Position numbers and translations under genes: made by a program
Part shown: one piece after another, positions 1 through 64,000 of the stretch
Layout: each line of letters begins with the position of its first letter
Position numbering within the stretch: the stretch's first letter is position 1
The notes under the pieces: model-generated
What the model saw: the letters and a program-made list of their open reading frames with translations, nothing else
The model's database searches: none
What the model was told of the DNA's origin: nothing
Assembly: GCF_034424215.1 (NCBI RefSeq)
Contig: NZ_CP139960.1
Location: 4,402,001-4,466,000 of the forward strand
Direction: 5' to 3'
Source: Niabella yanshanensis
GTDB lineage: Bacteria; Bacteroidota; Bacteroidia; Chitinophagales; Chitinophagaceae
Length of the DNA stretch: 64,000 bases

Positions 1-291
1 AAACTCGTAAGTTGCCAGTAAAGCAGGATTGGGCATTCTTTCGTATGCTCTTGAAATTTCAATCTGCTCTTTATTTTCATGAATTTCTTCCAACGAATCG
101 GTATGGCTGGCAAATTCATCCAACTTATTGTGCAACTCTTCTTTAATAGAAATATTCACCTGGTTTGCTCTTTTAGCAATAATGGCGATAGATTCATAAA
201 GATTACCGGTTTTGCTTTTAATGCTTCCCAGGTCTTTGGTTTCCACGTTGCTGGGGATGCCGGCGCTAAGTTGTCGTCTTAACTTGCTCAT
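1..291 (-). CDS. rpoZ: RNA polymerase omega subunit, Bacteroidota type (3' end cut by window)
   Basis: Reading the minus strand from an ATG at 289-291 gives 97 codons running off the left edge. The protein begins MSKLRRQLSAGIPSNVETKD and continues with NLYESIAIIAKRANQVN, the Rpb6/omega-like helix that packs on the beta-prime subunit and helps assemble RNA polymerase. It is a partial gene, since the C-terminus lies outside the window. Its start overlaps the end of bamD by 26 bp in another frame, so translation of the two is probably coupled. The bamD-rpoZ order is common in Bacteroidota, where coaBC usually follows, which would be beyond the edge. The family call comes from the motif and the context. 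Confidence 0.85.
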   Translation of the reverse strand, partial: MSKLRRQLSAGIPSNVETKDLGSIKSKTGNLYESIAIIAKRANQVNISIKEELHNKLDEFASHTDSLEEIHENKEQIEISRAYERMPNPALLATYEF

Positions 292-1084
292 TATTCGTAA
301 ATTTTTGTATTTCTGTATTTGATAAAGAGATGTAGCTTTCTACATCTTTACGGTATTTGCTTTCGGGGAAACGCTCAATAAATTCATTCGCTTCATTGAT
401 CACGTCCTGGTAACGTTCTGTTTTCTTTGCGGCTGTTGTAAGCCCCGCTGTACGGAAAAAAGACTTCACCGCCATGTATTTATACTCATCAGCAACAAGA
501 GATTCAGGATAGTTATCCAGTAAAGTAGAAAATGTAACGCCTGCTGCTCTGAATTCGCCAATATTGTAATATAGCATTGCAGACTTATAATCTTTACTCT
601 CCAGTTTTTTTCTTAATTCATCAATATACCGGTTTGCTTCTGTAATGCGAACTGACTGCGGGTGCGTATTTACAAAAGTCTGGAGATTGCTGATCGCTTT
701 ATAAGTATTGGACTGGTCCAATTCTGCTTTGGGAGACTGCAGGTAAAAAATGTACGCCCTCATATATTCCATTTCCTCAGCCCGGGGACTGTTAGGGAAA
801 CTTTCCAGAAAGGTTTTGAACAGGTTTTCCGCGTTTGCGTAATCCTTTTGATTGAAAGTGGTATAAGCGTATTTGTAGTAAATATCCTGAAACTGAGGTG
901 TTGTTTTGTAATAAGGAATTACATCCTCGTAGATCGTATAGGCCTTCATCCATTTTTTCTTTGCATAGAACTGATCTGCCATTTTAAGCTTAAATGCAGG
1001 ATCCTTACTCTTCAATATCTTGTTCATGCCGGGGCCGCATGATACTAAAGAAGCTACCAAAAAAACAGCGATTACAAATCTCAT
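266..1084 (-). CDS. bamD: Outer membrane assembly lipoprotein BamD
   Basis: 272 residues. An upstream extension to 1192 is open, but the start at 1084 gives a clean lipoprotein signal: MRFVIAVFLVASLVSC, with the lipidated Cys at residue 16. The mature part is a run of TPR-like helical hairpins (DQFYAKKKWMKAYTIYEDVI, YKYAYTTFNQKDYANAENLF and later FPESKYRKDVESY), as in BamD/YfiO. BamD sits on the inner face of the outer membrane and works with BamA to insert beta-barrel proteins. A TAnnTTTG box lies 8 nt before this start. The 3' end overlaps rpoZ. The family assignment is firm; the start is inferred from the signal peptide. Confidence 0.88.
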   Translation of the reverse strand: MRFVIAVFLVASLVSCGPGMNKILKSKDPAFKLKMADQFYAKKKWMKAYTIYEDVIPYYKTTPQFQDIYYKYAYTTFNQKDYANAENLFKTFLESFPNSPRAEEMEYMRAYIFYLQSPKAELDQSNTYKAISNLQTFVNTHPQSVRITEANRYIDELRKKLESKDYKSAMLYYNIGEFRAAGVTFSTLLDNYPESLVADEYKYMAVKSFFRTAGLTTAAKKTERYQDVINEANEFIERFPESKYRKDVESYISLSNTEIQKFTNNEQVKTTT

Positions 1085-1092
1085 AAAGTTTG

Positions 1093-1100
1093 CAAAGTTA
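1093..1100 (-). promoter_or_regulatory. -7 promoter box of bamD
   Basis: The minus strand reads TAACTTTG, an exact match to the Bacteroidota -7 consensus TAnnTTTG, followed after 8 nt by the bamD ATG. No clear -33 TTG was found. If used, the leader would be only a few nucleotides. Confidence 0.35.
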
Positions 1101-1229
1101 ACCATAATAGGGCAAATGTTGCTAAAAAATATGACCCGCCTAACTAGGTGACAGTTAAGGTTTTGGTAAAGAATCGTACCCAACTTACTCAAGCGGGCAA
1201 AGTTGCAGGACCGCCCCCTTGATAATCAA

Positions 1230-2030
1230 CTACTTTTTGTTAGTGTCCGCCAGGAAATGATCTAATGCAGTGATCATGCTGGGAGTTTTAGGCTTGGGTG
1301 CTATAATTTCAGGGTTAAGTCCCAGCTTAACAGCTTCGGCCTTAGTATTGTCCCCAAAAGTACCTACGACCATCCCGTTTTGTTTGAATTTAGGAAAATT
1401 GTCGAACCAGCTTTTTATCCCGGACGGTGTAAAAAAGCATACTATGTCAAAGCTTTTCTCACCCACAGTTTTCTTGATGTCGTTGCTTTGAGAACGATAC
1501 ATAAACGCCAGCTCGAAATCGCAATTATTATTTTTTAACCAATTCACAATATCGCTATCCTGCTGGTTTTCGGAGCAAACATAAAGAAAGCTGAGATTTT
1601 CTTTGTGTTTGTTCATTACATCAAACAGGCTTTTATTAGTGCCATCGGCTCCGTAAAAGACTTTACGTTTTCTATACAGAATAAATTTTTGAAGGTATAA
1701 GGCTACAGCCTCTGTAATGCAGAAATATTTGGTATCCTGGGATACAGTGATTTTATTCTCCTCGCAGGTGCGGAAAAAATGATCAATAGCATTACGACTT
1801 GTAAATATGACACCGGTAAAGCGAACAATATTTATTTTTTGCTGCCTGAAGTCTTTACCGGAAATGGGGACTATACTTATCAGCGGCTCAAAATCAAGTT
1901 TCACACCATACTTTTTTTCAAGCTCGAAAAAGGGAGATTTTTCGCTCGAAGGTTTTGGCTGTGTAATGAGTATGCGCTCAATCTTGTCTGTTGCAGACTT
2001 GATACCGGATTTTTTCACTTCATTTACCAT
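1230..2030 (-). CDS. hemD: Uroporphyrinogen-III synthase
   Basis: 266 residues. It closes hydroxymethylbilane into uroporphyrinogen III, the branch point for heme and siroheme, in the cytoplasm. The two-lobe HemD pattern is visible: an N-terminal lobe with ERILITQPKPSS and GVIFTSRNAIDHFF, then a second with FLYVCSENQQDSDIVNWL, FDIVCFFTPSGIKSWF and VGTFGDNTKAEAVKLGL. Sequence identity across HemD proteins is always low, so the call rests on these spaced motifs and on the neighbour, since DUF4271 genes commonly sit beside hemD in this phylum. Its product also feeds cobA and siroheme for the nitrite reductase at 53.7 kb. Confidence 0.88.
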   Translation of the reverse strand: MVNEVKKSGIKSATDKIERILITQPKPSSEKSPFFELEKKYGVKLDFEPLISIVPISGKDFRQQKINIVRFTGVIFTSRNAIDHFFRTCEENKITVSQDTKYFCITEAVALYLQKFILYRKRKVFYGADGTNKSLFDVMNKHKENLSFLYVCSENQQDSDIVNWLKNNNCDFELAFMYRSQSNDIKKTVGEKSFDIVCFFTPSGIKSWFDNFPKFKQNGMVVGTFGDNTKAEAVKLGLNPEIIAPKPKTPSMITALDHFLADTNKK

Positions 2031-2052
2031 TAGCGATTCCTAAAATTGGATG

Positions 2053-2060
2053 CAAAAGTA
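2053..2060 (-). promoter_or_regulatory. -7 promoter box of hemD
   Basis: The minus strand reads TACTTTTG, matching TAnnTTTG, 22 nt before the hemD ATG. It lies in the short gap after the DUF4271 gene, so hemD can be transcribed separately from it. Confidence 0.42.
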
Positions 2061-2065
2061 CACTA

Positions 2066-2947
2066 TTATTTTAAAATGGATAATATTCCTTTATAGAGGA
2101 TGATCGTAGGTAAAATTTCAAATGCTCCTACGTACAAAATGAAGTGAAAAAAACTGATGCTGTTATCTTTCCGGACAATACCAACAGCTGATATATAACG
2201 ATATAAAATAAATCCTGCAATCAGCAACCAGCTTAAGGTCCAGGCAATCGTGCTTACCGGTTTTCCTGATAAAGCAATCACAATAATCAATGGTAAAATA
2301 AGAATGGTAAGTACTTTGTTTACCAGGAAGATCAGGAAGATATAATTATCCGTCAATTTACCGATTCTAAAAACCCAGCCAATAAATTTGAGCACAAAAT
2401 ACTTGCCGAGGTAGATCATGCTTATGGCTATTGTTGTATAAATGAACAGTTGCCATAACGGAAGTTCCAATTGAGACAGGTCTATATTCTTTTGTAGGAA
2501 AATGGCCACGTAGAATCCTGCGGTTATAACAAATAGTACATTAAATAAAAGAGAGGGCAGCGAGTTTTGAACTACCTGTTGCTTTAACTGGCGTTGCTTA
2601 AGACTTCTTCTGAAAAAAAGGTTCATGAGGTCCGTAAAGTACTTGTCGAAGCTTGCCTTAAAGATCGCGAACAGGAGAAATAAACCCGCAACGATATAAA
2701 AATAAACTTCTTTGCCCGGCGCGGCTACTTTAACTGTATATGGTGGATATGCGGCCTTTTTTGTAAAATTATAATAAGGATGGCGGCTAAGGATTTTACG
2801 GGATAGCTCTATGCTTTTATGAAGGATGGCATTTTTTTCAGCCGCTATGCTATCTGTCCGGTTAACAGTAAGACTATCGTTACCTTGAGCTGTTGTGTCA
2901 GATATCCATGAAATGCAAAAAAATAATACTAAAAAAATCCTGGCCAA
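2066..2947 (-). CDS. DUF4271 domain membrane protein
   Basis: 293 residues from a TTG start. The N-terminus (MARIFLVLFFCISWISDTTA) looks like a cleaved signal peptide. A short polar stretch follows, then about six hydrophobic segments (for example VYFYIVAGLFLLFAIF, LLFNVLFVITAGFYVAIFL, FLIFLVNKVLTILILPLII, TIAWTLSWLLIAGFILYRY). This matches DUF4271, a Bacteroidota family of unknown function typically encoded next to hemD. No catalytic motif is visible. A TAnnTTTG box 16 nt upstream supports the TTG start, as there is no suitable ATG nearby. Confidence 0.8.
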   Translation of the reverse strand: MARIFLVLFFCISWISDTTAQGNDSLTVNRTDSIAAEKNAILHKSIELSRKILSRHPYYNFTKKAAYPPYTVKVAAPGKEVYFYIVAGLFLLFAIFKASFDKYFTDLMNLFFRRSLKQRQLKQQVVQNSLPSLLFNVLFVITAGFYVAIFLQKNIDLSQLELPLWQLFIYTTIAISMIYLGKYFVLKFIGWVFRIGKLTDNYIFLIFLVNKVLTILILPLIIVIALSGKPVSTIAWTLSWLLIAGFILYRYISAVGIVRKDNSISFFHFILYVGAFEILPTIILYKGILSILK

Positions 2948-2963
2948 AAATAGAGTTTTGCTG

Positions 2964-2971
2964 CAAAAATA
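2964..2971 (-). promoter_or_regulatory. -7 promoter box of the DUF4271 gene
   Basis: The minus strand reads TATTTTTG, matching TAnnTTTG, 16 nt before the TTG start at 2947. Confidence 0.38.
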
Positions 2972-2982
2972 GACCTGTGGGG

Positions 2983-4788
2983 TTAAAAGTAATTAACGAA
3001 CCCGAAATGAATTTTTGACTGCCGCAGATTGAATTGTGTATCATTTCTTTTGCCAACGGCCCAGGCCAGGTTAAACAGACCTACTTTGGTTTCAAATGCC
3101 ATCCCAAGTCCTCCAGACAGATAGGTATAATTGATATTGCTCCCCCTGGCTGCATTCTTTCCCCATCCACCGTCGGCAAAGACGTTAAAATACGAGTTTT
3201 CACCAATCAGGTAGCGATACTCCAGCGTTCCGATGCCATATTGTGAGAGGAACTGGCTTTGCTCATCAAAACCCCTGAGCAGCCGGTAACCACCAATTTG
3301 AAAGAGTTCATTTCTAAATATATTGGAGCCGGAAATGTAACCGCCGTTAATGGCTGTCTTAATCGTGCTCCTTGCCGCTTTGCCTATAGGGAAATATTTT
3401 GCAGCCGCCAGTACAGACCTTACCTGGTAAGATTTCGTTTTAACAGTGTCGTATAAGCTTGCGAAATCAAAATCCGGATCATCGGGGTCTTCCAGGTCTA
3501 CTATCTGATTGTTAGGCTTAATATTCTTATTGCCTACCGAAGTGTTGAACAGCAGTTCCAGGCCACTCACGGGGTTAAAAATATAATTGGTACTGTTTAG
3601 TACATACTCAATCCCGAGATTGGTGATTTTTACATCGGCTTCTTCGGGTAATTTCCTGGTAGCAATAACCGCCGATTCACTGATGTAGTTTAAAATACTA
3701 CTGAACCGCTGCACATATAATTTTACACGTTGCTGCCGGTTTAGTGCCAGCTGTGCGCCCAGCCGGATGTCGAAGTTTAAAAATGCCGAGTCTCTTTTGA
3801 GCATATTAAAGCCAAAGTCAACGCCTAACGGAGATTTAAAAAGATAAGGCTGATCGTAATTCATACTAAGCCGTTGCGAAGCAGCCTGAAGCCGTTGCCA
3901 GGTGAGGCCAATCGTTTCTCCGGCTCCAAAGGCATTTTTTAAATTGAGCAATCCTTCTCCGGTTATCAGCATTTTACGGTTAGCAGAGGCGTCGCTATTG
4001 GGCAGAAAGCCAATAATGATATTCACCTGGCTGCTTTTCTTCTGTTGCAGAAAAACCTCTATGGTGGCCCCTGTACTTCCCCATATGAGTTGAGGGGGGA
4101 ATTCTTCTGTTACATAATTGAGTTTCTTTAGTTCGGTACTGATTTGCGCTAGCTTCTCTTTGCTATAGATAGATCCGTTTTTAATTCCTAAAAATTGCTG
4201 CAGATATTCATTGCTTATTTTGGCGTTGCCGGTAACTTTTATACTATCAATATGATAAAGAGGCCCGGGGTGAACATTCATCCGTCCGGAAACATCCCGG
4301 CCATTTATCTGCAGGCTATCCAGGAAGATGCGGGCAAAAGGATAACCATTGTTTTCCATGTATTCCAGCATGCGCTGTTGAAGTGTAACAATTTTATCAG
4401 GGTCGTACTGTTGTTGCGTGAGCTGATCGGGAGTCCAGCCCACCCGGCTTAGCCAGTGCCGGGAGGCTTCGTTGGCGTGCACCGAAGCCCATTGATAAAT
4501 TTCTCCGAAGAAGATATGAACAGTACTGTGCAGGGAATCGGACTGTACAGAGTCGATTGACGCTGTAATATAGCCTTTTGCCTGCAGAGCAGGAATCAGC
4601 TGCTGGATATAACCGGCACATTCATCCCGGTTGATGAATTCTTTTTTAGGCTGAATCACCGTTTGTGCAAATGCACTGTCCCTGTCAACCGGCACAACAG
4701 ATAAGCTATACCTGTTTTGCCCTTGTGTCAGCAAAATATGTAAAAGCAAAAATGCTGTAAGCAGGTATCGTATCTTTGCAGGTTTCAA
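2983..4788 (-). CDS. BamA/TamA-family outer membrane barrel protein
   Basis: About 601 residues from the proposed TTG at 4788; an ATG at 4845 would extend it by 19. The TTG start gives LKPAKIRYLLTAFLLLHILLTQ, a normal signal peptide, while the extension runs through repeat-like sequence. POTRA-like segments follow (YHIDSIKVTGNAKISNEYL, about residues 170-240). A C-terminal 16-strand-type barrel (Bac_surface_Ag) has the conserved FQIGGYRLLRGFDEQSQF region and ends in YF, as barrels recognised by Bam do. The protein is shorter than BamA, so it is more likely a TamA-like or accessory Omp85 protein. It diverges from hemW across a hairpin repeat. Confidence 0.82.
   Translation of the reverse strand: MKPAKIRYLLTAFLLLHILLTQGQNRYSLSVVPVDRDSAFAQTVIQPKKEFINRDECAGYIQQLIPALQAKGYITASIDSVQSDSLHSTVHIFFGEIYQWASVHANEASRHWLSRVGWTPDQLTQQQYDPDKIVTLQQRMLEYMENNGYPFARIFLDSLQINGRDVSGRMNVHPGPLYHIDSIKVTGNAKISNEYLQQFLGIKNGSIYSKEKLAQISTELKKLNYVTEEFPPQLIWGSTGATIEVFLQQKKSSQVNIIIGFLPNSDASANRKMLITGEGLLNLKNAFGAGETIGLTWQRLQAASQRLSMNYDQPYLFKSPLGVDFGFNMLKRDSAFLNFDIRLGAQLALNRQQRVKLYVQRFSSILNYISESAVIATRKLPEEADVKITNLGIEYVLNSTNYIFNPVSGLELLFNTSVGNKNIKPNNQIVDLEDPDDPDFDFASLYDTVKTKSYQVRSVLAAAKYFPIGKAARSTIKTAINGGYISGSNIFRNELFQIGGYRLLRGFDEQSQFLSQYGIGTLEYRYLIGENSYFNVFADGGWGKNAARGSNINYTYLSGGLGMAFETKVGLFNLAWAVGKRNDTQFNLRQSKIHFGFVNYF
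4771..4778 (+). promoter_or_regulatory. Candidate -7 box for hemW
   Basis: The plus strand reads TATCTTTG followed by CA, an exact TAnnTTTG match. It lies within the first codons of the divergent barrel gene and 117 nt before hemW. No good -33 element was seen. Confidence 0.28.
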
Positions 4789-4802
4789 CGGGAGTAAAAA
4801 TA

Positions 4803-4884
4803 GTTGAAAAGTTGAAAGGTATAAAAGTTTACAGGGTATAAACACTACATTCTTGTAAACCTGTAAACCTGTTAACTTATCAAC
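4803..4884. repeat. Imperfect long hairpin built of 8-nt units
   Basis: The left arm (4803-4834) is a chain of 8-mers (GTTGAAAA, GTTGAAAG, GTATAAAA, GTTTACAG). The right arm (4853-4884) is the chain TTGTAAAC, CTGTAAAC, CTGTTAAC, TTATCAAC. The right arm reverse-complemented matches the left at 25 of 32 positions, with an 18-nt loop. It fills the gap between the divergent barrel gene and hemW. Confidence 0.7.
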
Positions 4885-4895
4885 CTAAACATCAC

Positions 4896-6020
4896 ATGAG
4901 CGGTATTTATATCCATATACCTTTTTGCCGGCAGGCCTGTAATTATTGCAATTTTCATTTTGCTACATCTTTATTAAAGAAGGAAGCCATGTTGGCTGCC
5001 CTTAATAAGGAAATTTTAATGGTAGCGGCAGAAAACAACTGGCGGGTGAATACTATTTATTTAGGAGGGGGAACACCCAGTCTTTTGGAAGCAGAAGAGG
5101 TGTGGACTATGTTAAATACTATTCGATCTGTGCATCAGGTGGACGGAGGAGCTGAAATAACATTGGAGGCCAACCCGGATGATTTGACAGAGGATAAACT
5201 AAGAGGTTGGCGGGAGGCGGGCATTAACCGGTTAAGTATCGGCGTCCAGTCTTTTTTTGAGGAGGATCTGCATTGGATGAACCGGGCTCATAACGCTGTT
5301 CAGGCTAAAGAAGGGCTGAAACTGGCATTGCAATATTTTGATAATATTACAATGGACCTGATTTATGGAACTCCGGGTCTCACCCATGAGAAATGGCAAC
5401 GTAATGTAGAAACAGCGCTCGCATTACAAATCCCTCATTTATCTTGCTATGCATTAACGGTTGAGCCGCGCACACCACTGGATAAGCTAATCAGGATGCA
5501 TCAAAAGGATGATATAAATCCTGATATCCAATCGGAGCAGTTTTTATTATTGATGGGATGGCTGAGGGCTGCCGGGTATGAGCATTATGAAATATCGAAT
5601 TTTGCAAAGCCAGGTTTCCGGAGCCGGCATAATTCATCCTATTGGCAGGGGAAACCCTATGTGGGCATTGGTCCGTCTGCACATTCATTTAACGGGGCTG
5701 AGCGTAGATGGAATGTTGCTAATAACCAACGATATATCGATGCGATAGATAAAGATACGCTTCCGGTGGAGAAGGAATTACTCACTCCTGTGCAACAGAT
5801 GAATGAAGCTATTATGATCTCGCTTCGTACCATAGAAGGAGTGGACTTAAATCGCTTTTCTGAGGAGGGCGCTCAACAGGTGCTGAAGGCCGCCCGGAGA
5901 TATATAGACCGGGGGCTTGTTATCAATGAACCGGGCAGGCTACGCCTCACTGATGAAGGTAAATTGTATGCAGATGGCATTGCAGCTGATCTTTTTTTTG
6001 ACGTTCAGGCAACGGTTTAA
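4896..6020 (+). CDS. hemW: Radical SAM heme chaperone HemW
   Basis: 374 residues. The N-terminus YIHIPFCRQACNYCNFHF carries the radical-SAM cluster motif C11-x3-C15-x2-C18. It is followed by Phe rather than the fourth Cys of true HemN, which marks HemW. GGGTPS (SAM binding) and RHNSSYWQGKPYVGIGPSAH are also present. HemW binds heme and delivers it to membrane or respiratory proteins; it is often misnamed coproporphyrinogen oxidase. The start is fixed by the family's typical MxGIYIHIPFC beginning. It is convergent with gpsA, and its stop codon sits at the centre of a perfect 26-bp palindrome. Confidence 0.93.
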   Translation: MSGIYIHIPFCRQACNYCNFHFATSLLKKEAMLAALNKEILMVAAENNWRVNTIYLGGGTPSLLEAEEVWTMLNTIRSVHQVDGGAEITLEANPDDLTEDKLRGWREAGINRLSIGVQSFFEEDLHWMNRAHNAVQAKEGLKLALQYFDNITMDLIYGTPGLTHEKWQRNVETALALQIPHLSCYALTVEPRTPLDKLIRMHQKDDINPDIQSEQFLLLMGWLRAAGYEHYEISNFAKPGFRSRHNSSYWQGKPYVGIGPSAHSFNGAERRWNVANNQRYIDAIDKDTLPVEKELLTPVQQMNEAIMISLRTIEGVDLNRFSEEGAQQVLKAARRYIDRGLVINEPGRLRLTDEGKLYADGIAADLFFDVQATV

Positions 6021-6031
6021 ACCGTTGCCTG
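6006..6031. terminator. Perfect 26-bp palindrome across the hemW stop codon
   Basis: The 13-nt arm CAGGCAACGGTTT is followed directly by its exact reverse complement. The hemW TAA (6018-6020) is at the centre. It lies between convergent hemW and gpsA and could end transcription both ways, but no strong T-run follows, so a role as an mRNA 3' barrier is equally possible. Confidence 0.5.
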
Positions 6032-6040
6032 TATGTAGTA

Positions 6041-7081
6041 TTATATCAACACTTTTTCAATAGCTTCGAAACCTTTGGCAGGTGTAAGCTTATCCCATAA
6101 TATATTGTAGATGTTTTCTGCAATGGGCATTTCAGCCTTAATTTTTTTATTGATATTGTAGATGCATTTGGCGGCATTATAGCCTTCAGCCACCATGTTT
6201 AACTCCAGCTGTGCAGCTTTTACCGAATAGCCTTTGCCGATCATATTGCCAAATGTGCGATTGCGGCTGTATAGGGAATAGCAGGTAACCAATAAATCGC
6301 CCAGGTACACAGATGCGGCGTAGTTGGCCGATTTTCCACCTGTAACCAGGTTGGCCTCATGTTCGCCTACCACAATATGTTGGGCTCCAAAAGTTCTTAG
6401 AAAAGCAGCCATTTCATCGGCGCAATTGGCAATATAAACGCTTTGAAAATTATCCCCATAGTCCAGCCCATGAGCAATACCCGCGCCCAGGGCATATATA
6501 TTTTTAAGAACGGCAGCATATTGCACGCCAAGGATATCATCGTTCACCACGGTATTAATGGCAGGTGAAGTGAAATATGCTGCAATTTTTTTTGTCATTT
6601 CGATATCGGCACCTGAGAAGGTCAGATATGAAAGTTTTTCCGCTGCTACTTCTTCGGCATGACAGGGGCCTAAAACAGCAAAATAGTTTTGCAGGGGGAT
6701 GTTAAATTCTTTGGTAAGGTACTCATTCAGCAATATATTCTCTTTGGGGAGAATACCCTTTACCGCCGATAATACCTTTTTGTTTTTCAGATCGCCGGGC
6801 TCCAGTTCTGATAATACCCCGGTGGTATACGCGGAGGGTACGGCTATGATAAGCACATTAGCGGCCGCTACCACTTTTTTCAGATCTGTCTCTATTTTTA
6901 AATGCTTCGTTTTTAAAACTGCTGAAGTAAGGTAATGAGGGTTGTGTGATCTTTTTTTTATATATGACGCAGATGCGTCATTTCTCACCCACCAATTTAC
7001 CTTATTACCATTATCTGTAATGATCTTTACCAGCGCAGTAGCCCAGCTGCCGCTTCCTATAACACCAAATTTAATCGCCAT
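6041..7081 (-). CDS. gpsA: Glycerol-3-phosphate dehydrogenase [NAD(P)+]
   Basis: 346 residues. It makes sn-glycerol 3-phosphate from dihydroxyacetone phosphate for phospholipid synthesis in the cytoplasm. The Rossmann motif VIGSGSWATALVKI is at the N-terminus. The conserved AVKGILPKEN and GPCHAEEVA segments and the catalytic-lysine region YAAVLKNIYALGAGIAHG are present, followed by the NLVTGGKSANYAASVYLGDL region. GPCHAEE replaces the GSPNFAxE-type motif of proteobacterial GpsA, as in Bacteroidota homologues. Length is normal. Confidence 0.93.
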   Translation of the reverse strand: MAIKFGVIGSGSWATALVKIITDNGNKVNWWVRNDASASYIKKRSHNPHYLTSAVLKTKHLKIETDLKKVVAAANVLIIAVPSAYTTGVLSELEPGDLKNKKVLSAVKGILPKENILLNEYLTKEFNIPLQNYFAVLGPCHAEEVAAEKLSYLTFSGADIEMTKKIAAYFTSPAINTVVNDDILGVQYAAVLKNIYALGAGIAHGLDYGDNFQSVYIANCADEMAAFLRTFGAQHIVVGEHEANLVTGGKSANYAASVYLGDLLVTCYSLYSRNRTFGNMIGKGYSVKAAQLELNMVAEGYNAAKCIYNINKKIKAEMPIAENIYNILWDKLTPAKGFEAIEKVLI

Positions 7082-7157
7082 GTTTTATAATGTCAGACGG
7101 GATCTGAAGGGCAGATAACTAATGTTGCTGTGCTCCGATCCCGGTTATCTTAATTAT

Positions 7158-7928
7158 CTATTTCTTAAATGTATAAAAGCTATTGGCCTGTTGCGTACAG
7201 GTTACTACCAGGTCGTTAATACAAACGTGCGGCGGCAATCCGGCGCAGTAAAAAATGATATTGGCAACATCCTGTGCAACTAAAGGTTCAATGCCCTCAT
7301 ACACTTTAGCAGCTTTAGCGTCATCGCCTTTAAAGCGAACATTAGAAAATTCGGTATCCGCGGCACCCGGGTGAATGGCAGTAACCTTTATATTAAACTT
7401 CAGCAGCTCTATTCGCATGGCCTGACTCAATGCATTCACTGCATGCTTGGTAGCGCAATACATATTTCCCTGGGCGTACACTTCTTTGCCTGAAATAGAG
7501 CCCAGGTTAAAGATATGACCGCTTCCCGCATTGATCATAAAAGGTAAAACGGCCTTGGTCATGTAAGCAAGGCCCTTTAAATTGGTATCTACCATTACAT
7601 CCCAATCGTCAATACTTGCTTCATCAAAATTATCCCTTCCAACCGCCAATCCGGCATTATTAATGAGGATATCCATCTTTTTCCATTCGTCCGGTAGACT
7701 GTTCACTGCAGCCAGTACGTCTGCTTTGTTTCTGATGTCAAAAGATAAAGGCAAGGCTTTTACAGAGAACTCTTCCTGTATTTTGTTACAAAGTAATTCC
7801 AATCTTTCTTTGCGGCGACCGGTAACAATTACATCGTAGTTATTAGAAGCAAATTTCAAGGCACAGGCTTCACCGAATCCTGATGTAGCGCCTGTAATTA
7901 AAACTATTTTATTCATCTTTTCGCTCAT
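7158..7928 (-). CDS. SDR-family NAD(P)-dependent oxidoreductase
   Basis: 256 residues from the ATG at 7928; an ATG at 7916 is an alternative, and a longer open extension to 7964 would overlap the upstream gene. The classical short-chain dehydrogenase motifs are all present: TGATSGFG (cofactor binding), NNAG, the catalytic Ser in FNLGSISGK, and YCATKHA (Tyr and Lys). The overall pattern resembles YdfG-type 3-hydroxy-acid/serine dehydrogenases (HPGAADTEFSNVRFKGD), but the substrate cannot be read from sequence. It follows the hydrolase gene by 10 nt and is probably co-transcribed with it. Confidence 0.86.
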   Translation of the reverse strand: MSEKMNKIVLITGATSGFGEACALKFASNNYDVIVTGRRKERLELLCNKIQEEFSVKALPLSFDIRNKADVLAAVNSLPDEWKKMDILINNAGLAVGRDNFDEASIDDWDVMVDTNLKGLAYMTKAVLPFMINAGSGHIFNLGSISGKEVYAQGNMYCATKHAVNALSQAMRIELLKFNIKVTAIHPGAADTEFSNVRFKGDDAKAAKVYEGIEPLVAQDVANIIFYCAGLPPHVCINDLVVTCTQQANSFYTFKK

Positions 7929-7938
7929 TAATGAGGCG

Positions 7939-8733
7939 TTAAATATCGGATAAAAAATCTTCAATTGCTTTATTCGCCTCTTGGGGTTCTTCTATCATTC
8001 CTAAATGACCTGATTTTTTTAAAATATTGACAGATGAAATGGACGGAATGGAGGCTTGCTCAATTGTTTTATCCAGTGGTATGATCTCATCCTGTTTGCC
8101 ATAAACAAAGAGAACAGGCACTTTTACTTTCCTGAGTATCTCTACACGATCCGGTCTTTGCATCATCGCTTCGTAATAGCTAATTATTGCTTCTTTACTC
8201 ATTTCGGGCAGGTGGCTCATGAAGTGTTCGTAGCGTTCTTTGTTATCGGTTTTAGTACTGGCTGCAAACATTTTGGGTGCCGTGGTTTCAAGAAAAGGCG
8301 CTGCGCCATGTTTGTCTGTAAATTCGATACCTTTTTGCCTGGTAGCCTTCTTCTCATCGTTATCTGCAATGGCGGTGGAATGAAACAAGCCTAACCCCGA
8401 TAGCAGCTCAGGATATTTTTCTGCAAATGCCAAAGCGATATACCCTCCCAGGCTGTGCCCTATTATTGCGGCCTGTTCTATTTCTTCCGCCTCCAGTATT
8501 TCCTTTACAATTGTGGCTACTCCCTCCATGCTTACATTGCCGGTGAATTCCGATACACCGATGCCCGGAAGATCAGGAGCAATAACCCGGTAGCTTTTCT
8601 GCAGGTAATTGATTTGCTCTACCCAGGCAGAGCTGTCTACGCCAAACCCATGCAACAGCACAACCGCATTGCCTTCACCGCCAGCCAGATAACTGATCAG
8701 TTTGCCTTCAACGGTTATTGATTTTCTATGCAT
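7939..8733 (-). CDS. Alpha/beta hydrolase
   Basis: 264 residues, no signal peptide, probably cytoplasmic. The fold's landmarks are visible: oxyanion HGFGVDSSAW, nucleophile elbow GHSLGGY, acid in LFVYGKQDEIIPL and catalytic His in KKSGHLGMIEEP. It resembles esterase/lactonase-type hydrolases of the BioH/MhpC group. The substrate is unknown. The downstream SDR gene begins 10 nt after its stop. Confidence 0.85.
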   Translation of the reverse strand: MHRKSITVEGKLISYLAGGEGNAVVLLHGFGVDSSAWVEQINYLQKSYRVIAPDLPGIGVSEFTGNVSMEGVATIVKEILEAEEIEQAAIIGHSLGGYIALAFAEKYPELLSGLGLFHSTAIADNDEKKATRQKGIEFTDKHGAAPFLETTAPKMFAASTKTDNKERYEHFMSHLPEMSKEAIISYYEAMMQRPDRVEILRKVKVPVLFVYGKQDEIIPLDKTIEQASIPSISSVNILKKSGHLGMIEEPQEANKAIEDFLSDI

Positions 8734-8829
8734 ATTTTTATATTTATAGTGTTAGCAGATTAATTTATCAAGCTGGCACTCCATGCGTTTCTTTTAAAAG
8801 CCTCGAACCTGATATCGAACAGGTCATCG

Positions 8830-10419
8830 CTATCCTGAAGTGTTGGGAAGCTTTCTGCTCTTTATTTTTCGAATTATTGTGAGCAACAATAATGCCGCAG
8901 CGAGGCCGCTCATGATCTTCGATAAAATGTCTCCGTGCCTGGTGTAAAAAGTGTCGGTGATATAAGCCGGTACTGTTTGCTTTAACACGCCATCTACATT
9001 CCAGCCCAGTTGCTGTATAATGTTGCCAAATGGATCAATAAAGCAGCTGATGCCTGTATTGGCGCTGCGGGCTACCCATTTGCGGCTTTCTATAGCACGC
9101 AGCCGGGCATAGTTCATATGCTGTTTATAACCCTGTGTATCACCCCACCAGCCATCGTTGGTAATAATGCAAACCAGGTTCGCCCCCTTACGGTTAAATG
9201 CAGCCAGGTAATCGCCATAAATGCTTTCATAGCAAATAGCAGGCGTAACCTGGTAGCTATTATTGCTGGTAGTAAATACATGGGTATTCGTGTCTTTAGC
9301 ATAGCCTCCGCCGGTACCTCCGAATTTCTCGAAGGCAGGGGCCATAAAGGCTAAAAAGCCGGGTAAGACTTCCACGCCGGGCACCAGTCTTGATTTATGA
9401 TAGATCTGAGCTTTGCTGCTATCCAGCATCAATGCCGTATTATACATTTCGTAATAACCACCGCCGCCTCTGAAAGACTTTGCAAAACGGCTCACCTTAG
9501 CAGAGAATTCCCTGTATCCTTCCAGGCCGGTAAGTAAGTTAATGTTTGGATTTTCTCTAAGGAAAGTCCAAAGCGGTGACAAGAAAAAATCATCTCTCAG
9601 CTGGTCTTCGTTTGTTTGCTTAGGTATGGCTGTTTCGGGCCATACTACCAATGCTGTATTAGCATCTATCTCTTTCCTGGATAAATGGATCAGCTTTTGC
9701 AATTGTTCCTGCTCTGATCCCGTACCAAACTTTTCATAGGGATCCACATTCGGCTGCACTACCACAACATTGTATTTATTATGCAGTAGCGTCAGGTTAT
9801 TTTTTATTAGAAAAGAAAAAAGAATAGGAGCGAAAAGCAAAAGCAGCCATGCCGCTATGTTCCTGAAATAACGAGGCGTTCTACCTTCCAGGCTATATAG
9901 TTTCAACACATGAAAAATGAGAATATTGCTTAACAGTACCCACAAGCTTCCTCCTGAAGTGCCGGTATATTCATACCACTGTACCCATCCCGGATGTGTA
10001 GCAAAAGCATTGCCTAATGTAAGCCAGGGCCAGCTCAGGTCCCAATTGTGATGCAGGTATTCAAAAGCCAGCCAATACGCAACTATGGATAAGCTGCCTG
10101 TAAATCCTTTTACATATTTTGTCGTAAAACGATACAGCAGCCAGGGCAGGCACATAATAAGGCTATTGGCAAAGAAAGCGCTTACTCCGCCCACAACGCT
10201 GGCCTTAGCCACCCACCAGGTGGTGAGTACGTTCCACAGTACCATGTGGATATACGTGTACCCGAAATACTGTCTCCAGCTTAAGCTGCGTTCTGATAAA
10301 AAAAGCATGGGAAGCCAGGCTACAAAAATCAACAGGGTCAGCGGTGAGGTAGGCCATGCCGCCCAAAGCAGTATAGCGCCCAATACAGAAGTCAGTAAGT
10401 TTTTTGCCGGTAATTGCAT
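8830..10419 (-). CDS. lnt: Apolipoprotein N-acyltransferase
   Basis: 529 residues. It adds the third acyl chain to the N-terminal cysteine of lipoproteins in the inner membrane. The first ~210 residues are membrane segments; from about 220 a nitrilase-type domain contains the catalytic triad: Glu in VVWPETAIP, Lys in IYHKSRLVPGVE and Cys in TPAICYESIYGDYL. A final C-terminal membrane segment (IMSGLAAALLLLTII) follows. The length is usual. The many predicted lipoproteins in this window (BamD, SusD, DUF4197, BON protein) are its likely substrates. Confidence 0.92.
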   Translation of the reverse strand: MQLPAKNLLTSVLGAILLWAAWPTSPLTLLIFVAWLPMLFLSERSLSWRQYFGYTYIHMVLWNVLTTWWVAKASVVGGVSAFFANSLIMCLPWLLYRFTTKYVKGFTGSLSIVAYWLAFEYLHHNWDLSWPWLTLGNAFATHPGWVQWYEYTGTSGGSLWVLLSNILIFHVLKLYSLEGRTPRYFRNIAAWLLLLFAPILFSFLIKNNLTLLHNKYNVVVVQPNVDPYEKFGTGSEQEQLQKLIHLSRKEIDANTALVVWPETAIPKQTNEDQLRDDFFLSPLWTFLRENPNINLLTGLEGYREFSAKVSRFAKSFRGGGGYYEMYNTALMLDSSKAQIYHKSRLVPGVEVLPGFLAFMAPAFEKFGGTGGGYAKDTNTHVFTTSNNSYQVTPAICYESIYGDYLAAFNRKGANLVCIITNDGWWGDTQGYKQHMNYARLRAIESRKWVARSANTGISCFIDPFGNIIQQLGWNVDGVLKQTVPAYITDTFYTRHGDILSKIMSGLAAALLLLTIIRKIKSRKLPNTSG

Positions 10420-10520
10420 GGCGTAAAACTAAGACAATTGCGCATGAAACCGGCTTTAATAATCAGTTAATCTTCATCAGAAAACGGCTGGTTTGGAATC
10501 AATGAATACCCCGAAGAGGT

Positions 10521-11717
10521 TTATTGAATAGAGGCCGATAAACCGGTGAGCTCTTTGACTTTGCTTTTTAAACTTCCGGTTCCGTAACCGGTCCAGCTTG
10601 CCTTTACAATACCATCCGGGGCAATCAGCACGTAGTTAGGAATACCTTCTACGCCGTATCGTGCATAAATACCCCTGTTTTCATTCCCGTCACTCAAATT
10701 TTTCCAGGTCATCTTAAAGAGATCTGTAGCTTGCCGCCACATTTTCTTATTATCGCTGCTTAAGCCTACAATAGTGAGGCTGTCTTTAAGTTTTTCATGG
10801 AGCTCTTTCATTTCCGGAACCGAGGCATGACAAGGGCCACAGCCGAAGCTCCAAAAATCCAGCAAAATGTATTTACCCTTGAAGTCTGCGAGGTGATAGC
10901 TGTTGCCGTCTAAATCTTTCAGCAGGGTGTCGAACATCGGTTCACCCGGTTTTACAATGGCAGGCGGATATAGTACTAACGCAATTTCCTGCCCCTCCAC
11001 ACTGTTTTTGAAATCAGAACTTAGCTGGCTGTAGATCTTTGTAACAGCAGGACGAAAAGTTTCAGCTTTGTTCCATTTGATAGCACTGGCTATACCACTT
11101 AGTACTTCCATGCGTGTGGGCGTCATTTTATCTTTTTCCAAAAGGTCCAGGTTGTTTTTCCGTATAGTATATTCGATCTTATCAGAAAGATTGTCTACGG
11201 AATCTATTTTAGCTTTCAGGCTTGTTTTTTCTGCCTTTGTAGCATCACTTTTACGGTAATCATTTATCAACTCTGAGCGTTGAACCGACAATTGCTGGTA
11301 TGCATCCCAATGTTGCTTATTGGAGTTCACAAAATAAAGCCATTCTTTTTGTTCAGGAACATTGCTTTTTACGCTCCAGGTATAGATCAGCTTATTATTA
11401 CCTTCAACCGCAATGGAGCTCCCGGCACTTGCCCATAGTTTCAGGCTCATAGACGGAAAGCCCTTGCCATCGGCCATTATTGAATATTGTTCCGTTTCTT
11501 TTGTACCCGGGAGGTAACTGATGCGGAACCGGCCGTTTACTACGCTATCCTTTGCTACCGTAGTGCCTACATTCCCTTCTTTTTTCATAAAGAAAATACG
11601 CGTACCTTCTTCAACGCCTGGTATGTTGCCATTGATAATGATGGAATCCTGGGCATTTGCGATATTCAAAAAAAGAGACAGGGTAGCTGTGGTGATTGCC
11701 GATAGTGTCATAAGCAT
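10521..11717 (-). CDS. TlpA-type thioredoxin with DUF4369 N-terminal domain
   Basis: 398 residues. A signal peptide (MLMTLSAITTATLSLFLNIANA) is followed by a DUF4369-like beta domain (about 25-115), a charged helical linker, and a thioredoxin/AhpC-TSA domain (about 260-395). The domain contains the redox motif FWSFGCGPCHAS, and the cis-Pro region GIPNYVLIAPDG. Such exported thiol-disulfide proteins are abundant in Bacteroidota. The electron donor and target are unknown. A distinct paralogue is at 41.9 kb. Confidence 0.86.
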   Translation of the reverse strand: MLMTLSAITTATLSLFLNIANAQDSIIINGNIPGVEEGTRIFFMKKEGNVGTTVAKDSVVNGRFRISYLPGTKETEQYSIMADGKGFPSMSLKLWASAGSSIAVEGNNKLIYTWSVKSNVPEQKEWLYFVNSNKQHWDAYQQLSVQRSELINDYRKSDATKAEKTSLKAKIDSVDNLSDKIEYTIRKNNLDLLEKDKMTPTRMEVLSGIASAIKWNKAETFRPAVTKIYSQLSSDFKNSVEGQEIALVLYPPAIVKPGEPMFDTLLKDLDGNSYHLADFKGKYILLDFWSFGCGPCHASVPEMKELHEKLKDSLTIVGLSSDNKKMWRQATDLFKMTWKNLSDGNENRGIYARYGVEGIPNYVLIAPDGIVKASWTGYGTGSLKSKVKELTGLSASIQ

Positions 11718-11943
11718 GGAAAAATTTACGGTTGAATATAGTTTTTCACTAAGGTATAACCAAAGAATACATGAACTATCAGACAGCCTGATAAAGAAAA
11801 CTTAAAATTATGACGAACTCATACTTATACTAATATTTCGTAAATCAATTTTTGATCATTATATCCTTATTAATTTCAATATTTTTCAGGTACTTCCAGC
11901 GACGGTTTTGTAGGCGTAAATAAATGGCTGTATGGTGTTGTAA

Positions 11944-13752
11944 TTATACTGATGCGGGTTTAGCAACTGTTCTTCTTTCTCCAATCTGCTGTCTCCACAT
12001 GGCATAATATAATCCCTTTCTTTCTATCAGCTCTTCATGACTTCCGGTTTCAGCTACTTCGCCCCGTTCGAGCACATAAATGCGATCTGCATGCATGATG
12101 GTGCTAAGCCGGTGGGCGATCAGCACGGTGATCTGGCTGCCTTTGGACGATACTTCTCTTATAGTTTGGGTAATTTGTTCTTCGGTAATAGAATCCAATG
12201 CTGATGTGGCTTCGTCAAAAATAAGCAGGTGAGGATCTCTTAGCAAAGCCCGGGCAATAGCAATACGCTGCTTTTCGCCGCCGCTAAGCTTTAGGCCGCT
12301 TTCGCCAATAATGGTATCTACGCCGTTGCCTGCACGTTCCAGCAAAGCCGTGCAGCTGGCTTTTCGTAAGGCGATCTGTAGCTGCTCTTCAGTAGCTTCC
12401 GGGTTTACAAACAACAGGTTCTCGCGTATGGTTCCTGCAAAAAGTTGCGTGTCCTGCGTTACAAAACCGATCTGCCTTCTTAGTTCGTCAAAATCAAGAT
12501 CATCGCCATTAATGCCATCATAATAAATAGCGCCGTCTTTAGGACGATACAGGCCTACCAGCAGTTTAACCAAAGTGCTTTTACCAGACCCGCTGGGTCC
12601 CACAAATGCAATGGTTTCTCCTTTTTTTACATCGAAAGAAATATTTTCAAGCGCCTTGAATTGGGCAGTTTGATGCTGGAACGAAACGTTTTTGAACTCC
12701 AGCTCTTCCAGAATGCCCAGCTGCCGCGGATGTAAAGGCTTGGGCTCGCTTTTTTTCAACATCAGGTTATGGAAGTTCTGTAAAGAAGCCTCTGCTTCAC
12801 GATAAGAAAGTATCACATTGCCTATTTCCTGCATAGGACCAAACAGGAAAAATCCATAAAAGCTAAGGGATAAATACTCTCCAGGTGTAATAGAGTCTTT
12901 AAAAATCAGCCAGAGCAGGGTAAATGCAATCACCTGCTGCAAAAAGTTCACCAACGTACCTTGTATGAAACTTAGGGACCGTACGCTTCTTACTTTTTTT
13001 AATTCCAGCTTAAGAATTTTAAAGGTATTATTATTAAGACGGTTTACTTCCTGCCCGGTTAATCCCAAACTTTTTACAATTTCAATATTACGCAGGCTTT
13101 CGGTAGTGGTTCCGGCAAGGGCAGTGGTCTCTTTTACGATGTTTTTTTGGATGTATTTTATTTTTTTACTCAGCAGACTGGTTACCAGGGCAATGAAAAA
13201 TATGCCCAGGGCGTAAACCGGCATAATGGTCCAGTGTAGGCGAAAGGCATAGATGGATACAAATACAATGCTCACAATGATCACAAAGAATACATTCACA
13301 AAGCTGCTGATAAACTTTTCGGTGTCTGTACGAACCTTGGTTAATATAGATAAAGTCTCACCGCTTCGCTGATCTTCAAAATCCTGGTAGGGGAGTCGCA
13401 TGGAATGCTTCAGGCCATCGGTAAAAATGGTGGCGCCAAATTTCTGAATCACCACATTCACGAAATAATCCTGGAAGGCTTTGGCAATGCGACTAACCAT
13501 CGCGGTTCCAATCAATAAAAATAAATAAAAGAATACCCCATGGTAGCCATCGCCGCCCCACAGATAACTGCTTTCTGTACGGGGCAATGTTTTTGCCTTA
13601 TCATAATGGTGTGGATGATTGGCAAACATATCTAGCAGATTCCCGCTGATCATAGGGGCAAATAATGAAAAGATCTGGTTCACCGCCGCTAAAAACAATG
13701 CAAAAGCAACCAGCCATTTATAGGGTTTCAGATAGTGGAGTAGTATACGCAT
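11944..13752 (-). CDS. ABC exporter, permease-ATPase fusion (MsbA-like)
   Basis: 602 residues. An N-terminal six-helix exporter domain (about 10-320) is joined to an ATPase domain with Walker A GPSGSGKSTLVKLL, Q-loop GFVTQDTQLF, signature LSGGEKQRIAIARALL, Walker B HLLIFDEATSALD and the switch His in IAHRLS. It is a half-transporter working as a homodimer in the inner membrane. The layout fits MsbA-type lipid/LPS exporters and multidrug exporters; no neighbour points to a substrate. Confidence 0.9.
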   Translation of the reverse strand: MRILLHYLKPYKWLVAFALFLAAVNQIFSLFAPMISGNLLDMFANHPHHYDKAKTLPRTESSYLWGGDGYHGVFFYLFLLIGTAMVSRIAKAFQDYFVNVVIQKFGATIFTDGLKHSMRLPYQDFEDQRSGETLSILTKVRTDTEKFISSFVNVFFVIIVSIVFVSIYAFRLHWTIMPVYALGIFFIALVTSLLSKKIKYIQKNIVKETTALAGTTTESLRNIEIVKSLGLTGQEVNRLNNNTFKILKLELKKVRSVRSLSFIQGTLVNFLQQVIAFTLLWLIFKDSITPGEYLSLSFYGFFLFGPMQEIGNVILSYREAEASLQNFHNLMLKKSEPKPLHPRQLGILEELEFKNVSFQHQTAQFKALENISFDVKKGETIAFVGPSGSGKSTLVKLLVGLYRPKDGAIYYDGINGDDLDFDELRRQIGFVTQDTQLFAGTIRENLLFVNPEATEEQLQIALRKASCTALLERAGNGVDTIIGESGLKLSGGEKQRIAIARALLRDPHLLIFDEATSALDSITEEQITQTIREVSSKGSQITVLIAHRLSTIMHADRIYVLERGEVAETGSHEELIERKGLYYAMWRQQIGERRTVAKPASV

Positions 13753-14012
13753 AATAAAATCAGTTCCGTTTGGTCAACGGCCATGGTGTAAGGAACAAAT
13801 ATTTTTTGACTTTGTTTAACAATATGCCGTGGCAGGGTATGCCTTTCAAAAATATTTATAAAGAAGTTATCGGCCTAAAAAATCGGGGCTCCACACATCA
13901 TTATTAAAACAGCTGCCCCCAACGGCGCTCTTCCTGCTTTATATATACCTAAAGTATTATAAGTTTTTTACTGGGAGAGATGAGTAAATAGTTGGTCCTC
14001 AATTTATTTGTG

Positions 14013-14759
14013 TCAGTCAATGCCCAATTCCTTCAACATTTTCGCCGGATCATTAAGAAACACTTTATGAACGATAAATGGTTCCGTATCTGAAAACCTG
14101 GTGATTTTATAACCCGAGCCGGATAACTCAATAATTTTTGCATGGGGGTAAGATAAAAGGAGAGGGGAGTGTGTAGCAATTATAAATTGACTTTTCATAT
14201 TTACGAGTTCATGAAGGCGTACCAGGAAAGCCAGCTGACGCTGCGCTGAGAGAGCGGCTTCAGGTTCGTCTAGTATGTATACGCCGTGTCCGCTGAACCG
14301 GTTGGTGAAAAGCGCGAAAAAAGACTCTCCATGCGACTGCTCATGTAACGACTTATTACCATAGGCTTTCAGGGCCTTTTTTTGCGGATCCTCTTTTTGC
14401 AGTACATCCAGATAGGACGCTGCATTATAAAAAGACTCAGCTCTTAAAAAGAACCCGTCTTTAGGGGCTATAATGCCCTTACCTAACCGGATGCACTGGG
14501 AAAGGGGAGAGTCCGTTCGCTGAGTTGAAAAGGAGAAGTTCTTAGAGCCTCCTTCAGCGTTAAAGCCATACTGTACCGCTAAAGCTTCAAGCAGGGTTGA
14601 TTTCCCGGTACCGTTTTCCCCGATGATGAACGTTACATTAGGATGCAGCTCTACTTTGGGAATATTTTTTAAAGCCGGTATGTTAAAAGGGTAGGTATTT
14701 GGGTCGGTTATTTTCTCCCTTACAATCTCGAAATAGCTGATGTATTGCTTTTCGATCAT
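14013..14759 (-). CDS. AAA-family ATPase (SMC/RecF-like, OLD-type fold)
   Basis: 248 residues. Walker A is FIIGENGTGKSTLLEALAVQ, Walker B is GVYILDEPEAALS, and a conserved His follows in FIIATHSPLLL. There is no transmembrane domain and no ABC permease nearby, so this is a stand-alone predicted ATPase of the AAA_15/AAA_23 type rather than an ABC importer subunit. Its ATG lies one base after the stop of the retropepsin-like gene, so the two are almost certainly translated together. Its function is unknown. Confidence 0.82.
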   Translation of the reverse strand: MIEKQYISYFEIVREKITDPNTYPFNIPALKNIPKVELHPNVTFIIGENGTGKSTLLEALAVQYGFNAEGGSKNFSFSTQRTDSPLSQCIRLGKGIIAPKDGFFLRAESFYNAASYLDVLQKEDPQKKALKAYGNKSLHEQSHGESFFALFTNRFSGHGVYILDEPEAALSAQRQLAFLVRLHELVNMKSQFIIATHSPLLLSYPHAKIIELSGSGYKITRFSDTEPFIVHKVFLNDPAKMLKELGID

Positions 14760-14760
14760 T

Positions 14761-15687
14761 TTATATATTAGAATAGCCGGATTTGAAATAGCGGTTGGGC
14801 TTTAAATAAACGTGCTGTCTTTTTGCATCGATAATAAGATGAAATCTTTTCAAAATGTCACCTCCAACGATGCTCATTTTCTGCCGGCCTACAGTGCCGG
14901 TAAAAAAGCCGACATTGGTATTACTTAACTGTATCTTGCCCAGTTTTAAAGCCGGCAATACCCCCTTTTGAGTAGTTAATACATTGCCATAAGCATCTTT
15001 TAATTTTTTCTCGCTGGTGATCTTTATTTTCTGATCGATCTTATGGTTTTGTACAAAGGCATCGTTGAGTAAAATATCACCCCCATAACCTGAATGTAAA
15101 AGCAACTCGGCTGTCAATGACTCACTGGCGATTTTCAGATCACCTTTTATAAAAAGGTTGTTTCCTTTTGCGATCAGTTGCAGCTTTTCATATTGCCTCA
15201 ACCGATGTGGAAGGCTGGGGCCAACAGTGAGTTGCTGCTTTTCAAAATCAAAATCAAGTACCTGGCCGTTGAAAAAATTTAAACCAATCTTGCCATCCGA
15301 TTCCTGCCCCGAGTTTTGGTCGTCCCATATTTCTACTTTATCCCACTGTAAGCCCGCGATGTTTAAAGTATTGTCTTTGCTATAACGCGAACCATTGCCG
15401 CCGCCGCCCCAGCTTTGTACATCATTAACCGACCCCGTAAATTGTATTGTGGCTAATTTCCTGGTTGCTTCTTCGGTGAGCGTAATGTCGCTGGCTGCGG
15501 TATGTAACATCAGGCTGACCGTATCACGGCCATTGAGGGCTGCCTTAAGAATAATATTGTTATAGGCAGTCATGCGAAACGGAATGGTATAGTGGTCTTT
15601 GCCATTGTTGTTTTTTAATACAGGTTGCGCCTGCAGGTTAAAATTAAAAGAGGTAAAGCATATGAATACAGCAATAAAGCGGAGCAT
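14761..15687 (-). CDS. Secreted retropepsin-like protein lacking both catalytic aspartates
   Basis: 308 residues from ATG 15687, which gives the signal peptide MLRFIAVFICFTSFNFNLQA; an open extension to 15807 would run into yifB. Two retropepsin-like halves are visible. Each has the strand that normally carries LLDTG, here LMLHTAAS (His62) and LLLHSGYGG (His198). Each also has the closing hydrophobic-Gly motif (DGKIGLNFFNGQVLDFDF and VGGDILKRFHLIIDA). Aspartate is thus replaced by histidine in both halves, so it is probably not an aspartic protease but a binding protein of that fold. It lies between yifB (35 nt upstream) and the AAA ATPase (1 nt downstream). Confidence 0.62.
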   Translation of the reverse strand: MLRFIAVFICFTSFNFNLQAQPVLKNNNGKDHYTIPFRMTAYNNIILKAALNGRDTVSLMLHTAASDITLTEEATRKLATIQFTGSVNDVQSWGGGGNGSRYSKDNTLNIAGLQWDKVEIWDDQNSGQESDGKIGLNFFNGQVLDFDFEKQQLTVGPSLPHRLRQYEKLQLIAKGNNLFIKGDLKIASESLTAELLLHSGYGGDILLNDAFVQNHKIDQKIKITSEKKLKDAYGNVLTTQKGVLPALKLGKIQLSNTNVGFFTGTVGRQKMSIVGGDILKRFHLIIDAKRQHVYLKPNRYFKSGYSNI

Positions 15688-15721
15688 AATGATATTAATT
15701 GTTGTGGTTGTTGAAAATAAA

Positions 15722-17269
15722 TTACCCGGCCCATCCTTCACGATCCAGGCTTCGGTATTGGATTGCTTCAGCCAGGTATTCTGGTTTAATTTTTTCTGAG
15801 CCTTCAAGATCGGCGATAGTACGTGACACTTTTAAAATGCGGTCATAAGCGCGTGCGGAAAGATTTAGTTTTTCCATGGCTGCTTTTAGCAAAAGTTGCC
15901 CCACATTATCAATTACGCAGATCTCCGTCAGCATTTTACTGGTTATTTGCGCATTGGCATAAATACCCGGGTGATTTTTGTATCGTTCTCCCTGCACTTC
16001 TCTTGCTTTAATCACTTTATCCCGTATCGTTTCAGAATTCTGCTCTTTTTTAAGCAGGGATAACTCGCTAAAGGGTACGGGAGTTACTTCTACATGCAGG
16101 TCTATACGATCTAAAAGAGGTCCTGAAATTTTATTAAGGTATTTCTGAACAGCCCCCGGCGGGCAGGTACAGGTTCTTTCGGGGTGATTATAAAAGCCAC
16201 AGGGACAGGGGTTCATTGAGGCTATAAGCATAAAGCTCGCGGGGAAGTCGAGTGTTAGCTTGGCCCGTGAAATAGTTACCCTGCGTTCTTCCATGGGCTG
16301 GCGCATAACTTCCAGTACCGTTCTTTTAAATTCCGGCAGCTCGTCGAGGAATAAAACACCGTTGTGTGCTAACGATATTTCACCCGGTTGGGGATTGCCG
16401 CCACCACCCACTAATGCTACATCCGAAATAGTATGGTGTGGCGAACGAAAGGGCCGTTTAGATATCAATGTGGCGTTTTCAGGTAGTTTGCCTGCTACGG
16501 AATGAATCTTTGTTGTTTCCAGTGCCTCCTGCAAGGTGAGTGGAGGAAGAATGGTAGGCAAACGTTTCGCCAACATGGTTTTTCCCGCACCGGGTGGCCC
16601 GATCAGGATCGCATTGTGCCCGCCTGCCGCTGCAATCTCCAGTGCCCGTTTGATATTTTCCTGTCCTTTAACATCAGCAAAGTCCAAATCAAAATCATAC
16701 TGGGAATGAAAGAACTCCTCTCGCGTATTCACTTCGAGGGCATTCAGCCCGGTTTCTCCATTATCAAAAAAATCAATAACCTCTTTTATATGGGTAACAC
16801 CATATACTTGAAGGCTATTTACCATCGCGGCTTCACGTGCATTAACTTTAGGCACAATGAGACCTTTGAACTCCTGTTTGCGGGCCTGTATGGCAATGGG
16901 CAATGCGCCTTTAATAGGCCTGATCTCACCGTCAAGGCTCAGCTCCCCCATAATCACGTATTGCGATAAGGCTTCAATATTTCCTATTTGTTCTGAAGCT
17001 GACAAAATACCTATCGCGATAGGGAGATCGAAAGCAGTGCCACTTTTTTTAATGTCGGCAGGTGCCAGGTTGATGACCAGTTTGGTTCGGGGCATATCAT
17101 ACCCATTGGTTTTAATAGTGCTTTCAACCCTTTGCATACTTTCTTTTACAGCACTATCGGGTAGTCCAACCAGGGAGGAATCTTTTCCGCTGGTCATCCA
17201 GTTAACTTCGATGGTAATAGGTATAGCTTCAACGCCGTATACAGCGCTGCCGTTGATCTTCACTAACAT
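15722..17269 (-). CDS. YifB/ComM-family Mg-chelatase-like AAA+ ATPase
   Basis: 515 residues. The N-terminal Lon-like ChlI domain begins MLVKINGSAVYGVEAIPI and contains GLPDSAVKESMQRV. The AAA+ core has Walker A GPPGAGKTMLAKRLP, Walker B GVLFLDELPEF and the family's cysteine region NPCPCGFYNHPERTCTCPP, then SGPLLDRIDLHVEV. ComM proteins act as hexameric helicases during natural transformation in other bacteria; the role here is inferred only. It is the first gene of an apparent three-gene unit with the retropepsin-like protein and the AAA ATPase. Confidence 0.9.
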   Translation of the reverse strand: MLVKINGSAVYGVEAIPITIEVNWMTSGKDSSLVGLPDSAVKESMQRVESTIKTNGYDMPRTKLVINLAPADIKKSGTAFDLPIAIGILSASEQIGNIEALSQYVIMGELSLDGEIRPIKGALPIAIQARKQEFKGLIVPKVNAREAAMVNSLQVYGVTHIKEVIDFFDNGETGLNALEVNTREEFFHSQYDFDLDFADVKGQENIKRALEIAAAGGHNAILIGPPGAGKTMLAKRLPTILPPLTLQEALETTKIHSVAGKLPENATLISKRPFRSPHHTISDVALVGGGGNPQPGEISLAHNGVLFLDELPEFKRTVLEVMRQPMEERRVTISRAKLTLDFPASFMLIASMNPCPCGFYNHPERTCTCPPGAVQKYLNKISGPLLDRIDLHVEVTPVPFSELSLLKKEQNSETIRDKVIKAREVQGERYKNHPGIYANAQITSKMLTEICVIDNVGQLLLKAAMEKLNLSARAYDRILKVSRTIADLEGSEKIKPEYLAEAIQYRSLDREGWAG

Positions 17270-17319
17270 AGATTGAAGATACTGATTAATACAATAATAA
17301 TTATCGGGTCAGGCCGGGC

Positions 17320-17540
17320 CTAATCTAAATTGAAAACATCGTCAAGTGCCATGGTGAAACCCGGCAATACAGGAGTAGTGACCAATATCGCCAAAGGTCG
17401 GTAGCCGGGATGGTTGATAATGCCCCGTATCGCCCAGTGTATATTTCATGAAGGTTTTTTCATCAGGGTGTATGATCCAATATTCTTTTACACTGCTTTC
17501 CTCATAAACCTCGTATTTGTTCTGCAGCTCTTTAGCGTAT
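17320..17540 (-). pseudogene. Remnant of a Uma2-family nuclease gene (C-terminal part)
   Basis: Minus-strand translation gives YAKELQNKYEVYEESSVKEY then WIIHPDEKTFMKYTLGD, the typical Uma2 (DUF820) C-terminal region. A frameshift around 17400 separates this from the matching end VLPGFTMALDDVFNLD and a stop at 17320-17322. The N-terminal two thirds, with the catalytic site, is missing and replaced by a GC-rich repeat. No start codon exists. The family match is from memory of the conserved EYWIVDPE-type motif. Confidence 0.6.
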
Positions 17541-17658
17541 TAACCGCGGAGGGCGAGAGACGCGGAGATAACGCAGAGTCGTTTGGATTGTGAACTTTGC
17601 CAGAGCTGGGCTATTATACCTCAGCGTATCCTTTATGTCCTCATTTCTCTGCGATTAA
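17540..17658. repeat. GC-rich intergenic repeat with CGCAGAG/CGCGGAG units
   Basis: The left part has CGCGGAGG, GCGAGAGA, CGCGGAGA and ACGCAGAG in series, starting TTAACCGCGGAG. The right end has TCTCTGCGATTAAAG, the reverse orientation of the same start (TTAATCGCAGAGA). The element is therefore roughly palindromic. CGCAGAG-type words are frequent intergenic repeats in Bacteroidota and other genomes. It abuts the broken end of the Uma2 remnant. No coding potential was seen. Confidence 0.5.
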
Positions 17659-17699
17659 AGATGAGCCATGGAGAACCTGAGCGTAGCGATATGTTTAAT

Positions 17700-18239
17700 C
17701 TATTTCTTTCCTACAACATCCAGGCTTACTTTTACATTGTCGCCCATGGTCATGCTATTGCCACCAACGCCATATTCTTTCCGGTCCACACTAAACTCAG
17801 CTTTAAACTGATAACCGCCCTTTACCGGCGTTGCAGTAAAATCAAACTGGATATTTTTAGATACACCATGCATGGTCAGCACAGCTTTCGCAAAATATAC
17901 ATTGTTGCCTTTGGCTTGTATACCGGTTGTTTTAATACCAATAGTGGGATATTTTTCTACATCGAAAAAGTCATCTTTTTTTAGATGCTCATCTCTGCGT
18001 TTATTATCGGTATTGATGGTGTTGACATCAACGGTGACATCAAAATGGCTGGCAGCAATTTTTTTAGGATTAAAGCTCATCTTCCCTTTAAGACCTGTTA
18101 AAGAGCCGTCCACATTCACCCCCATATTTTTTATTACAAAAGAAATCTTGCTATCAGCATCAGAGGGGGTAAGATTTTGAGCAAAGCCACTCATATATAA
18201 GGATGCCGCCAATAAGATCAAAAAGGTCTTTTTATACAT
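17700..18239 (-). CDS. YceI-family periplasmic protein
   Basis: 179 residues. The signal peptide is MYKKTFLILLAASLYMSGFA. The mature part shows the YceI lipocalin-like pattern: SKISFVIKNMGVNVDGSLTG, then RRDEHLKKDDFFDVEKYP and LTMHGVSKNIQFDF. YceI proteins bind long isoprenoids or fatty-acid-like ligands in the periplasm. A UbiA prenyltransferase is the divergent neighbour, so a link to isoprenoid ligands is possible but only inferred. The length is typical. Confidence 0.9.
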   Translation of the reverse strand: MYKKTFLILLAASLYMSGFAQNLTPSDADSKISFVIKNMGVNVDGSLTGLKGKMSFNPKKIAASHFDVTVDVNTINTDNKRRDEHLKKDDFFDVEKYPTIGIKTTGIQAKGNNVYFAKAVLTMHGVSKNIQFDFTATPVKGGYQFKAEFSVDRKEYGVGGNSMTMGDNVKVSLDVVGKK

Positions 18240-18319
18240 AAAAATTTAATTTAAGTAAAAATGGATATTTTGAGTAAAATTATACAAATTCGAACAATGG
18301 CTAAACATTGATTTAAAAC

Positions 18320-19183
18320 TTGCTTCATAAGTCTACCATACAACATTTGAGGTTTGGGTTTTCGCTGTTCCTGATGCCGGTTTTTTGGTTTGCTTTGAGC
18401 CAGGCCCCGGTAATTAATTGGGTTAACGCCTGCCTGATCTTTATTATACTTCATTTATTGGTATATCCATCCAGTAATGGTTATAATTCGTATATGGATA
18501 AGGATACCGGTAGTATCGGGGGGATCGAAAAGCCGCTGCCGGTTCATAAGGAGTTGTTTTACGTAAGCATGGTGATGGATATTATTGCGTTGCTGCTCTC
18601 ATGTTTGCTGGGATGGGCTGTTTTAACAGGAGTTGGTGTGTATATCATTGCGTCAAGATTGTATAGCTACCGTGGTGTGCGGTTAAAACAATACCCTGTG
18701 ACAGGTTATCTTACGGTGATTATTTGCCAGGGAGCTTTGGTGTACTTTATTGTAAGCAACAGTGTGAGTGATGCATGCTTATGGAAAGAAGGTTGGTTGC
18801 CGGCTATGGTTACATCTCTCCTGATTGGAGGTACTTATCCTTTAACCCAGGTATATCAGCATCAGCAGGACCTGGAGGATGGAGTGATCACATTGAGCTA
18901 TAAGCTGGGAGTAAGAGGCACTTTTATCTTTTGCGGGTTGGTACTTTTTGTAGCATTATTATTGCTAACTCTTTATTTTATTAGGACAGGCCAGTGGGGC
19001 GCATTGCTGGCCTACGGAGTTGGGATGCTACCCGTTGGCTTTTATTTTACCAGCTGGTGCTTAAAAGTGAAAGAAAGCCCCGGTAATGCGAATTTCAAAA
19101 ACCTGATGAAGATGAATTATGTGGCTTCGGTTTGCAGCAGCATTGCTTTCATCAGTATTTTAATTATTAACAAGGCAGGATAA
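18320..19183 (+). CDS. UbiA-family prenyltransferase
   Basis: 287 residues from a TTG start, chosen because the family N-terminus (HLRFGFSLFLMPVFWFALS) begins right after it and no earlier ATG is in frame. The first diphosphate-Mg site, NGYNSYMDKD (NxxxxxxDxxxD-like), is clear, followed by eight or so membrane segments. A second conserved region is HQQDLEDGVITLSYKLG (D-x-x-D-like). UbiA enzymes attach an isoprenyl chain to an aromatic acceptor at the membrane. It heads a cluster with a type III polyketide synthase, a methyltransferase and an FAD enzyme, so the acceptor may be the polyketide-derived phenol. This role is inferred. Confidence 0.85.
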   Translation: MLHKSTIQHLRFGFSLFLMPVFWFALSQAPVINWVNACLIFIILHLLVYPSSNGYNSYMDKDTGSIGGIEKPLPVHKELFYVSMVMDIIALLLSCLLGWAVLTGVGVYIIASRLYSYRGVRLKQYPVTGYLTVIICQGALVYFIVSNSVSDACLWKEGWLPAMVTSLLIGGTYPLTQVYQHQQDLEDGVITLSYKLGVRGTFIFCGLVLFVALLLLTLYFIRTGQWGALLAYGVGMLPVGFYFTSWCLKVKESPGNANFKNLMKMNYVASVCSSIAFISILIINKAG

Positions 19184-19261
19184 CTACAGAAGTGATTGAG
19201 GTGTGTATGGCTAAGGTAAGGTAGAACTACCTACTCATCACTTATTATTTAGGAATTAAAC

Positions 19262-20356
19262 ATGAGTAAAATTACTTCTATTGCAACAGCAGTACCCACA
19301 TACGGGCAAAGCCAGATGCAGATATATAATGTGGTGCGTGCTATACATGCTGACACAGCGGAAGAAGAACGCGTGTTGCGGTTTATGTATAAATCTAGTG
19401 GAATAGAAACACGTTATGCCGCGGTTCCGGATTTCAACCTGGGGAATGGCCGTAGCGAAATCCTGCATTTCGAAGAGAACGGCGTGAATACAAGCGGGCT
19501 TGAAGAGCGCTTAAAAATATATGATAAAGCGGCGCTTGATCTTTCTATTGATGTAATCAGGAAATGCCTGCCGGAGGGGATGGAGCCTTCAGGTATTACG
19601 CATCTCATTACTGTTAGTTGTACGGGGATGCAGGCTCCCGGACTGGATCTTTCTATTGTGAAGGGGCTGAAGCTAAGAACTGACATTTACAGAACATCTG
19701 TGAATTTTATGGGCTGCTATGCAGCTATTCATGGTTTGAAGCATGCCCATTATATTGCAGAAAAGGAATCGGATGCCAAAGTGCTGGTGGTTTGCGTGGA
19801 GTTGTGCACCTTGCATTTTCAAAAAGATAAATCCATCGACAATATTACCAGCACAATTATATTTGGTGATGGTGCTGCCGCCGTATTGATAGAGAATTCA
19901 GCCGGTAAAAGACCCGGCTGGGAGTTGAAAAACTTTTACAGTGAGATCAACTTTGAGGGTATGGATGATATGGCCTGGAAGATTTCTGCGGACGGCTTCT
20001 TAATGACGCTTACCAGCAAAGTGCCTGAGATACTCGAAAAAAAGTGTAAAGGCATTATGGAGAATGCGCTGCAATATTATGGTATCCCATCTGAAAGGGT
20101 AGATAGCTGGTGCGTGCACCCGGGCGGTAAAAAAATACTGGAGGCAGTGGAGCGTGGATCTTCAGTTACCCGGGAACAGTTGCAGGAAAGTTATGCCGTG
20201 CTAAGGGAATACGGAAATATGAGCAGCCCTACCGTATTGTTTGTATTGGAAAAGATCTTAAGAAAGGCTGAGCAGGACGGCTCCGTTAAAAATATTGTAG
20301 GAATGGCCTTTGGACCGGGCCTTACATTAGAAACATTTCATTTAGCCCATGCCTGA
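19262..20356 (+). CDS. Type III polyketide synthase (chalcone/stilbene/alkylresorcinol synthase family)
   Basis: 364 residues. The Cys-His-Asn triad is intact: Cys152 in NFMGCYAAIHGLK, His286 in WCVHPGGKKIL and Asn319 in YGNMSSPTVLF. Other family motifs are CTGMQAPGLDL and GMAFGPGLTLE at the C-terminus. Such enzymes extend an acyl-CoA with malonyl units and cyclise it to resorcinols, pyrones or phloroglucinols, in the cytoplasm. The methyltransferase gene overlaps its end by 8 bp. Product type cannot be read from sequence; by analogy with srsABC clusters of Streptomyces, an alkylresorcinol-derived quinone is one option. Confidence 0.9.
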   Translation: MSKITSIATAVPTYGQSQMQIYNVVRAIHADTAEEERVLRFMYKSSGIETRYAAVPDFNLGNGRSEILHFEENGVNTSGLEERLKIYDKAALDLSIDVIRKCLPEGMEPSGITHLITVSCTGMQAPGLDLSIVKGLKLRTDIYRTSVNFMGCYAAIHGLKHAHYIAEKESDAKVLVVCVELCTLHFQKDKSIDNITSTIIFGDGAAAVLIENSAGKRPGWELKNFYSEINFEGMDDMAWKISADGFLMTLTSKVPEILEKKCKGIMENALQYYGIPSERVDSWCVHPGGKKILEAVERGSSVTREQLQESYAVLREYGNMSSPTVLFVLEKILRKAEQDGSVKNIVGMAFGPGLTLETFHLAHA

Positions 20357-21032
20357 TTTTTCTACAAGAAGTAGTGAAAAGGAATTGCTGGACGACCCAT
20401 CGATTCCTTTTGAAGATATCAGGCAAAATATGCGGGAGCTCAACATCATTAATACCTTGTTGGGTGGGCATGCTATTACTAAAAGAGGGTTTAGAAAAAT
20501 ATTGGGCACCCGAAGGGAAATCAGCATTTGTGAAATAGGTTGTGGCGGTGGCGACAATTTATTTGTGATTCATCAGTGGTGTTCAAGAGCAGGGGTTAAA
20601 GCAAAGCTTACCGGTGTTGACATTAATGCACATTGTGTTGAATTTGCCAAAGATCGATATGGTCCTCTTGGGATTGAATTTATTTGCAGCGATTACAAAA
20701 CCAGCGCTGTAGCCCCCGATATAATATTCAGCTCGTTATTCTGTCACCACTTTACCAATGGTGAGCTGGTATTGATGCTGCAATGGATGCAACAACATTG
20801 TAAGGTGGGTTTCTTTATTAATGATCTTCATCGCCATCCCCTGGCCTGGTGGAGTATCAAAGGACTGACAAAAACTTTTTCACGTTCCTACCTGGTTAAA
20901 AATGATGCGCCATTATCCGTTAGGAGAGCTTTTAAAAAAAAGGAGTGGCAACAGTTATTACAAAAGACCGGGATAGAAGCAGATATTAATTGGCAATGGG
21001 CTTTCAGGCATTTAATCCTGTATAAAAAATGA
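20349..21032 (+). CDS. Class I SAM-dependent methyltransferase
   Basis: 227 residues. SAM-binding motif I is ICEIGCGGGDNLFVIHQW, motif II is LTGVDINAHCVEFAKDRY, and an acidic/hydrophobic motif follows at FSSLFCHHFTNGELV. It overlaps the polyketide synthase gene by 8 bp and the next gene by 4 bp, so it belongs to the same operon and probably methylates the polyketide (O- or C-methylation). Substrate is inferred from context only. Confidence 0.85.
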   Translation: MPDFSTRSSEKELLDDPSIPFEDIRQNMRELNIINTLLGGHAITKRGFRKILGTRREISICEIGCGGGDNLFVIHQWCSRAGVKAKLTGVDINAHCVEFAKDRYGPLGIEFICSDYKTSAVAPDIIFSSLFCHHFTNGELVLMLQWMQQHCKVGFFINDLHRHPLAWWSIKGLTKTFSRSYLVKNDAPLSVRRAFKKKEWQQLLQKTGIEADINWQWAFRHLILYKK

Positions 21033-22162
21033 ACGTCTATGACTACGATATAGGAATTGTAGGAGGTGGTTTAGCCGGGTTGACAGCTGCTATCCAGCTA
21101 CGAAAAAAGGGGTACACCGTTTCGTTGTGGGAGAAGAATAAATATCCTTTTCACCGGGTTTGCGGAGAATATATCAGTAAGGAAAGCTGGGATTATTTGC
21201 AGCGATGTGGAATTGATTTGCCGGCCTTACAATTACCGGAGATCAACAAGCTGGAGCTGAGTTCCCATGGTGGTTCTGTGTTAAAAGCGAAACTAGACCT
21301 GGGTGGTTTTGGCATCAGCCGGTATTGGCTGGACTATTTATTATACGAGGAGGCAAAAAGACAAGGAGTAGCTGTATTTGAAGGCGCTAAGGTCGAGCAG
21401 TTGTTCTACAGGAATGGCAGCTTTGAAATACTTGCGGGCAGTAACTCCGTTAAAGTGAAACTGGCCCTGGGAAGTTTTGGAAAGAGAAGCAATATAGATG
21501 TGAAGTGGCAGCGCAAATTTGTTGCTCAGAAGCCTGATTCGCTCAATAATTATATTGGCGTCAAGTATCATATAAAAACGGATCTTCCCAATGACACTAT
21601 TGCACTTCATAATTTCAAGGGTGGATATTGTGGTGTATCTAAAGTAGAAGCAGATCTATATTGTCTTTGTTATCTTACTACTGCATCTAATTTACAGGCA
21701 GCGGGAGGTATCAGAGAAATGGAGGAGCGTGTTTTGTTTCGTAATTCTTATCTGCGGAAAATATTTGAGCAAAGTAAGTTTATTTTTACGGCACCGGTTA
21801 CCATTTCACAGGTGTCTTTTAACCGGAAGGAGCTGATATATGATCAGGTGCCGCTTGCAGGCGATGCATGCGGTATGATCACACCTTTATGTGGGAATGG
21901 TATGAGCATGGCCATGCATAGCGGGAAAATTTTTACCAACCTGGCAGACGACTTCCTGCAACAACGAATTTCCCTGGAGGGTATGTTGGGGCGATACGCA
22001 AAAGCATGGGACCTTCAATTTTCGGGCCGGCTGCAAATTGGCCGCATGGTCCAGGCTAATTTTGGCAAAGAGTGGCAGACCCATTTATTTATCAGTGCTC
22101 TTAAATATTTGCCGGGACTAACCAATCGTATTATCAAGGCCACCCATGGACAGCCTTTTTAG
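21029..22162 (+). CDS. FAD-dependent oxidoreductase (geranylgeranyl-reductase/monooxygenase-like)
   Basis: 377 residues. The FAD dinucleotide motif IGIVGGGLAGLTAAIQLRKK is at the N-terminus. It is followed by the PFHRVCGEYISKE segment seen in the geranylgeranyl-reductase-like group and a second FAD motif VPLAGDACGMITPLCGNGMS. These proteins hydroxylate aromatic rings or reduce isoprenoid double bonds. Last gene of the UbiA-PKS-methyltransferase cluster, overlapping the preceding gene by 4 bp. Ring hydroxylation to a quinol, or prenyl saturation, are both compatible. Confidence 0.84.
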   Translation: MNVYDYDIGIVGGGLAGLTAAIQLRKKGYTVSLWEKNKYPFHRVCGEYISKESWDYLQRCGIDLPALQLPEINKLELSSHGGSVLKAKLDLGGFGISRYWLDYLLYEEAKRQGVAVFEGAKVEQLFYRNGSFEILAGSNSVKVKLALGSFGKRSNIDVKWQRKFVAQKPDSLNNYIGVKYHIKTDLPNDTIALHNFKGGYCGVSKVEADLYCLCYLTTASNLQAAGGIREMEERVLFRNSYLRKIFEQSKFIFTAPVTISQVSFNRKELIYDQVPLAGDACGMITPLCGNGMSMAMHSGKIFTNLADDFLQQRISLEGMLGRYAKAWDLQFSGRLQIGRMVQANFGKEWQTHLFISALKYLPGLTNRIIKATHGQPF

Positions 22163-22163
22163 A

Positions 22164-22186
22164 GGCATGGGGCATGGGGCATGGGG
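22164..22186. repeat. 7-nt tandem repeat, three perfect copies
   Basis: Three consecutive copies of GGCATGG followed by GG, directly after the stop of the FAD oxidoreductase gene. Confidence 0.85.
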
Positions 22187-22246
22187 TTTATTTTACAGTT
22201 AGCATCAGCAGTATTGCATTTAACTGTGCGCGAAGCCTATAACAAT

Positions 22247-22295
22247 ACTATTCACTATTTTCCGGATCACTCATTATTCGTTACTCATCACTAAT
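22247..22295. repeat. 7-nt-periodic degenerate repeat
   Basis: Successive heptamers ACTATTC, ACTATTT, TCCGGAT, CACTCAT, TATTCGT, TACTCAT, CACTAAT. The last unit runs into the stop of the CoA-binding gene. On the reverse strand the words resemble the TGAATAG-type units at 24475 and 34673. Confidence 0.6.
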
Positions 22296-22656
22296 ATTGC
22301 CCTGTACTCAACATTACCAGTGTACAGGCCTCTATGGTTTGCACGCCCTGTTGTTCTGCCTTATGTGCCAGTGTATAGTTTTCCGCTCCCGGATTAAAGA
22401 TGATTCTTTTAGGTTTAAGTGACAATATATAATCCTCGTATTCTTTTTGATTCTGTTCATTCATATACATGGTAACCGTGTCAATACCTTCTTCGTCAGG
22501 TTTTGATTTATGGATAACGACATCGCCTACCTGTCCTTCACGGCGACCAATGGCCACCACCTCATGACCATTGGCTCTTAATCTTCTTAAGGCTATATTG
22601 CCATAGCGTGAAGTGTTTTCCGATGCTCCCAGAACCAATGTTTTTTTATTTGCCAT
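22291..22656 (-). CDS. CoA-binding domain protein (YccU-like)
   Basis: 121 residues. A single Rossmann-like CoA_binding_2 domain with LVLGASENTSRYGNIALRRL at the N-terminus and PKRIIFNPGAENYTLAHKAE near the end. These small cytoplasmic proteins resemble the CoA-binding domain of succinyl-CoA synthetase; their function is unknown. The length is typical. It stands alone between the polyketide cluster and the pyruvate dehydrogenase E2 gene. Confidence 0.85.
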   Translation of the reverse strand: MANKKTLVLGASENTSRYGNIALRRLRANGHEVVAIGRREGQVGDVVIHKSKPDEEGIDTVTMYMNEQNQKEYEDYILSLKPKRIIFNPGAENYTLAHKAEQQGVQTIEACTLVMLSTGQY

Positions 22657-22731
22657 ATAGTGATATTAATGGTTGAATACTGTTCTTGTGGTTGTTGTTA
22701 CAATATTAATGCCATTAGGCGTTACTTATCT

Positions 22732-22768
22732 AAAACAAAAAAGCCACAATGTAGTAACACTGTGGCTT
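22732..22768 (-). terminator. Rho-independent terminator after the E2 gene
   Basis: Stem AAGCCACA (22741-22748) pairs with TGTGGCTT (22761-22768) around a 12-nt loop. On the minus strand it is followed by TTTTTTGTTTT-like sequence (22732-22740). Confidence 0.8.
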
Positions 22769-22788
22769 ATATAAAGTTTCAGGTCCTG

Positions 22789-24450
22789 TTAAACCAGCAT
22801 ACGCAGTGGTTCTTCCAGGAAGCTTTTTAGTGTTTGCAGGAAAGCGGCTCCCACTGCACCATCGGCTACGCGGTGATCGCAGGTAAGGGTTACTTTCATG
22901 ATATTTCCAACAGTGATCTGTCCGTCCCTAACCACAGGCACCTGGTTGATAGCACCTACAGCAAGAATGCAGGAAGCAGGTGGGTTGATGATTGCCGTGA
23001 ATTCCTCAATGCCAAACATACCCAGGTTGGAAATGGTAAAGGTGTTTCCTTCCCACTCTGCAGGCGCCAGCTTCTTTGACTTGGCACGTCCTGCAAGATC
23101 TTTAACCTCGCCGGCAATCTGCGACAAAGATTTTGTATCTGCAAAGCGAACTACAGGAACCAGCAGTCCCTGGTCAACTGCAACCGCCACACCGATGTCT
23201 ACATGGTGATTAACGCGGATGGTATCACCCTGCCAGCTGCTGTTGATATCCGGGTGCTGTTTCAAAGCAAGCGCTGCTGCCTTAATTACCAGGTCGTTAA
23301 ACGATATTTTATTAGGAGACACTTCGTTGATCTGTGCACGGCTGGCAACTGCTTTGTCCATGTTAATTTCCATGGTCAGGTAGATTTCCGGGGCCGAGAA
23401 TTTCACTTCAGAAAGGCGTCTTGCGATTGTTTTTCTCATTTGAGAAACAGGAACATCTTCAAAAGAAACCTGTCCTGTAACTGCAGAGCCGGTTGCGGCC
23501 GGGGCAGTCGTTGTCTCATTGCCACTTGTAGCCGGTTTTGAAGCTGATGGCTTATAATTATCGATATCTGATTTAGTAATTCTTCCGCCGTCTCCGGAAC
23601 CCTGTACGCTACCCAGGTCGATGCCTTTTTCGGCAGCCAGTTTTTTAGCCAACGGGGAAGCTTTGATACGGCCATTTTCGCCGGTCGTTACTGCAGGTGC
23701 TGATGATGACGCAGGAGCAGCCTCTTTTGTTTCAGGAGCAGTTTCTTCTTTTGCTTCAGCTGTAGGAGTTGGAGCTGCGCCGCCACCTTTTACAGCAGCA
23801 ACGATCTCATCTACATTAACTTTTCCTTCTTCACCAATAATGCAAAGCAGGTCATTCACCTGTATTTTATCGCCGGCTTTTGCTCCCTGGTATAATAATT
23901 TACCGTTTTTATAGCTTTCCAGCTCCATAGTGGCTTTATCAGTCTCTATTTCGGCCAGCAAATCACCTTTTTTTACATCATCGCCAATATTTTTGGCCCA
24001 GCTGGCAATAACGCCTTCTGTCATGGTATCGCTCAGGCGAGGCATTAATACTACCTCTTCGAGTTTGGATACATCTATCGTTGAACCAGAAGGAGCAGTG
24101 GCTGCTTTTTCTTCAGTTTTAGCTGCTTCTTTAGCAGGTTCTTCTTTTTTCTCTTCTTTAACTTCAGCGCTTCCACCCAATTTCCCGTTCACTAGTCCTG
24201 ATATATCTTCACCTGCATCACCCACAATTACCATCAGATCATCCACCTGCAGCTTGCCACCTGTATCTGCACCCAGGTACAAAATAGTTCCATCTTTATA
24301 GCTTTCTAACTCCATTGTGGCTTTATCGGTCTCAATTTCAGCCAGCAAATCGCCTTTTTTTACACTATCGCCTACTTTTTTATGCCAGGCAGCAATCACC
24401 CCTTCAGTCATTGTATCACTCAAACGGGGCATTAAAATTTTATCAGCCAT
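22789..24450 (-). CDS. Dihydrolipoamide acetyltransferase, pyruvate dehydrogenase E2
   Basis: 553 residues. Two tandem lipoyl domains, each with the lipoylated Lys in EIETDKATMELESY (Lys43 in the first, near 174 in the second), are joined by Ala/Pro/Glu-rich linkers. A peripheral-subunit-binding domain (SPLAKKLAAEKGIDLGSVQG) and the catalytic acyltransferase core ending in the active-site region TCDHRVADGAVGAAF follow. It transfers the acetyl group to CoA in the pyruvate dehydrogenase complex. Two lipoyl domains favour pyruvate over 2-oxoglutarate dehydrogenase. E1 and E3 genes are not adjacent. Confidence 0.9.
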   Translation of the reverse strand: MADKILMPRLSDTMTEGVIAAWHKKVGDSVKKGDLLAEIETDKATMELESYKDGTILYLGADTGGKLQVDDLMVIVGDAGEDISGLVNGKLGGSAEVKEEKKEEPAKEAAKTEEKAATAPSGSTIDVSKLEEVVLMPRLSDTMTEGVIASWAKNIGDDVKKGDLLAEIETDKATMELESYKNGKLLYQGAKAGDKIQVNDLLCIIGEEGKVNVDEIVAAVKGGGAAPTPTAEAKEETAPETKEAAPASSSAPAVTTGENGRIKASPLAKKLAAEKGIDLGSVQGSGDGGRITKSDIDNYKPSASKPATSGNETTTAPAATGSAVTGQVSFEDVPVSQMRKTIARRLSEVKFSAPEIYLTMEINMDKAVASRAQINEVSPNKISFNDLVIKAAALALKQHPDINSSWQGDTIRVNHHVDIGVAVAVDQGLLVPVVRFADTKSLSQIAGEVKDLAGRAKSKKLAPAEWEGNTFTISNLGMFGIEEFTAIINPPASCILAVGAINQVPVVRDGQITVGNIMKVTLTCDHRVADGAVGAAFLQTLKSFLEEPLRMLV

Positions 24451-24474
24451 GTATATAAAATATTTCGCCCGAAA

Positions 24475-24509
24475 TTAGTGAATTATAGTGAATGGGCAAT
24501 AGTGAAATG
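24475..24509. repeat. 7-nt-periodic degenerate repeat
   Basis: Successive heptamers TTAGTGA, ATTATAG, TGAATGG, GCAATAG, TGAAATG just upstream of the E2 gene. The words match those of the repeat at 34673. Confidence 0.6.
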
Positions 24510-24550
24510 TCTGCAGCCGCAGATTCCATCATTTATTAATATAATAGTAA

Positions 24551-24595
24551 AAAAACACAGTATGACGGCAAAAAATTACCGTAATGCTGTGTTTT
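24551..24595 (-). terminator. Terminator after dnaX
   Basis: A 17-bp stem with two imperfect positions: AAAACACAGTATGACGG pairs with CCGTAATGCTGTGTTTT around an A/T-rich loop. The minus-strand side continues into TTTTACTATTAT. It sits between the dnaX stop and the E2 gene. Confidence 0.75.
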
Positions 24596-24654
24596 CTGTT
24601 GGCATTTTATGCCTTCGATATCAAGAATATTTGGAATGCTCCGGGCTGCGAACC

Positions 24655-26457
24655 TTAACGCCCCAGTTCCAGTTTCAGTTTCTCCTTTAATTGTTGTACC
24701 AGAGGATATTTCGCGATCATTTTCTGGTATTGTTCTACTACAGATAGGGGCCGCTCTATTACTTCCTGTTGTACCGGCTGCCGGTTGGCATCAATGAGGT
24801 TGAAGAGCTGCAGTTGAGTATTCTGCAATTCTGTCTTTAAAAATTCAGCCGCTTCGTTTTTAGTGATCTCTACAAACCGGTTTTCCAGTGGATTGGAAGT
24901 GTACACATTAAAAGAATTAGCATCCAGGATCTCAACAGTAGCCAATGAAAAGCTCTGGGCTGCCGGGTTGCGGTTATCTCTTAACAGTTGTGTGAATTTC
25001 TGCCAGGCCTCTATCAGAGTAGCTTCCTGCAGCGGCTGATCTTCTTTTTCAGGGGCTATTTCCTTGAATTGCTGCCGGAGCTTCTCCAGGCTGCTCAATT
25101 TTTTCCCGGCTGTTGGAGTAGGCGTTGAGCCATGATTAGCTCGGGGTTGCTGATCGATTGTGACTGTTTTCATCGCCGGTTGCTGCGGTATCATAACCGG
25201 TTCATCGGCAATGGTTAGTTTAGCCGCGGGAGGGACTACCTGCTGCGATTTAGCGGGTCTTTCCCTTAATAATACCGGCTGAATTTGTTTGAATGCTAAC
25301 GCTCCTTTTGACTCAATCAGTTTTTTTTTTGACACCGAATTTTCATCCAGTGAGAGCTGCATGGCCTGTTGCAGGTAGCAGAGCTTAATTAAGGTGAGCT
25401 CCACATGCAATCTCTTATTACGGGCCGAACGATAATTGATCTCCGACTCGTTTAAAATATTCAAAGCACTAATTAACAGCGCTGTAGGAATTTGTTGAGC
25501 AGTAGTAAGATATCTTTCTCTGAAACTCTCCACAGTATCCAGTAGCGCCACTACTTTTTCGTCCTTGCTTACCAGCAGGTTGCGAATAAAAGCCGCCATC
25601 CCGTTCAATACCAGGTCACCCTCAAAACCTTTGCGGTTAATATCATCAAATAAAAGCATGGCGCTGGCCAGGTCCTGCTGCTGCATATAGTCCATTAACC
25701 GGAAATAATAGTCCTCGTCCAGTATGTTCAGGTGCTCCAGCGTGCTGTTATAGCTTACTTCGCCGTTGCTGAAGCTCACTATTTTATCCATTATACTCAA
25801 CGCATCGCGCATACAGCCTTCGCTTTTCTGGGCTATGAGCTGTAAAGACGCTTTATCAGCTTTTACCTGCTCCTTGCCACAAATGCTTTCCAAATGTTCT
25901 ACCGTGTCATTAGTGGTGATGCGTTTGAAATCGAATATTTGACAGCGGCTTAATATAGTGGGAAGAATTTTATGTTTTTCGGTGGTAGCCAATATGAAAA
26001 TGGCATAGGAGGGTGGTTCTTCCAGTGTTTTAAGGAATGCATTAAAGGCCGCCGAACTTAGCATGTGTACCTCATCTATGATATACACTTTATATTTGCC
26101 GGCCTGGGGCGCAAAACGTACCTGGTCTACCAATGTACGGATATCATCTACCGAGTTGTTGCTGGCCGCATCCAGTTCATGAATATTCAGTGAGCTGCCA
26201 TGATTAAACGATACGCAGGAAGTGCACTCATTACAGGCTTCCCCATCGGGAGTCGCATTTTCGCAGTTGATGGTTTTGGCCAGGATACGGGCACAGGTAG
26301 TTTTACCTACTCCCCTGGGACCACAAAACAGGAAAGCATGCGCCAGCTGGTTTTGCTTGATCGCATTCTTTAATGTGGTGGTGATATGCCCCTGACCTAC
26401 AACGGTATCAAAATTCTGGGGCCTGTACTTGCGTGCTGAAACTATAAATTTATCCAT
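24655..26457 (-). CDS. dnaX: DNA polymerase III subunits gamma/tau
   Basis: 600 residues from ATG 26457 (MDKFIVSARKYRPQNFDTVV); a start at 26475 is open but lies inside the promoter box. Clamp-loader ATPase features are FCGPRGVGKTTCARIL, the zinc-binding cysteines in NCENATPDGEACNECTSC, Walker B VYIIDEVHMLS and the sensor region LATTEKHKILPTILSRC. The C-terminal third is variable and resembles a tau extension. It organises the replicase and loads the sliding clamp. Confidence 0.93.
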   Translation of the reverse strand: MDKFIVSARKYRPQNFDTVVGQGHITTTLKNAIKQNQLAHAFLFCGPRGVGKTTCARILAKTINCENATPDGEACNECTSCVSFNHGSSLNIHELDAASNNSVDDIRTLVDQVRFAPQAGKYKVYIIDEVHMLSSAAFNAFLKTLEEPPSYAIFILATTEKHKILPTILSRCQIFDFKRITTNDTVEHLESICGKEQVKADKASLQLIAQKSEGCMRDALSIMDKIVSFSNGEVSYNSTLEHLNILDEDYYFRLMDYMQQQDLASAMLLFDDINRKGFEGDLVLNGMAAFIRNLLVSKDEKVVALLDTVESFRERYLTTAQQIPTALLISALNILNESEINYRSARNKRLHVELTLIKLCYLQQAMQLSLDENSVSKKKLIESKGALAFKQIQPVLLRERPAKSQQVVPPAAKLTIADEPVMIPQQPAMKTVTIDQQPRANHGSTPTPTAGKKLSSLEKLRQQFKEIAPEKEDQPLQEATLIEAWQKFTQLLRDNRNPAAQSFSLATVEILDANSFNVYTSNPLENRFVEITKNEAAEFLKTELQNTQLQLFNLIDANRQPVQQEVIERPLSVVEQYQKMIAKYPLVQQLKEKLKLELGR

Positions 26458-26472
26458 GATTACTCCTCGTGA

Positions 26473-26480
26473 CAAAAGTA
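26473..26480 (-). promoter_or_regulatory. -7 promoter box of dnaX
   Basis: The minus strand reads TACTTTTG, an exact TAnnTTTG match, 15 nt before the ATG at 26457. It rules against the upstream start at 26475. Confidence 0.45.
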
Positions 26481-26595
26481 ACGTATTGCAGCCTGATTTG
26501 TTGGGCGAGGAGACTGTTGTGGAAAAAATGGATCAAGAGCCTGCCGCGTGCTTGCTATGCACAGTTGAAGCGGGGAATAAGGCGGCGTATTTTTA

Positions 26596-26636
26596 AAAAG
26601 GTTCGCCCAACCCAATAGTTGTCAGGCGAACCTTTT
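26596..26636 (-). terminator. Terminator after susD
   Basis: A perfect 12-bp stem: AAAAGGTTCGCC (26596-26607) pairs with GGCGAACCTTTT (26625-26636), with a 17-nt loop. On the minus strand the sequence continues TTAAAAATA. It lies 35 nt after the susD stop. Confidence 0.82.
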
Positions 26637-26670
26637 AAATAAGTGTTATGTTATCAAAACCCGGATTAGG

Positions 26671-28554
26671 CTAGTATCCAGGGTTTTGTACCAGTGCTGT
26701 ATTTTTATTCATCTCGTCGCGTGCAATAGGCGCAAAGTACATCTTGTTCACCCATTTCCGGTTTTCATGGGCCTCATCCGTTACAGGTGTGTAGGTATAG
26801 GTATACACATCCTCATCGTGCTTATAAGGGCTGGATTGCTGTTTGCCTGTTTTAAAAGTGCCTGTTATATTAATGAAGGTCACCTTTCTGCCAAGTGTTT
26901 CGGGAGCGATCAGCCAACGACGTGCATCATGATACCGTTGTTCCTCAAAGCTCATTTCTATTCGCTTTTCATGGCGATACCGGTCTTTGAGTGCCTGTCC
27001 CGTTTCGCTTGCCGGAATGGCCGGCATACCTGAACGAAACCGGATCCGGTTCAGCCAGGTTCGGGCAGCAGCTTCATCTCCAAGCTCCAGGCTGGCTTCT
27101 ATAAAATTAAAAACAACTTCAGTATACCTGATAAAGGGCCATGGAATTAATTGTTTGGTATTGGCTTCCGCAATTTTAGGGTCGGGGTCTGTAAATTTTC
27201 TTACATAATACCCTGTACGACTACCGTTCCAGTCTTCTATTGAACTGCTTCTTGTATCCAGCCCGTTAAAAGTTATTTTATTCCCCCCCTGCATCAGGTC
27301 ATATTTACCGGTCTGTATCTGGTTAGCCGGGTCCACGTTGCCCGACACCAGGTTCCTTGGCTTCCAATCTGCACCGTCATAAAGAATCGTAGCATAAAAG
27401 CGGGGATCACGGTTTTTGTAAGGTGCAGCCTTGTGTGCTGCGTTACTCCAGCTAAATGAAGTGCCATCCTCCATTTCAAAATCATCTACAAAAACACCTA
27501 TCGGCGTATTGCCCGCCCAGTTATGATATCCATTTGGTCCGTTGTATAAACCAATGCTTACACCTGCCCCGGTATTTACGTTCAGATTATAATAACGCCC
27601 CCAAATGATTTCGGAAGCAGCATTGGCATCCAATCCTAGCGCTTTACTATACCCGGCCATAGCTATAGACATATAATTTAGTTTGCCTTGTTCGGCCGGC
27701 ACTTTAGCGGCAAGGTCGAGTTTGTAACCAGTGCCCTGGCTCATAGCCTCCTGTGCTGCCTGTCTGGCTTTTTGCCATCTTTCTGTACGATTACCTCCTG
27801 CATAACCAAATAGCTCTGGTTTAGGATGGTTAGCCAGCTCGGGAATTTTGGTTGTAGCCAAAGGCAGATAATGGAGGTCGCTGGCTGCATACAAAAGCAC
27901 ACGTGATTTCAGTGCAGCAGCCGCCAGGCCACTGGTAAGGCCTTTGGCCATTTCCTTGTCATTAATAAGCCAAACAGCAGAGTCGCAGTCAGCCACTATA
28001 TAATTCACACACTCCTCGTAAGTATTTCGAGCAGCGCTGTAGTCTTCATCAAGTCCGTAAGTTTGGGTTATCAGCGGTACACCCCCGTAATATCTTAGTA
28101 ATTGCTGGTAAAAAAAGGCTCTTAAAAAATGTGCTTCCCCCTTCAACCGGTTGGCGAGCGCTGTATCAATTTTTGGATCAGCTAATTTTTCAAGGGTAAT
28201 ATTAGTAGCCCTGATCCCATTGTACAGGTTTTGCCACTGGTAACTTACCGGTACAGACCCTACGGCACTGGGACTGGCGCTTCCCTCATTTACGGTATTG
28301 ATATTACGGCCGGTATGGGTAAAAACAGCTTCATCGCTAAAGCTGGCCAGCATTTCTTCGGTAAACCCGCCCACACCCAGGTATTGGTTATATATGCCGG
28401 TTACAAAGGCTTCGGCCAGCGCCCCGTCTTGCCAGGTGGTTTCAGCCGGTACCTGGTCGGTTGGATTAATGTCAAGAAAGTCCTTTTGACAGCTGGTAAT
28501 TCCTGTTAATATCAGTATCGCTGCCGAACAGCATTGAATTATATATCGTTTCAT
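26671..28554 (-). CDS. SusD/RagB-family nutrient-binding outer membrane lipoprotein
   Basis: 627 residues from ATG 28554, giving the lipoprotein signal MKRYIIQCCSAAILILTGIT with the lipidated Cys in ITSC. SusD features follow: KDFLDINPTDQVP, TPR-like helices with LKGEAHFLRAFFYQQLLRYYGGVPL, and near the end RRWLIAPETLGRK and the conserved FEEQRYHDARRWL. It lies on the cell surface and hands a ligand to the SusC partner encoded 35 nt upstream. No glycosidase or peptidase is adjacent, so the substrate cannot be guessed. Confidence 0.92.
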   Translation of the reverse strand: MKRYIIQCCSAAILILTGITSCQKDFLDINPTDQVPAETTWQDGALAEAFVTGIYNQYLGVGGFTEEMLASFSDEAVFTHTGRNINTVNEGSASPSAVGSVPVSYQWQNLYNGIRATNITLEKLADPKIDTALANRLKGEAHFLRAFFYQQLLRYYGGVPLITQTYGLDEDYSAARNTYEECVNYIVADCDSAVWLINDKEMAKGLTSGLAAAALKSRVLLYAASDLHYLPLATTKIPELANHPKPELFGYAGGNRTERWQKARQAAQEAMSQGTGYKLDLAAKVPAEQGKLNYMSIAMAGYSKALGLDANAASEIIWGRYYNLNVNTGAGVSIGLYNGPNGYHNWAGNTPIGVFVDDFEMEDGTSFSWSNAAHKAAPYKNRDPRFYATILYDGADWKPRNLVSGNVDPANQIQTGKYDLMQGGNKITFNGLDTRSSSIEDWNGSRTGYYVRKFTDPDPKIAEANTKQLIPWPFIRYTEVVFNFIEASLELGDEAAARTWLNRIRFRSGMPAIPASETGQALKDRYRHEKRIEMSFEEQRYHDARRWLIAPETLGRKVTFINITGTFKTGKQQSSPYKHDEDVYTYTYTPVTDEAHENRKWVNKMYFAPIARDEMNKNTALVQNPGY

Positions 28555-28588
28555 TCGTAAAAGTTTATTGTTGGTGAGCAAATGGACC

Positions 28589-31500
28589 TTAAAAAGTTAC
28601 GGTTGCGCCTATGTTAAAAATCCTGGATTGGGGGTAGTATTGGCCATTGGTACTGGTGGCTTCCGGATCCCATAATTTCATTTTATCCCAGGTGGCAATA
28701 TTTTGCCCGTTGGCAAATATCCTTATGTTGCTTATCACATCTCTTATGCGTTCGGGCATATTAACTGAGTAACCCAGCTCCAGGTTCTTAAGTCGCAGGT
28801 AGTTGCTGCTGCGGAGGAAATAAGTGTTTCTTGCAGCGCCTCCACCGGTGTAATAGGTGTTTCCCCGGCTGGCAATGCGCGGATCAACACTGCTTTGATT
28901 ATCAACGGTCCACCTGTGGTCAAAAGAGTATTGCAGGTAATTGCCTATGTCGCCAGACTCTGTGCCAAAGAACAGCATACCACCCGCGGCGCCCTGAAAC
29001 ATAAAACTAAAATCAAGGTTACGATATCGCAGGCCTCCGTTAAAGCCCCCTGTAAATAACGGGTCGCGTGTTTTATCCAGGGCAACCATATCGTCTGCAG
29101 TTATTTTATTATCGCCATTATAATCTTTCAGTCTCATGTCGCCAGGCCTGAGATTATTGGTAAGTGCCGAATAGTCGATCGTGTTGGCTTCAACAGCCGC
29201 CTGATTTTCGAAGACGCCATCATACAGGTAAGCAACTATAGTATAACCACTGGTTCCATAGGGCTTACCCGTAGTGCGCTGCCACTCAGGTACGCCGGCC
29301 GGCTCGCTGGAGTAGAGCACTTTGTTTTTGGCATAGCCTCCATTAATGCTCAGGTTATAACTGATGTCCCCAATATTATCGCTCCACGATACTTTAAATT
29401 CACCGCCCCGGTTAGACATTTTTCCTTTATTGGTAGGAGGAAGCATATTGGCAATACCGCTGCTTTGCGGCACCAGTCCCGTTTCAGCTATAAGAGCCCG
29501 CTCCCTTAAGTTATAAAAATAATCCAGTTCTATGGCTAAGCGGTTATTTAAAAATGCGGCATCTAAGCCAATATTAGTGTTGTTGCCAATTTCCCATGTA
29601 AAGTTTTGGTTGGCTACCCTTGTTTCGTAAAGCGCCTGAACTACTGCATCGTTCAGCACATAATTGATAAACGGATAAGAAGATATGAATTGATATTCAG
29701 CCAGGTTACCGCCAAAATAAGGTTCGGCGCCCATCTGGCCCCAGGAGCCGCGTATCTTCAAATTGTCGATAAATGGCACATGTTCTTTGAAGAATTTTTC
29801 TTCCGAGATACGCCAGCCGGCAGTTACCCCGGGGAAAAAGCCGAAGCGTTTGTTAGGTGGAAAGATATAGGAGCCGTCATAACGCCATAGAAACTCAAAA
29901 AGATACTTCTGCTGATAATTATAACCAACACGTCCAAAATAGCTTAAACGGGCTCTTCTGTAAGAACCTCCGCCATTATTTTTTTCCAGGTCACCCCCTG
30001 CAGACATGACGTCGATGGAGTTGGAAAGAAAATATCTTCTAAAAGCGTTGAATCCTTCGTAGTCTTCTGTTTCGCGTTGTACACCGGCAAGAAAATTCAG
30101 GGTGTGATCGCCAAATGTACGATCATAATTTAACAACCCCGAGAGGTTGATGTTCAGCGTGTTTTCTGTCCACTGGTTCAACCTTGGGTCTGTAAAAGGC
30201 GAACGCAATTCTTTGGTGAGTTGGGGTGTAACGCCATCTGATTCATAAGATGATTTATCCCAGGAGTATAGATACCAGGGTGTTTCAAAGCGTTTTTGAT
30301 TTTTGAAATATTTATCTACTGCAGCAGTACCGGTCAGCTTCAATCCTTTAACACCGGGGATCAGAATTTCCAGCTTGCCTGTAGACTGAATATAGTCGCG
30401 CTTATCGCGGTCATAACCGGTTTGATTGGTGGCAATCACTACGGGGTTCTGACCATACTCAATATCTCTTCCGGGTAATCCATTCGGCCAGACGGCCGGC
30501 TCATTGGGTTTGCCCCGCATCAGCATACGGAAGATGTCTCCTGCTGTTTCAGTAGGGAAAAACCGGTACTCTTCCCGGCCTACGATACCCAGCTGAAGGT
30601 TCATGTATTTATTGATCTTCGCGTCAAGATTTAATCTAAGGTCATATTGTTTATATCCTGTTGCCGAATTTTTATAATAGGCATCCTGGTTCTGATAACC
30701 AAGAGAGCCCAGGTATTTTACATTTTCAGATCCACCCGAAAGTTGAACATAGTGGCGCGATTGGGGCGACCATTTCTTAAATGTTGCATCAAACCAGTTG
30801 GTGTTCGGATGTCCCCAGGGATCTGAACCGTCACGGTACTTTTGCATGTCTTCCGGAAAAAAGCCTGTAGGAGAGTTGATGACTGCGTTATTATCCGGCC
30901 TGGTGTAGGTGCCGGTATTGATCAGCGCATCGTATGCCGCTTTCCATTGATCGGGCGGCAGGCTGTTTTCATATACAGCCAGCTCATTTCTAAGTATTCC
31001 GTACTCAACGGCATCGGTTAATTTGGGAATCACAGTAGGCTGCGCCCAACCCTGGTTAAATGTATAAGACAGGTTAGGCTTACCACTTTTTCCTCTTTTG
31101 GTTGTAATCAATATAACACCATTGGCAGCCCTCGATCCATAGATAGCTGCAGAAGCATCTTTAAGAACCGACATGCTTTCAATGTCATTGGGATTCAGGC
31201 GTTCCATACCGCCTTCCCGGTCGGGTACTCCGTCAATTACAACGAGTGCAGATGAATTACCTATCGAATTGGTGCCCCTGATCCTTATGGTGGACCCGTC
31301 ATACCCCGGTTCCCCGCTGCCGTTTAAGGCTGTAATACCAGGCAATCTTCCGGCGAGGGAGTTGGTAAGATTAAGTGTGGGCGTTTTGGCTAATTCTGAA
31401 CCTTTTACATCAGCTACAGCACCCGTAAGGGTTACTTTTTTTTGCGTGCCGTAACCTACAACTACTACTTCGTCCAGGTTGGCCGCCAAGGGTTCCAAGT

Positions 31501-31804
31501 CAATGGTGATGTTGGTTTGACCATTAACAGGTACTTCTTTTTTAAGATAGCTCACATGCGAAATTTCCAGCACGCTTTCTGCAGTAGCTTCAATGGAAAA
31601 ACCACCGCTACTATCTGTTGCTGCAGTTGTTGCCGCTCCTTTTATTTTAACTGAAGCGCCTATAACGGGCTGACCCTTGGATGTTACCCAGCCTTTAACT
31701 GTTTGAGCGTTTGAACTAAAAGAACATAAGATAAGAAGGATTAAAATAATAGAACCCCTGGGGCATAAGGAGTTGCCCCGCATAATGCAAGTTTTTCGTT
31801 TCAT
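28589..31804 (-). CDS. SusC/RagA TonB-linked outer membrane transporter
   Basis: 1071 residues. A signal peptide is followed by a carboxypeptidase-D-regulatory-like domain (KGWVTSKGQPVIGASVKIKG, about 35-110) and the SusC signature LDEVVVVGYGTQKKVTLTGA. The plug domain then has VVIDGVPDREGGMERLNPND and SVLKDASAAIYGSRAANGV, and a long beta-barrel ends in SRIFNIGATVTF. It imports large nutrients using TonB energy. Paired with SusD. There is no anti-sigma/sigma or hybrid regulator beside the pair, so regulation is not evident. The start could also be the internal ATG at 31783. Confidence 0.93.
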   Translation of the reverse strand: MKRKTCIMRGNSLCPRGSIILILLILCSFSSNAQTVKGWVTSKGQPVIGASVKIKGAATTAATDSSGGFSIEATAESVLEISHVSYLKKEVPVNGQTNITIDLEPLAANLDEVVVVGYGTQKKVTLTGAVADVKGSELAKTPTLNLTNSLAGRLPGITALNGSGEPGYDGSTIRIRGTNSIGNSSALVVIDGVPDREGGMERLNPNDIESMSVLKDASAAIYGSRAANGVILITTKRGKSGKPNLSYTFNQGWAQPTVIPKLTDAVEYGILRNELAVYENSLPPDQWKAAYDALINTGTYTRPDNNAVINSPTGFFPEDMQKYRDGSDPWGHPNTNWFDATFKKWSPQSRHYVQLSGGSENVKYLGSLGYQNQDAYYKNSATGYKQYDLRLNLDAKINKYMNLQLGIVGREEYRFFPTETAGDIFRMLMRGKPNEPAVWPNGLPGRDIEYGQNPVVIATNQTGYDRDKRDYIQSTGKLEILIPGVKGLKLTGTAAVDKYFKNQKRFETPWYLYSWDKSSYESDGVTPQLTKELRSPFTDPRLNQWTENTLNINLSGLLNYDRTFGDHTLNFLAGVQRETEDYEGFNAFRRYFLSNSIDVMSAGGDLEKNNGGGSYRRARLSYFGRVGYNYQQKYLFEFLWRYDGSYIFPPNKRFGFFPGVTAGWRISEEKFFKEHVPFIDNLKIRGSWGQMGAEPYFGGNLAEYQFISSYPFINYVLNDAVVQALYETRVANQNFTWEIGNNTNIGLDAAFLNNRLAIELDYFYNLRERALIAETGLVPQSSGIANMLPPTNKGKMSNRGGEFKVSWSDNIGDISYNLSINGGYAKNKVLYSSEPAGVPEWQRTTGKPYGTSGYTIVAYLYDGVFENQAAVEANTIDYSALTNNLRPGDMRLKDYNGDNKITADDMVALDKTRDPLFTGGFNGGLRYRNLDFSFMFQGAAGGMLFFGTESGDIGNYLQYSFDHRWTVDNQSSVDPRIASRGNTYYTGGGAARNTYFLRSSNYLRLKNLELGYSVNMPERIRDVISNIRIFANGQNIATWDKMKLWDPEATSTNGQYYPQSRIFNIGATVTF

Positions 31805-32017
31805 GAAACAAGCTGTTTTCGTTTAAAAATGGTTTAGATACTCATGTAATTGGAGCAACGGCAGCAAACATTTATCCGAACTGGATATTTTAAAGAATTG
31901 TTTTCTTAAAAAAAAGTGAATATTGTTGGCGGAGTTTATTAATACCGGCAGGCATGTTTTGGTACGGGGTTTGTTTAGACAAGTGTGAATTTATTTTTTA
32001 ATCAAATCCCGAATCTT

Positions 32018-32398
32018 ATGAAATCAATTTTGAAAATGCTTGGTGTGGTGCTTTTTGCATCTTTTGTATTTACGGCGTGCAGCAAAGACGATGATCCTGC
32101 CGACAATCGCTTTTTTGTAGGTACATATAACGGAAAGGTTACCTATACTGGTGACGGTGATGATGTATCTAATACGAATGGTTCAGTTACAGTGGTAAAA
32201 GGCGGTTCTGCAACAACTTATAATTTCAAGTTTTCTGATGGAATACCTGATATTAATAATGTAGAATTCAGGCAGAGCGGCGATAATACCTGGGTTAGTA
32301 CAGGTGAATTAGCCGGCCTGATTAATGTTACTAATAATAAGTTAGTTATTGGCGTTACTAAAAACGGTAATACATGGACAGCCGATTGTAGCAGATAG
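32018..32398 (+). CDS. Small lipoprotein of unknown function
   Basis: 126 residues from ATG 32018. The signal MKSILKMLGVVLFASFVFTA leads to a lipobox Cys followed by SKDDDPADN, the charged spacer that marks surface or outer membrane lipoproteins in this phylum. The rest is Gly/Asn/Thr-rich with alternating beta-strand-like pattern (GTYNGKVTYTGDGDD, SVTVVKGGSATTYNFKFSDG), resembling small immunoglobulin- or lipocalin-like lipoproteins. No known family was recognised. It converges on the tryptophan-rich protein gene, sharing a terminator. Confidence 0.7.
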   Translation: MKSILKMLGVVLFASFVFTACSKDDDPADNRFFVGTYNGKVTYTGDGDDVSNTNGSVTVVKGGSATTYNFKFSDGIPDINNVEFRQSGDNTWVSTGELAGLINVTNNKLVIGVTKNGNTWTADCSR

Positions 32399-32414
32399 AA
32401 ATTTTAATATTGTT

Positions 32415-32447
32415 AAAAGCCCGTGACTTGAAATCACGGGCTTTTTT
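32415..32447. terminator. Bidirectional terminator between convergent genes
   Basis: Stem AGCCCGTGA (32418-32426) pairs with TCACGGGCT (32434-32442), flanked by AAA on the left and TTTTTT on the right, so it can serve both strands. The same stem is used after atpC. Confidence 0.88.
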
Positions 32448-32462
32448 GCTATAGCGCCTATG

Positions 32463-32861
32463 CTACTTATTCGTCCAAAGGGTCCATTTTTTATCAAACT
32501 TGTACCACTTACCGTCACTTCCTTCCCATTTCCATTCGGGTACTTCACTCCATTGTGTACCATCTGTACTCCAAACCAATTTGCCTTCGTGAATCTTTAG
32601 CCATTTGCCGTCCTTATCAGTCCAGCTTTGACTTTCAACTTCAGCCCATTTGGTTCCGTCGGTGCTCCACCATAATTTAGCTGACTTGTCCAACTTATAC
32701 CAGTAGGTGTTGTCTTCAATGGAGCCTGCCCAGGTTTGCGTTTTCGATTTTACCCAATCGGCGCTTACTTTATATACAACAGGAGTAGTGCTTAAATCAG
32801 CGGCCTGCGCGACAGTAGTGATACCGCCAAGAAGAGCCAGTGCGAAAAATATTCTTTTCAT
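32463..32861 (-). CDS. Secreted tryptophan-rich repeat protein
   Basis: 132 residues. The signal peptide is MKRIFFALALLGGITTVAQA. The mature chain contains all 15 tryptophans of the protein and three imperfect repeats of about 32 residues: WAGSIEDNTYWYKLDKSAK, then WTDKDGKWLKIHEGKLVW and WEGSDGKWYKFDKKWTLW. Copies of STDGTKWAEV/STDGTQWSEV separate them. No cysteine is present. No family was recognised; the pattern suggests a repeated small beta fold with exposed Trp, possibly for binding carbohydrate, but that is inference. It precedes two ferritin-like genes on the far side of a palindrome. Confidence 0.68.
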   Translation of the reverse strand: MKRIFFALALLGGITTVAQAADLSTTPVVYKVSADWVKSKTQTWAGSIEDNTYWYKLDKSAKLWWSTDGTKWAEVESQSWTDKDGKWLKIHEGKLVWSTDGTQWSEVPEWKWEGSDGKWYKFDKKWTLWTNK

Positions 32862-32894
32862 TGCTTGATATTTAAAAAGTTAATAAGAGATGTG

Positions 32895-32920
32895 CTTTAG
32901 ATTATAATTATAATCTAAAG
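32895..32920. terminator. Perfect 26-bp palindrome across a stop codon
   Basis: The arm CTTTAGATTATAA is followed immediately by its exact reverse complement. The stop codon of the ferritin-like gene (32908-32910) is at the centre. Very AT-rich with no T-run, so a terminator role is uncertain. Confidence 0.4.
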
Positions 32921-33816
32921 GCAGGTTTAAGAAACAGGTTGGCAATAGTAACCACATTCGCAGTAGCCAGTGGCTCGTCAAAGCTCTCTGCCGCTGCTGC
33001 CTGGGTAACGCCTGCAGCTATATTGGTAATAGGTACGGTTGCCTGTGTTGTATTTTGCTCGCCTGCATAAACCGCATCTGCAGGTGCAACGCCCGTATCA
33101 TTGCCATTAGCGGTATAAGTGATCCATGGCTTAATAGTAAGGCCTGCTCCGGCGGCCATCTGGCGTAAATGAGAGGCGTGGCGTGCTTCAACGGCATGTA
33201 TTTGCAAAGCCGCTGTCAGTACCACCTGGTTGCCTTTCAGAAATCCTGCCTGGCCTTTGTAAGCACGTACTCCTGTATCTTCAAATGCTGTCGCAACTTT
33301 GAGAAAGGTTGCATAATTGGTATATACATCTGCAAAGGTTCCGCCCGAGTTGTAGCTGTTATTCGCATTATAAGTACCGCCTGCTCTGAAGTCAAAATTG
33401 GTATAGGCCAGCTCAGGTCGTGCCGCACTACCTAATACCGCCTTTAAAAAATCGACATGTGCTTTTTCGTGATCGCGGATCGTAGTGATTGCCTGTAATG
33501 CAGCAGCACTTGGAAAATTAAATGTAACATCTTTTACCGATGAAGCAGGGTCTTTGCCTACAACAGTATGGTTGTAAAAATGAAATTCGAGGTATTCCAA
33601 CGTCAAGGCAAAGTTCAGCACATCGTTCACGCTTCTGTTGCCTGACTGCCCATAGGCTTTTGTAAACATCGAACTTAATGCAAGTGGTAATGCGGCCAGG
33701 GATATTTTCCGGCCAGCATTGTAAAAATCTTTCATTATGCGTCTGCGCGGACTAAGCCTGTCATAGATGTCTTCATCTACTTTTTCAATTTCGCTTAATA
33801 TATTCAGGATATTCAT
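32908..33816 (-). CDS. Ferritin-like domain protein (exported)
   Basis: 302 residues. After a charged N-terminus there is a signal-like segment AGRKISLAALPLALSSMF ending AYGQS. The four-helix ferritin-like core has diiron-type ligands: Glu in LEYLEFHFYNHTV, ExxH in RDHEKAHVDFLK, Glu in AFEDTGVRAYKG and ExxxH-like VEARHASHLR. It fits the Ferritin_2/desiccation-related group. Function unknown; oxidase or stress roles are proposed for relatives. A paralogous gene lies 18 nt upstream. Confidence 0.84.
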   Translation of the reverse strand: MNILNILSEIEKVDEDIYDRLSPRRRIMKDFYNAGRKISLAALPLALSSMFTKAYGQSGNRSVNDVLNFALTLEYLEFHFYNHTVVGKDPASSVKDVTFNFPSAAALQAITTIRDHEKAHVDFLKAVLGSAARPELAYTNFDFRAGGTYNANNSYNSGGTFADVYTNYATFLKVATAFEDTGVRAYKGQAGFLKGNQVVLTAALQIHAVEARHASHLRQMAAGAGLTIKPWITYTANGNDTGVAPADAVYAGEQNTTQATVPITNIAAGVTQAAAAESFDEPLATANVVTIANLFLKPAFRL

Positions 33817-33834
33817 GATTGTAAGGTTTTAAGG

Positions 33835-34560
33835 TTAAAAAACATTTTTAACATCGATCTTGGTTTTGATATAAGTGGCCGCAATAGGAAGCACTTTGCT
33901 GGGAGGCAATGCGGCGTCAAGTCCCTTTGAATTATCTGCGCCCAAAGCGGTTAAACTATTAAGGTCAGAGAAAGATCCGTTCGATATCTGGTCTCTGATC
34001 CATGCAGCATGCCTGGCTTCCACGGAAACGATCTGGCCTGCTATTACCAGGTAAGCTTCCGTCATTATTTTATAGCCTGCTCCATTGTAGGCAGCTACGC
34101 CCAAATCTTCAAATGCTTTTGCAGTAGCCAACACACTGTCTTTGCTGGAAAAATTAACTGACGAGAAATCAACTTCGAGATTTCCGATAGCATTGCTACC
34201 TAACGCCTTTTTAAAGAATTCGCGGTGCGCAATTTCGTGGAGTTTAATGTCATTAAAGAAGGCGTTTTGAGAAGCACTAAATACGGAAGAAGACTTGGCT
34301 ACTACTTCCGTATAAAAAGCGGCTTCCAGCTGTTCCAGCGCGTAAGCATAGTTAAGAATACCTATGTCATCTTTAAAGTCCAATGTAGCACCTCCATTTT
34401 TATTACCATCTCTAAACTGGTCGTACCAGTCATTATGGCCGCAGGAAGAAAGAACTGCTGCACCCGCGGTTCCCAAACCCAGGGCAGAAAGAAATTTTCT
34501 TCGGTTGTAACCTTCTTTACCGGAACCGGCAGTGGTAAGGTTTGCTTGTTCTGATTTCAT
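33835..34560 (-). CDS. Ferritin-like domain protein with Tat-type signal
   Basis: 241 residues. The signal NRRKFLSALGLGTAGAAVLSS has the twin-arginine motif and ends at a Cys that fits a lipobox, so export folded via Tat and lipidation are likely. Diiron-type ligands are Glu in LEQLEAAFYTE, ExxH in LHEIAHREFFKK, Glu in AFEDLGVAAYNG and VEARHAAWIRD. Tat export suits a metal-loaded protein. It is 18 nt upstream of the second ferritin-like gene, and the two form an operon. An ECF sigma/anti-sigma pair precedes it. Confidence 0.85.
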   Translation of the reverse strand: MKSEQANLTTAGSGKEGYNRRKFLSALGLGTAGAAVLSSCGHNDWYDQFRDGNKNGGATLDFKDDIGILNYAYALEQLEAAFYTEVVAKSSSVFSASQNAFFNDIKLHEIAHREFFKKALGSNAIGNLEVDFSSVNFSSKDSVLATAKAFEDLGVAAYNGAGYKIMTEAYLVIAGQIVSVEARHAAWIRDQISNGSFSDLNSLTALGADNSKGLDAALPPSKVLPIAATYIKTKIDVKNVF

Positions 34561-34672
34561 AATATTTGATTTTTGATTGGGGAATGGTTTTGGGTACTTA
34601 CAGGTGCCCTTTCATAAGTAAATACGAGATGTTATGAAATGCGGATTTCTTTTTTAAGAAAATATTTAAGAG

Positions 34673-34721
34673 GGAATAGTGAATAGGTAATAGAGAGAAG
34701 AGATAAGGAATGGCAGTGAAT
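34673..34721. repeat. 7-nt-periodic degenerate repeat
   Basis: Successive heptamers GGAATAG, TGAATAG, GTAATAG, AGAGAAG, AGATAAG, GAATGGC, AGTGAAT. It occupies part of the 337-bp gap (34561-34897) between the ferritin-like operon and the anti-sigma gene; otherwise this gap holds only the terminator at 34803 and no coding sequence. Confidence 0.6.
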
Positions 34722-34802
34722 AGTTCCAGCAGACAGGACTAACTAAAACTTAAATGCGAACCGATTGATATTAAAGATTGGTGTGGCAGCCTTATAAGAA
34801 AA

Positions 34803-34826
34803 GGGGCTGCCCAAACCTGCAGCCCC
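34803..34826 (-). terminator. Terminator after the anti-sigma gene
   Basis: GGGGCTGC (34803-34810) pairs with GCAGCCCC (34819-34826); the minus strand then reads TTTTCTT. A competing partner GGCAGCC at 34785-34791 can pair with GGCTGCC (34805-34811) instead. Confidence 0.7.
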
Positions 34827-34897
34827 AATACTGATATGTCACTCTTACCATGACCGATATTATCTACGGGAAATAAAAGGAAACGGATTCGGAAAAA

Positions 34898-35710
34898 TTA
34901 AATTTTGCCCATTACATATAACTGCTCCAGGTTAGGAGTGGGGCTTCCGCCTTCATTTTCGAGCGTAATGGCGAATGCCTGGGCGTTTTGTATATTTTTC
35001 AGTTTGCAAACAGTATTACAATCTCCCAGTACGCCGGCGTCTATAGGCTTTCCATCCATTAAAGCCCAAAGCTGGTACTGCTTGCCCTTAGGCGCCTGGG
35101 GCAGGGCTTTGGCTACCAGGTAAACGTCCTTGCTATTCTTGTTCCAATATACTACAGCCTGACTTGATTCTTTGCCGGCAACGCCGCTCAGGGCCACCTT
35201 TAGCATATCAGGGCCTGAGATCAGCTGCATGTTTTTATCCAGCTCATCGAGCCTGGTTTGAATAGTATTATTGTTAGCGTACAGCTGGTCGCGCTGCAAA
35301 GCTAACTGGCGATTTTCGGCTTCGAGATTTTTGTATCGGTTATAAGTGTAAATATTAAATCCGGCACTGATTACAAAAAGGATTACAGCCGCCGCGGCCA
35401 GGTATTTGATCAATGGCGTTTTGCCACCACTTTCAGGTAGTACTACTTTCGGATCTTCAGTTATCGGTGCAGGTTCAGCATTCGGTTTTAAACCCAGCTT
35501 ATCAAATAAGTTAGCCTTAATATCGGAGTGCACAGGCACAGCGTTTTGTGTAGCAGACCTTTCCAGCTCCTGCTCAAACAAGCTTATTGCTTGTTCAATC
35601 TCAGGGTGCTGCATACGAAGTTGTTCCAGCTCGGCTCTTTCCTCAGCATCTGCCAGGCCTAACACATAACTTTCAATTATGCCACTTTGTATGTACTCCT
35701 TTATGTTCAT
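34898..35710 (-). CDS. Anti-sigma factor, RskA-like
   Basis: 270 residues. A cytoplasmic N-terminal region (SGIIESYVLGLADAEERAEL) that would bind the sigma factor is followed by one membrane segment (KYLAAAAVILFVISAGFNIY, about residue 105-125), a coiled-coil stretch, and the C-terminal RskA domain (VVYWNKNSKDVYLVAKALP and KQYQLWALMDGKPIDAGVLG). The gene overlaps the sigma factor gene by 4 bp. It probably holds the sigma factor inactive at the inner membrane until a signal releases it; the signal is unknown. Confidence 0.88.
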   Translation of the reverse strand: MNIKEYIQSGIIESYVLGLADAEERAELEQLRMQHPEIEQAISLFEQELERSATQNAVPVHSDIKANLFDKLGLKPNAEPAPITEDPKVVLPESGGKTPLIKYLAAAAVILFVISAGFNIYTYNRYKNLEAENRQLALQRDQLYANNNTIQTRLDELDKNMQLISGPDMLKVALSGVAGKESSQAVVYWNKNSKDVYLVAKALPQAPKGKQYQLWALMDGKPIDAGVLGDCNTVCKLKNIQNAQAFAITLENEGGSPTPNLEQLYVMGKI

Positions 35711-36252
35711 GTATTACTGATCCTGCTTCTTAATTCAATTAAAGCTTTACGTAACCTGGTTTTTACTGTTCCCAAAGGTATACCGGTTGTTTCGGCAATA
35801 TCGTTTTGGGTAAAGCCGTCGAAGTAGCACATCTCCACCACCGTTTTATACTCTTCCCTCAAGCTGTTCACAACCTTTCGCAAACCAATAGCATCTATAT
35901 TTAAGAGATTGTCCGCGGCTATTTCGTTATTCCTGTCCGTAAGTTCCACATTCTGCCTGGAGTTTTTCCAGTCTTTACTTCTCAGGGTATCTATAGCGGT
36001 ATTGCGAACTATTGACGACATCCAGGTAAACAGCCGGCCACGTATGCTATCAAAAGTACTGGCCTGGTTCCATATTTTTACGAAACTATCCTGTAAAACA
36101 CTATTCGCTAACTGTTCATCAGGTATAAAGCTACGTACGATACTGTTTAATGCAGCGGCATAGTTATCGTACAGATAACTAAACGCATTTGCGTCACGCT
36201 GTTTTAATAACGCAACCAGCTCCTGTTCCGTATATTTTTGTATGGCTTTCAA
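35707..36252 (-). CDS. ECF-type RNA polymerase sigma factor
   Basis: 181 residues. Region 2 is seen at AFSYLYDNYAAALN and VLQDSFVKIWNQASTFD; region 4 has the helix-turn-helix in CYFDGFTQNDIAETTGIPLG followed by TVKTRLRKALIELR. It directs RNA polymerase to a regulon controlled by the membrane anti-sigma factor encoded next. The downstream ferritin-like operon, in the same orientation but behind a terminator, is a candidate target by position only. Confidence 0.92.
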   Translation of the reverse strand: MKAIQKYTEQELVALLKQRDANAFSYLYDNYAAALNSIVRSFIPDEQLANSVLQDSFVKIWNQASTFDSIRGRLFTWMSSIVRNTAIDTLRSKDWKNSRQNVELTDRNNEIAADNLLNIDAIGLRKVVNSLREEYKTVVEMCYFDGFTQNDIAETTGIPLGTVKTRLRKALIELRSRISNT

Positions 36253-36338
36253 TAGAGGAATTTCACATCAGTACCAGATGTACGAAAATTATACCAACAT
36301 GGTTTTACTTTTTTTAATATTTTTTTCATTAAGTGATA

Positions 36339-37535
36339 TCAGCCTAATATCGGGTGCGCCTTAAACTCCTTTTCCCGGTCGAACTGATATCTGTAAGTAG
36401 TAAGCATACGGCTTCTGTGGGTGCCGAGGGATTCGGCCACATTGATCATTTTGGGGTTGAACTCACCAATCCACTGCATCTCGAAATGGTCGTAAATAGG
36501 TTTGCCCAGCTCATACTTGCCATTTTCAATTTTCAGGTTCTGGATCAGCCGGCATCCTTCTATGATCATGTAAGCGTCAACGCCTTTTCCCTGGAACTCC
36601 GGTACAATGCCAAAAACAAGTCCTACAAATTTATCGCAGGGCTTTGTTTTCTTATACCATAAAAATTTCAGTTTATCTAATAGCCCAAATTTTCCGTTTA
36701 GATATTTGAACCATTGGTTCAAATCCGGGAGGTTCACCCAAATGCCGATGGGCTCATTTTTATAGTAAATGATCCAGTTGACCCGCTCATCCATAACCGC
36801 CTTCATCGATTGAAACATTTTCAATACAGTTCTTTCGTCCAGTTGTTTCAATCCGCCATGCCCCGCCCAGGCTTTATTATAAGCTATAGTGAAGTCTTTG
36901 GCATATTTGGGCAGGTTGTTGGTTTTGATATTGTCGGAAGAATAATTAGGGTCTTTAGCCAAAGCGGCGTGTCGCTCGTAAAATTTCTCCTGTATACGGC
37001 TACCTACATTCAGGCTAAAGCATATCTGGTTGAAAAAGGGCTGAAAGCCATAACCTTCCAGCAGGTCTTTATAATAGGCCGGGTTATAGTTCATCCGGTA
37101 TAGAGGTGGTTCAAATCCTTTTACCAGTAAACCCCACCAGGTATCGCGTTCTCCAAAATTAATGGGCCCGTCCATGGCAGTCATGCCTTTGCCGGTGAGC
37201 CAGTTTTTTGCGGCATCCAGTAACAGGCTGGCCGCAGCCGGGTCGTTGATGCAATCGAAAAATCCCATACCACCCACGGGCCCGTCATCGCCTTTCGATT
37301 TATATTTCTTATTAACAAAAGCAGCAATACGGCCAATAAGCTGTCCCTGGCTATTTCTTAACACCCAGCGGATCGCTTCCCCGGAACGAAAAGTTTTGTT
37401 TTTTTCTTTGTCGAAAACGTCGTTAATGTCTTTATCTAACGGACGTATATAATTCGGATCGTTTTGATTGACCAAAACATTCACCTGGATAAAGTCTTTT
37501 GCAAGCGCGGGGGTATTGACTTCAATAAGATTCAT
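36339..37535 (-). CDS. GNAT-like acyltransferase family protein, function unknown
   Basis: 398 residues, no signal peptide. Conserved stretches include NDPNYIRPLDKDINDVFD, AIRWVLRNSQGQLIGRIAAF, MDGPINFGERDTWWGLL and PLYRMNYNPAYYKDLLEGYG. These are typical of a large GNAT-superfamily group of unknown substrate widespread in Bacteroidota. The second half has a further GNAT-like region (IVPEFQGKGVDAYMIIEG). Stands alone between the sigma and transpeptidase genes, with its own promoter box. Confidence 0.72.
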   Translation of the reverse strand: MNLIEVNTPALAKDFIQVNVLVNQNDPNYIRPLDKDINDVFDKEKNKTFRSGEAIRWVLRNSQGQLIGRIAAFVNKKYKSKGDDGPVGGMGFFDCINDPAAASLLLDAAKNWLTGKGMTAMDGPINFGERDTWWGLLVKGFEPPLYRMNYNPAYYKDLLEGYGFQPFFNQICFSLNVGSRIQEKFYERHAALAKDPNYSSDNIKTNNLPKYAKDFTIAYNKAWAGHGGLKQLDERTVLKMFQSMKAVMDERVNWIIYYKNEPIGIWVNLPDLNQWFKYLNGKFGLLDKLKFLWYKKTKPCDKFVGLVFGIVPEFQGKGVDAYMIIEGCRLIQNLKIENGKYELGKPIYDHFEMQWIGEFNPKMINVAESLGTHRSRMLTTYRYQFDREKEFKAHPILG

Positions 37536-37539
37536 GCTA

Positions 37540-37547
37540 CAAAAATA
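37540..37547 (-). promoter_or_regulatory. -7 promoter box 4 nt before a start codon
   Basis: The minus strand reads TATTTTTG, matching TAnnTTTG; only TAGC separates it from the ATG at 37535, so the transcript would begin at or next to the start codon. Confidence 0.35.
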
Positions 37548-37559
37548 GGCGGCGGTACA

Positions 37560-39371
37560 TTATGTGCCGGATGTTTTCTTCTTCCGGGCTGCAGCAATGC
37601 TATCCTGTTTTCTTTTTAGCTCTATTGCCTCATTTTTGCGGGCTATAGAATCCTTTTTCTTTTGTTCCTTCAGTTTTGCCAGGTCTTTTACTTTTTGAAT
37701 ACTGTCTTTAATCGCTTTTTGCCTGCTATAGCTGGTGCCTACACTATTCAGGAACATTTTTTTCGCGATGATGGCATCATGGCCATAAATATCCTCCCTG
37801 AAGTTTAAAACGCTGCTGTCATTTACCCAGGAAGTAAAATAAGTGATCAATACCGGGATCGGTTTTTTAACCCTGACATATTTTTCTTTATAGGTATGCA
37901 TCAGGCTGTCCACCTTTTGGGCGCTATACCTTGCCGTATCATTCAAAATATATTCGGCCAGCCTCGCAGGCTCTTTCAGGCGGATACAGCCATGACTATA
38001 ACTTCGTTTATCCCTGTTAAACAAGCTTTTGGCGGGTGAGTCGTGAAAATAGATATTGTAGCTATTTGGAAATAGAAACTTTACCAGCCCCAGGGAATTC
38101 CAGGGACCAGGCTTCTGCCTTACGCGTCCTTTAATAACCTCCATGTGGTTACGCGCCAGGTAAGCTGCGCTGGGTGCTCCATTCATTTCGTTCTTAACAA
38201 TGCTGGTGGGCACGTTCCAGTAGGGGCTAAACACAATATTACTCAGGCGCCCGGTAAATACAGTTGTATTGTTGCCTTCCTTTCCTACCACTACATCCAT
38301 ATCCCAGGCCGGCTGACCGTATTCATATACGTGTAGTTTAAACTCAGGAATGTTAACCATTATCGAGCGACCGCTGTCTTTGGTATTACCAGGCAGCCAG
38401 CGCATACGTTCCATATTAATTAATATCTGTTGTATCCTTTCTTCTACCGAAATATTCACATCTTTCAAAAAAGTTTTACCGGCAGTACCGTCCGGTTTAT
38501 AACCGTAGGTTTTTTTGATTTCGTTCACCGCTTCAGCCAGTTCGCTGTCGTACTCATTCGTAAATGTGCTGTCTTCCCCAAATAAAAAGCCTTCCGCTTT
38601 TAATCTTTTCTTGAGGGTCTTTACAGCGGCATCGGTATAGCCCTTCTTCATGATCTCCACCTTACTGTTTACGTTAGGCCACCCCCCGGCATCTTTAATT
38701 TGTTTGTATTTTGCCAACTGGTCTTTTAATCTCAGGTACTGCGGGTTTTGAGGGGCATATTCATCAGCATACTGTCCATGCCCGGTCAACACCGAGTCCA
38801 GCATCGCCTCAAGTGTGAGTTTTTTCTTGGGAATATACCATTCCAGCGATTTTATGCTAAAGTCCGGATCTGACCCAAAAGCATGATCAGCGTAGGTGTA
38901 AAAGTATTTCGTAAGCAGTATTTCTACGTTCTGGTATAAGGAGTCATTCTTCGGGCGGATCCGTTCCAGCCGGATCAGGGTTTCCATCTTGTCTGTCAGC
39001 CATTTGTTGTAAACGGTGGAGTCTTTAGAGTAATTGAGGTAGTTTTTCAGCAGGTTCCAGAAAGAAACGGTGTGCTCAGGTAAGCCTTCCTTTGAAAACC
39101 AGGCATACTGGTAATTCCGGCTGTTGTAAAAGCTGGTCAGGCGATTTATCAAAGTGTCATTGAGCTGATTGGCTGCTAAAATACCCCTGACCTCGGCAGT
39201 GTCTATAAAAAGAGAATTAAAGGAGTTGCTGGTATCAATAGTAACATCTACTTTGGTAATGATTTTTTCCCGCTCTTGTTTTTCTTCCTCCTTTGTTTTC
39301 TCAAACAAGTTACAGGAGGATAGCAAAAGCATAAAGAAAGCTGTTGTAAGCAGGGATAGTCTAAAATTCAT
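37560..39371 (-). CDS. L,D-transpeptidase (YcbB/LdtD-like), lipoprotein
   Basis: 603 residues. The signal ends in a lipobox (LLLSSC, Cys20). A scaffold with a peptidoglycan-binding-like helix region (KTLKKRLKAEGFLFGEDSTF to TYGKPD-like) precedes the YkuD catalytic domain, with YSHGCIRLKEP carrying the catalytic His and Cys. The C-terminal tail is Lys/Arg-rich. Such enzymes make 3-3 crosslinks or attach proteins to peptidoglycan in the periplasm. Length and domain order match YcbB relatives. Confidence 0.88.
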   Translation of the reverse strand: MNFRLSLLTTAFFMLLLSSCNLFEKTKEEEKQEREKIITKVDVTIDTSNSFNSLFIDTAEVRGILAANQLNDTLINRLTSFYNSRNYQYAWFSKEGLPEHTVSFWNLLKNYLNYSKDSTVYNKWLTDKMETLIRLERIRPKNDSLYQNVEILLTKYFYTYADHAFGSDPDFSIKSLEWYIPKKKLTLEAMLDSVLTGHGQYADEYAPQNPQYLRLKDQLAKYKQIKDAGGWPNVNSKVEIMKKGYTDAAVKTLKKRLKAEGFLFGEDSTFTNEYDSELAEAVNEIKKTYGYKPDGTAGKTFLKDVNISVEERIQQILINMERMRWLPGNTKDSGRSIMVNIPEFKLHVYEYGQPAWDMDVVVGKEGNNTTVFTGRLSNIVFSPYWNVPTSIVKNEMNGAPSAAYLARNHMEVIKGRVRQKPGPWNSLGLVKFLFPNSYNIYFHDSPAKSLFNRDKRSYSHGCIRLKEPARLAEYILNDTARYSAQKVDSLMHTYKEKYVRVKKPIPVLITYFTSWVNDSSVLNFREDIYGHDAIIAKKMFLNSVGTSYSRQKAIKDSIQKVKDLAKLKEQKKKDSIARKNEAIELKRKQDSIAAARKKKTSGT

Positions 39372-39404
39372 AGATAGGTACGAATAGGAGTATAAGATTT
39401 AGCG

Positions 39405-39412
39405 CAAAATTA
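39405..39412 (-). promoter_or_regulatory. -7 promoter box of the L,D-transpeptidase gene
   Basis: The minus strand reads TAATTTTG, matching TAnnTTTG, 33 nt before the ATG. Confidence 0.38.
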
Positions 39413-39562
39413 GCTGGAAAAAAGAATAAAAACCGGCAGCGCAGTGATATATTATAGTATTTTTTAGTATGAAGCGTGTTTAACGCTGTTTTAAATGGGT
39501 TTAGGAAAGCCGAAATGTGAATAATTTGTAAAGCCGTTGTACCATAATACGCAGAGAAGCCT

Positions 39563-39570
39563 TACTTTTG
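39563..39570 (+). promoter_or_regulatory. -7 promoter box of atpD
   Basis: TACTTTTG followed by CA, an exact TAnnTTTG match, 30 nt before the atpD ATG. A TTG at 39537-39539 is 23 nt upstream, somewhat far for a -33 element. Confidence 0.45.
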
Positions 39571-39585
39571 CAGCCACAAAAATAA

Positions 39586-41088
<1,503 letters not shown>

Positions 41089-41158
41089 ACCTGGTACGGA
41101 GATTATTAGTACTTAGTACTGTGATTTCCAACTATATACTGAAATAGTTTCCATGGGA

Positions 41159-41512
41159 ATGCATAACTATAGAGAGTTGAAATATAGCAACGCTCAATGG
41201 ATTTTGTAACCCAGGTATATGAAATTTGTGCTTTATTTCCGGTGGAAGAAAAATTCGGATTAACGTCGCAACTCAGAAATTGTGCTATTTCAATTCCAAG
41301 TAATATTTCGGAAGGTGCGGGGAAGAGGTTCTAATAAGTAGTTTAAGCGTTTTCTCGAATTTTCAATGGGTTCTATCAACGAAGCGCAAACTCAAATAGA
41401 ACTGGCTTTCAGATTCAAATATATAGATCAGGACCAGTTTGACTCGTTGATCAATGAGGCATTACAGATTTATAAAATGACCTTGACATTCTATAATGGT
41501 CTGCAGGATTAG
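41159..41512 (+). pseudogene. Dead four-helix-bundle (S23/IVP-type) gene between atpD and atpC
   Basis: The expected protein can be read across frames: MHNYRELK, then SMDFVTQVYEICALFPVEEK plus FGLTSQLRNCAISIPSNI and SEGAG, then FKRFLEFSMGSINEAQTQIE, ending in FYNGLQD and TAG at 41510-41512. This is the ~118-residue four-helix bundle family named for 23S rRNA intervening sequences. There are at least two frameshifts (near 41185 and 41330) and an in-frame stop (NK-stop-FKRF). The size is intact (354 bp), so it was a whole gene that decayed in place. Confidence 0.85.
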
Positions 41513-41552
41513 AGAATTCTGAATACTAAAATCTACAAATCTTAATACTATC

Positions 41553-41810
41553 ATGAAATTAAATATTTTAACTCCTGAGGGAAGTATTTTTAGCGGTGAA
41601 GCTTACGGCGTTCAAATGCCGGGTGTAACCGGATCTTTCGAGGTGCTGAACAGGCACGCTCCAATGATTGCTGCGCTGGGAGAAGGTAAACTGAAAGTAT
41701 TACAAAGCAGCCTTACAGGTCCTGCCACTTTCTATACTATTCAGGGTGGATTTGTTGAAGTGCTGAATAATAATGTAACCGTATTGGTTGAAGGAGCTAA
41801 GAAAGTATAG
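41553..41810 (+). CDS. atpC: ATP synthase F1 subunit epsilon (short form)
   Basis: 85 residues. Only the N-terminal beta-sandwich is present: MKLNILTPEGSIFSGEAYGV, then VTGSFEVLNRHAPMIAALGEG and IQGGFVEVLNNNVTVLVEGA. The C-terminal two-helix domain that regulates ATP hydrolysis in many bacteria is missing, which is usual in Bacteroidota. It links the central stalk to the c-ring. It follows atpD after the four-helix-bundle pseudogene and ends at a strong terminator. Confidence 0.93.
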   Translation: MKLNILTPEGSIFSGEAYGVQMPGVTGSFEVLNRHAPMIAALGEGKLKVLQSSLTGPATFYTIQGGFVEVLNNNVTVLVEGAKKV

Positions 41811-41830
41811 TTAAAGAATCTTTAATAAGA

Positions 41831-41870
41831 GAAGCCCGTGATAGTTAATGTCACGGGCTTCTTTATTTTT
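41831..41870 (+). terminator. Terminator after atpC
   Basis: GAAGCCCGTGA (41831-41841) pairs with TCACGGGCTTC (41851-41861), followed by TTTATTTTT. The T-tract overlaps the promoter box of the next gene. Confidence 0.9.
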
Positions 41871-41871
41871 G
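41864..41871 (+). promoter_or_regulatory. -7 promoter box of the TlpA-type gene, inside the atpC terminator tail
   Basis: TATTTTTG matches TAnnTTTG and is formed by the T-tract of the atpC terminator. It is 15 nt before the ATG at 41887. Confidence 0.38.
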
Positions 41872-41886
41872 AGAAAACAATTGCTT

Positions 41887-43356
41887 ATGAGAACCGCACT
41901 GTTAGCTGCATCAATACTGGTTTTCTCAACTTTTTCCTATGCCCAGGGTTTTGGCGATCAGGGCACCATTTTTCTAAAAGGAAACGTCAAAAACTTTAAG
42001 AGCAAATATTTTGAGTTTGCACAAACCGGTTTTCTAAAAAACGAGTCTTCCTCTTTACTGGTGGATGAAAAGGGCAATTTTGAGCACCGGTTCATCATTG
42101 AAGGAAAGAGGCAGGACTGCTACCTGTATTTAAATAATGACGCTATTACATTTACAGTAGAGGATGGTGATACAATATATATTAACTGGGATCATAGTCG
42201 TTTCAGGGAAACTTTTCAAATCAGCAATACTAAAAAAGACAGGAACGATGCTTTAGGCATTCAATGGCAGCAGTATTTGAAATTCAGAGATCCTTTTGGG
42301 AAATTAGGAGATGAGTTGTATAATAAACGAAAAAGCCTGTCTTTACAAGATAAGTTTTCATTGGTAAATACGCTTTTTAAACAGGAGTTTGAGTTGCTCG
42401 CGAAAATGGCTCATCAATGCAAGGAGTCTGTCTTCTGTTCCAGTTATCTTGATGTCTATTTTAAATACGTGAATATTCTGCGCAGTGAGAACTTGTTGAG
42501 CGTTTCCACTTTACAAACTGATACAGAGTTATTAAACGATCAAATTTCAAAGGAACAGAATGAACGACTGAAAGATTTAGTGAAACAGATACATTATAAG
42601 GGACTTCGAGACCGGTGGTTTTGGATGTCTGATCAATACCGGGAGTTTTTATATAATTACCCCAGGTTCTCCAGTCTCTTTAATTCTTTTTCAGGCATTA
42701 TAGATGAGTTTGATCCCACTTTAAGAAATTATTACAGGGCCAAAGCTGAGATACCTGTCAAAATCATCAGGGAATGGTTTGTTAGCAAGAACATATTGAA
42801 TGATTTTAACTGGTATCGATTTAAAAATGTAGAACAGGTTTATCAGCTGTTTGTTAAAGAACTTACTGATTCGACCTTGAAAGATCGGCTCACTCAGGGC
42901 TACCAGGCCGCAGCAACATTGAAGCCAGGGAATATGGCGCCGGAGTTTACTTTAAAAGATGATGAAGGAAATAGGGTGTCCTTATCTCAATTTAAAGGGA
43001 AAGTGGTATACCTGGATTTTTGGGGTGTGGGTTGCGGGCCTTGTATCTATGATATTGAAAACTATTCGAAAAAGTTTCACGAACGGTATAAAGGCAAAGA
43101 CATTGTATTCGTGTCGGTTTGTGTAGATGCGAACGAAAAACAATGGAAGAGTGCCCTGGCTAAGTATAAGATGGAGGATCAGGTAAACCTGATAGCAGAA
43201 GGGTGGACCGAACATCCGGTTTGTAAGCTATATAATGTGGCAGGCATCCCCCACTATTTTTTAATCGGTAAAGACGGTCGGATCATTAATAATAATGCAG
43301 GCCGTATGAGTGAATTGCTGGCGCAGGAGCAAAATGAAATTGATAAAGCGCTTTAG
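41887..43356 (+). CDS. TlpA-family thioredoxin-like protein
   Basis: 489 residues from ATG 41887, which gives the signal MRTALLAASILVFSTFSYA; the open upstream extension falls inside the terminator. A long N-terminal DUF4369-like and helical region (25-350) precedes a thioredoxin domain. Its redox motif is DFWGVGCGPCIYDIENYSKK, and the cis-Pro region is VAGIPHYFLIGKDGRI. It is exported and probably acts in thiol-disulfide exchange; the target is unknown. A truncated relative follows directly downstream. Confidence 0.86.
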   Translation: MRTALLAASILVFSTFSYAQGFGDQGTIFLKGNVKNFKSKYFEFAQTGFLKNESSSLLVDEKGNFEHRFIIEGKRQDCYLYLNNDAITFTVEDGDTIYINWDHSRFRETFQISNTKKDRNDALGIQWQQYLKFRDPFGKLGDELYNKRKSLSLQDKFSLVNTLFKQEFELLAKMAHQCKESVFCSSYLDVYFKYVNILRSENLLSVSTLQTDTELLNDQISKEQNERLKDLVKQIHYKGLRDRWFWMSDQYREFLYNYPRFSSLFNSFSGIIDEFDPTLRNYYRAKAEIPVKIIREWFVSKNILNDFNWYRFKNVEQVYQLFVKELTDSTLKDRLTQGYQAAATLKPGNMAPEFTLKDDEGNRVSLSQFKGKVVYLDFWGVGCGPCIYDIENYSKKFHERYKGKDIVFVSVCVDANEKQWKSALAKYKMEDQVNLIAEGWTEHPVCKLYNVAGIPHYFLIGKDGRIINNNAGRMSELLAQEQNEIDKAL

Positions 43357-43468
43357 ATATAAACGTTTTAACAGAGTAATTACCGGTTATAAAAATGGGA
43401 ACTACAAGCTCATGTTAAACTGAAGTAAGCAACTTCGTTTTTCATCAGACTTATTGAAACTAATTCAT

Positions 43469-43662
43469 ATGAAAAAAATACTGATAGCAATGCTGGCCTT
43501 GTTGGTGCAGCAGCTACACTACAGTGCGACTTCTTTTCCTGCTTATGTTTGATAGGACAAGATGGCCGGGTTTTCGACAATCATGCTCCAACAATGGGAG
43601 AATTGTTGAAGGAGCGTTCAAATATTATCGACAGGGCACTCATGGTATACGACGAGTATTAG
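43469..43662 (+). pseudogene. Truncated TlpA-type paralogue
   Basis: A signal-peptide-like start MKKILIAMLALLVQQ (27 codons to a stop) is fused, out of frame, to LIGQDGRVFDNHAPTMGELL and KERSNIIDRALMVYDEY, ending at TAG 43660-43662. The second part matches the C-terminus of the preceding TlpA protein (FLIGKDGRIINNNAGRMSEL). The whole central region including the CxxC is deleted. It looks like a tandem duplicate that lost its middle. Confidence 0.65.
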
Positions 43663-43663
43663 G

Positions 43664-44018
43664 TTCCCATTAATTAGAGCCAGGTAGCAACATTCTTGTA
43701 AGCGCTATGCTAAATTTATGCCCCGTAAAATGGAGTGCCGGTTGTTTATTCTGGCATCGCATGCTACCCAGCCATACGCCGGTGTGAAAGCAAGGCCATT
43801 TTTAAAGGGGCCATTTTCATATACAAGGTTCTTAAAACCAATTGCCCACTTTTGAGTTTAGGTTCCGGCTTCCCAAATCAATGCATAATGCCGTAGTGTT
43901 TCCCATGTTTTTCGAAAATGCGGATGGAACGGTTTTTCCGGTTGTGCCATATACCGGTAATATCATAGTCTGAAGGAGCACAAAAATATAGAAGCAGTGT
44001 AAATAAGAGGATCGTCAT
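43664..44018 (-). pseudogene. Frameshifted DUF2147-like small secreted protein gene
   Basis: From ATG 44016-44018 the frame reads MTILLFTLLLYFCAPSDYD, then ITGIWHNRKNRSIRIFEKH and GKHYGI before a stop. Another frame continues LIWEAGT, GFKNLVYENGPFKNGLAF and the end RHSILRGINLA. This follows the DUF2147 layout (W, then IxIxE, YxGxI, NLxxxNGxFxNG, LRG). At least two frameshifts and a late stop are present. The family call is tentative. Confidence 0.5.
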
Positions 44019-44218
44019 AAGTAAAATAAGATGCTGGTTTATAAAGGAAAAGCAGGTGAGAATTTCTTATCAACAACAATCTTTTATGGCTGTATGCATA
44101 AATTAGTCTATTATAAAGCAGACTAATTGGAATATAAAATTTTCTCTTAATGCTTAGGTCAGAGTAGAAGTTAAAAGCAGCTTAGCATGTACGCTGGTAA
44201 GCATCACTACTACCAGCC
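44019..44218. other. Non-coding remainder of the 43357-44271 gap
   Basis: AT-rich sequence beyond the two pseudogenes with no ORF, repeat or box that could be supported, up to the terminator of the RDD gene. Confidence 0.5.
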
Positions 44219-44247
44219 AAAATAAAGCCCCGCTATAGAAGCGAGGC
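44219..44247 (-). terminator. Terminator after the RDD gene
   Basis: GCCCCGCT (44227-44234) pairs with AGCGAGGC (44240-44247) with one mismatch; the minus strand continues TTTATTTT. Confidence 0.75.
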
Positions 44248-44271
44248 CTGAATAAATTTTAAATGAGAGTT

Positions 44272-44787
44272 TTATTTCCCTTTTACCACCAGCGTGCCTG
44301 CCAGTTTATCGTGCAGGGTTTGTTTCTTATCATCCCATAACATCATGAAATATCCTATAAGTAAGATAATTGTTGATAGTATAGTGGCAAAATAGCGGCC
44401 AGTAGCGTTTAAGAAAGATATACGTTCACCGTTTAAGCTGGTAACCTTAATGCCTAAAGCTCTTTTACCCAGAGTAGCCTGCCAGGGACCAGAGATCATC
44501 AGGGCCATGTATAGCCAGTTAATTACTAAAGAAAGTAAGTTCGATGTGCTGAAATAAGCCGCCGACATCGTGGATCCAAAACCTTCATTCTGACTCATAG
44601 CCATCAGTTCTTCGGTATCAGGGGCTCCAATTATCATTTGTATCACGCGGCCTATTGCGTATAAGATGATTCCATCGATAAAAATAGCGGCAAATCTTTC
44701 CCAGAATCCTGCATAAACAACGGTGGGGTGAGTATTGAACAGGTTAGACTCTCCCTGGTAGGAGAAATTGCTTGTTGGTTCGGTCAT
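44272..44787 (-). CDS. RDD-family membrane protein
   Basis: 171 residues. The RDD signature is visible as YAGFWERFAAIFIDGIILYA, where Arg and Asp flank the first membrane segment, and later QATLGKRALGIKVTSLNGER and WDDKKQTLHDKLAGTLVVK. About three membrane segments. RDD proteins are small inner-membrane proteins, some acting as Na+/H+ or Li+/H+ antiporters; most have unknown function. It stands alone. Confidence 0.88.
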   Translation of the reverse strand: MTEPTSNFSYQGESNLFNTHPTVVYAGFWERFAAIFIDGIILYAIGRVIQMIIGAPDTEELMAMSQNEGFGSTMSAAYFSTSNLLSLVINWLYMALMISGPWQATLGKRALGIKVTSLNGERISFLNATGRYFATILSTIILLIGYFMMLWDDKKQTLHDKLAGTLVVKGK

Positions 44788-44858
44788 AGTTGTAAAGTTT
44801 GTAGTTAATATTTATTCTAAACTAGAACAAGTTTTTTAAATCAGCAACATAATTGTGT

Positions 44859-44889
44859 AAAAATAATGGCATCCTTTGATGGGATGCCA
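44859..44889 (-). terminator. Terminator after the DUF4197 gene
   Basis: TGGCATCC (44867-44874) pairs with GGATGCCA (44882-44889); the minus strand continues TTATTTTT. Confidence 0.82.
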
Positions 44890-44928
44890 TGGATGACTTA
44901 TTTATGTGATGGGTAGTGTTCCTGACGC

Positions 44929-45651
44929 TTAATTCGTTGTAGCACGATTTCCTGCCTGCAAGTCGGCATAGCCGAAAACCCGCTGCAATAACGGGGTAGT
45001 ACGCGCCGAAAGATTGGACCGGATATCTGCTTCCTTATCAGCTACATAAAGAAACATAGCATCTACCGCCCTGGCCGCAATAAACTCATTGAGGCTGGGT
45101 TCCAGTTTTTTGCTGATCAATGGAATAGAATTGTACGCTTTTGCTAAAGTGTTGTATTCATTTCCAGCCCCGGTGGTACGTACCGTACTATCTACAATCG
45201 GGCGAAAGGCTGTCATGAGTTGTGGACTCATAGCGCTTTTGAAATACTGGGTGGCTGCATTTTTGTTCCCGCTTAATAAAATGCCCGCAGCATCTCCTAT
45301 ACTCATGTTTTTTACTGAGTTTAGAAATATAGGTTTGGCTTTTTGCACCGCCAGTGACATGGCATTGGTGTACTTGGCCGTTACATTATTCACTACCTGT
45401 GTCAGTCCCAGGTCGCGCAAGGTCTTTTCAATTTTTGCGGCTTCGCCGGGAAAAGCAAAACGAACCAATGCATTACCCTGGTTAGGATTGGCAAATGCAT
45501 CAAAGCCACTAAACAGGCCCTGCGTTAAGGCTTCTTTTAAACCCTGTGCTATTTCAAAATTGGAAAGTGTACCGGCTACATTTTTCAATGTGTCACAGCC
45601 GGAAAAGAAAAAAGTGCTGCTCAGCGCAAAAACAAATAATAGTCTTCTCAT
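44929..45651 (-). CDS. DUF4197 lipoprotein
   Basis: 240 residues. The signal MRRLLFVFALSSTFFFSG is followed by a lipobox Cys and DTLKNV. The rest matches DUF4197: IAQGLKEALTQGLFSGFDAF near the start, FPGEAAKIEKTLRDLGL, then SIGDAAGILLSGNKNAATQY and AVDAMFLYVADKEADIR near the end. The family is common in Gram-negative bacteria and of unknown function. It is predicted to be helical and attached to a membrane. It lies 30 nt downstream of yqgE, same strand. Confidence 0.88.
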   Translation of the reverse strand: MRRLLFVFALSSTFFFSGCDTLKNVAGTLSNFEIAQGLKEALTQGLFSGFDAFANPNQGNALVRFAFPGEAAKIEKTLRDLGLTQVVNNVTAKYTNAMSLAVQKAKPIFLNSVKNMSIGDAAGILLSGNKNAATQYFKSAMSPQLMTAFRPIVDSTVRTTGAGNEYNTLAKAYNSIPLISKKLEPSLNEFIAARAVDAMFLYVADKEADIRSNLSARTTPLLQRVFGYADLQAGNRATTN

Positions 45652-45681
45652 GTTTAATCTGTTGTAATTATTCCCGTAAAA

Positions 45682-46233
45682 TTAATTCATTCTGGGGTCA
45701 AGAGGAGCATTAATGATCAACTCATATTCACCACCCAGGTCTTTCAGCACATCTTTCCACAATTCTTTTTCATTACCGGAAAAAATAAATTTGGCGGGAG
45801 CGGGGGCAACAATCCAGGTTCTCTCTTCCATCTCAGCCTGTAACTGGCCGCCACTCCAGCCGCTATAGCCGAGAAAAAATCTTATTTTATTAAGGTCGGC
45901 GGTACGTGAGTTGATCAATTCGATTACTTTATCAAATTCTCCACCCCAAAAAAGCCCTTCCCCTATTTCTTTGCCGCCCGGAATAGCATCAGGGTATTGA
46001 TGTAAAAAGTGCAGCGTGTTAAGCTCAACAGGCCCTCCCTCGAAAACAGGTATTTTAAAGTCTTCCAGTTCCGGTACCAGCTCCTCTATGGCATAATCTA
46101 ATTTCCGGTTCAGCACAAACCCAAAACTGCCTTCTTCACTGTGCTCACAAAGAAATACAACTGTTCTTAAGAAGTTGGGATCGTCCAAATGCGGATTCGC
46201 TATTAATAATGTTCCACTGGCGGGTTCTATCAT
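45682..46233 (-). CDS. YqgE/AlgH-family protein
   Basis: 183 residues. Typical features are the start GTLLIANPHLDDPNFLRTVV with FLCEHSEEGSFGFVLNR following, the GGPVELNTLHFLH segment, and RFFLGYSGWSGGQLQAEMEE. The family has been linked to alginate gene regulation in Pseudomonas (AlgH), but the biochemical role is unclear. It is cytoplasmic and precedes the DUF4197 gene by 30 nt. Confidence 0.93.
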   Translation of the reverse strand: MIEPASGTLLIANPHLDDPNFLRTVVFLCEHSEEGSFGFVLNRKLDYAIEELVPELEDFKIPVFEGGPVELNTLHFLHQYPDAIPGGKEIGEGLFWGGEFDKVIELINSRTADLNKIRFFLGYSGWSGGQLQAEMEERTWIVAPAPAKFIFSGNEKELWKDVLKDLGGEYELIINAPLDPRMN

Positions 46234-46342
46234 GCAACCAATATAGGGATTTTTTACTAAATCTTTGGCCCGCGGGGACTTTTATAAAAAGTTAAATATA
46301 GGGTGCTTTTAAGGTATTCATGTTAAGCTTCGCTGCTATTAT

Positions 46343-46350
46343 TATATTTG
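46343..46350 (+). promoter_or_regulatory. -7 promoter box of the sensor kinase
   Basis: TATATTTG, an exact TAnnTTTG match, 5 nt before the GTG at 46356. It lies inside the longer open frame that begins at 46320 and therefore argues for the GTG start. Confidence 0.4.
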
Positions 46351-46355
46351 CTTTT

Positions 46356-47699
46356 GTGAAAAGATTATTCTCGTCCATAACTGTCTTAATTACGCTGTCT
46401 TTAGTGGGTATTATTGTGATGCAGGTGTCGTGGTTAAAGAACCTGATTACACTTCGTGAAGACCAGGTAAAACAGGAAATCGATAATGTATACCAGGCGC
46501 TCAGTAATGAGTTTGGACAAAAGCGTGATCAATTGATTAGCGAAGCCAGTCAGAACTATAGCAACCTTTTTTCCCAAAGAAATTTTTTTGATCCCTTTAA
46601 AACTATTTCAATTGGCGCTAAGCTGAGCACAGTTGAGATTGAAAAAATTGTACAGCGCGAGCTGGAAAAAGCCGGCTTAGGGAAAATGAAATATGAGTAT
46701 GCTTTTTTATCTGGTTTAACCGGACGGCCGAATATAGAGAAACAGTCTCCTGATTTTTTATTGGCTATGGAAGATAGTCTGCATAATTATAGCCCGAATT
46801 ATAGCCTAATCCGATCCCAACCAGGATCAGCATCTGATGGGATTACTAAAGACGAAGCTTTTGCATTGATTATTCTCAACTGGAAGTCGCATGTTACGCA
46901 ATCTATTGTCTGGAATCTTTTAATGGCGATACTGTTTACCCTGGTTATAGTTGCTGCATTTTATCTTACTGTTTACACCATGCTGCGGCAGAAAAAGCTG
47001 GGCGAGATAAAAAATGATTTCATTAATAATATGACCCATGAGTTTAAAACGCCTATTGCTACTATTTCGCTGGCAGTGGATGCTCTGAAGAATGAACGGG
47101 TAATGGGGGATAGGGATAAGCTTAATTATTTCAGTGGTATTATTAAGGAAGAGAACCAGCGAATGAATAAACAAGTGGAAACTATTTTAAAAGCATCACA
47201 GTTTGAAAAGCGGGAGGCTGAAATAGATTTAAAGCCCTTGCATGTACATGAGGTTATTGAGAATGTAGTGGATAACTTCCAGTTACAGTTGCATGAGAAA
47301 AACGGGGATTCGGTTCTCAGCCTTGAAGCTACCAAAGACCTGATCGATGCCGATGAAGTACATTTTACCAACCTGGTTAATAACCTGATCGATAATGCAG
47401 TTAAGTATTCCAAGGACAATGTTCCGATACAGCTAAAAATATCTACCTCCAATACCTCTAATGGTATTGTGATTAAATTCGAGGATAATGGAATCGGGAT
47501 GAGTCGTGAAACTCAAAAACGTATTTTTGAGAAGTTTTATCGCGCTCATACCGGTAACCTTCACAACGTGAAAGGCTTTGGTTTGGGGCTGAACTATGTT
47601 AAATCTGTAGCCGATTCCCATAACGGAACCGTAAAAGTGGATAGCGTTTTAGGCAGAGGGTCTGTATTTACCGTAGAATTTCCTTTGGCGAAAAATTAG
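46356..47699 (+). CDS. Sensor histidine kinase
   Basis: 447 residues from GTG 46356; an ATG at 46320 would add 12 hydrophobic residues. An N-terminal membrane helix (SSITVLITLSLVGIIVMQV), an extracytoplasmic region of about 160 residues and a second helix (LLMAILFTLVIVAAFYLTV) precede the kinase. Motifs are the H-box MTHEFKTPIATISL, N-box LVNNLIDNAVKYS, G1 KFEDNGIGMS and G2 GFGLGLNYVKS. No response regulator gene is adjacent, so its partner is encoded elsewhere. It is convergent with dcd and the stop codons overlap. Confidence 0.9.
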   Translation: MKRLFSSITVLITLSLVGIIVMQVSWLKNLITLREDQVKQEIDNVYQALSNEFGQKRDQLISEASQNYSNLFSQRNFFDPFKTISIGAKLSTVEIEKIVQRELEKAGLGKMKYEYAFLSGLTGRPNIEKQSPDFLLAMEDSLHNYSPNYSLIRSQPGSASDGITKDEAFALIILNWKSHVTQSIVWNLLMAILFTLVIVAAFYLTVYTMLRQKKLGEIKNDFINNMTHEFKTPIATISLAVDALKNERVMGDRDKLNYFSGIIKEENQRMNKQVETILKASQFEKREAEIDLKPLHVHEVIENVVDNFQLQLHEKNGDSVLSLEATKDLIDADEVHFTNLVNNLIDNAVKYSKDNVPIQLKISTSNTSNGIVIKFEDNGIGMSRETQKRIFEKFYRAHTGNLHNVKGFGLGLNYVKSVADSHNGTVKVDSVLGRGSVFTVEFPLAKN

Positions 47700-48232
47700 A
47701 ACCTGTTTTTCCACATCATGCTTTCCACCGGCTTTTCGGGCTGGCTGCTATACTTCGCGTTTTTCTTTTGGTTATATTTTATTTCAATATCCCCTTCCAC
47801 AGGGAAATAAATTAATTGCCCCACTGGCATGCCTTTGTATACTTTCACCGGTTGCTTCACAGATATTTCCAGCGTCCAGTGCCCGCAAAAACCTACATCG
47901 CCCTTGCCGGCAGTAGCATGAATGTCTATGCCCAAACGTCCGGTAGAAGACTTTCCTTCCAGGAAGGGAACATGCGCGTGCGTTTCTGTATATTCAAGTG
48001 TTACACCCAGGTAAAATATATGCGGATATAGAACAAATCCCTCGTCGGGTATTTCGAAGTATTCTATTTCATTGTGCTTTCTGGCATCTAATACATGTGC
48101 CCGGTAGGTAGCCAGCCATTTACCCAGATGGATATCATAGCTGTTACTGCCGAGGCACTCCCGGTCATAAGGCTTAATAACGATGGTGCCTTTATTCATT
48201 TCCTCTTGTATCCTGATGTCTGAAAGAATCAT
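47696..48232 (-). CDS. dcd: dCTP deaminase
   Basis: 178 residues from ATG 48232 (MILSDIRIQEEMNKGTIVI); the open extension to 48439 runs through the divergent gene. It converts dCTP to dUTP in pyrimidine nucleotide synthesis. The conserved ECLGSNSYDIHLG and the active-site region LEGKSSTGRLGIDIHATAGK, followed by GDVGFCGHWTLEI, are present. The length is normal. It diverges from the phosphopantetheinyl transferase gene, and its stop overlaps that of the convergent sensor kinase. Confidence 0.93.
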   Translation of the reverse strand: MILSDIRIQEEMNKGTIVIKPYDRECLGSNSYDIHLGKWLATYRAHVLDARKHNEIEYFEIPDEGFVLYPHIFYLGVTLEYTETHAHVPFLEGKSSTGRLGIDIHATAGKGDVGFCGHWTLEISVKQPVKVYKGMPVGQLIYFPVEGDIEIKYNQKKNAKYSSQPEKPVESMMWKNRF

Positions 48233-48292
48233 TTTTTTTGATTGACTGTTGGCGAATGCCCATGGACTTACCGGCCATCGACTATATTTGTG

Positions 48293-48300
48293 CAATATAA
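48293..48300 (+). promoter_or_regulatory. -7 promoter box of the phosphopantetheinyl transferase gene
   Basis: TATATTTG, an exact TAnnTTTG match, 16 nt before the ATG at 48317. It excludes the earlier open start at 48242. Confidence 0.45.
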
Positions 48301-48316
48301 AATTAATAGCCGCACT

Positions 48317-48928
48317 ATGCCTGTTTTTTTTCAACAAGATATTAATGAGCATACACGACTGGGTATCTGGAAGATAGACGAGGAGGAGGCTTATTTTAAG
48401 CAACTGGTACCTCTGCATCGCGAAGTGACACATCCTCATAAACGATTACAGCACCTGGCAGGACGGTTTTTATTGAAGTATCTTTTTCCCGATTTTCCTT
48501 CGCAGCAAGTGAAAATAGCCGATACCAGAAAACCCTTTTTAAGTGATGAAGCTTACCATTTTTCTATATCTCATTGCGGCGATTATGCTGCGGCCATCGT
48601 GAGCAAACATAGCAGGGTGGGTATTGATATAGAAATTCCCACTGACAAGGTATTGCGGGTAGAGCATAAATTTATAAGACCTGATGAGCAGGAATGGCTG
48701 AAGCCTTTAACGCTGGAAAAGGCCACGCAGGTATGGAGCGCCAAAGAAGCCGTATACAAATGGTATGGAGAGGGATTGGTAGATTTTAAACAGCATATTC
48801 AGCTAAAGGGCTACAAAAGCGCCAGTGTGTTTAATTGTTATTTTAGTAAGAATCAAACGGCAATGGATATTCACCTGGCCGTATTGCCTCCGCTTTGCCT
48901 GAGCTTTATATACTGCACATCATCCTGA
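48317..48928 (+). CDS. 4'-phosphopantetheinyl transferase superfamily protein
   Basis: 203 residues from ATG 48317. The two Mg/CoA-binding motifs are VGIDIEIPTD and WSAKEAVYKWYG; FSISHCGDYAAAIVS precedes them. This is the Sfp/AcpT type that loads carrier proteins of fatty acid, polyketide or non-ribosomal pathways. No carrier protein gene is nearby, and the type III polyketide synthase at 19.3 kb does not need one. The gene diverges from dcd. Confidence 0.88.
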   Translation: MPVFFQQDINEHTRLGIWKIDEEEAYFKQLVPLHREVTHPHKRLQHLAGRFLLKYLFPDFPSQQVKIADTRKPFLSDEAYHFSISHCGDYAAAIVSKHSRVGIDIEIPTDKVLRVEHKFIRPDEQEWLKPLTLEKATQVWSAKEAVYKWYGEGLVDFKQHIQLKGYKSASVFNCYFSKNQTAMDIHLAVLPPLCLSFIYCTSS

Positions 48929-48947
48929 AAAAGATAGGGTTTGTCTG

Positions 48948-50168
48948 CTATAGTGGTTCGTCGAAATCTAATAGGTTAAGGTCTACATTTTCCAGGCCGC
49001 TAATACCGTCAATGGAACCTCGTATATGTGTAGCATTGAGCAGTACTTTTTCCAGCTGTTTTTCTCTTGCTTTCCACAATCGTTCCATCGCATCTCTTTC
49101 TTTCTGAATACTCATTTTCATGCTCAGAAATCCTTCCCGTATCGCCTTCCATTGTTCTGCAAATTCCGGACTGGTTAAATAGCTATACAGCATATTCATC
49201 TTATCACCCTTGTTTTCCTGGCTTTTGGAAGCGTTGTAAATTCTAAAAATACCGTCCCGTAAAACCGATGCCAGGGCCCTGGCTTCCGAAAAACTGCAGA
49301 TCCACACGCCATCTTTTTCTCCAAAGCAATCCATTTCTTTAGGGTAGCGGCGGGTTACTAAAATGGCCATGTCTGCTCCCAAAGATCGCATATCTGCCTT
49401 TAGCTTTTCGATCCACTCACCCCCAAAGTTTTCAGCGCGTTTGCTTTCCCAGATGATGCGCCCGCATTCAGCGCCCAGGTTGTTTCGAACTACCTGTATA
49501 CAGTCTGCGCCCCGCACGCCTTTGCCTACTTCCTCAATCCGGTCAAATGGAAAAGAAGTGCTGAGCAATTCTTCGAGCGCCAGCTCCTGGCTTTCTCCCT
49601 GCAATTGCATGGAGCCCTGTTCCGCCTTGCGTTTCATTTCATTGGCCAGCTTTTTCTGGTCTTCCAATTGCTTTTCCAGTTCCCTCAATTTGAGCTGGTA
49701 TTCTGTTTCTTTTTGGGCCGACTTATCTGCTTCTATTTTTCGCAGGCTTTCGGCCAGTCTTTCTCTTTCTTCTGTCAGTTTCTTTTGAAGCGTTAGTTCC
49801 AGTTCGGCTTCCTTATTTTTTAATTCCTGCTGTTGTTTCAAAAATTCAGTTTCGCGCTGCCTGGAAAGCTTTAATTTCTCTTCATTTTCCTCGTTGACTT
49901 TTTGAAGCAGGGATAGTTTGTTTTCAAAATCACCGCTTACACTCTTCGTTATTTGTTCTTCGAGTTGTTTTTGCAAAGAGGTTTTCTCTGCCTGCAATTT
50001 TTGCAGCCATTCGGCTTCTTTCTTCTGAAGCTCAACCTGGTGCTCTTCGGTTTTTTTTCGTTGCCAGTCCGTAACCTTTGCACGAAGTTCCTTTTCCACT
50101 TCTTCCCTGATCGCTTCGTTGGGTTCAAATTCGCTGCCGCAGCTGGGGCATTTTATTTTTGTAGACAT
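48948..50168 (-). CDS. DUF2130 coiled-coil protein
   Basis: 406 residues. An N-terminal zinc-ribbon-like KCPSCGSEFEPNEAI is followed by about 190 residues of heptad-rich Glu/Lys/Gln coiled coil. The C-terminal DUF2130 domain has LLSTSFPFDRIEEVGKGVRG then ADCIQVVRN, GRIIWESKRAENFGGEWIEK and ADMAILVTRRYPKEM. The Asp/Glu/Lys spacing (D..., W-E-S-K) resembles a PD-(D/E)XK nuclease-like core, which is inference. Function unknown. Confidence 0.86.
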   Translation of the reverse strand: MSTKIKCPSCGSEFEPNEAIREEVEKELRAKVTDWQRKKTEEHQVELQKKEAEWLQKLQAEKTSLQKQLEEQITKSVSGDFENKLSLLQKVNEENEEKLKLSRQRETEFLKQQQELKNKEAELELTLQKKLTEERERLAESLRKIEADKSAQKETEYQLKLRELEKQLEDQKKLANEMKRKAEQGSMQLQGESQELALEELLSTSFPFDRIEEVGKGVRGADCIQVVRNNLGAECGRIIWESKRAENFGGEWIEKLKADMRSLGADMAILVTRRYPKEMDCFGEKDGVWICSFSEARALASVLRDGIFRIYNASKSQENKGDKMNMLYSYLTSPEFAEQWKAIREGFLSMKMSIQKERDAMERLWKAREKQLEKVLLNATHIRGSIDGISGLENVDLNLLDFDEPL

Positions 50169-50222
50169 TGATGCAATTTCAATAAATTATTGATAATAGA
50201 GAAATTCAAAATTGTCTTGCAT

Positions 50223-50256
50223 AAAAACAATAGCCATCCCGTTGAGGATGGCTATT
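50223..50256 (-). terminator. Terminator after the small Thr/Pro-rich protein gene
   Basis: A perfect 11-bp stem AATAGCCATCC (50229-50239) and GGATGGCTATT (50246-50256) around a 6-nt loop; the minus strand continues TTGTTTTTAT. Confidence 0.85.
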
Positions 50257-50282
50257 GCAACTAGCTAAAACAGTGGTACTGA

Positions 50283-50585
50283 TTAAGCTTCGTTTTCTTC
50301 TTCCGTTTTTAAATCATACTGCTTTGCATTCAGCAATTCTTTATTAGTTGCTGCGTAAAATGTATTTACATACCTGCCTATGGCGCTCGTAAGCGATGCT
50401 GCCTGTTCTATATTTGTTTTAGATATTGTTGTAGTGTCTGTCGGAACGCTTGTTGTATCTGTCGGAGTGGGCGTTTCCGTTGTATCAGGCACAGGCGTTT
50501 TTGTTGTGTCTGTCTGAGCCATGGCCGTTCCTAAAATAAAAGTAGAAGCTGCTACCAGTACAAATTTTGTTGCAATTTTTTTCAT
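50283..50585 (-). CDS. Small secreted Thr/Pro-rich protein, unknown
   Basis: 100 residues. The signal is MKKIATKFVLVAASTFILGTA ending AMAQ. A low-complexity segment of Asp-Thr-Thr and Thr-Pro repeats (TDTTKTPVPDTTETPTPTD) follows, then a short helical part SLTSAIGRYVNTFYAATNKE and an acidic tail. No family recognised. A repetitive linker followed by a helix suggests an envelope-attached or extracellular spacer protein. It is bounded by terminators and is likely monocistronic. Confidence 0.65.
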   Translation of the reverse strand: MKKIATKFVLVAASTFILGTAMAQTDTTKTPVPDTTETPTPTDTTSVPTDTTTISKTNIEQAASLTSAIGRYVNTFYAATNKELLNAKQYDLKTEEENEA

Positions 50586-50828
50586 GATATAAAGGTTTTA
50601 AAGTTTAATAATGATCACTTAGCTGTCTGGTTAGAGGAGCAAGTGTCTTCGATTAATAAAACGCAATATTGATACCATTATATACAAAGGTTTAGTTAAT
50701 AGAAACTATAATATTTCTAAAAGAGGGGCTATTTTTTTAGAAATATTAAATGGGTCCATCTAGTAATGTTTTATACTTTCTAAAATAGATCTTTACGCAT
50801 GATTATTAATTGTCTTTATACCGTTGTT

Positions 50829-50861
50829 AAAAAGAAAAGCCCCACATTTAGTTGTGGGGCT
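50829..50861 (-). terminator. Terminator after the SH3/BON-like gene
   Basis: AGCCCCACA (50839-50847) pairs with TGTGGGGCT (50853-50861) around a 5-nt loop; the minus strand continues TTTTCTTTTT. The rest of the 50586-50881 gap is AT-rich without visible features. Confidence 0.88.
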
Positions 50862-50881
50862 ATAACTATAAGTTTTATTAT

Positions 50882-51301
50882 TTATGCCAGCGGTTCAAGG
50901 TATTGAGCATACGCATATCCCTCTTCTCCGTCCTTAGTGCGAACCGACCACCAAAGATCGTTGGCTTTACTTACTAAAGTGATGATTTCATCTTTAGCGG
51001 CTTTGCCAACAATAGGCTGATCGGTGCCGGGTCCTTTCCTGATATTCAGGTTCGACTCCTGTGTAATAACACGGGCCTGGCTGCCGGCTTCTGCCCTGGC
51101 ATTCACATTTAGTATTAAATCTCCGCTTGCATAATTAGGGTCGATCTGGTTATAAACGTCCCAAAGCTGGTCTTTAGCTGCTCCGCTTGGAGCATCGCCG
51201 TCAATATATAGTACGCCATCCTGCTCTCTGACAGCTAGGTTGCTTACACCTGCTGCATTGGCAGCGTCAATTAATGCCTGGTATTTGTCCTGAAGTGCCA
51301 T
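50882..51301 (-). CDS. SH3-domain protein with BON-like N-terminus
   Basis: 139 residues without a signal peptide. Residues about 5-65 resemble a BON-type domain (VREQDGVLYIDGDAPSGAAK then DQLWDVYNQIDPNYASGDLI). Residues about 78-137 are a bacterial SH3 domain (SNLNIRKGPGTDQPIVGKAA, WWSVRTKDGEEGYAYAQYLE). The same combination of a BON-like and a peptidoglycan-type binding module is seen in YgaU-like proteins, where LysM replaces SH3. The next upstream gene encodes two BON domains, supporting a shared envelope-stress role, which is inference. Confidence 0.78.
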   Translation of the reverse strand: MALQDKYQALIDAANAAGVSNLAVREQDGVLYIDGDAPSGAAKDQLWDVYNQIDPNYASGDLILNVNARAEAGSQARVITQESNLNIRKGPGTDQPIVGKAAKDEIITLVSKANDLWWSVRTKDGEEGYAYAQYLEPLA

Positions 51302-51397
51302 AATATTTTTTTGATTTGTTAGGATTGTGATTCAATAAACAAGTAGCGGATAATGTTGCATAGGTGTATTCCTGTAACATCTCCATCAGCAATCTAC

Positions 51398-51895
51398 TTA
51401 TTTTACAGTTAAGCTTTTGCTTTCAACTTTTTTAGGCTTAGTGGACTGAACTTTTTGCATCAAAGTTTTCAAGTCGTTTTTCGCAATTTCGCCTGTTAGC
51501 GTAACCACTCCGTCAGTTACAGATGCCTGTACGGTAGGATGGTCTTTGATAGCATCGGTGATAGCAGTTTTTAAAGAATCGTCAGCTGTGATAACTACCG
51601 GGGCAGGAGGAGGTGGTGGAGGTGCAACTGAAGTTTGATTTTGCACACTTTTAATTCCTTCAACGCCTTTAACGGCAGATTCTGCAGCAGCCTGGGCCGC
51701 CGGATCTTTCAATTCACCAGAGATCGTTGCTACGCCATCTTTTACTTCTACCATTGCGCCTGTTAAATCAGGATTTGCGCTGATGGCGGCTTCAGCAGCA
51801 GTTTTAAGATCGGCGTCGCTTTTGCCTTTGCAGGAGGGCAGGGCAAACGAGAATGCAACAATGGCAATAATGGCCAGAATTCTTTTCATTTTCAT
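51398..51895 (-). CDS. Lipoprotein with two BON domains
   Basis: 165 residues. The signal MKMKRILAIIAIVAFSFALPS is followed by a lipobox Cys and KGKSD. Two BON domains (about 26-90, ISANPDLTGAMVEVKDGVAT with ISGELKDPAAQAAAESAVKG; and about 105-162, KDHPTVQASVTDGVVTLTGE) are separated by a six-proline linker. BON domains bind membrane lipids or help osmotic tolerance in OsmY-like proteins. It is 96 bp upstream of the SH3/BON gene, same strand. Confidence 0.88.
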   Translation of the reverse strand: MKMKRILAIIAIVAFSFALPSCKGKSDADLKTAAEAAISANPDLTGAMVEVKDGVATISGELKDPAAQAAAESAVKGVEGIKSVQNQTSVAPPPPPPAPVVITADDSLKTAITDAIKDHPTVQASVTDGVVTLTGEIAKNDLKTLMQKVQSTKPKKVESKSLTVK

Positions 51896-51997
51896 TGAGA
51901 TTTTAGTAGTTATTAAAAAAAAATGCTAAGCGAATATAATCGAAATCGATGCCAGTTTTCAGCCACCAGGGCTAATATTTTTATTATTATTGTAATA

Positions 51998-52681
51998 TTA
52001 ACACACGGCATTCTTTAAGGCTTCTTTGTCCGTTAAAGCAATCGCTTTGGCATCTGTCTTAATAAAGCCTGATTCGATAAATTCATTTATGGTCTTATAT
52101 ACTGTTTCATAAGCGGTGCCCACATAAGCGGCTATATCCTGCCGGCTGGCGACAAAGGCGATAAATCCTTTTTCGTTGATCCCGAATTTGTTTTCCAGGG
52201 CCAGCAATGCATTGGCTAATCTGGCCCTCACTGTCATATGAGCCAGGTTACGCATCCTTATTTCAGAATGCATCAGCTCATCAGCCATGAACATCATAAA
52301 CTGGTAAGCAAAAAGGTGATTGGTTTTGAAAGTAGCTTCAAAAAAATCAAGGGTAATATATATCAGTGTTACAGGTGTGAGGGCGGTAGCTGTAATAGGG
52401 TATTGGTTAGTGGAGCTGCTTAATCCGCGGTGTCCGAGTATGTCCTGGTTATGGGCAAACCTAAGAATCAGCTCTTTTTCCTGGTCCCATAATTTATGCA
52501 CTTTAACAACACCGTTCAGCATAAAGTAAATACCACTTACCGGGGCGCCTTCCGTAAAAATAATTTCTCCTTTTTTATAGTGATGTACCTGTGTATGGGT
52601 GTCGAGCGCCGGCCACCACTCCTTCATACAATATTGATGTAGAAAAGAATATTGTGTCTCAACGGTTTTTTTTATACGCAT
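51998..52681 (-). CDS. Crp/Fnr-family transcription regulator
   Basis: 227 residues from ATG 52681; a TTG two codons earlier is possible. The cyclic-nucleotide-type beta barrel is seen at HHYKKGEIIFTEGAPVSGIY and the C-terminal helix-turn-helix at ASRQDIAAYVGTAYETVYKT. The cysteine set of FNR is absent, so it is not an iron-sulfur oxygen sensor. Its gene follows cobA by 26 nt and is divergent from the nitrite/nitrate operon, which makes it the likely regulator of that operon, though this is from position only. Confidence 0.86.
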   Translation of the reverse strand: MRIKKTVETQYSFLHQYCMKEWWPALDTHTQVHHYKKGEIIFTEGAPVSGIYFMLNGVVKVHKLWDQEKELILRFAHNQDILGHRGLSSSTNQYPITATALTPVTLIYITLDFFEATFKTNHLFAYQFMMFMADELMHSEIRMRNLAHMTVRARLANALLALENKFGINEKGFIAFVASRQDIAAYVGTAYETVYKTINEFIESGFIKTDAKAIALTDKEALKNAVC

Positions 52682-52706
52682 AATCAATAAAGATATATCA
52701 TCTTCT

Positions 52707-53471
52707 TTATTTATGCGCGTGGTGTAAGAACTGGTGTACCTGTTTCTGAACGGATAATTCGGTAGCCAGGTTTACCACTTCACCGATAATAATAATAGCG
52801 GGGTTTTCCAGTCCTGCATGTTGTGATCTGAAATAGATGTCTTTTACTTGTCCTGTTATCATCTTTTGATGGGGCAAGGTACCGTTTTGTATAATAGCAG
52901 CCGGAGTCTCGCCTTTCCCGTGTAGGGCGAAGAGCTCTGTAATTTGCTCCAGCTTGCTCATGGCCATTAATATAATAACGGTAGCGCTTGATTGGGCTGC
53001 TAATTGAATATCTGACGAAAGGTCTCCGTTTCTGGTGGTGCCGGTAACCACCCAAAAGCTTTCGTTGGTGCCCCTGGCTGTTAGCGGTATCATTTGTGAT
53101 GCAGGCACGGCCAGGGCGCTGGAGATGCCGGGTACTACTTCAATCTCAATTCCTGCACCTTGTGCGGTTTCTATCTCTTCCCAGGCGCGTCCGAATACAA
53201 AAGGGTCGCCTCCTTTCAATCTTACAACACATTCACATTTTTGTGCATATTCTAATATAAGGTTATTGATCTCTGACTGGCTTAAAGCGTGGCAACCAAA
53301 TCTTTTGCCCACAAACTGCCTTACACAGCGGGGGTTACTGTAAGATAGCAGTTCATCATTGGCCAGGGCATCATATAGTATTACATCAGCCTCACGCAGT
53401 TTCTTTATTGCTTTTACGGTGATCAGATCCGGATCTCCCGGACCTGCGCCGATTAAAATTAGTTTGCTCAT
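52707..53471 (-). CDS. cobA: Uroporphyrinogen-III C-methyltransferase
   Basis: 254 residues. The SAM-dependent tetrapyrrole methylase signature is clear: LILIGAGPGDPDLITVKAIK at the N-terminus, VRLKGGDPFVFGRAWEE, and EVVPGISSALAVPA. It converts uroporphyrinogen III to precorrin-2, the start of siroheme. The adjacent nirB product needs siroheme, which explains the divergent placement. The dehydrogenase/ferrochelatase half of CysG is not fused, so that step must be encoded elsewhere. Confidence 0.94.
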   Translation of the reverse strand: MSKLILIGAGPGDPDLITVKAIKKLREADVILYDALANDELLSYSNPRCVRQFVGKRFGCHALSQSEINNLILEYAQKCECVVRLKGGDPFVFGRAWEEIETAQGAGIEIEVVPGISSALAVPASQMIPLTARGTNESFWVVTGTTRNGDLSSDIQLAAQSSATVIILMAMSKLEQITELFALHGKGETPAAIIQNGTLPHQKMITGQVKDIYFRSQHAGLENPAIIIIGEVVNLATELSVQKQVHQFLHHAHK

Positions 53472-53666
53472 AATGTATTATAAATAAATATATGTAATAT
53501 TATTTTATTAAAAGTACAAAATATTATTGTTATTGTATTATATTTGATATATAAAATTATTAATTATTTATTCTTTTTTGAACTGATTTCTTGAAAATAG
53601 TTTATATAGTTTAAATGTTAATATAAATATTGCCTGCCATTTTTCTTAAATCACAAAACGACATTT
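53472..53666. promoter_or_regulatory. AT-rich divergent control region between cobA and nirB
   Basis: 195 bp, strongly AT-rich, between divergent cobA and nirB. A plus-strand TATATTTG (53539-53546) matches TAnnTTTG and could start nirB with a leader of about 115 nt. Inverted AT-rich words are present but no unambiguous Crp/Fnr palindrome could be fixed by eye. Confidence 0.4.
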
Positions 53667-56162
53667 ATGAAAGTTGTTGTTATTGGTAATGGTATGGTAG
53701 GCCAGAAATTCTGCGAAAAACTGCTCTCTAAAGGGATTCCGGATTTACAACTAACTGTTTTTGGTGAGGAAACCCTCGCTGCTTACGACCGCGTACATCT
53801 CAGCTCTTACTTCGCCGGGAAAACGGTGGAGGATCTGACACTTCAGCCGGTTAAATGGTATGAAGAAAACGGGATAGACCTGAGGTTGGGTGACCCGGTT
53901 CAGGAAGTAGATCGTTTGAAAAAAAACGTGACATCGTTTGAGGGGCTTAGTATTGCATACGATTACCTGGTATTTGCTACCGGCTCTGCTGCATTTGTAC
54001 CGCCCATCCCGGGAGTAGATAAGCACGGCGTATTTGTGTACCGTACAATAGAGGATTTGAATATGATCTGGCGCCATGCGGCTACCGCAAAAACGGCGGT
54101 AGTGATTGGCGGCGGACTGTTAGGCCTTGAAGCGGCAAAAGCCTGCCTCGATCTGGGTATTAAAGATACGCATGTCATAGAGTTCGCACCCCGCCTGATG
54201 CCCAGGCAGATTGACGAAGCAGGCTCCGAAATATTGATCCAGAAGTTGAAAGAGCTGGATATCACCACCCATACGGGGAAAAATACAGCAGCGATCCTGG
54301 GCAATGAAACCATCAAGGGAATGATCTTTACAGATGGTACTATTTTAAGTACCGATATGCTGGTAATATCTGCAGGTATAAAGCCCAGAGATGAGCTGGC
54401 CCGCGCCTGTGGACTGACTGTTGGTCCCAGGGGTGGTATTGTAGTAAATGATCATATGATTACCAATGATGAGCACATTTTTGCCATAGGAGAATGCGCT
54501 TTACATAACTCGATGATCTATGGACTGGTAGCTCCCGGATATGAAATGGCGGATGTAGTGGCTACGCAACTGGCCGGTGCTGCCAAACAATTCCCGGGAT
54601 TTGATATGAGCACCAAACTTAAGCTGATCGGTATTGATGTGGCCAGCTTTGGTGATCCTTTTATCTCAGGCGACGAAGCCAGAACTATTGTATTCCGGGA
54701 TAATCACCGCGGTATTTATAAAAGGATCAACTTCTCGAATGATGGCAAAGAGTTATTAGGTGGTGTTCTGGTAGGAGATGCGGAAGCTTATAATATGTTA
54801 TTGCAGATCTGTAAAAACAAAATGGCCCTGCCTCCCGATCCGATGGACCTGATCATCAAAGCAAAAGAAGGAAGCGCAGATGCGGGAGCCGGCGTTGTGG
54901 CTTTGCCCGATGATGCTCTGATCTGCAGCTGTGAAGGCGTAACCAAATCAGATATATGCAATGCGGTTACTGAACAGGGGTGTGAAACCGTTGATGCCAT
55001 CAAAAAGTGTACGAAAGCTGCTACCGGTTGCGGAGGTTGCGCACCAATGGTGAAGGACATTATGGTACACACCATGAAGCAGCAGGGCAAGTTGGTGCGT
55101 AATGTACTTTGCGAGCATTTCGGTTATTCCAGGCAGGAATTATACGACCTGGTTAAATTGAGAGACCTGCATAGTTTTGATGAGGTGCTGGATACTTTGG
55201 GTGAGGGTGATGGCTGTGAGACCTGCCGCCCGGCGATAAGCTCTATATTAGCCAGCTTATGGAATGAGCTGATCGTTAAAAAAGAGAGCGCTACGTCTCA
55301 GGATACCAATGATCGTTTCCTGGCGAATATTCAAAAAGGAGGGACCTATTCGGTTGTACCGCGTATTCCCGGTGGAGAAATAACCCCCGATAAACTATTG
55401 GTGATTGCCCAGGTAGCAAAGAAATACAATCTATACACCAAAATAACCGGTGGCCAACGTATTGATATGTTCGGTGCCCATTTAAATGATCTGCCTTCCA
55501 TCTGGGAAGAGCTGATTGAAGCGGGCTTTGAAAGCGGACATGCTTACGGGAAATCACTGCGTACCGTTAAGAGCTGTGTGGGCAGTACCTGGTGTCGGTT
55601 TGGTTTGCATGATAGCGTGAGTTATGCTATACGCATTGAAGAACGTTATCGCGGACTTCGTTCTCCTCATAAATTAAAGTCGGCCGTATCCGGTTGTATA
55701 AGGGAGTGCGCAGAGGCGCAGTCAAAAGACTTTGGTATCATTGCTACAGAGAAAGGCTGGAACCTGTATGTATGCGGAAATGGTGGCTCCAAACCGCAAC
55801 ATGCTTTACTATTGGCAACCGACCTTGATTCTGAAACCTGTATTCAATACATCGACCGTTTCCTGATGTTTTATATTAAAACCGCTGACCCGCTGACCCG
55901 TACCGCCACCTGGCTGAACAAAATGGATGGTGGTATCGACTACCTGCGTAATGTAGTGGTGCATGATAGTCTTGGAATAGGCGCCGAGCTTGAAAGGGAG
56001 ATGCAGCTATTGGTAGACGCCTATCAATGCGAATGGAAGAACGTGGTGGAAACACCAGAGCTCAGAAGTCAGTTTACTCATTTCATAAACGCCCCCAAAG
56101 AAAAGGATCCTACCGTACAATTTGAAGCGATGCGGGATCAGAAAAAAGCTGCCACCTGGTAA
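53667..56162 (+). CDS. nirB: Assimilatory nitrite reductase [NAD(P)H], large subunit
   Basis: 831 residues. Domains in order: FAD/NAD-binding reductase (VVIGNGMVGQKFCEKLLSKG; second Rossmann VVIGGGLLGLEAAKACLDLG), a BFD-like [2Fe-2S] domain (CSCEGVTKSDICN to TGCGGCAPM, about 418-460) with a second degenerate copy (GCETCRPAI), then nitrite/sulfite reductase halves. The siroheme-4Fe4S cysteines are intact: SCVGSTWCRFG and SGCIRECAEAQ. It reduces nitrite to ammonium. First gene of the nir-nas operon, with nirD 56 nt downstream. Confidence 0.96.
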   Translation: MKVVVIGNGMVGQKFCEKLLSKGIPDLQLTVFGEETLAAYDRVHLSSYFAGKTVEDLTLQPVKWYEENGIDLRLGDPVQEVDRLKKNVTSFEGLSIAYDYLVFATGSAAFVPPIPGVDKHGVFVYRTIEDLNMIWRHAATAKTAVVIGGGLLGLEAAKACLDLGIKDTHVIEFAPRLMPRQIDEAGSEILIQKLKELDITTHTGKNTAAILGNETIKGMIFTDGTILSTDMLVISAGIKPRDELARACGLTVGPRGGIVVNDHMITNDEHIFAIGECALHNSMIYGLVAPGYEMADVVATQLAGAAKQFPGFDMSTKLKLIGIDVASFGDPFISGDEARTIVFRDNHRGIYKRINFSNDGKELLGGVLVGDAEAYNMLLQICKNKMALPPDPMDLIIKAKEGSADAGAGVVALPDDALICSCEGVTKSDICNAVTEQGCETVDAIKKCTKAATGCGGCAPMVKDIMVHTMKQQGKLVRNVLCEHFGYSRQELYDLVKLRDLHSFDEVLDTLGEGDGCETCRPAISSILASLWNELIVKKESATSQDTNDRFLANIQKGGTYSVVPRIPGGEITPDKLLVIAQVAKKYNLYTKITGGQRIDMFGAHLNDLPSIWEELIEAGFESGHAYGKSLRTVKSCVGSTWCRFGLHDSVSYAIRIEERYRGLRSPHKLKSAVSGCIRECAEAQSKDFGIIATEKGWNLYVCGNGGSKPQHALLLATDLDSETCIQYIDRFLMFYIKTADPLTRTATWLNKMDGGIDYLRNVVVHDSLGIGAELEREMQLLVDAYQCEWKNVVETPELRSQFTHFINAPKEKDPTVQFEAMRDQKKAATW

Positions 56163-56218
56163 GCGCTCCGGAGCACGACTTCTTTAATCATCTAACAACT
56201 ATCTCAAAACTATTATCT

Positions 56219-56617
56219 ATGTCCAATCAAAATTGGTTTCACGTATGTAGTGTGCAGGATATGCCACATAATGGTGGTGTATGTGTAAAATATGGCGAGC
56301 ATCAGATAGCACTGTATTATTTCACGCACCGTAACGAGTGGTACGCTTCTCAAAACCTCTGTCCTCACAAACAGCAAATGGCATTGAGCCGTGGTATGTT
56401 AGGCTCCCAGCAGGGTGAACCCAAAGTGGCTTGTCCTTTTCATAAAAAAACCTTTTCCTTAAAAGACGGGCACTGCCTTAATGATGAGGCTTGTAGCAGT
56501 ATCAAGGTATACGATGTGCGGGTTAAAGGCGGAGAGGTTTATATCGATGTAAAGGATATGGATCAACAGGCAATGGTGCATGCACATCGGCAGGAAACAG
56601 TTTCTCCTAATATCTAA
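56219..56617 (+). CDS. nirD: Nitrite reductase small subunit, Rieske ligands retained
   Basis: 132 residues. The Rieske-type fold shows both ligand pairs, CPH in NLCPHKQQMALSRG and CPFH in VACPFHKKTFSLKDG, so a [2Fe-2S] cluster can bind. In E. coli NirD the corresponding residues are not Cys/His, so this is the cluster-bearing variant. The rest (HCLNDE, then VYDVRVKGGEVYIDV) follows NirD. It is the partner of NirB. The next gene begins 11 nt after its stop. Confidence 0.9.
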   Translation: MSNQNWFHVCSVQDMPHNGGVCVKYGEHQIALYYFTHRNEWYASQNLCPHKQQMALSRGMLGSQQGEPKVACPFHKKTFSLKDGHCLNDEACSSIKVYDVRVKGGEVYIDVKDMDQQAMVHAHRQETVSPNI

Positions 56618-56628
56618 ACCCCAAGCAG

Positions 56629-57036
56629 ATGAGAAAATTACTGAAACCACTAACAACATTAACATTAACACTTAGTCTTTTTAACGCTGGCTGGTCGCAA
56701 AATCCTTCCGCCAGGCCGGTATTGGCAGTATGGGATGGTATGGTAATCGCCGGCTATGTTGATAAAGGTGCATTTGTCAACTTCGGAGGACCTTGTATTA
56801 AATTTGCCAGCAAACCTTATGTTATAACGCTGGGAATGTTACCCTCGTTCCGCATTAAAGAAGATAAGGTGGCCGCGGGTGCAAAAAAGAATTCGCCGGT
56901 TACGCCCAATTTGGGTGCAGGGGTAAGTTTTGCTTATAAGCACCTGGCGTTGCAGGTTCCCGTGTATTATAATGCTAAAACAACTGCAGCGGACGGCCGA
57001 TGGCATGTTGGTATAGGGGCAGGTTACCGCTTCTGA
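56629..57036 (+). CDS. Small putative outer-membrane protein in the nitrate operon
   Basis: 135 residues. The signal peptide is MRKLLKPLTTLTLTLSLFNA ending GWSQ. The mature part is rich in alternating hydrophobic strands (AGYVDKGAFVNFGGPCIKFA, KPYVITLGMLPSFRIKEDKV, LGAGVSFAYKHLALQVPVYY) and ends in WHVGIGAGYRF, a terminal aromatic typical of beta-barrel proteins. The size fits a small barrel of about eight strands, which is inference. No family was recognised. Its place between nirD and the nitrate transporter suggests a role in nitrate passage or envelope adaptation. Confidence 0.66.
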   Translation: MRKLLKPLTTLTLTLSLFNAGWSQNPSARPVLAVWDGMVIAGYVDKGAFVNFGGPCIKFASKPYVITLGMLPSFRIKEDKVAAGAKKNSPVTPNLGAGVSFAYKHLALQVPVYYNAKTTAADGRWHVGIGAGYRF

Positions 57037-57079
57037 AATAAAAACCTCTTAACTCTATTCTATTTAATTAATAAACCGA

Positions 57080-58384
57080 TTGATTATGAGCTCAGTTAAT
57101 ACAAAACCCCTCAATAAGTTGAACGTGTTTTCTTTTAAGGGAATACAGATGCGTACTTTTCATATTACCTGGTTTACCTTTTTTGTTTGCTTTTTCGGAT
57201 GGTTTGGGCTGGCGCCTTTAATGCCTACGATTAAAGAAAATTTGCAACTCGATAAATCGCAAATTGGCAATATTGTGATCGCTTCTGTTTCGGGAACCAT
57301 AGTTGCCCGTTTATTGATAGGCCGCTTATGTGATACCTGGGGTCCGAGAAAAACGTACACTGCATTACTGCTGATTGGCGCCATACCGGTAATGTGTGTG
57401 GGCTTGGCCGAAAGTTATACCAGCTTCCTTTTATTTCGCCTGGCTATAAGCGTTATCGGAGCTTCCTTTGTGATCACACAGTTTCATACGTCCATGATGT
57501 TTGCGCCCAGCATTAAGGGAACGGCTAATGCTGTTGCAGGTGGTTGGGGTAACCTCGGCGGTGGAGTTACTAATATTGTAATGCCGTTGATATTTGCGGC
57601 TATTGTAGGCGCCGGCTACACCGGTAATGAAGCCTGGCGCCAGGCTATGATCTTTCCTGGCCTGATGATGTTAATTGCCGCCTTTCTTTATTTTAAATAT
57701 ACCAAAGACACACCTGCCGGAAATTTCGACGAAATTGAAAGGGTTAAAGAAAAAGGAAAGACAGACTATAGTGTATTAAAAGACTGGCGGATCTGGGCTT
57801 TGACATTGGCTTATGCTATGTGCTTTGGAATGGAGATCACCTTCGATAATATAGCAGCGCTGCATTTTGTGCAGGAGTATCAACTGGATCAACGTTCTGC
57901 AGGTTTCTGGGCTGGTGTATTTGGATTAATGAACTTATTTGCACGGGCACTGGGCGGTATATTTGCAGACAGGATTGGTAAATCTTATGGCATGCGTGGC
58001 AAGGGTATATTGCTGGCGGGCGTATTATTACTGGAGGGCATTGGGTTGATACTATTTGCCCGGGCAGGATCACTGCCTTTGGCGATCATATCCATGCTGT
58101 CTTTTGCCTTGTTTCTTAAAATGGCCAATGGCGCCACTTATGCGATCACCCCTTTTATCAATGAAAAAAATGTGGGACTTGTAAGTGGTGTAGTAGGGGC
58201 CGGCGGAAATTTAGGCGGCATGCTCTTTGGCTTTTTGTTTAAAAGTCCTTCCATCACCTATAGCCAGGCCTTTAGGTATATTGGTATTATAGTAGTGCTG
58301 GTAGCCTTTATTGTTTTGCTGACCCGCTTCGCAAAAGTGAAGCCTGCTGCTGAGCCGGTAACTGTATTGGAACCGGTAGCCTGA
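57080..58384 (+). CDS. Nitrate/nitrite transporter, NarK/NasA-type MFS
   Basis: 434 residues, about 12 membrane segments. The nitrate signature is seen as AGGWGNLGGGVTNIVMPLIF, with the second at GAGGNLGGMLFGFLF. Substrate-binding Arg residues are in the expected helices (GTIVARLLIGRLCD and LMNLFARALGGIFADR). It brings nitrate into the cytoplasm for the reductase encoded next. A translation start at the ATG for MRTFHITWFTFFVCF, about 23 codons in, is a possible alternative. Confidence 0.92.
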   Translation: MIMSSVNTKPLNKLNVFSFKGIQMRTFHITWFTFFVCFFGWFGLAPLMPTIKENLQLDKSQIGNIVIASVSGTIVARLLIGRLCDTWGPRKTYTALLLIGAIPVMCVGLAESYTSFLLFRLAISVIGASFVITQFHTSMMFAPSIKGTANAVAGGWGNLGGGVTNIVMPLIFAAIVGAGYTGNEAWRQAMIFPGLMMLIAAFLYFKYTKDTPAGNFDEIERVKEKGKTDYSVLKDWRIWALTLAYAMCFGMEITFDNIAALHFVQEYQLDQRSAGFWAGVFGLMNLFARALGGIFADRIGKSYGMRGKGILLAGVLLLEGIGLILFARAGSLPLAIISMLSFALFLKMANGATYAITPFINEKNVGLVSGVVGAGGNLGGMLFGFLFKSPSITYSQAFRYIGIIVVLVAFIVLLTRFAKVKPAAEPVTVLEPVA

Positions 58385-58441
58385 TACCGCATAGAACCTG
58401 CCTGACCTCTGACGATTGCTGCATTTAAACTGATAAACGTA

Positions 58442-61400
58442 ATGAGCAACCTTACCATTCATTCTCCCGGTGAAAATAGCAAGGGTATCACAACTACCTG
58501 TTGTTATTGTGGTGTGGGCTGTGGAATAGAAGTGGCCAAGGATAAGCTGGGACGGGTAATCGTAAAGGGAAACGAAAATCACTCCGTAAATAAGGGAATG
58601 TTATGCAGTAAGGGTATGAACCTGCATTATACGGTAAATGATACCAGCGACCGGTTGCTTTACCCTGAAATGCGCTATGCACGTAACCAGCCCCGGCGGC
58701 GGGTTTCTTGGGATGCGGCCCTCGAACGTACTGCAGCCGTCTTTAAAACCTTTATAGAAAAATATGGTCCGGATTCAGTTGCCTTCTATGCTTCGGGGCA
58801 GTGCCTCACGGAGGAATACTATGTAGTCAATAAGCTCATCAAAGGGTTTATTGGCAGTAACAATATAGATACCAATTCCAGGTTATGCATGAGCAGTGCC
58901 GTGGTAGGGTACAAAATGAGTTTGGGCGAGGACAGCGTACCCGTGAGCTATGATGACCTGGAGATAGCCGATGTTATTTTTGTGGCGGGAGCCAACCCTG
59001 CATGGTGCCATCCGATACTATGGCGCAGGGTTGAAGCTGCCCGTGAAAAAAATCCACAGCTTAAAATTATTGTAAGTGATCCCCGTAAAACACAAACCTG
59101 CTCCGCGGCCAATGTGCACCTCCAGCTGAACCCTGGAACGGATATTACGCTGCATCATGCCATTGGCAGGGCATTGATCGAAAATGGCGATATCAATTCA
59201 GATTTTGTTAAACAGCATACCGAGGGATTTGAAAAATACCGCGATATTGTTTTTGAAAGAACGGTCGCAGAGGCCGCTGCTATCTGCGGCGTTGAAGAGG
59301 CGCTGATATGGGAGGCGGCTTCCTATATCGGTAATGCAAGAGGTTTTATCACCATGTGGACCATGGGGCTGAACCAGAGCGTTGTGGGGGTTAATAAAAA
59401 CCTTTCGCTGATCAATTTAAACCTGATTACTGGTCATATCGGGAAACCGGGTTCGGGTCCCTTGTCTCTTACCGGTCAACCCAATGCTATGGGAGGCAGG
59501 GAGGTTGGCGGGTTGTCTAACCTATTGCCGGCGCACCGCGATTTAACGAATGAACAGCATAGAGCCGAAGTAGAGGCATTTTGGGGGGTGCCTAAAGGCC
59601 GGATCCCTGCAAAGCCGGGTCTTACGGCTACCGAAATGTTTGAAGCCCTGGAGGACGGGAGGCTGAAAGCTATATGGATACTATGTACCAATCCGTTGAT
59701 CAGTTTGCCTGATGTAAGACGGGCTGAAGCAGCGTTAAAGAAAGCAAAATTTGTAGTGGTGCAGGAGGTGAGCAATAAGCCGGAGACCCTGCAGTATGCT
59801 GACGTTATTTTTCCGGCAGCTGCATGGACTGAAAAAGAGGGCACGATGACCAATGCCGAACGCAGGGTGAGCTACCTGAATAAAATCACAGCAGCACCAG
59901 GTGAAGCCTTGCCTGATGCTGAAATTATTTGCCGTTTTGCCCAAAAAATGGGCTTTGCCGGTTTTGATTATAGTAACGCTGCGGAGATCTTTGCAGAGCA
60001 TGCCGCATTGACCAGGGGTACTAATATAGACATGAGTGCGCTGAATTACAGCATCCTGAAAGAGAAACTAACGGTGCAATGGCCTTACACAGATGTTCAT
60101 GCAAAAGCACAGAATGATGATGAAGCTTCCCTGGGAACGAAAAGATTGTTTGCTGACCGTCAGTTTTATACCACCAGTAAAAAAGCGATCATTCACTCTT
60201 TTGAGGATGTAAATAAATCGGAGGCGCTAAGTGCTGATTTTCCGCTAATCCTTACTACAGGCCGCATCCGGGATCAGTGGCATACCATGAGCAAGACGGG
60301 GAAGGTAAATAAGCTGAAACAGCATATATCAGCTGCCTTCCTGGAAATACATCCTGATGATGCCTTGCAGAGAGGTATCCGGGAAAATGCGCTGGTCGTT
60401 ATTAAAAGCCGGCGTGGTGAAGTGCAGGTGAAAGCGAAACTTTCGGGGGATATTAAGAAAGGGGTTGTTTTCCTGCCTATGCATTGGGGGAAGGTGTTGA
60501 ACAGCGATTTGAACCGGGCTAATAATGTTACCAATAACCTGCTCGATCCGAAGAGTAAAGAGCCGGATTTTAAATTTACAGCCGTTGAGGTCAGTCCTTT
60601 CAAAAAGCCCCAACAAAAAATAATTGTCGTAGGTGCCGGGGCGGCAGCCTGCGGTTTTGTAAAATCTTACCGGAATATAAATACCGAAGATGAAATAGAA
60701 GTATTTAGTAAAGAGGCTTTTCCTTTTTATAACCGGGTGCTATTGCCGGACTATATAACCGGGACCTTACAGTGGGATAACCTGGTTAAAATGACCGATG
60801 CTGAAGAGTATGCTTACCAGGTAAAATTGCATCGGGGTGTCAGTATAATATCCATTGACCGGGAAAATAAAACAGTTACCGATAGCGATGGAAGGGTGCA
60901 TGCTTATGATATATTGGTCCTGGCAACCGGTAGCCGCTCTGCCATGTTGCGTGATGTGCCGGATATGAAAGGCATTTTCACGATGCGTAACCGTTACGAT
61001 GCGGATCGCTTTTTAGAACATACCAAAGAGACTCCGGGAAGAGTGGTGATTGTAGGTGGTGGACTGCTGGGGATAGAGTTGGCCACATCTTTAAGAGAAA
61101 TTAATGTAGCATCAACGGTAATTCAACGTACTTCCCGTTTAATGAACCGGCAGTTAGATCCATTGGGCAGCCAGCTACTGCATGAGGAGTTAGCAGATAA
61201 AGGCGTGGAGGTTTATTATAATGATGAAATTGAGCGATTCCTGGGTATGACAGCTATTACAGGACTTAAGCTTAAAAGTGGTTTGACGATCCATTGCACT
61301 ACTGTGGTAATAGCTATTGGTACTACGCCTAATATAGAGATAGCCCGGGAAAGCAACTTGCAATGTAAACGCGGAGTGGTGGTGAATGATTATTTGCAAA

Positions 61401-62032
61401 CCAGTGACCCATCTGTTTTTGCGATAGGGGAGATTGCGGAATTCAAAGGTGCATTATATGGCATCACCGCAGCTGCAGAGCAGCAGGCAGAAATAGTAGC
61501 CAGGTATATGAATGGTGATATTGCGCAGTTTTACCAGGGCTCTTTGCTGATGAATATCCTGAAAATTCACGGAACAGATCTTTGCTCTTTAGGAGAGGTA
61601 GAGTGCCCGGATGATCCTGCTTATGAAGAAGTGGTGTTTATTGATAAAGCAAAGCGGTATTATAAAAAGTGTATTATTCATAATGATCGTTTGATCGGGG
61701 CTATCTTAATTGGAGATAAGAATGAGTTCCTGGAGTACCGGAGTTTGATTGAGAATCGGATAGAGTTGAGTGAAAAGCGACTTCAGCTGCTTCGTTCCGG
61801 TAAAGGGGCCGAGCCGGTTATTGGTAAACTGGTATGCAGTTGTAATAATGTAGGTGAAGGTAACCTGGTGAACAAAATTAAGGAAGGCTGTACCGATCAT
61901 TTACAATTGTGCCAGCTGAGTGGCGCAGGCATGGGATGTGGCAGTTGCCGGCCGGAAGTAAAAGCGATCCTTGAAAGGACGTTGGACCTGGTGCCTGCAG
62001 ACAGTAAGAAGATTCAACAAATAAGCGCTTAA
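58442..62032 (+). CDS. Assimilatory nitrate reductase fused to an FAD reductase and [2Fe-2S] domain
   Basis: 1196 residues. Residues 1-715 are a NasA/NapA-type molybdopterin oxidoreductase: 4Fe-4S motif C20-x2-C23-x3-C27-x27-C55, and a probable Mo-ligand Cys149 in SRLCMSSAVVGYK. From about 727 a complete pyridine-nucleotide/FAD reductase follows (KIIVVGAGAAACGFVKSY and VVIVGGGLLGIELATSL), as in NasB or the NirB N-terminus. About 1130-1175 is a BFD-like [2Fe-2S] domain (VCSCNNVGEGNLVNK, GMGCGSCRPEV). One chain thus takes electrons from NAD(P)H to nitrate. Its TAA overlaps the next ATG by one base. Confidence 0.92.
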   Translation: MSNLTIHSPGENSKGITTTCCYCGVGCGIEVAKDKLGRVIVKGNENHSVNKGMLCSKGMNLHYTVNDTSDRLLYPEMRYARNQPRRRVSWDAALERTAAVFKTFIEKYGPDSVAFYASGQCLTEEYYVVNKLIKGFIGSNNIDTNSRLCMSSAVVGYKMSLGEDSVPVSYDDLEIADVIFVAGANPAWCHPILWRRVEAAREKNPQLKIIVSDPRKTQTCSAANVHLQLNPGTDITLHHAIGRALIENGDINSDFVKQHTEGFEKYRDIVFERTVAEAAAICGVEEALIWEAASYIGNARGFITMWTMGLNQSVVGVNKNLSLINLNLITGHIGKPGSGPLSLTGQPNAMGGREVGGLSNLLPAHRDLTNEQHRAEVEAFWGVPKGRIPAKPGLTATEMFEALEDGRLKAIWILCTNPLISLPDVRRAEAALKKAKFVVVQEVSNKPETLQYADVIFPAAAWTEKEGTMTNAERRVSYLNKITAAPGEALPDAEIICRFAQKMGFAGFDYSNAAEIFAEHAALTRGTNIDMSALNYSILKEKLTVQWPYTDVHAKAQNDDEASLGTKRLFADRQFYTTSKKAIIHSFEDVNKSEALSADFPLILTTGRIRDQWHTMSKTGKVNKLKQHISAAFLEIHPDDALQRGIRENALVVIKSRRGEVQVKAKLSGDIKKGVVFLPMHWGKVLNSDLNRANNVTNNLLDPKSKEPDFKFTAVEVSPFKKPQQKIIVVGAGAAACGFVKSYRNINTEDEIEVFSKEAFPFYNRVLLPDYITGTLQWDNLVKMTDAEEYAYQVKLHRGVSIISIDRENKTVTDSDGRVHAYDILVLATGSRSAMLRDVPDMKGIFTMRNRYDADRFLEHTKETPGRVVIVGGGLLGIELATSLREINVASTVIQRTSRLMNRQLDPLGSQLLHEELADKGVEVYYNDEIERFLGMTAITGLKLKSGLTIHCTTVVIAIGTTPNIEIARESNLQCKRGVVVNDYLQTSDPSVFAIGEIAEFKGALYGITAAAEQQAEIVARYMNGDIAQFYQGSLLMNILKIHGTDLCSLGEVECPDDPAYEEVVFIDKAKRYYKKCIIHNDRLIGAILIGDKNEFLEYRSLIENRIELSEKRLQLLRSGKGAEPVIGKLVCSCNNVGEGNLVNKIKEGCTDHLQLCQLSGAGMGCGSCRPEVKAILERTLDLVPADSKKIQQISA

Positions 62033-63516
62033 TGAAAGGCTATCATACCATAAAGATCAATTGTAAGGGAGGAATTATATCTCCCGGTGAGCTGCTGGAT
62101 ATTTTGAATGTAGTCTCACAGGCGGCTGTGAAGCAGGTGGGATTTGGTTTGAGACAACAGCTGCTGATCGATGTGGAAGAAAACCTGGTCGGTAAGCTGG
62201 CGGAAGGATTGGGACTTTTAGATATTGCTTACGAAGTTGATAGGGATGAGCATCCTAATATAGTAAGTTCTTACCCCGCTGAAGAGGTTTTTATTAACAA
62301 TAGCTGGTTGAGCGAAGGGGTGTATAAAGATATATTGGACGAGTTAGACTACCGGCCCAGGTTAAAGATCAATATCTCAGACAGCAATCAGAGTTTTACA
62401 CCTTTACTTACGGGTAATATCAATTGGGTAGCTTCCCCGCGTAATCCCCACTTCTGGCATCTTTTCATTCGCTTTCCAAAAACCAATAGTGTATTTGAGT
62501 GGAACGAAATGGTATATACCAATGATGTTGCCCGGATCTCGCGTGATATTGAAAACATTATTTATAATGATACTGCGGCATTTGTTCATAACCCCTCTGC
62601 TGATGGAGGAGCGCTGTTTGATGTTGTTAAAAAGGGTACCTACATAACGCGAACCGCAAATGAACGTATGGTATTGCCTGCTTTCAATCTTCCTTATTAC
62701 GAAGGATTTAACCGTCATAATAATAAGTACTGGCTGGGTGTGTATAGGAGAAACGAAATGTTTGCGGTATCATTTTTAAAGGAACTCTGTCAGCTGTGCT
62801 TAAGTACCAAGCTGGGGCAGCTTTGTTCAACACCCTGGAAATCGATCATTATAAAAGGGATTGACGAAAAGGATAAGCATTGGTGGAGCAGCCTGTTGGA
62901 TCAACATGAGATCAACATGCGTCATGCCGCCAATGAGCTGAATTTCCAGGTGGAGGATAATGATTATGGCGCTAAACGATTAAAGACATGGCTGGTGCGT
63001 AAGCTGAATGCAATGGATGCCCGCACTTTTGGTATTTGTATAGGAATCAAAACGCGTAAGGGGAGTGAGATATTCAGCAGTATTCTCATTAAGCGAAAAC
63101 CGCTGGTAAAAGTGCTGGGTAAAGGGTTCTTTTATGTGTACGATATTTTATGCTCCAAAGATTTTAATCCTAATGAGCGCACGGAAACGGTATTTATTAG
63201 CAATATTACCCGCTGGCACCTGGCGTCTGAGTTGCAGAACGCGGTTTTATGGTATTATAAGAGGAAGACAGAGCAGCGGGTAGCGCCACCCCAACCGGTT
63301 CCGGCTACCGTTAAGCCTGTAAAAGAGCCGGGAGAATGGCCTTATCAATGTACACATTGTTTAAGTGTTTATGATAGTATATATGGAGATCCGGACCAGG
63401 GAGTGGTAGCTGGTATTGCATTCCGGCAATTGCCGGATACTTATTGCTGTCCTACCTGCGAAGCACCAAAAAAGGATTTTAAGCGGATTTCATTGGAGTT
63501 TGTAGGTGAGCTGTGA
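62032..63516 (+). CDS. Siroheme-cysteine-less nitrite/sulfite-reductase-like protein with C-terminal rubredoxin
   Basis: 494 residues. Two ferredoxin-like half domains of the nitrite/sulfite reductase type are recognisable: VGFGLRQQLLIDVEE (about 36-50) and CLSTKLGQLCSTPWKSIIIK (256-275). The segment RLKINISDSNQSFTPLLTGN (110-129) aligns with the RKFKIAxSGCxxxC region, but its cysteines are replaced, so the siroheme/4Fe4S site is lost. After a Pro-rich linker a rubredoxin follows: C440-x2-C443 and C473-x2-C476 with GDPDQGVVAGIAF between. Start codon overlaps the nitrate reductase stop, so the two are co-translated. Likely an electron carrier or assembly factor of nitrate assimilation; this is inference. 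Confidence 0.75.
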   Translation: MKGYHTIKINCKGGIISPGELLDILNVVSQAAVKQVGFGLRQQLLIDVEENLVGKLAEGLGLLDIAYEVDRDEHPNIVSSYPAEEVFINNSWLSEGVYKDILDELDYRPRLKINISDSNQSFTPLLTGNINWVASPRNPHFWHLFIRFPKTNSVFEWNEMVYTNDVARISRDIENIIYNDTAAFVHNPSADGGALFDVVKKGTYITRTANERMVLPAFNLPYYEGFNRHNNKYWLGVYRRNEMFAVSFLKELCQLCLSTKLGQLCSTPWKSIIIKGIDEKDKHWWSSLLDQHEINMRHAANELNFQVEDNDYGAKRLKTWLVRKLNAMDARTFGICIGIKTRKGSEIFSSILIKRKPLVKVLGKGFFYVYDILCSKDFNPNERTETVFISNITRWHLASELQNAVLWYYKRKTEQRVAPPQPVPATVKPVKEPGEWPYQCTHCLSVYDSIYGDPDQGVVAGIAFRQLPDTYCCPTCEAPKKDFKRISLEFVGEL

Positions 63517-63536
63517 ATGGTCCCCATAGATGTAGC

Positions 63537-63571
63537 GATGATCCATGAACTATGAACCATGATCCCGGATC
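63537..63571. repeat. 7-nt-periodic repeat between convergent genes
   Basis: Successive heptamers GATGATC, CATGAAC, TATGAAC, CATGATC, CCGGATC in the 54-bp gap between the rubredoxin protein gene and mobA. Confidence 0.6.
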
Positions 63572-64000
63572 TACAGCCCATTCAGGTCGGCATGTGCGTT
63601 GAAGTTACGGAAGTATTTTTTTTGCTCCTCTTTAAGAGGTAAAGTGGCAAGCCGCAGATGATCCAATGTGAATTTCATGCTGAACTTCTTTAGTTGTCCT
63701 TCGCGCAGCATGGTCATTATTTGATGAAGCGCGGCAGCAGTATATATTGCGCACAGCGGTTCTGCCTCGCCTTCATTGGTATATAAAAAAACCTCAGCAT
63801 CCTGTTTTTGATACAGGGTATACAGTTCTTTGAGTAAAAATGTTTCCATCAGGGGCATATCGCAGGCCAGTATAAACAGGTCTTCTGTGGGATTGGCGAT
63901 GTGCGCACTTAGAAGCCCGAGTAGTGGTCCTTTTACAGGAAGGACGGTATTATCGGTTATTAATTCAACACCCGGCAGGCTATGAGCATAACTGTTTTCC
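63571..64000 (-). CDS. mobA: Molybdenum cofactor guanylyltransferase (5' end cut by window)
   Basis: The minus-strand frame is open from the right edge to a stop at 63571, about 142 codons. The visible part has GVELITDNTVLPVKGPLLGL and FILACDMPLMETFLLKEL, the GPL and CDMP motifs of MobA, then a variable C-terminus. It attaches GMP to molybdopterin to make the bis-MGD cofactor the nitrate reductase needs. Convergent with the nitrate operon. An internal Met at 63858 is not the start. Confidence 0.86.
   Translation of the reverse strand, partial: ENSYAHSLPGVELITDNTVLPVKGPLLGLLSAHIANPTEDLFILACDMPLMETFLLKELYTLYQKQDAEVFLYTNEGEAEPLCAIYTAAALHQIMTMLREGQLKKFSMKFTLDHLRLATLPLKEEQKKYFRNFNAHADLNGL

Follow-up and report, generated by a model that had tools for sequence, protein, structure and literature searches.

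A rubredoxin protein that accompanies the NasA fusion

The window, by which we mean the whole stretch of 64,000 nucleotides analysed, encodes a 494-aa protein that, as judged from its sequence and distribution, is a real, conserved and uncharacterised partner of a NasA-type fusion in the Bacteroidota samples searched, with a function that we only infer. Its gene (62032..63516, forward strand, from the open reading frame and its translation) starts with ATG and codes for a body akin to nitrite and sulfite reductases (NiR/SiR; residues 1-412, 62032..63267), a Pro-rich linker (residues 413-437, 63268..63342) and a rubredoxin domain (residues 438-483, 63343..63480). The sequence-only reading had reported a one-base overlap with nasA, a Pro-rich linker and a complete rubredoxin, and all three stand: base 62032 is common to the nasA stop codon and the start of the 494-aa frame, the linker is evident from the sequence, and the rubredoxin matches PF00301 (E 5.3e-14), with Cys440, Cys443, Cys473 and Cys476, in two CX2C motifs, kept in 64 of 64 rubredoxin-bearing homologues.

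The gene order on the forward strand is nirB, nirD, a 135-aa ORF, narK, nasA and the body-rubredoxin gene. NirB (53667..56162), NirD (56219..56617) and the NarK-family nitrate/nitrite transporter (57080..58384) score over their family cut-offs. The 1196-aa molybdoenzyme (58442..62032), which has FAD (NirB/NorW-like) and BFD-like domains fused to it, scores under all curated cut-offs, with NCBIfam formate dehydrogenase alpha and then NasC as its best matches, and we name it NasA, a nitrate reductase, because of the operon context and because a homologue is annotated as nitrate reductase. Its FAD domain matches the NADH:flavorubredoxin reductase NorW at E 7e-47, under that family's cut-off. Upstream, on the opposite strand, are cobA, for the uroporphyrinogen-III C-methyltransferase of siroheme synthesis (52707..53471, over its family cut-off), and a gene for a Crp/Fnr-like regulator (51998..52687, below family cut-offs); downstream, a convergent MobA-like molybdenum cofactor gene (63571..63999, reverse strand, below cut-off) is cut by the window end.

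The host genome is one contig of 5.54 Mb, and the named relatives found were three Niabella records (L002-L004). The 135-aa ORF between nirD and narK (56629-57036) is matched in these three, and in each of them the reading frame breaks between the body and the rubredoxin; other genes are broken too in L002 and L004, which makes assembly error likely there, and the other matches in L003 are unbroken.

Linkage to NasA in the family and the phylum

Among 195 genomes sampled from the window's family, the body occurs in 45 (50 matches); 36 genomes have a NasA fusion match reaching E 1e-150, and every one of these also has the body. Thirty-seven of the 50 matches bear a rubredoxin in an operon setting, 36 of them with at least the end of NasA adjoining; the remaining one, in G025, has a NarM-like gene next to it but no NasA match, and sits close to the start of its contig. 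A further three bear a rubredoxin away from NasA, and ten are short forms without it. The phylum sample (395 genomes, overlapping the family sample) gave 30 body matches, including one short form (G070) and one match (L115 in G285, E 5.8e-4) with internal stops that was taken as spurious; a fusion reaching the C-terminal domains is present in 33 genomes and accompanied by the body in 28. Outside the window's family, the 24 phylum genomes with both genes have them within 1 kb of each other on the same strand. The spacing between the NasA and body genes, with start codons set by script, ranged from -11 to 606 bp (-4 in seven loci, -1 in one) in 32 usable loci of 34 measured, L037 and L080 being omitted as apparently mis-assigned.

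Given this faithful co-occurrence, the protein probably serves the NasA-fusion nitrate reductase as a dedicated helper that has yet to be studied, and nitrate assimilation in Bacteroidota appears to include an extra component, found in all family-sample genomes that have the fusion. The tie to the nitrate operon that had been proposed is thus borne out (36 of 36), but ten of the 50 matches, which lack the rubredoxin and had no nitrate gene matched nearby, and three rubredoxin-bearing copies off NasA argue against a purely nitrate role. These three (L063-L065) are second copies in three genomes of one genus, each with NasA elsewhere. In seven of the 74 genomes searched (L036, L037, L042, L043, L044, L045 and L055), the body gene has a NarM-like PF09655 gene as its neighbour; PF09655 matched nothing in the window's genome (G000), and a Pfam scan of the window protein, with hits taken to E 1, did not list it.

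NirB scored over its family cut-off in 35 of the 36 family-sample fusion genomes, the exception (G048, 83% complete) having only the FAD part of NasA and weaker matches listed for NirB, and each of the 24 phylum genomes with body and fusion outside the window's family has a NirB-like frame, 836-864 aa long, in which PF01077 is matched once. Five fusion genomes lack the body (G406, G241, G201, G342 and G366); their NasA is 48-55% identical to that of the window, no NirB-like frame was found in them at E 1e-10, and each has a NirA-like gene near NasA. Because NirB accompanies the body, and the fusions lacking NirB have NirA and no body, the body-rubredoxin protein is very unlikely to be itself the nitrite reductase. 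The pattern of NirA without the body may reflect lineage rather than function, as the five genomes represent three families only. At these body-less NasA loci (L192-L196) the NirA-like reductase lies nearby, and L193-L195 have, by eye, two further flavoprotein-like ORFs.

A body distantly related to siroheme reductases

Profile comparison indicates that the body, over all of its 412 aa, is very distantly related to the two-repeat siroheme sulfite/nitrite reductases. Alignment by hhalign of 74 body homologues with 26 SiR/NiR sequences gave P 2.8e-10 and a probability of 96.8 over 395 columns, spanning the whole body; in ten controls, P was 0.3 and 0.51 for two reversals, 0.22-0.6 for five column shuffles and 0.051-0.33 for three unrelated families. 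The 74 rows comprised the window protein with 49 loci from the family sample and 24 from the phylum sample, omitting L002-L004 (broken frames), L086-L090 (a repeat of the same genes) and L115, and the reductase set was without L084, L085 and L120 (NirB or repeats). The match was strong with 74 sequences and had been weak in an earlier run with 40 (best P 1.1e-5; 0.011 with the CysI set); the siroheme part of NirB alone against the 74-sequence set reached only P 7.9e-4.

In Pfam, the first ferredoxin-like half domain (PF03460; residues 2-56, 62035..62199) scores 19.3 bits in the window protein, under the cut-off of 24, and is matched by 39 of 40 family members scanned (E up to 0.01, best 5.9e-11), these being 40 of the 50 family-sample matches, with ten close ones omitted. 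No PF01077 match was listed among the same 40. Of the two NiR/SiR-like half domains first read from the sequence, the first is hence backed by PF03460 across the family, and the second by hhalign only, as part of the whole-body alignment. The AlphaFold model of the window protein was poor (pLDDT 41.0; 55.3 for the N-terminal 205 aa alone), and Foldseek with the 205-aa model gave no match at E 0.001 or better; Mycobacterium tuberculosis NirA came third in its list, at E 0.013, and tobacco nitrite reductase appeared at ranks 38 and 47, amid unrelated folds, which we did not count as support. A profile search of PDB sequences returned weak RecA and utrophin rows only.

We used the hhalign alignment to map cofactor-site residues onto E. 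coli sulfite reductase. The CX5C and CX3C motifs that supply the 4Fe-4S ligands occur in none of the 74 homologues in a cysteine census, in agreement with the loss of these cysteines claimed earlier. The place assigned to that loss was wrong: RLKINISDSNQSFTPLLTGN is not the cluster region, and aligns with the first-repeat strand of Lys215/Lys217, where E. coli sulfite reductase itself has no cysteine. By that alignment, the cluster region would lie at about residues 297-345 of the window protein. Neither Cys479 nor Cys483 has a cysteine as its equivalent, the sites being replaced or gapped (Cys483 in a gap), and 73 of 74 homologues share His298 of the window protein, which aligns near the first of the lost cysteine pairs. 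Among Arg83, Arg153, Lys215 and Lys217, which we take to be the anion-binding residues, the Lys217 site is Lys in 69 of 74, the Arg83 site Lys or Arg in 57, the Lys215 site Lys or Arg in 45, and the Arg153 site neither Arg nor Lys in any. The equivalent of Arg117 is present in 74 of 74, the Gln121 site is mostly Leu or Ile, the Asn149 site is variable and the His123 equivalent falls in an alignment gap. The earlier description of a dead reductase scaffold holds for the iron-sulfur site (0 of 74) and is only presumptive for the pocket, given that all 74 homologues share 16 invariant residues in the body.

Rubredoxin-less forms and rates of evolution

The ten rubredoxin-less proteins form one group in a quick tree (SH-aLRT 100), nested among the rubredoxin-bearing proteins under midpoint rooting. 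No nitrate gene was matched within about 10 kb on each side of them (less at contig ends), and eight of the ten genomes are without both the NasA fusion (E 1e-150) and a NirB-like match. Searches of one draft genome with a short form (G019, 98% complete) gave no PF01077 match and no siroheme methyltransferase. This clade away from nitrate genes suggests that the body probably has another use, without rubredoxin, nitrate genes and, in G019, siroheme. The short forms (L046-L054 and L056) lie in varied settings; in L047 a NirA-like reductase gene adjoins on one side, and by eye the genes on the other look like those of a heme pathway.

The body evolves about 2.5 times as fast as the Mo domain of NasA, with which its distances correlate best (0.65 for 31 loci, 0.69 for 20 loci). 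The partial distance correlation with the Mo domain (0.33 and 0.30 for 31 and 20 loci, respectively) is a weak hint of a link to NasA, because the values for the transporter NarK are close (0.25 and 0.27). For the body, six of the seven pairs compared had dN/dS between 0.002 and 0.079, and dS was saturated or high in the seventh pair and in some of the rest; two pairs of short forms gave 0.079 and 0.026 at high dS, and a third gave no value. For the rubredoxin part, dN/dS was 0.141 in one pair, and another pair gave no value.

Possible roles of the protein

The role that we tentatively put forward, although we stop short of calling it probable, is that of a redox adaptor or docking subunit of NasA/NirBD, devoid of the iron-sulfur site of siroheme reductases, in the NADH-type nitrate assimilation of Bacteroidota. 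NasA and/or NirBD would offer the body a docking site, and the rubredoxin attached to it, reduced by the NorW-like FAD domains of NasA and NirB, might shuttle electrons between the NADH-oxidising and the nitrate- and nitrite-reducing sites; such sharing would limit nitrite build-up. The model is by analogy with the ferredoxin NasG of Paracoccus, which is described as a carrier of electrons from the NADH site of NasB to both reduction sites that prevents nitrite accumulation (PMC4724949). NasG is likewise small and conserved, and its gene accompanies those for the assimilatory nitrate and nitrite reductases, whereas the window protein has a rubredoxin in place of a ferredoxin and tethers it to a large reductase-derived body (PMC4724949). 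If the adaptor model is right, a catalytic siroheme-reductase fold has been turned into a helper protein, whose gene would be a candidate for the control of nitrite leakage in nitrate assimilation. In favour of an adaptor are the linkage to NasA, the presence of NirB, the NorW-like match of the NasA FAD domain, the four conserved rubredoxin cysteines and the distance correlation with the Mo domain. Against it, NasA and NirB each have their own FAD and BFD-like domains and look NADH-complete, so that by composition no extra carrier is needed; the partial correlation with NarK nearly equals that with the Mo domain; the ten-member short clade retains the body without the rubredoxin, mostly in genomes that also lack the fusion and NirB; and among the five body-less fusions, from three families, lineage and reductase type are confounded.

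Somewhat doubtful, yet possible, is a protein that helps NasA (or NirB) to mature or assemble, in which the body would hold the apo-enzyme or a cofactor and the rubredoxin would be an iron or redox module. Linkage to NasA and the fast evolution of the body fit such a factor, and helpers do occur in this slot, as six operons have the NarM-like PF09655 gene between those for NasA and the body; NarM is needed for the cyanobacterial nitrate reductase. The window protein resembles NarM in being the product of an accessory gene adjoining an assimilatory nitrate reductase, but has no PF09655 match, and some operons have both genes: NarM co-occurs with the body in all seven NarM-bearing genomes, hence neither replaces the other, and the five NasA fusions 48-55% identical to that of the window lack the body. 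We regard as unlikely a working enzyme whose old pocket binds heme, siroheme or another ligand and whose rubredoxin replaces the 4Fe-4S relay, for instance in NO or hydroxylamine removal. The 16 invariant residues, the Arg117, Lys217 and Arg83 equivalents and His298 all speak for it; the altered Arg153, Gln121, His123 and Asn149 sites, the lost Cys479 and Cys483, the short form in G019 (no PF01077 or siroheme methyltransferase match) and the absence of the rubredoxin from the short clade speak against it. Its most specific version, a reductase with a heme-like cofactor in the old siroheme pocket, the near-invariant His298 as possible new axial ligand and a rubredoxin that stands in for the cluster and supplies single electrons, for example to remove NO or hydroxylamine arising in nitrate assimilation, seems quite improbable to us. 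Least credible by far is that an old NirA-type reductase is decaying and has survived only by chance: the fast evolution, the lost cluster and the NasA-linked NirA of other lineages would agree with decay, but the low body dN/dS (in six of seven pairs, some with saturated or high dS) and the presence of the body in 36 of 36 family-sample and 28 of 33 phylum-sample fusion genomes speak against it.

Relation to known proteins

Relative to CysI and NirA, the window family shares the two-repeat architecture over the whole body and some pocket residues, but differs in the absence of the 4Fe-4S cysteines (0 of 74) and of a PF01077 match (40 scanned), in the replaced Arg153 and in its rubredoxin tail. 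Flavorubredoxin and the rubredoxin-fused chains named hydroxylamine reductase also combine a rubredoxin with a larger redox-enzyme fold in one chain; the partner module of such proteins is catalytic, whereas no catalytic cofactor is evident in the window protein. Rubredoxin has a part in clostridial nitrate reduction. The literature searched, mostly outside subscription journals, yielded no description of a NiR/SiR-body-rubredoxin protein, nor is the window protein described in the available parts of PMC4724949, PMC5264521 and PMC13366656.

A scan of viral contigs found no relative of the protein, and a search of 72,556 plasmid records gave four matches, in Spirosoma, Hymenobacter and two Persicobacter; two are confirmed Bacteroidota and the other two presumably are as well. 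The two annotated homologues among them are named just 'rubredoxin'.
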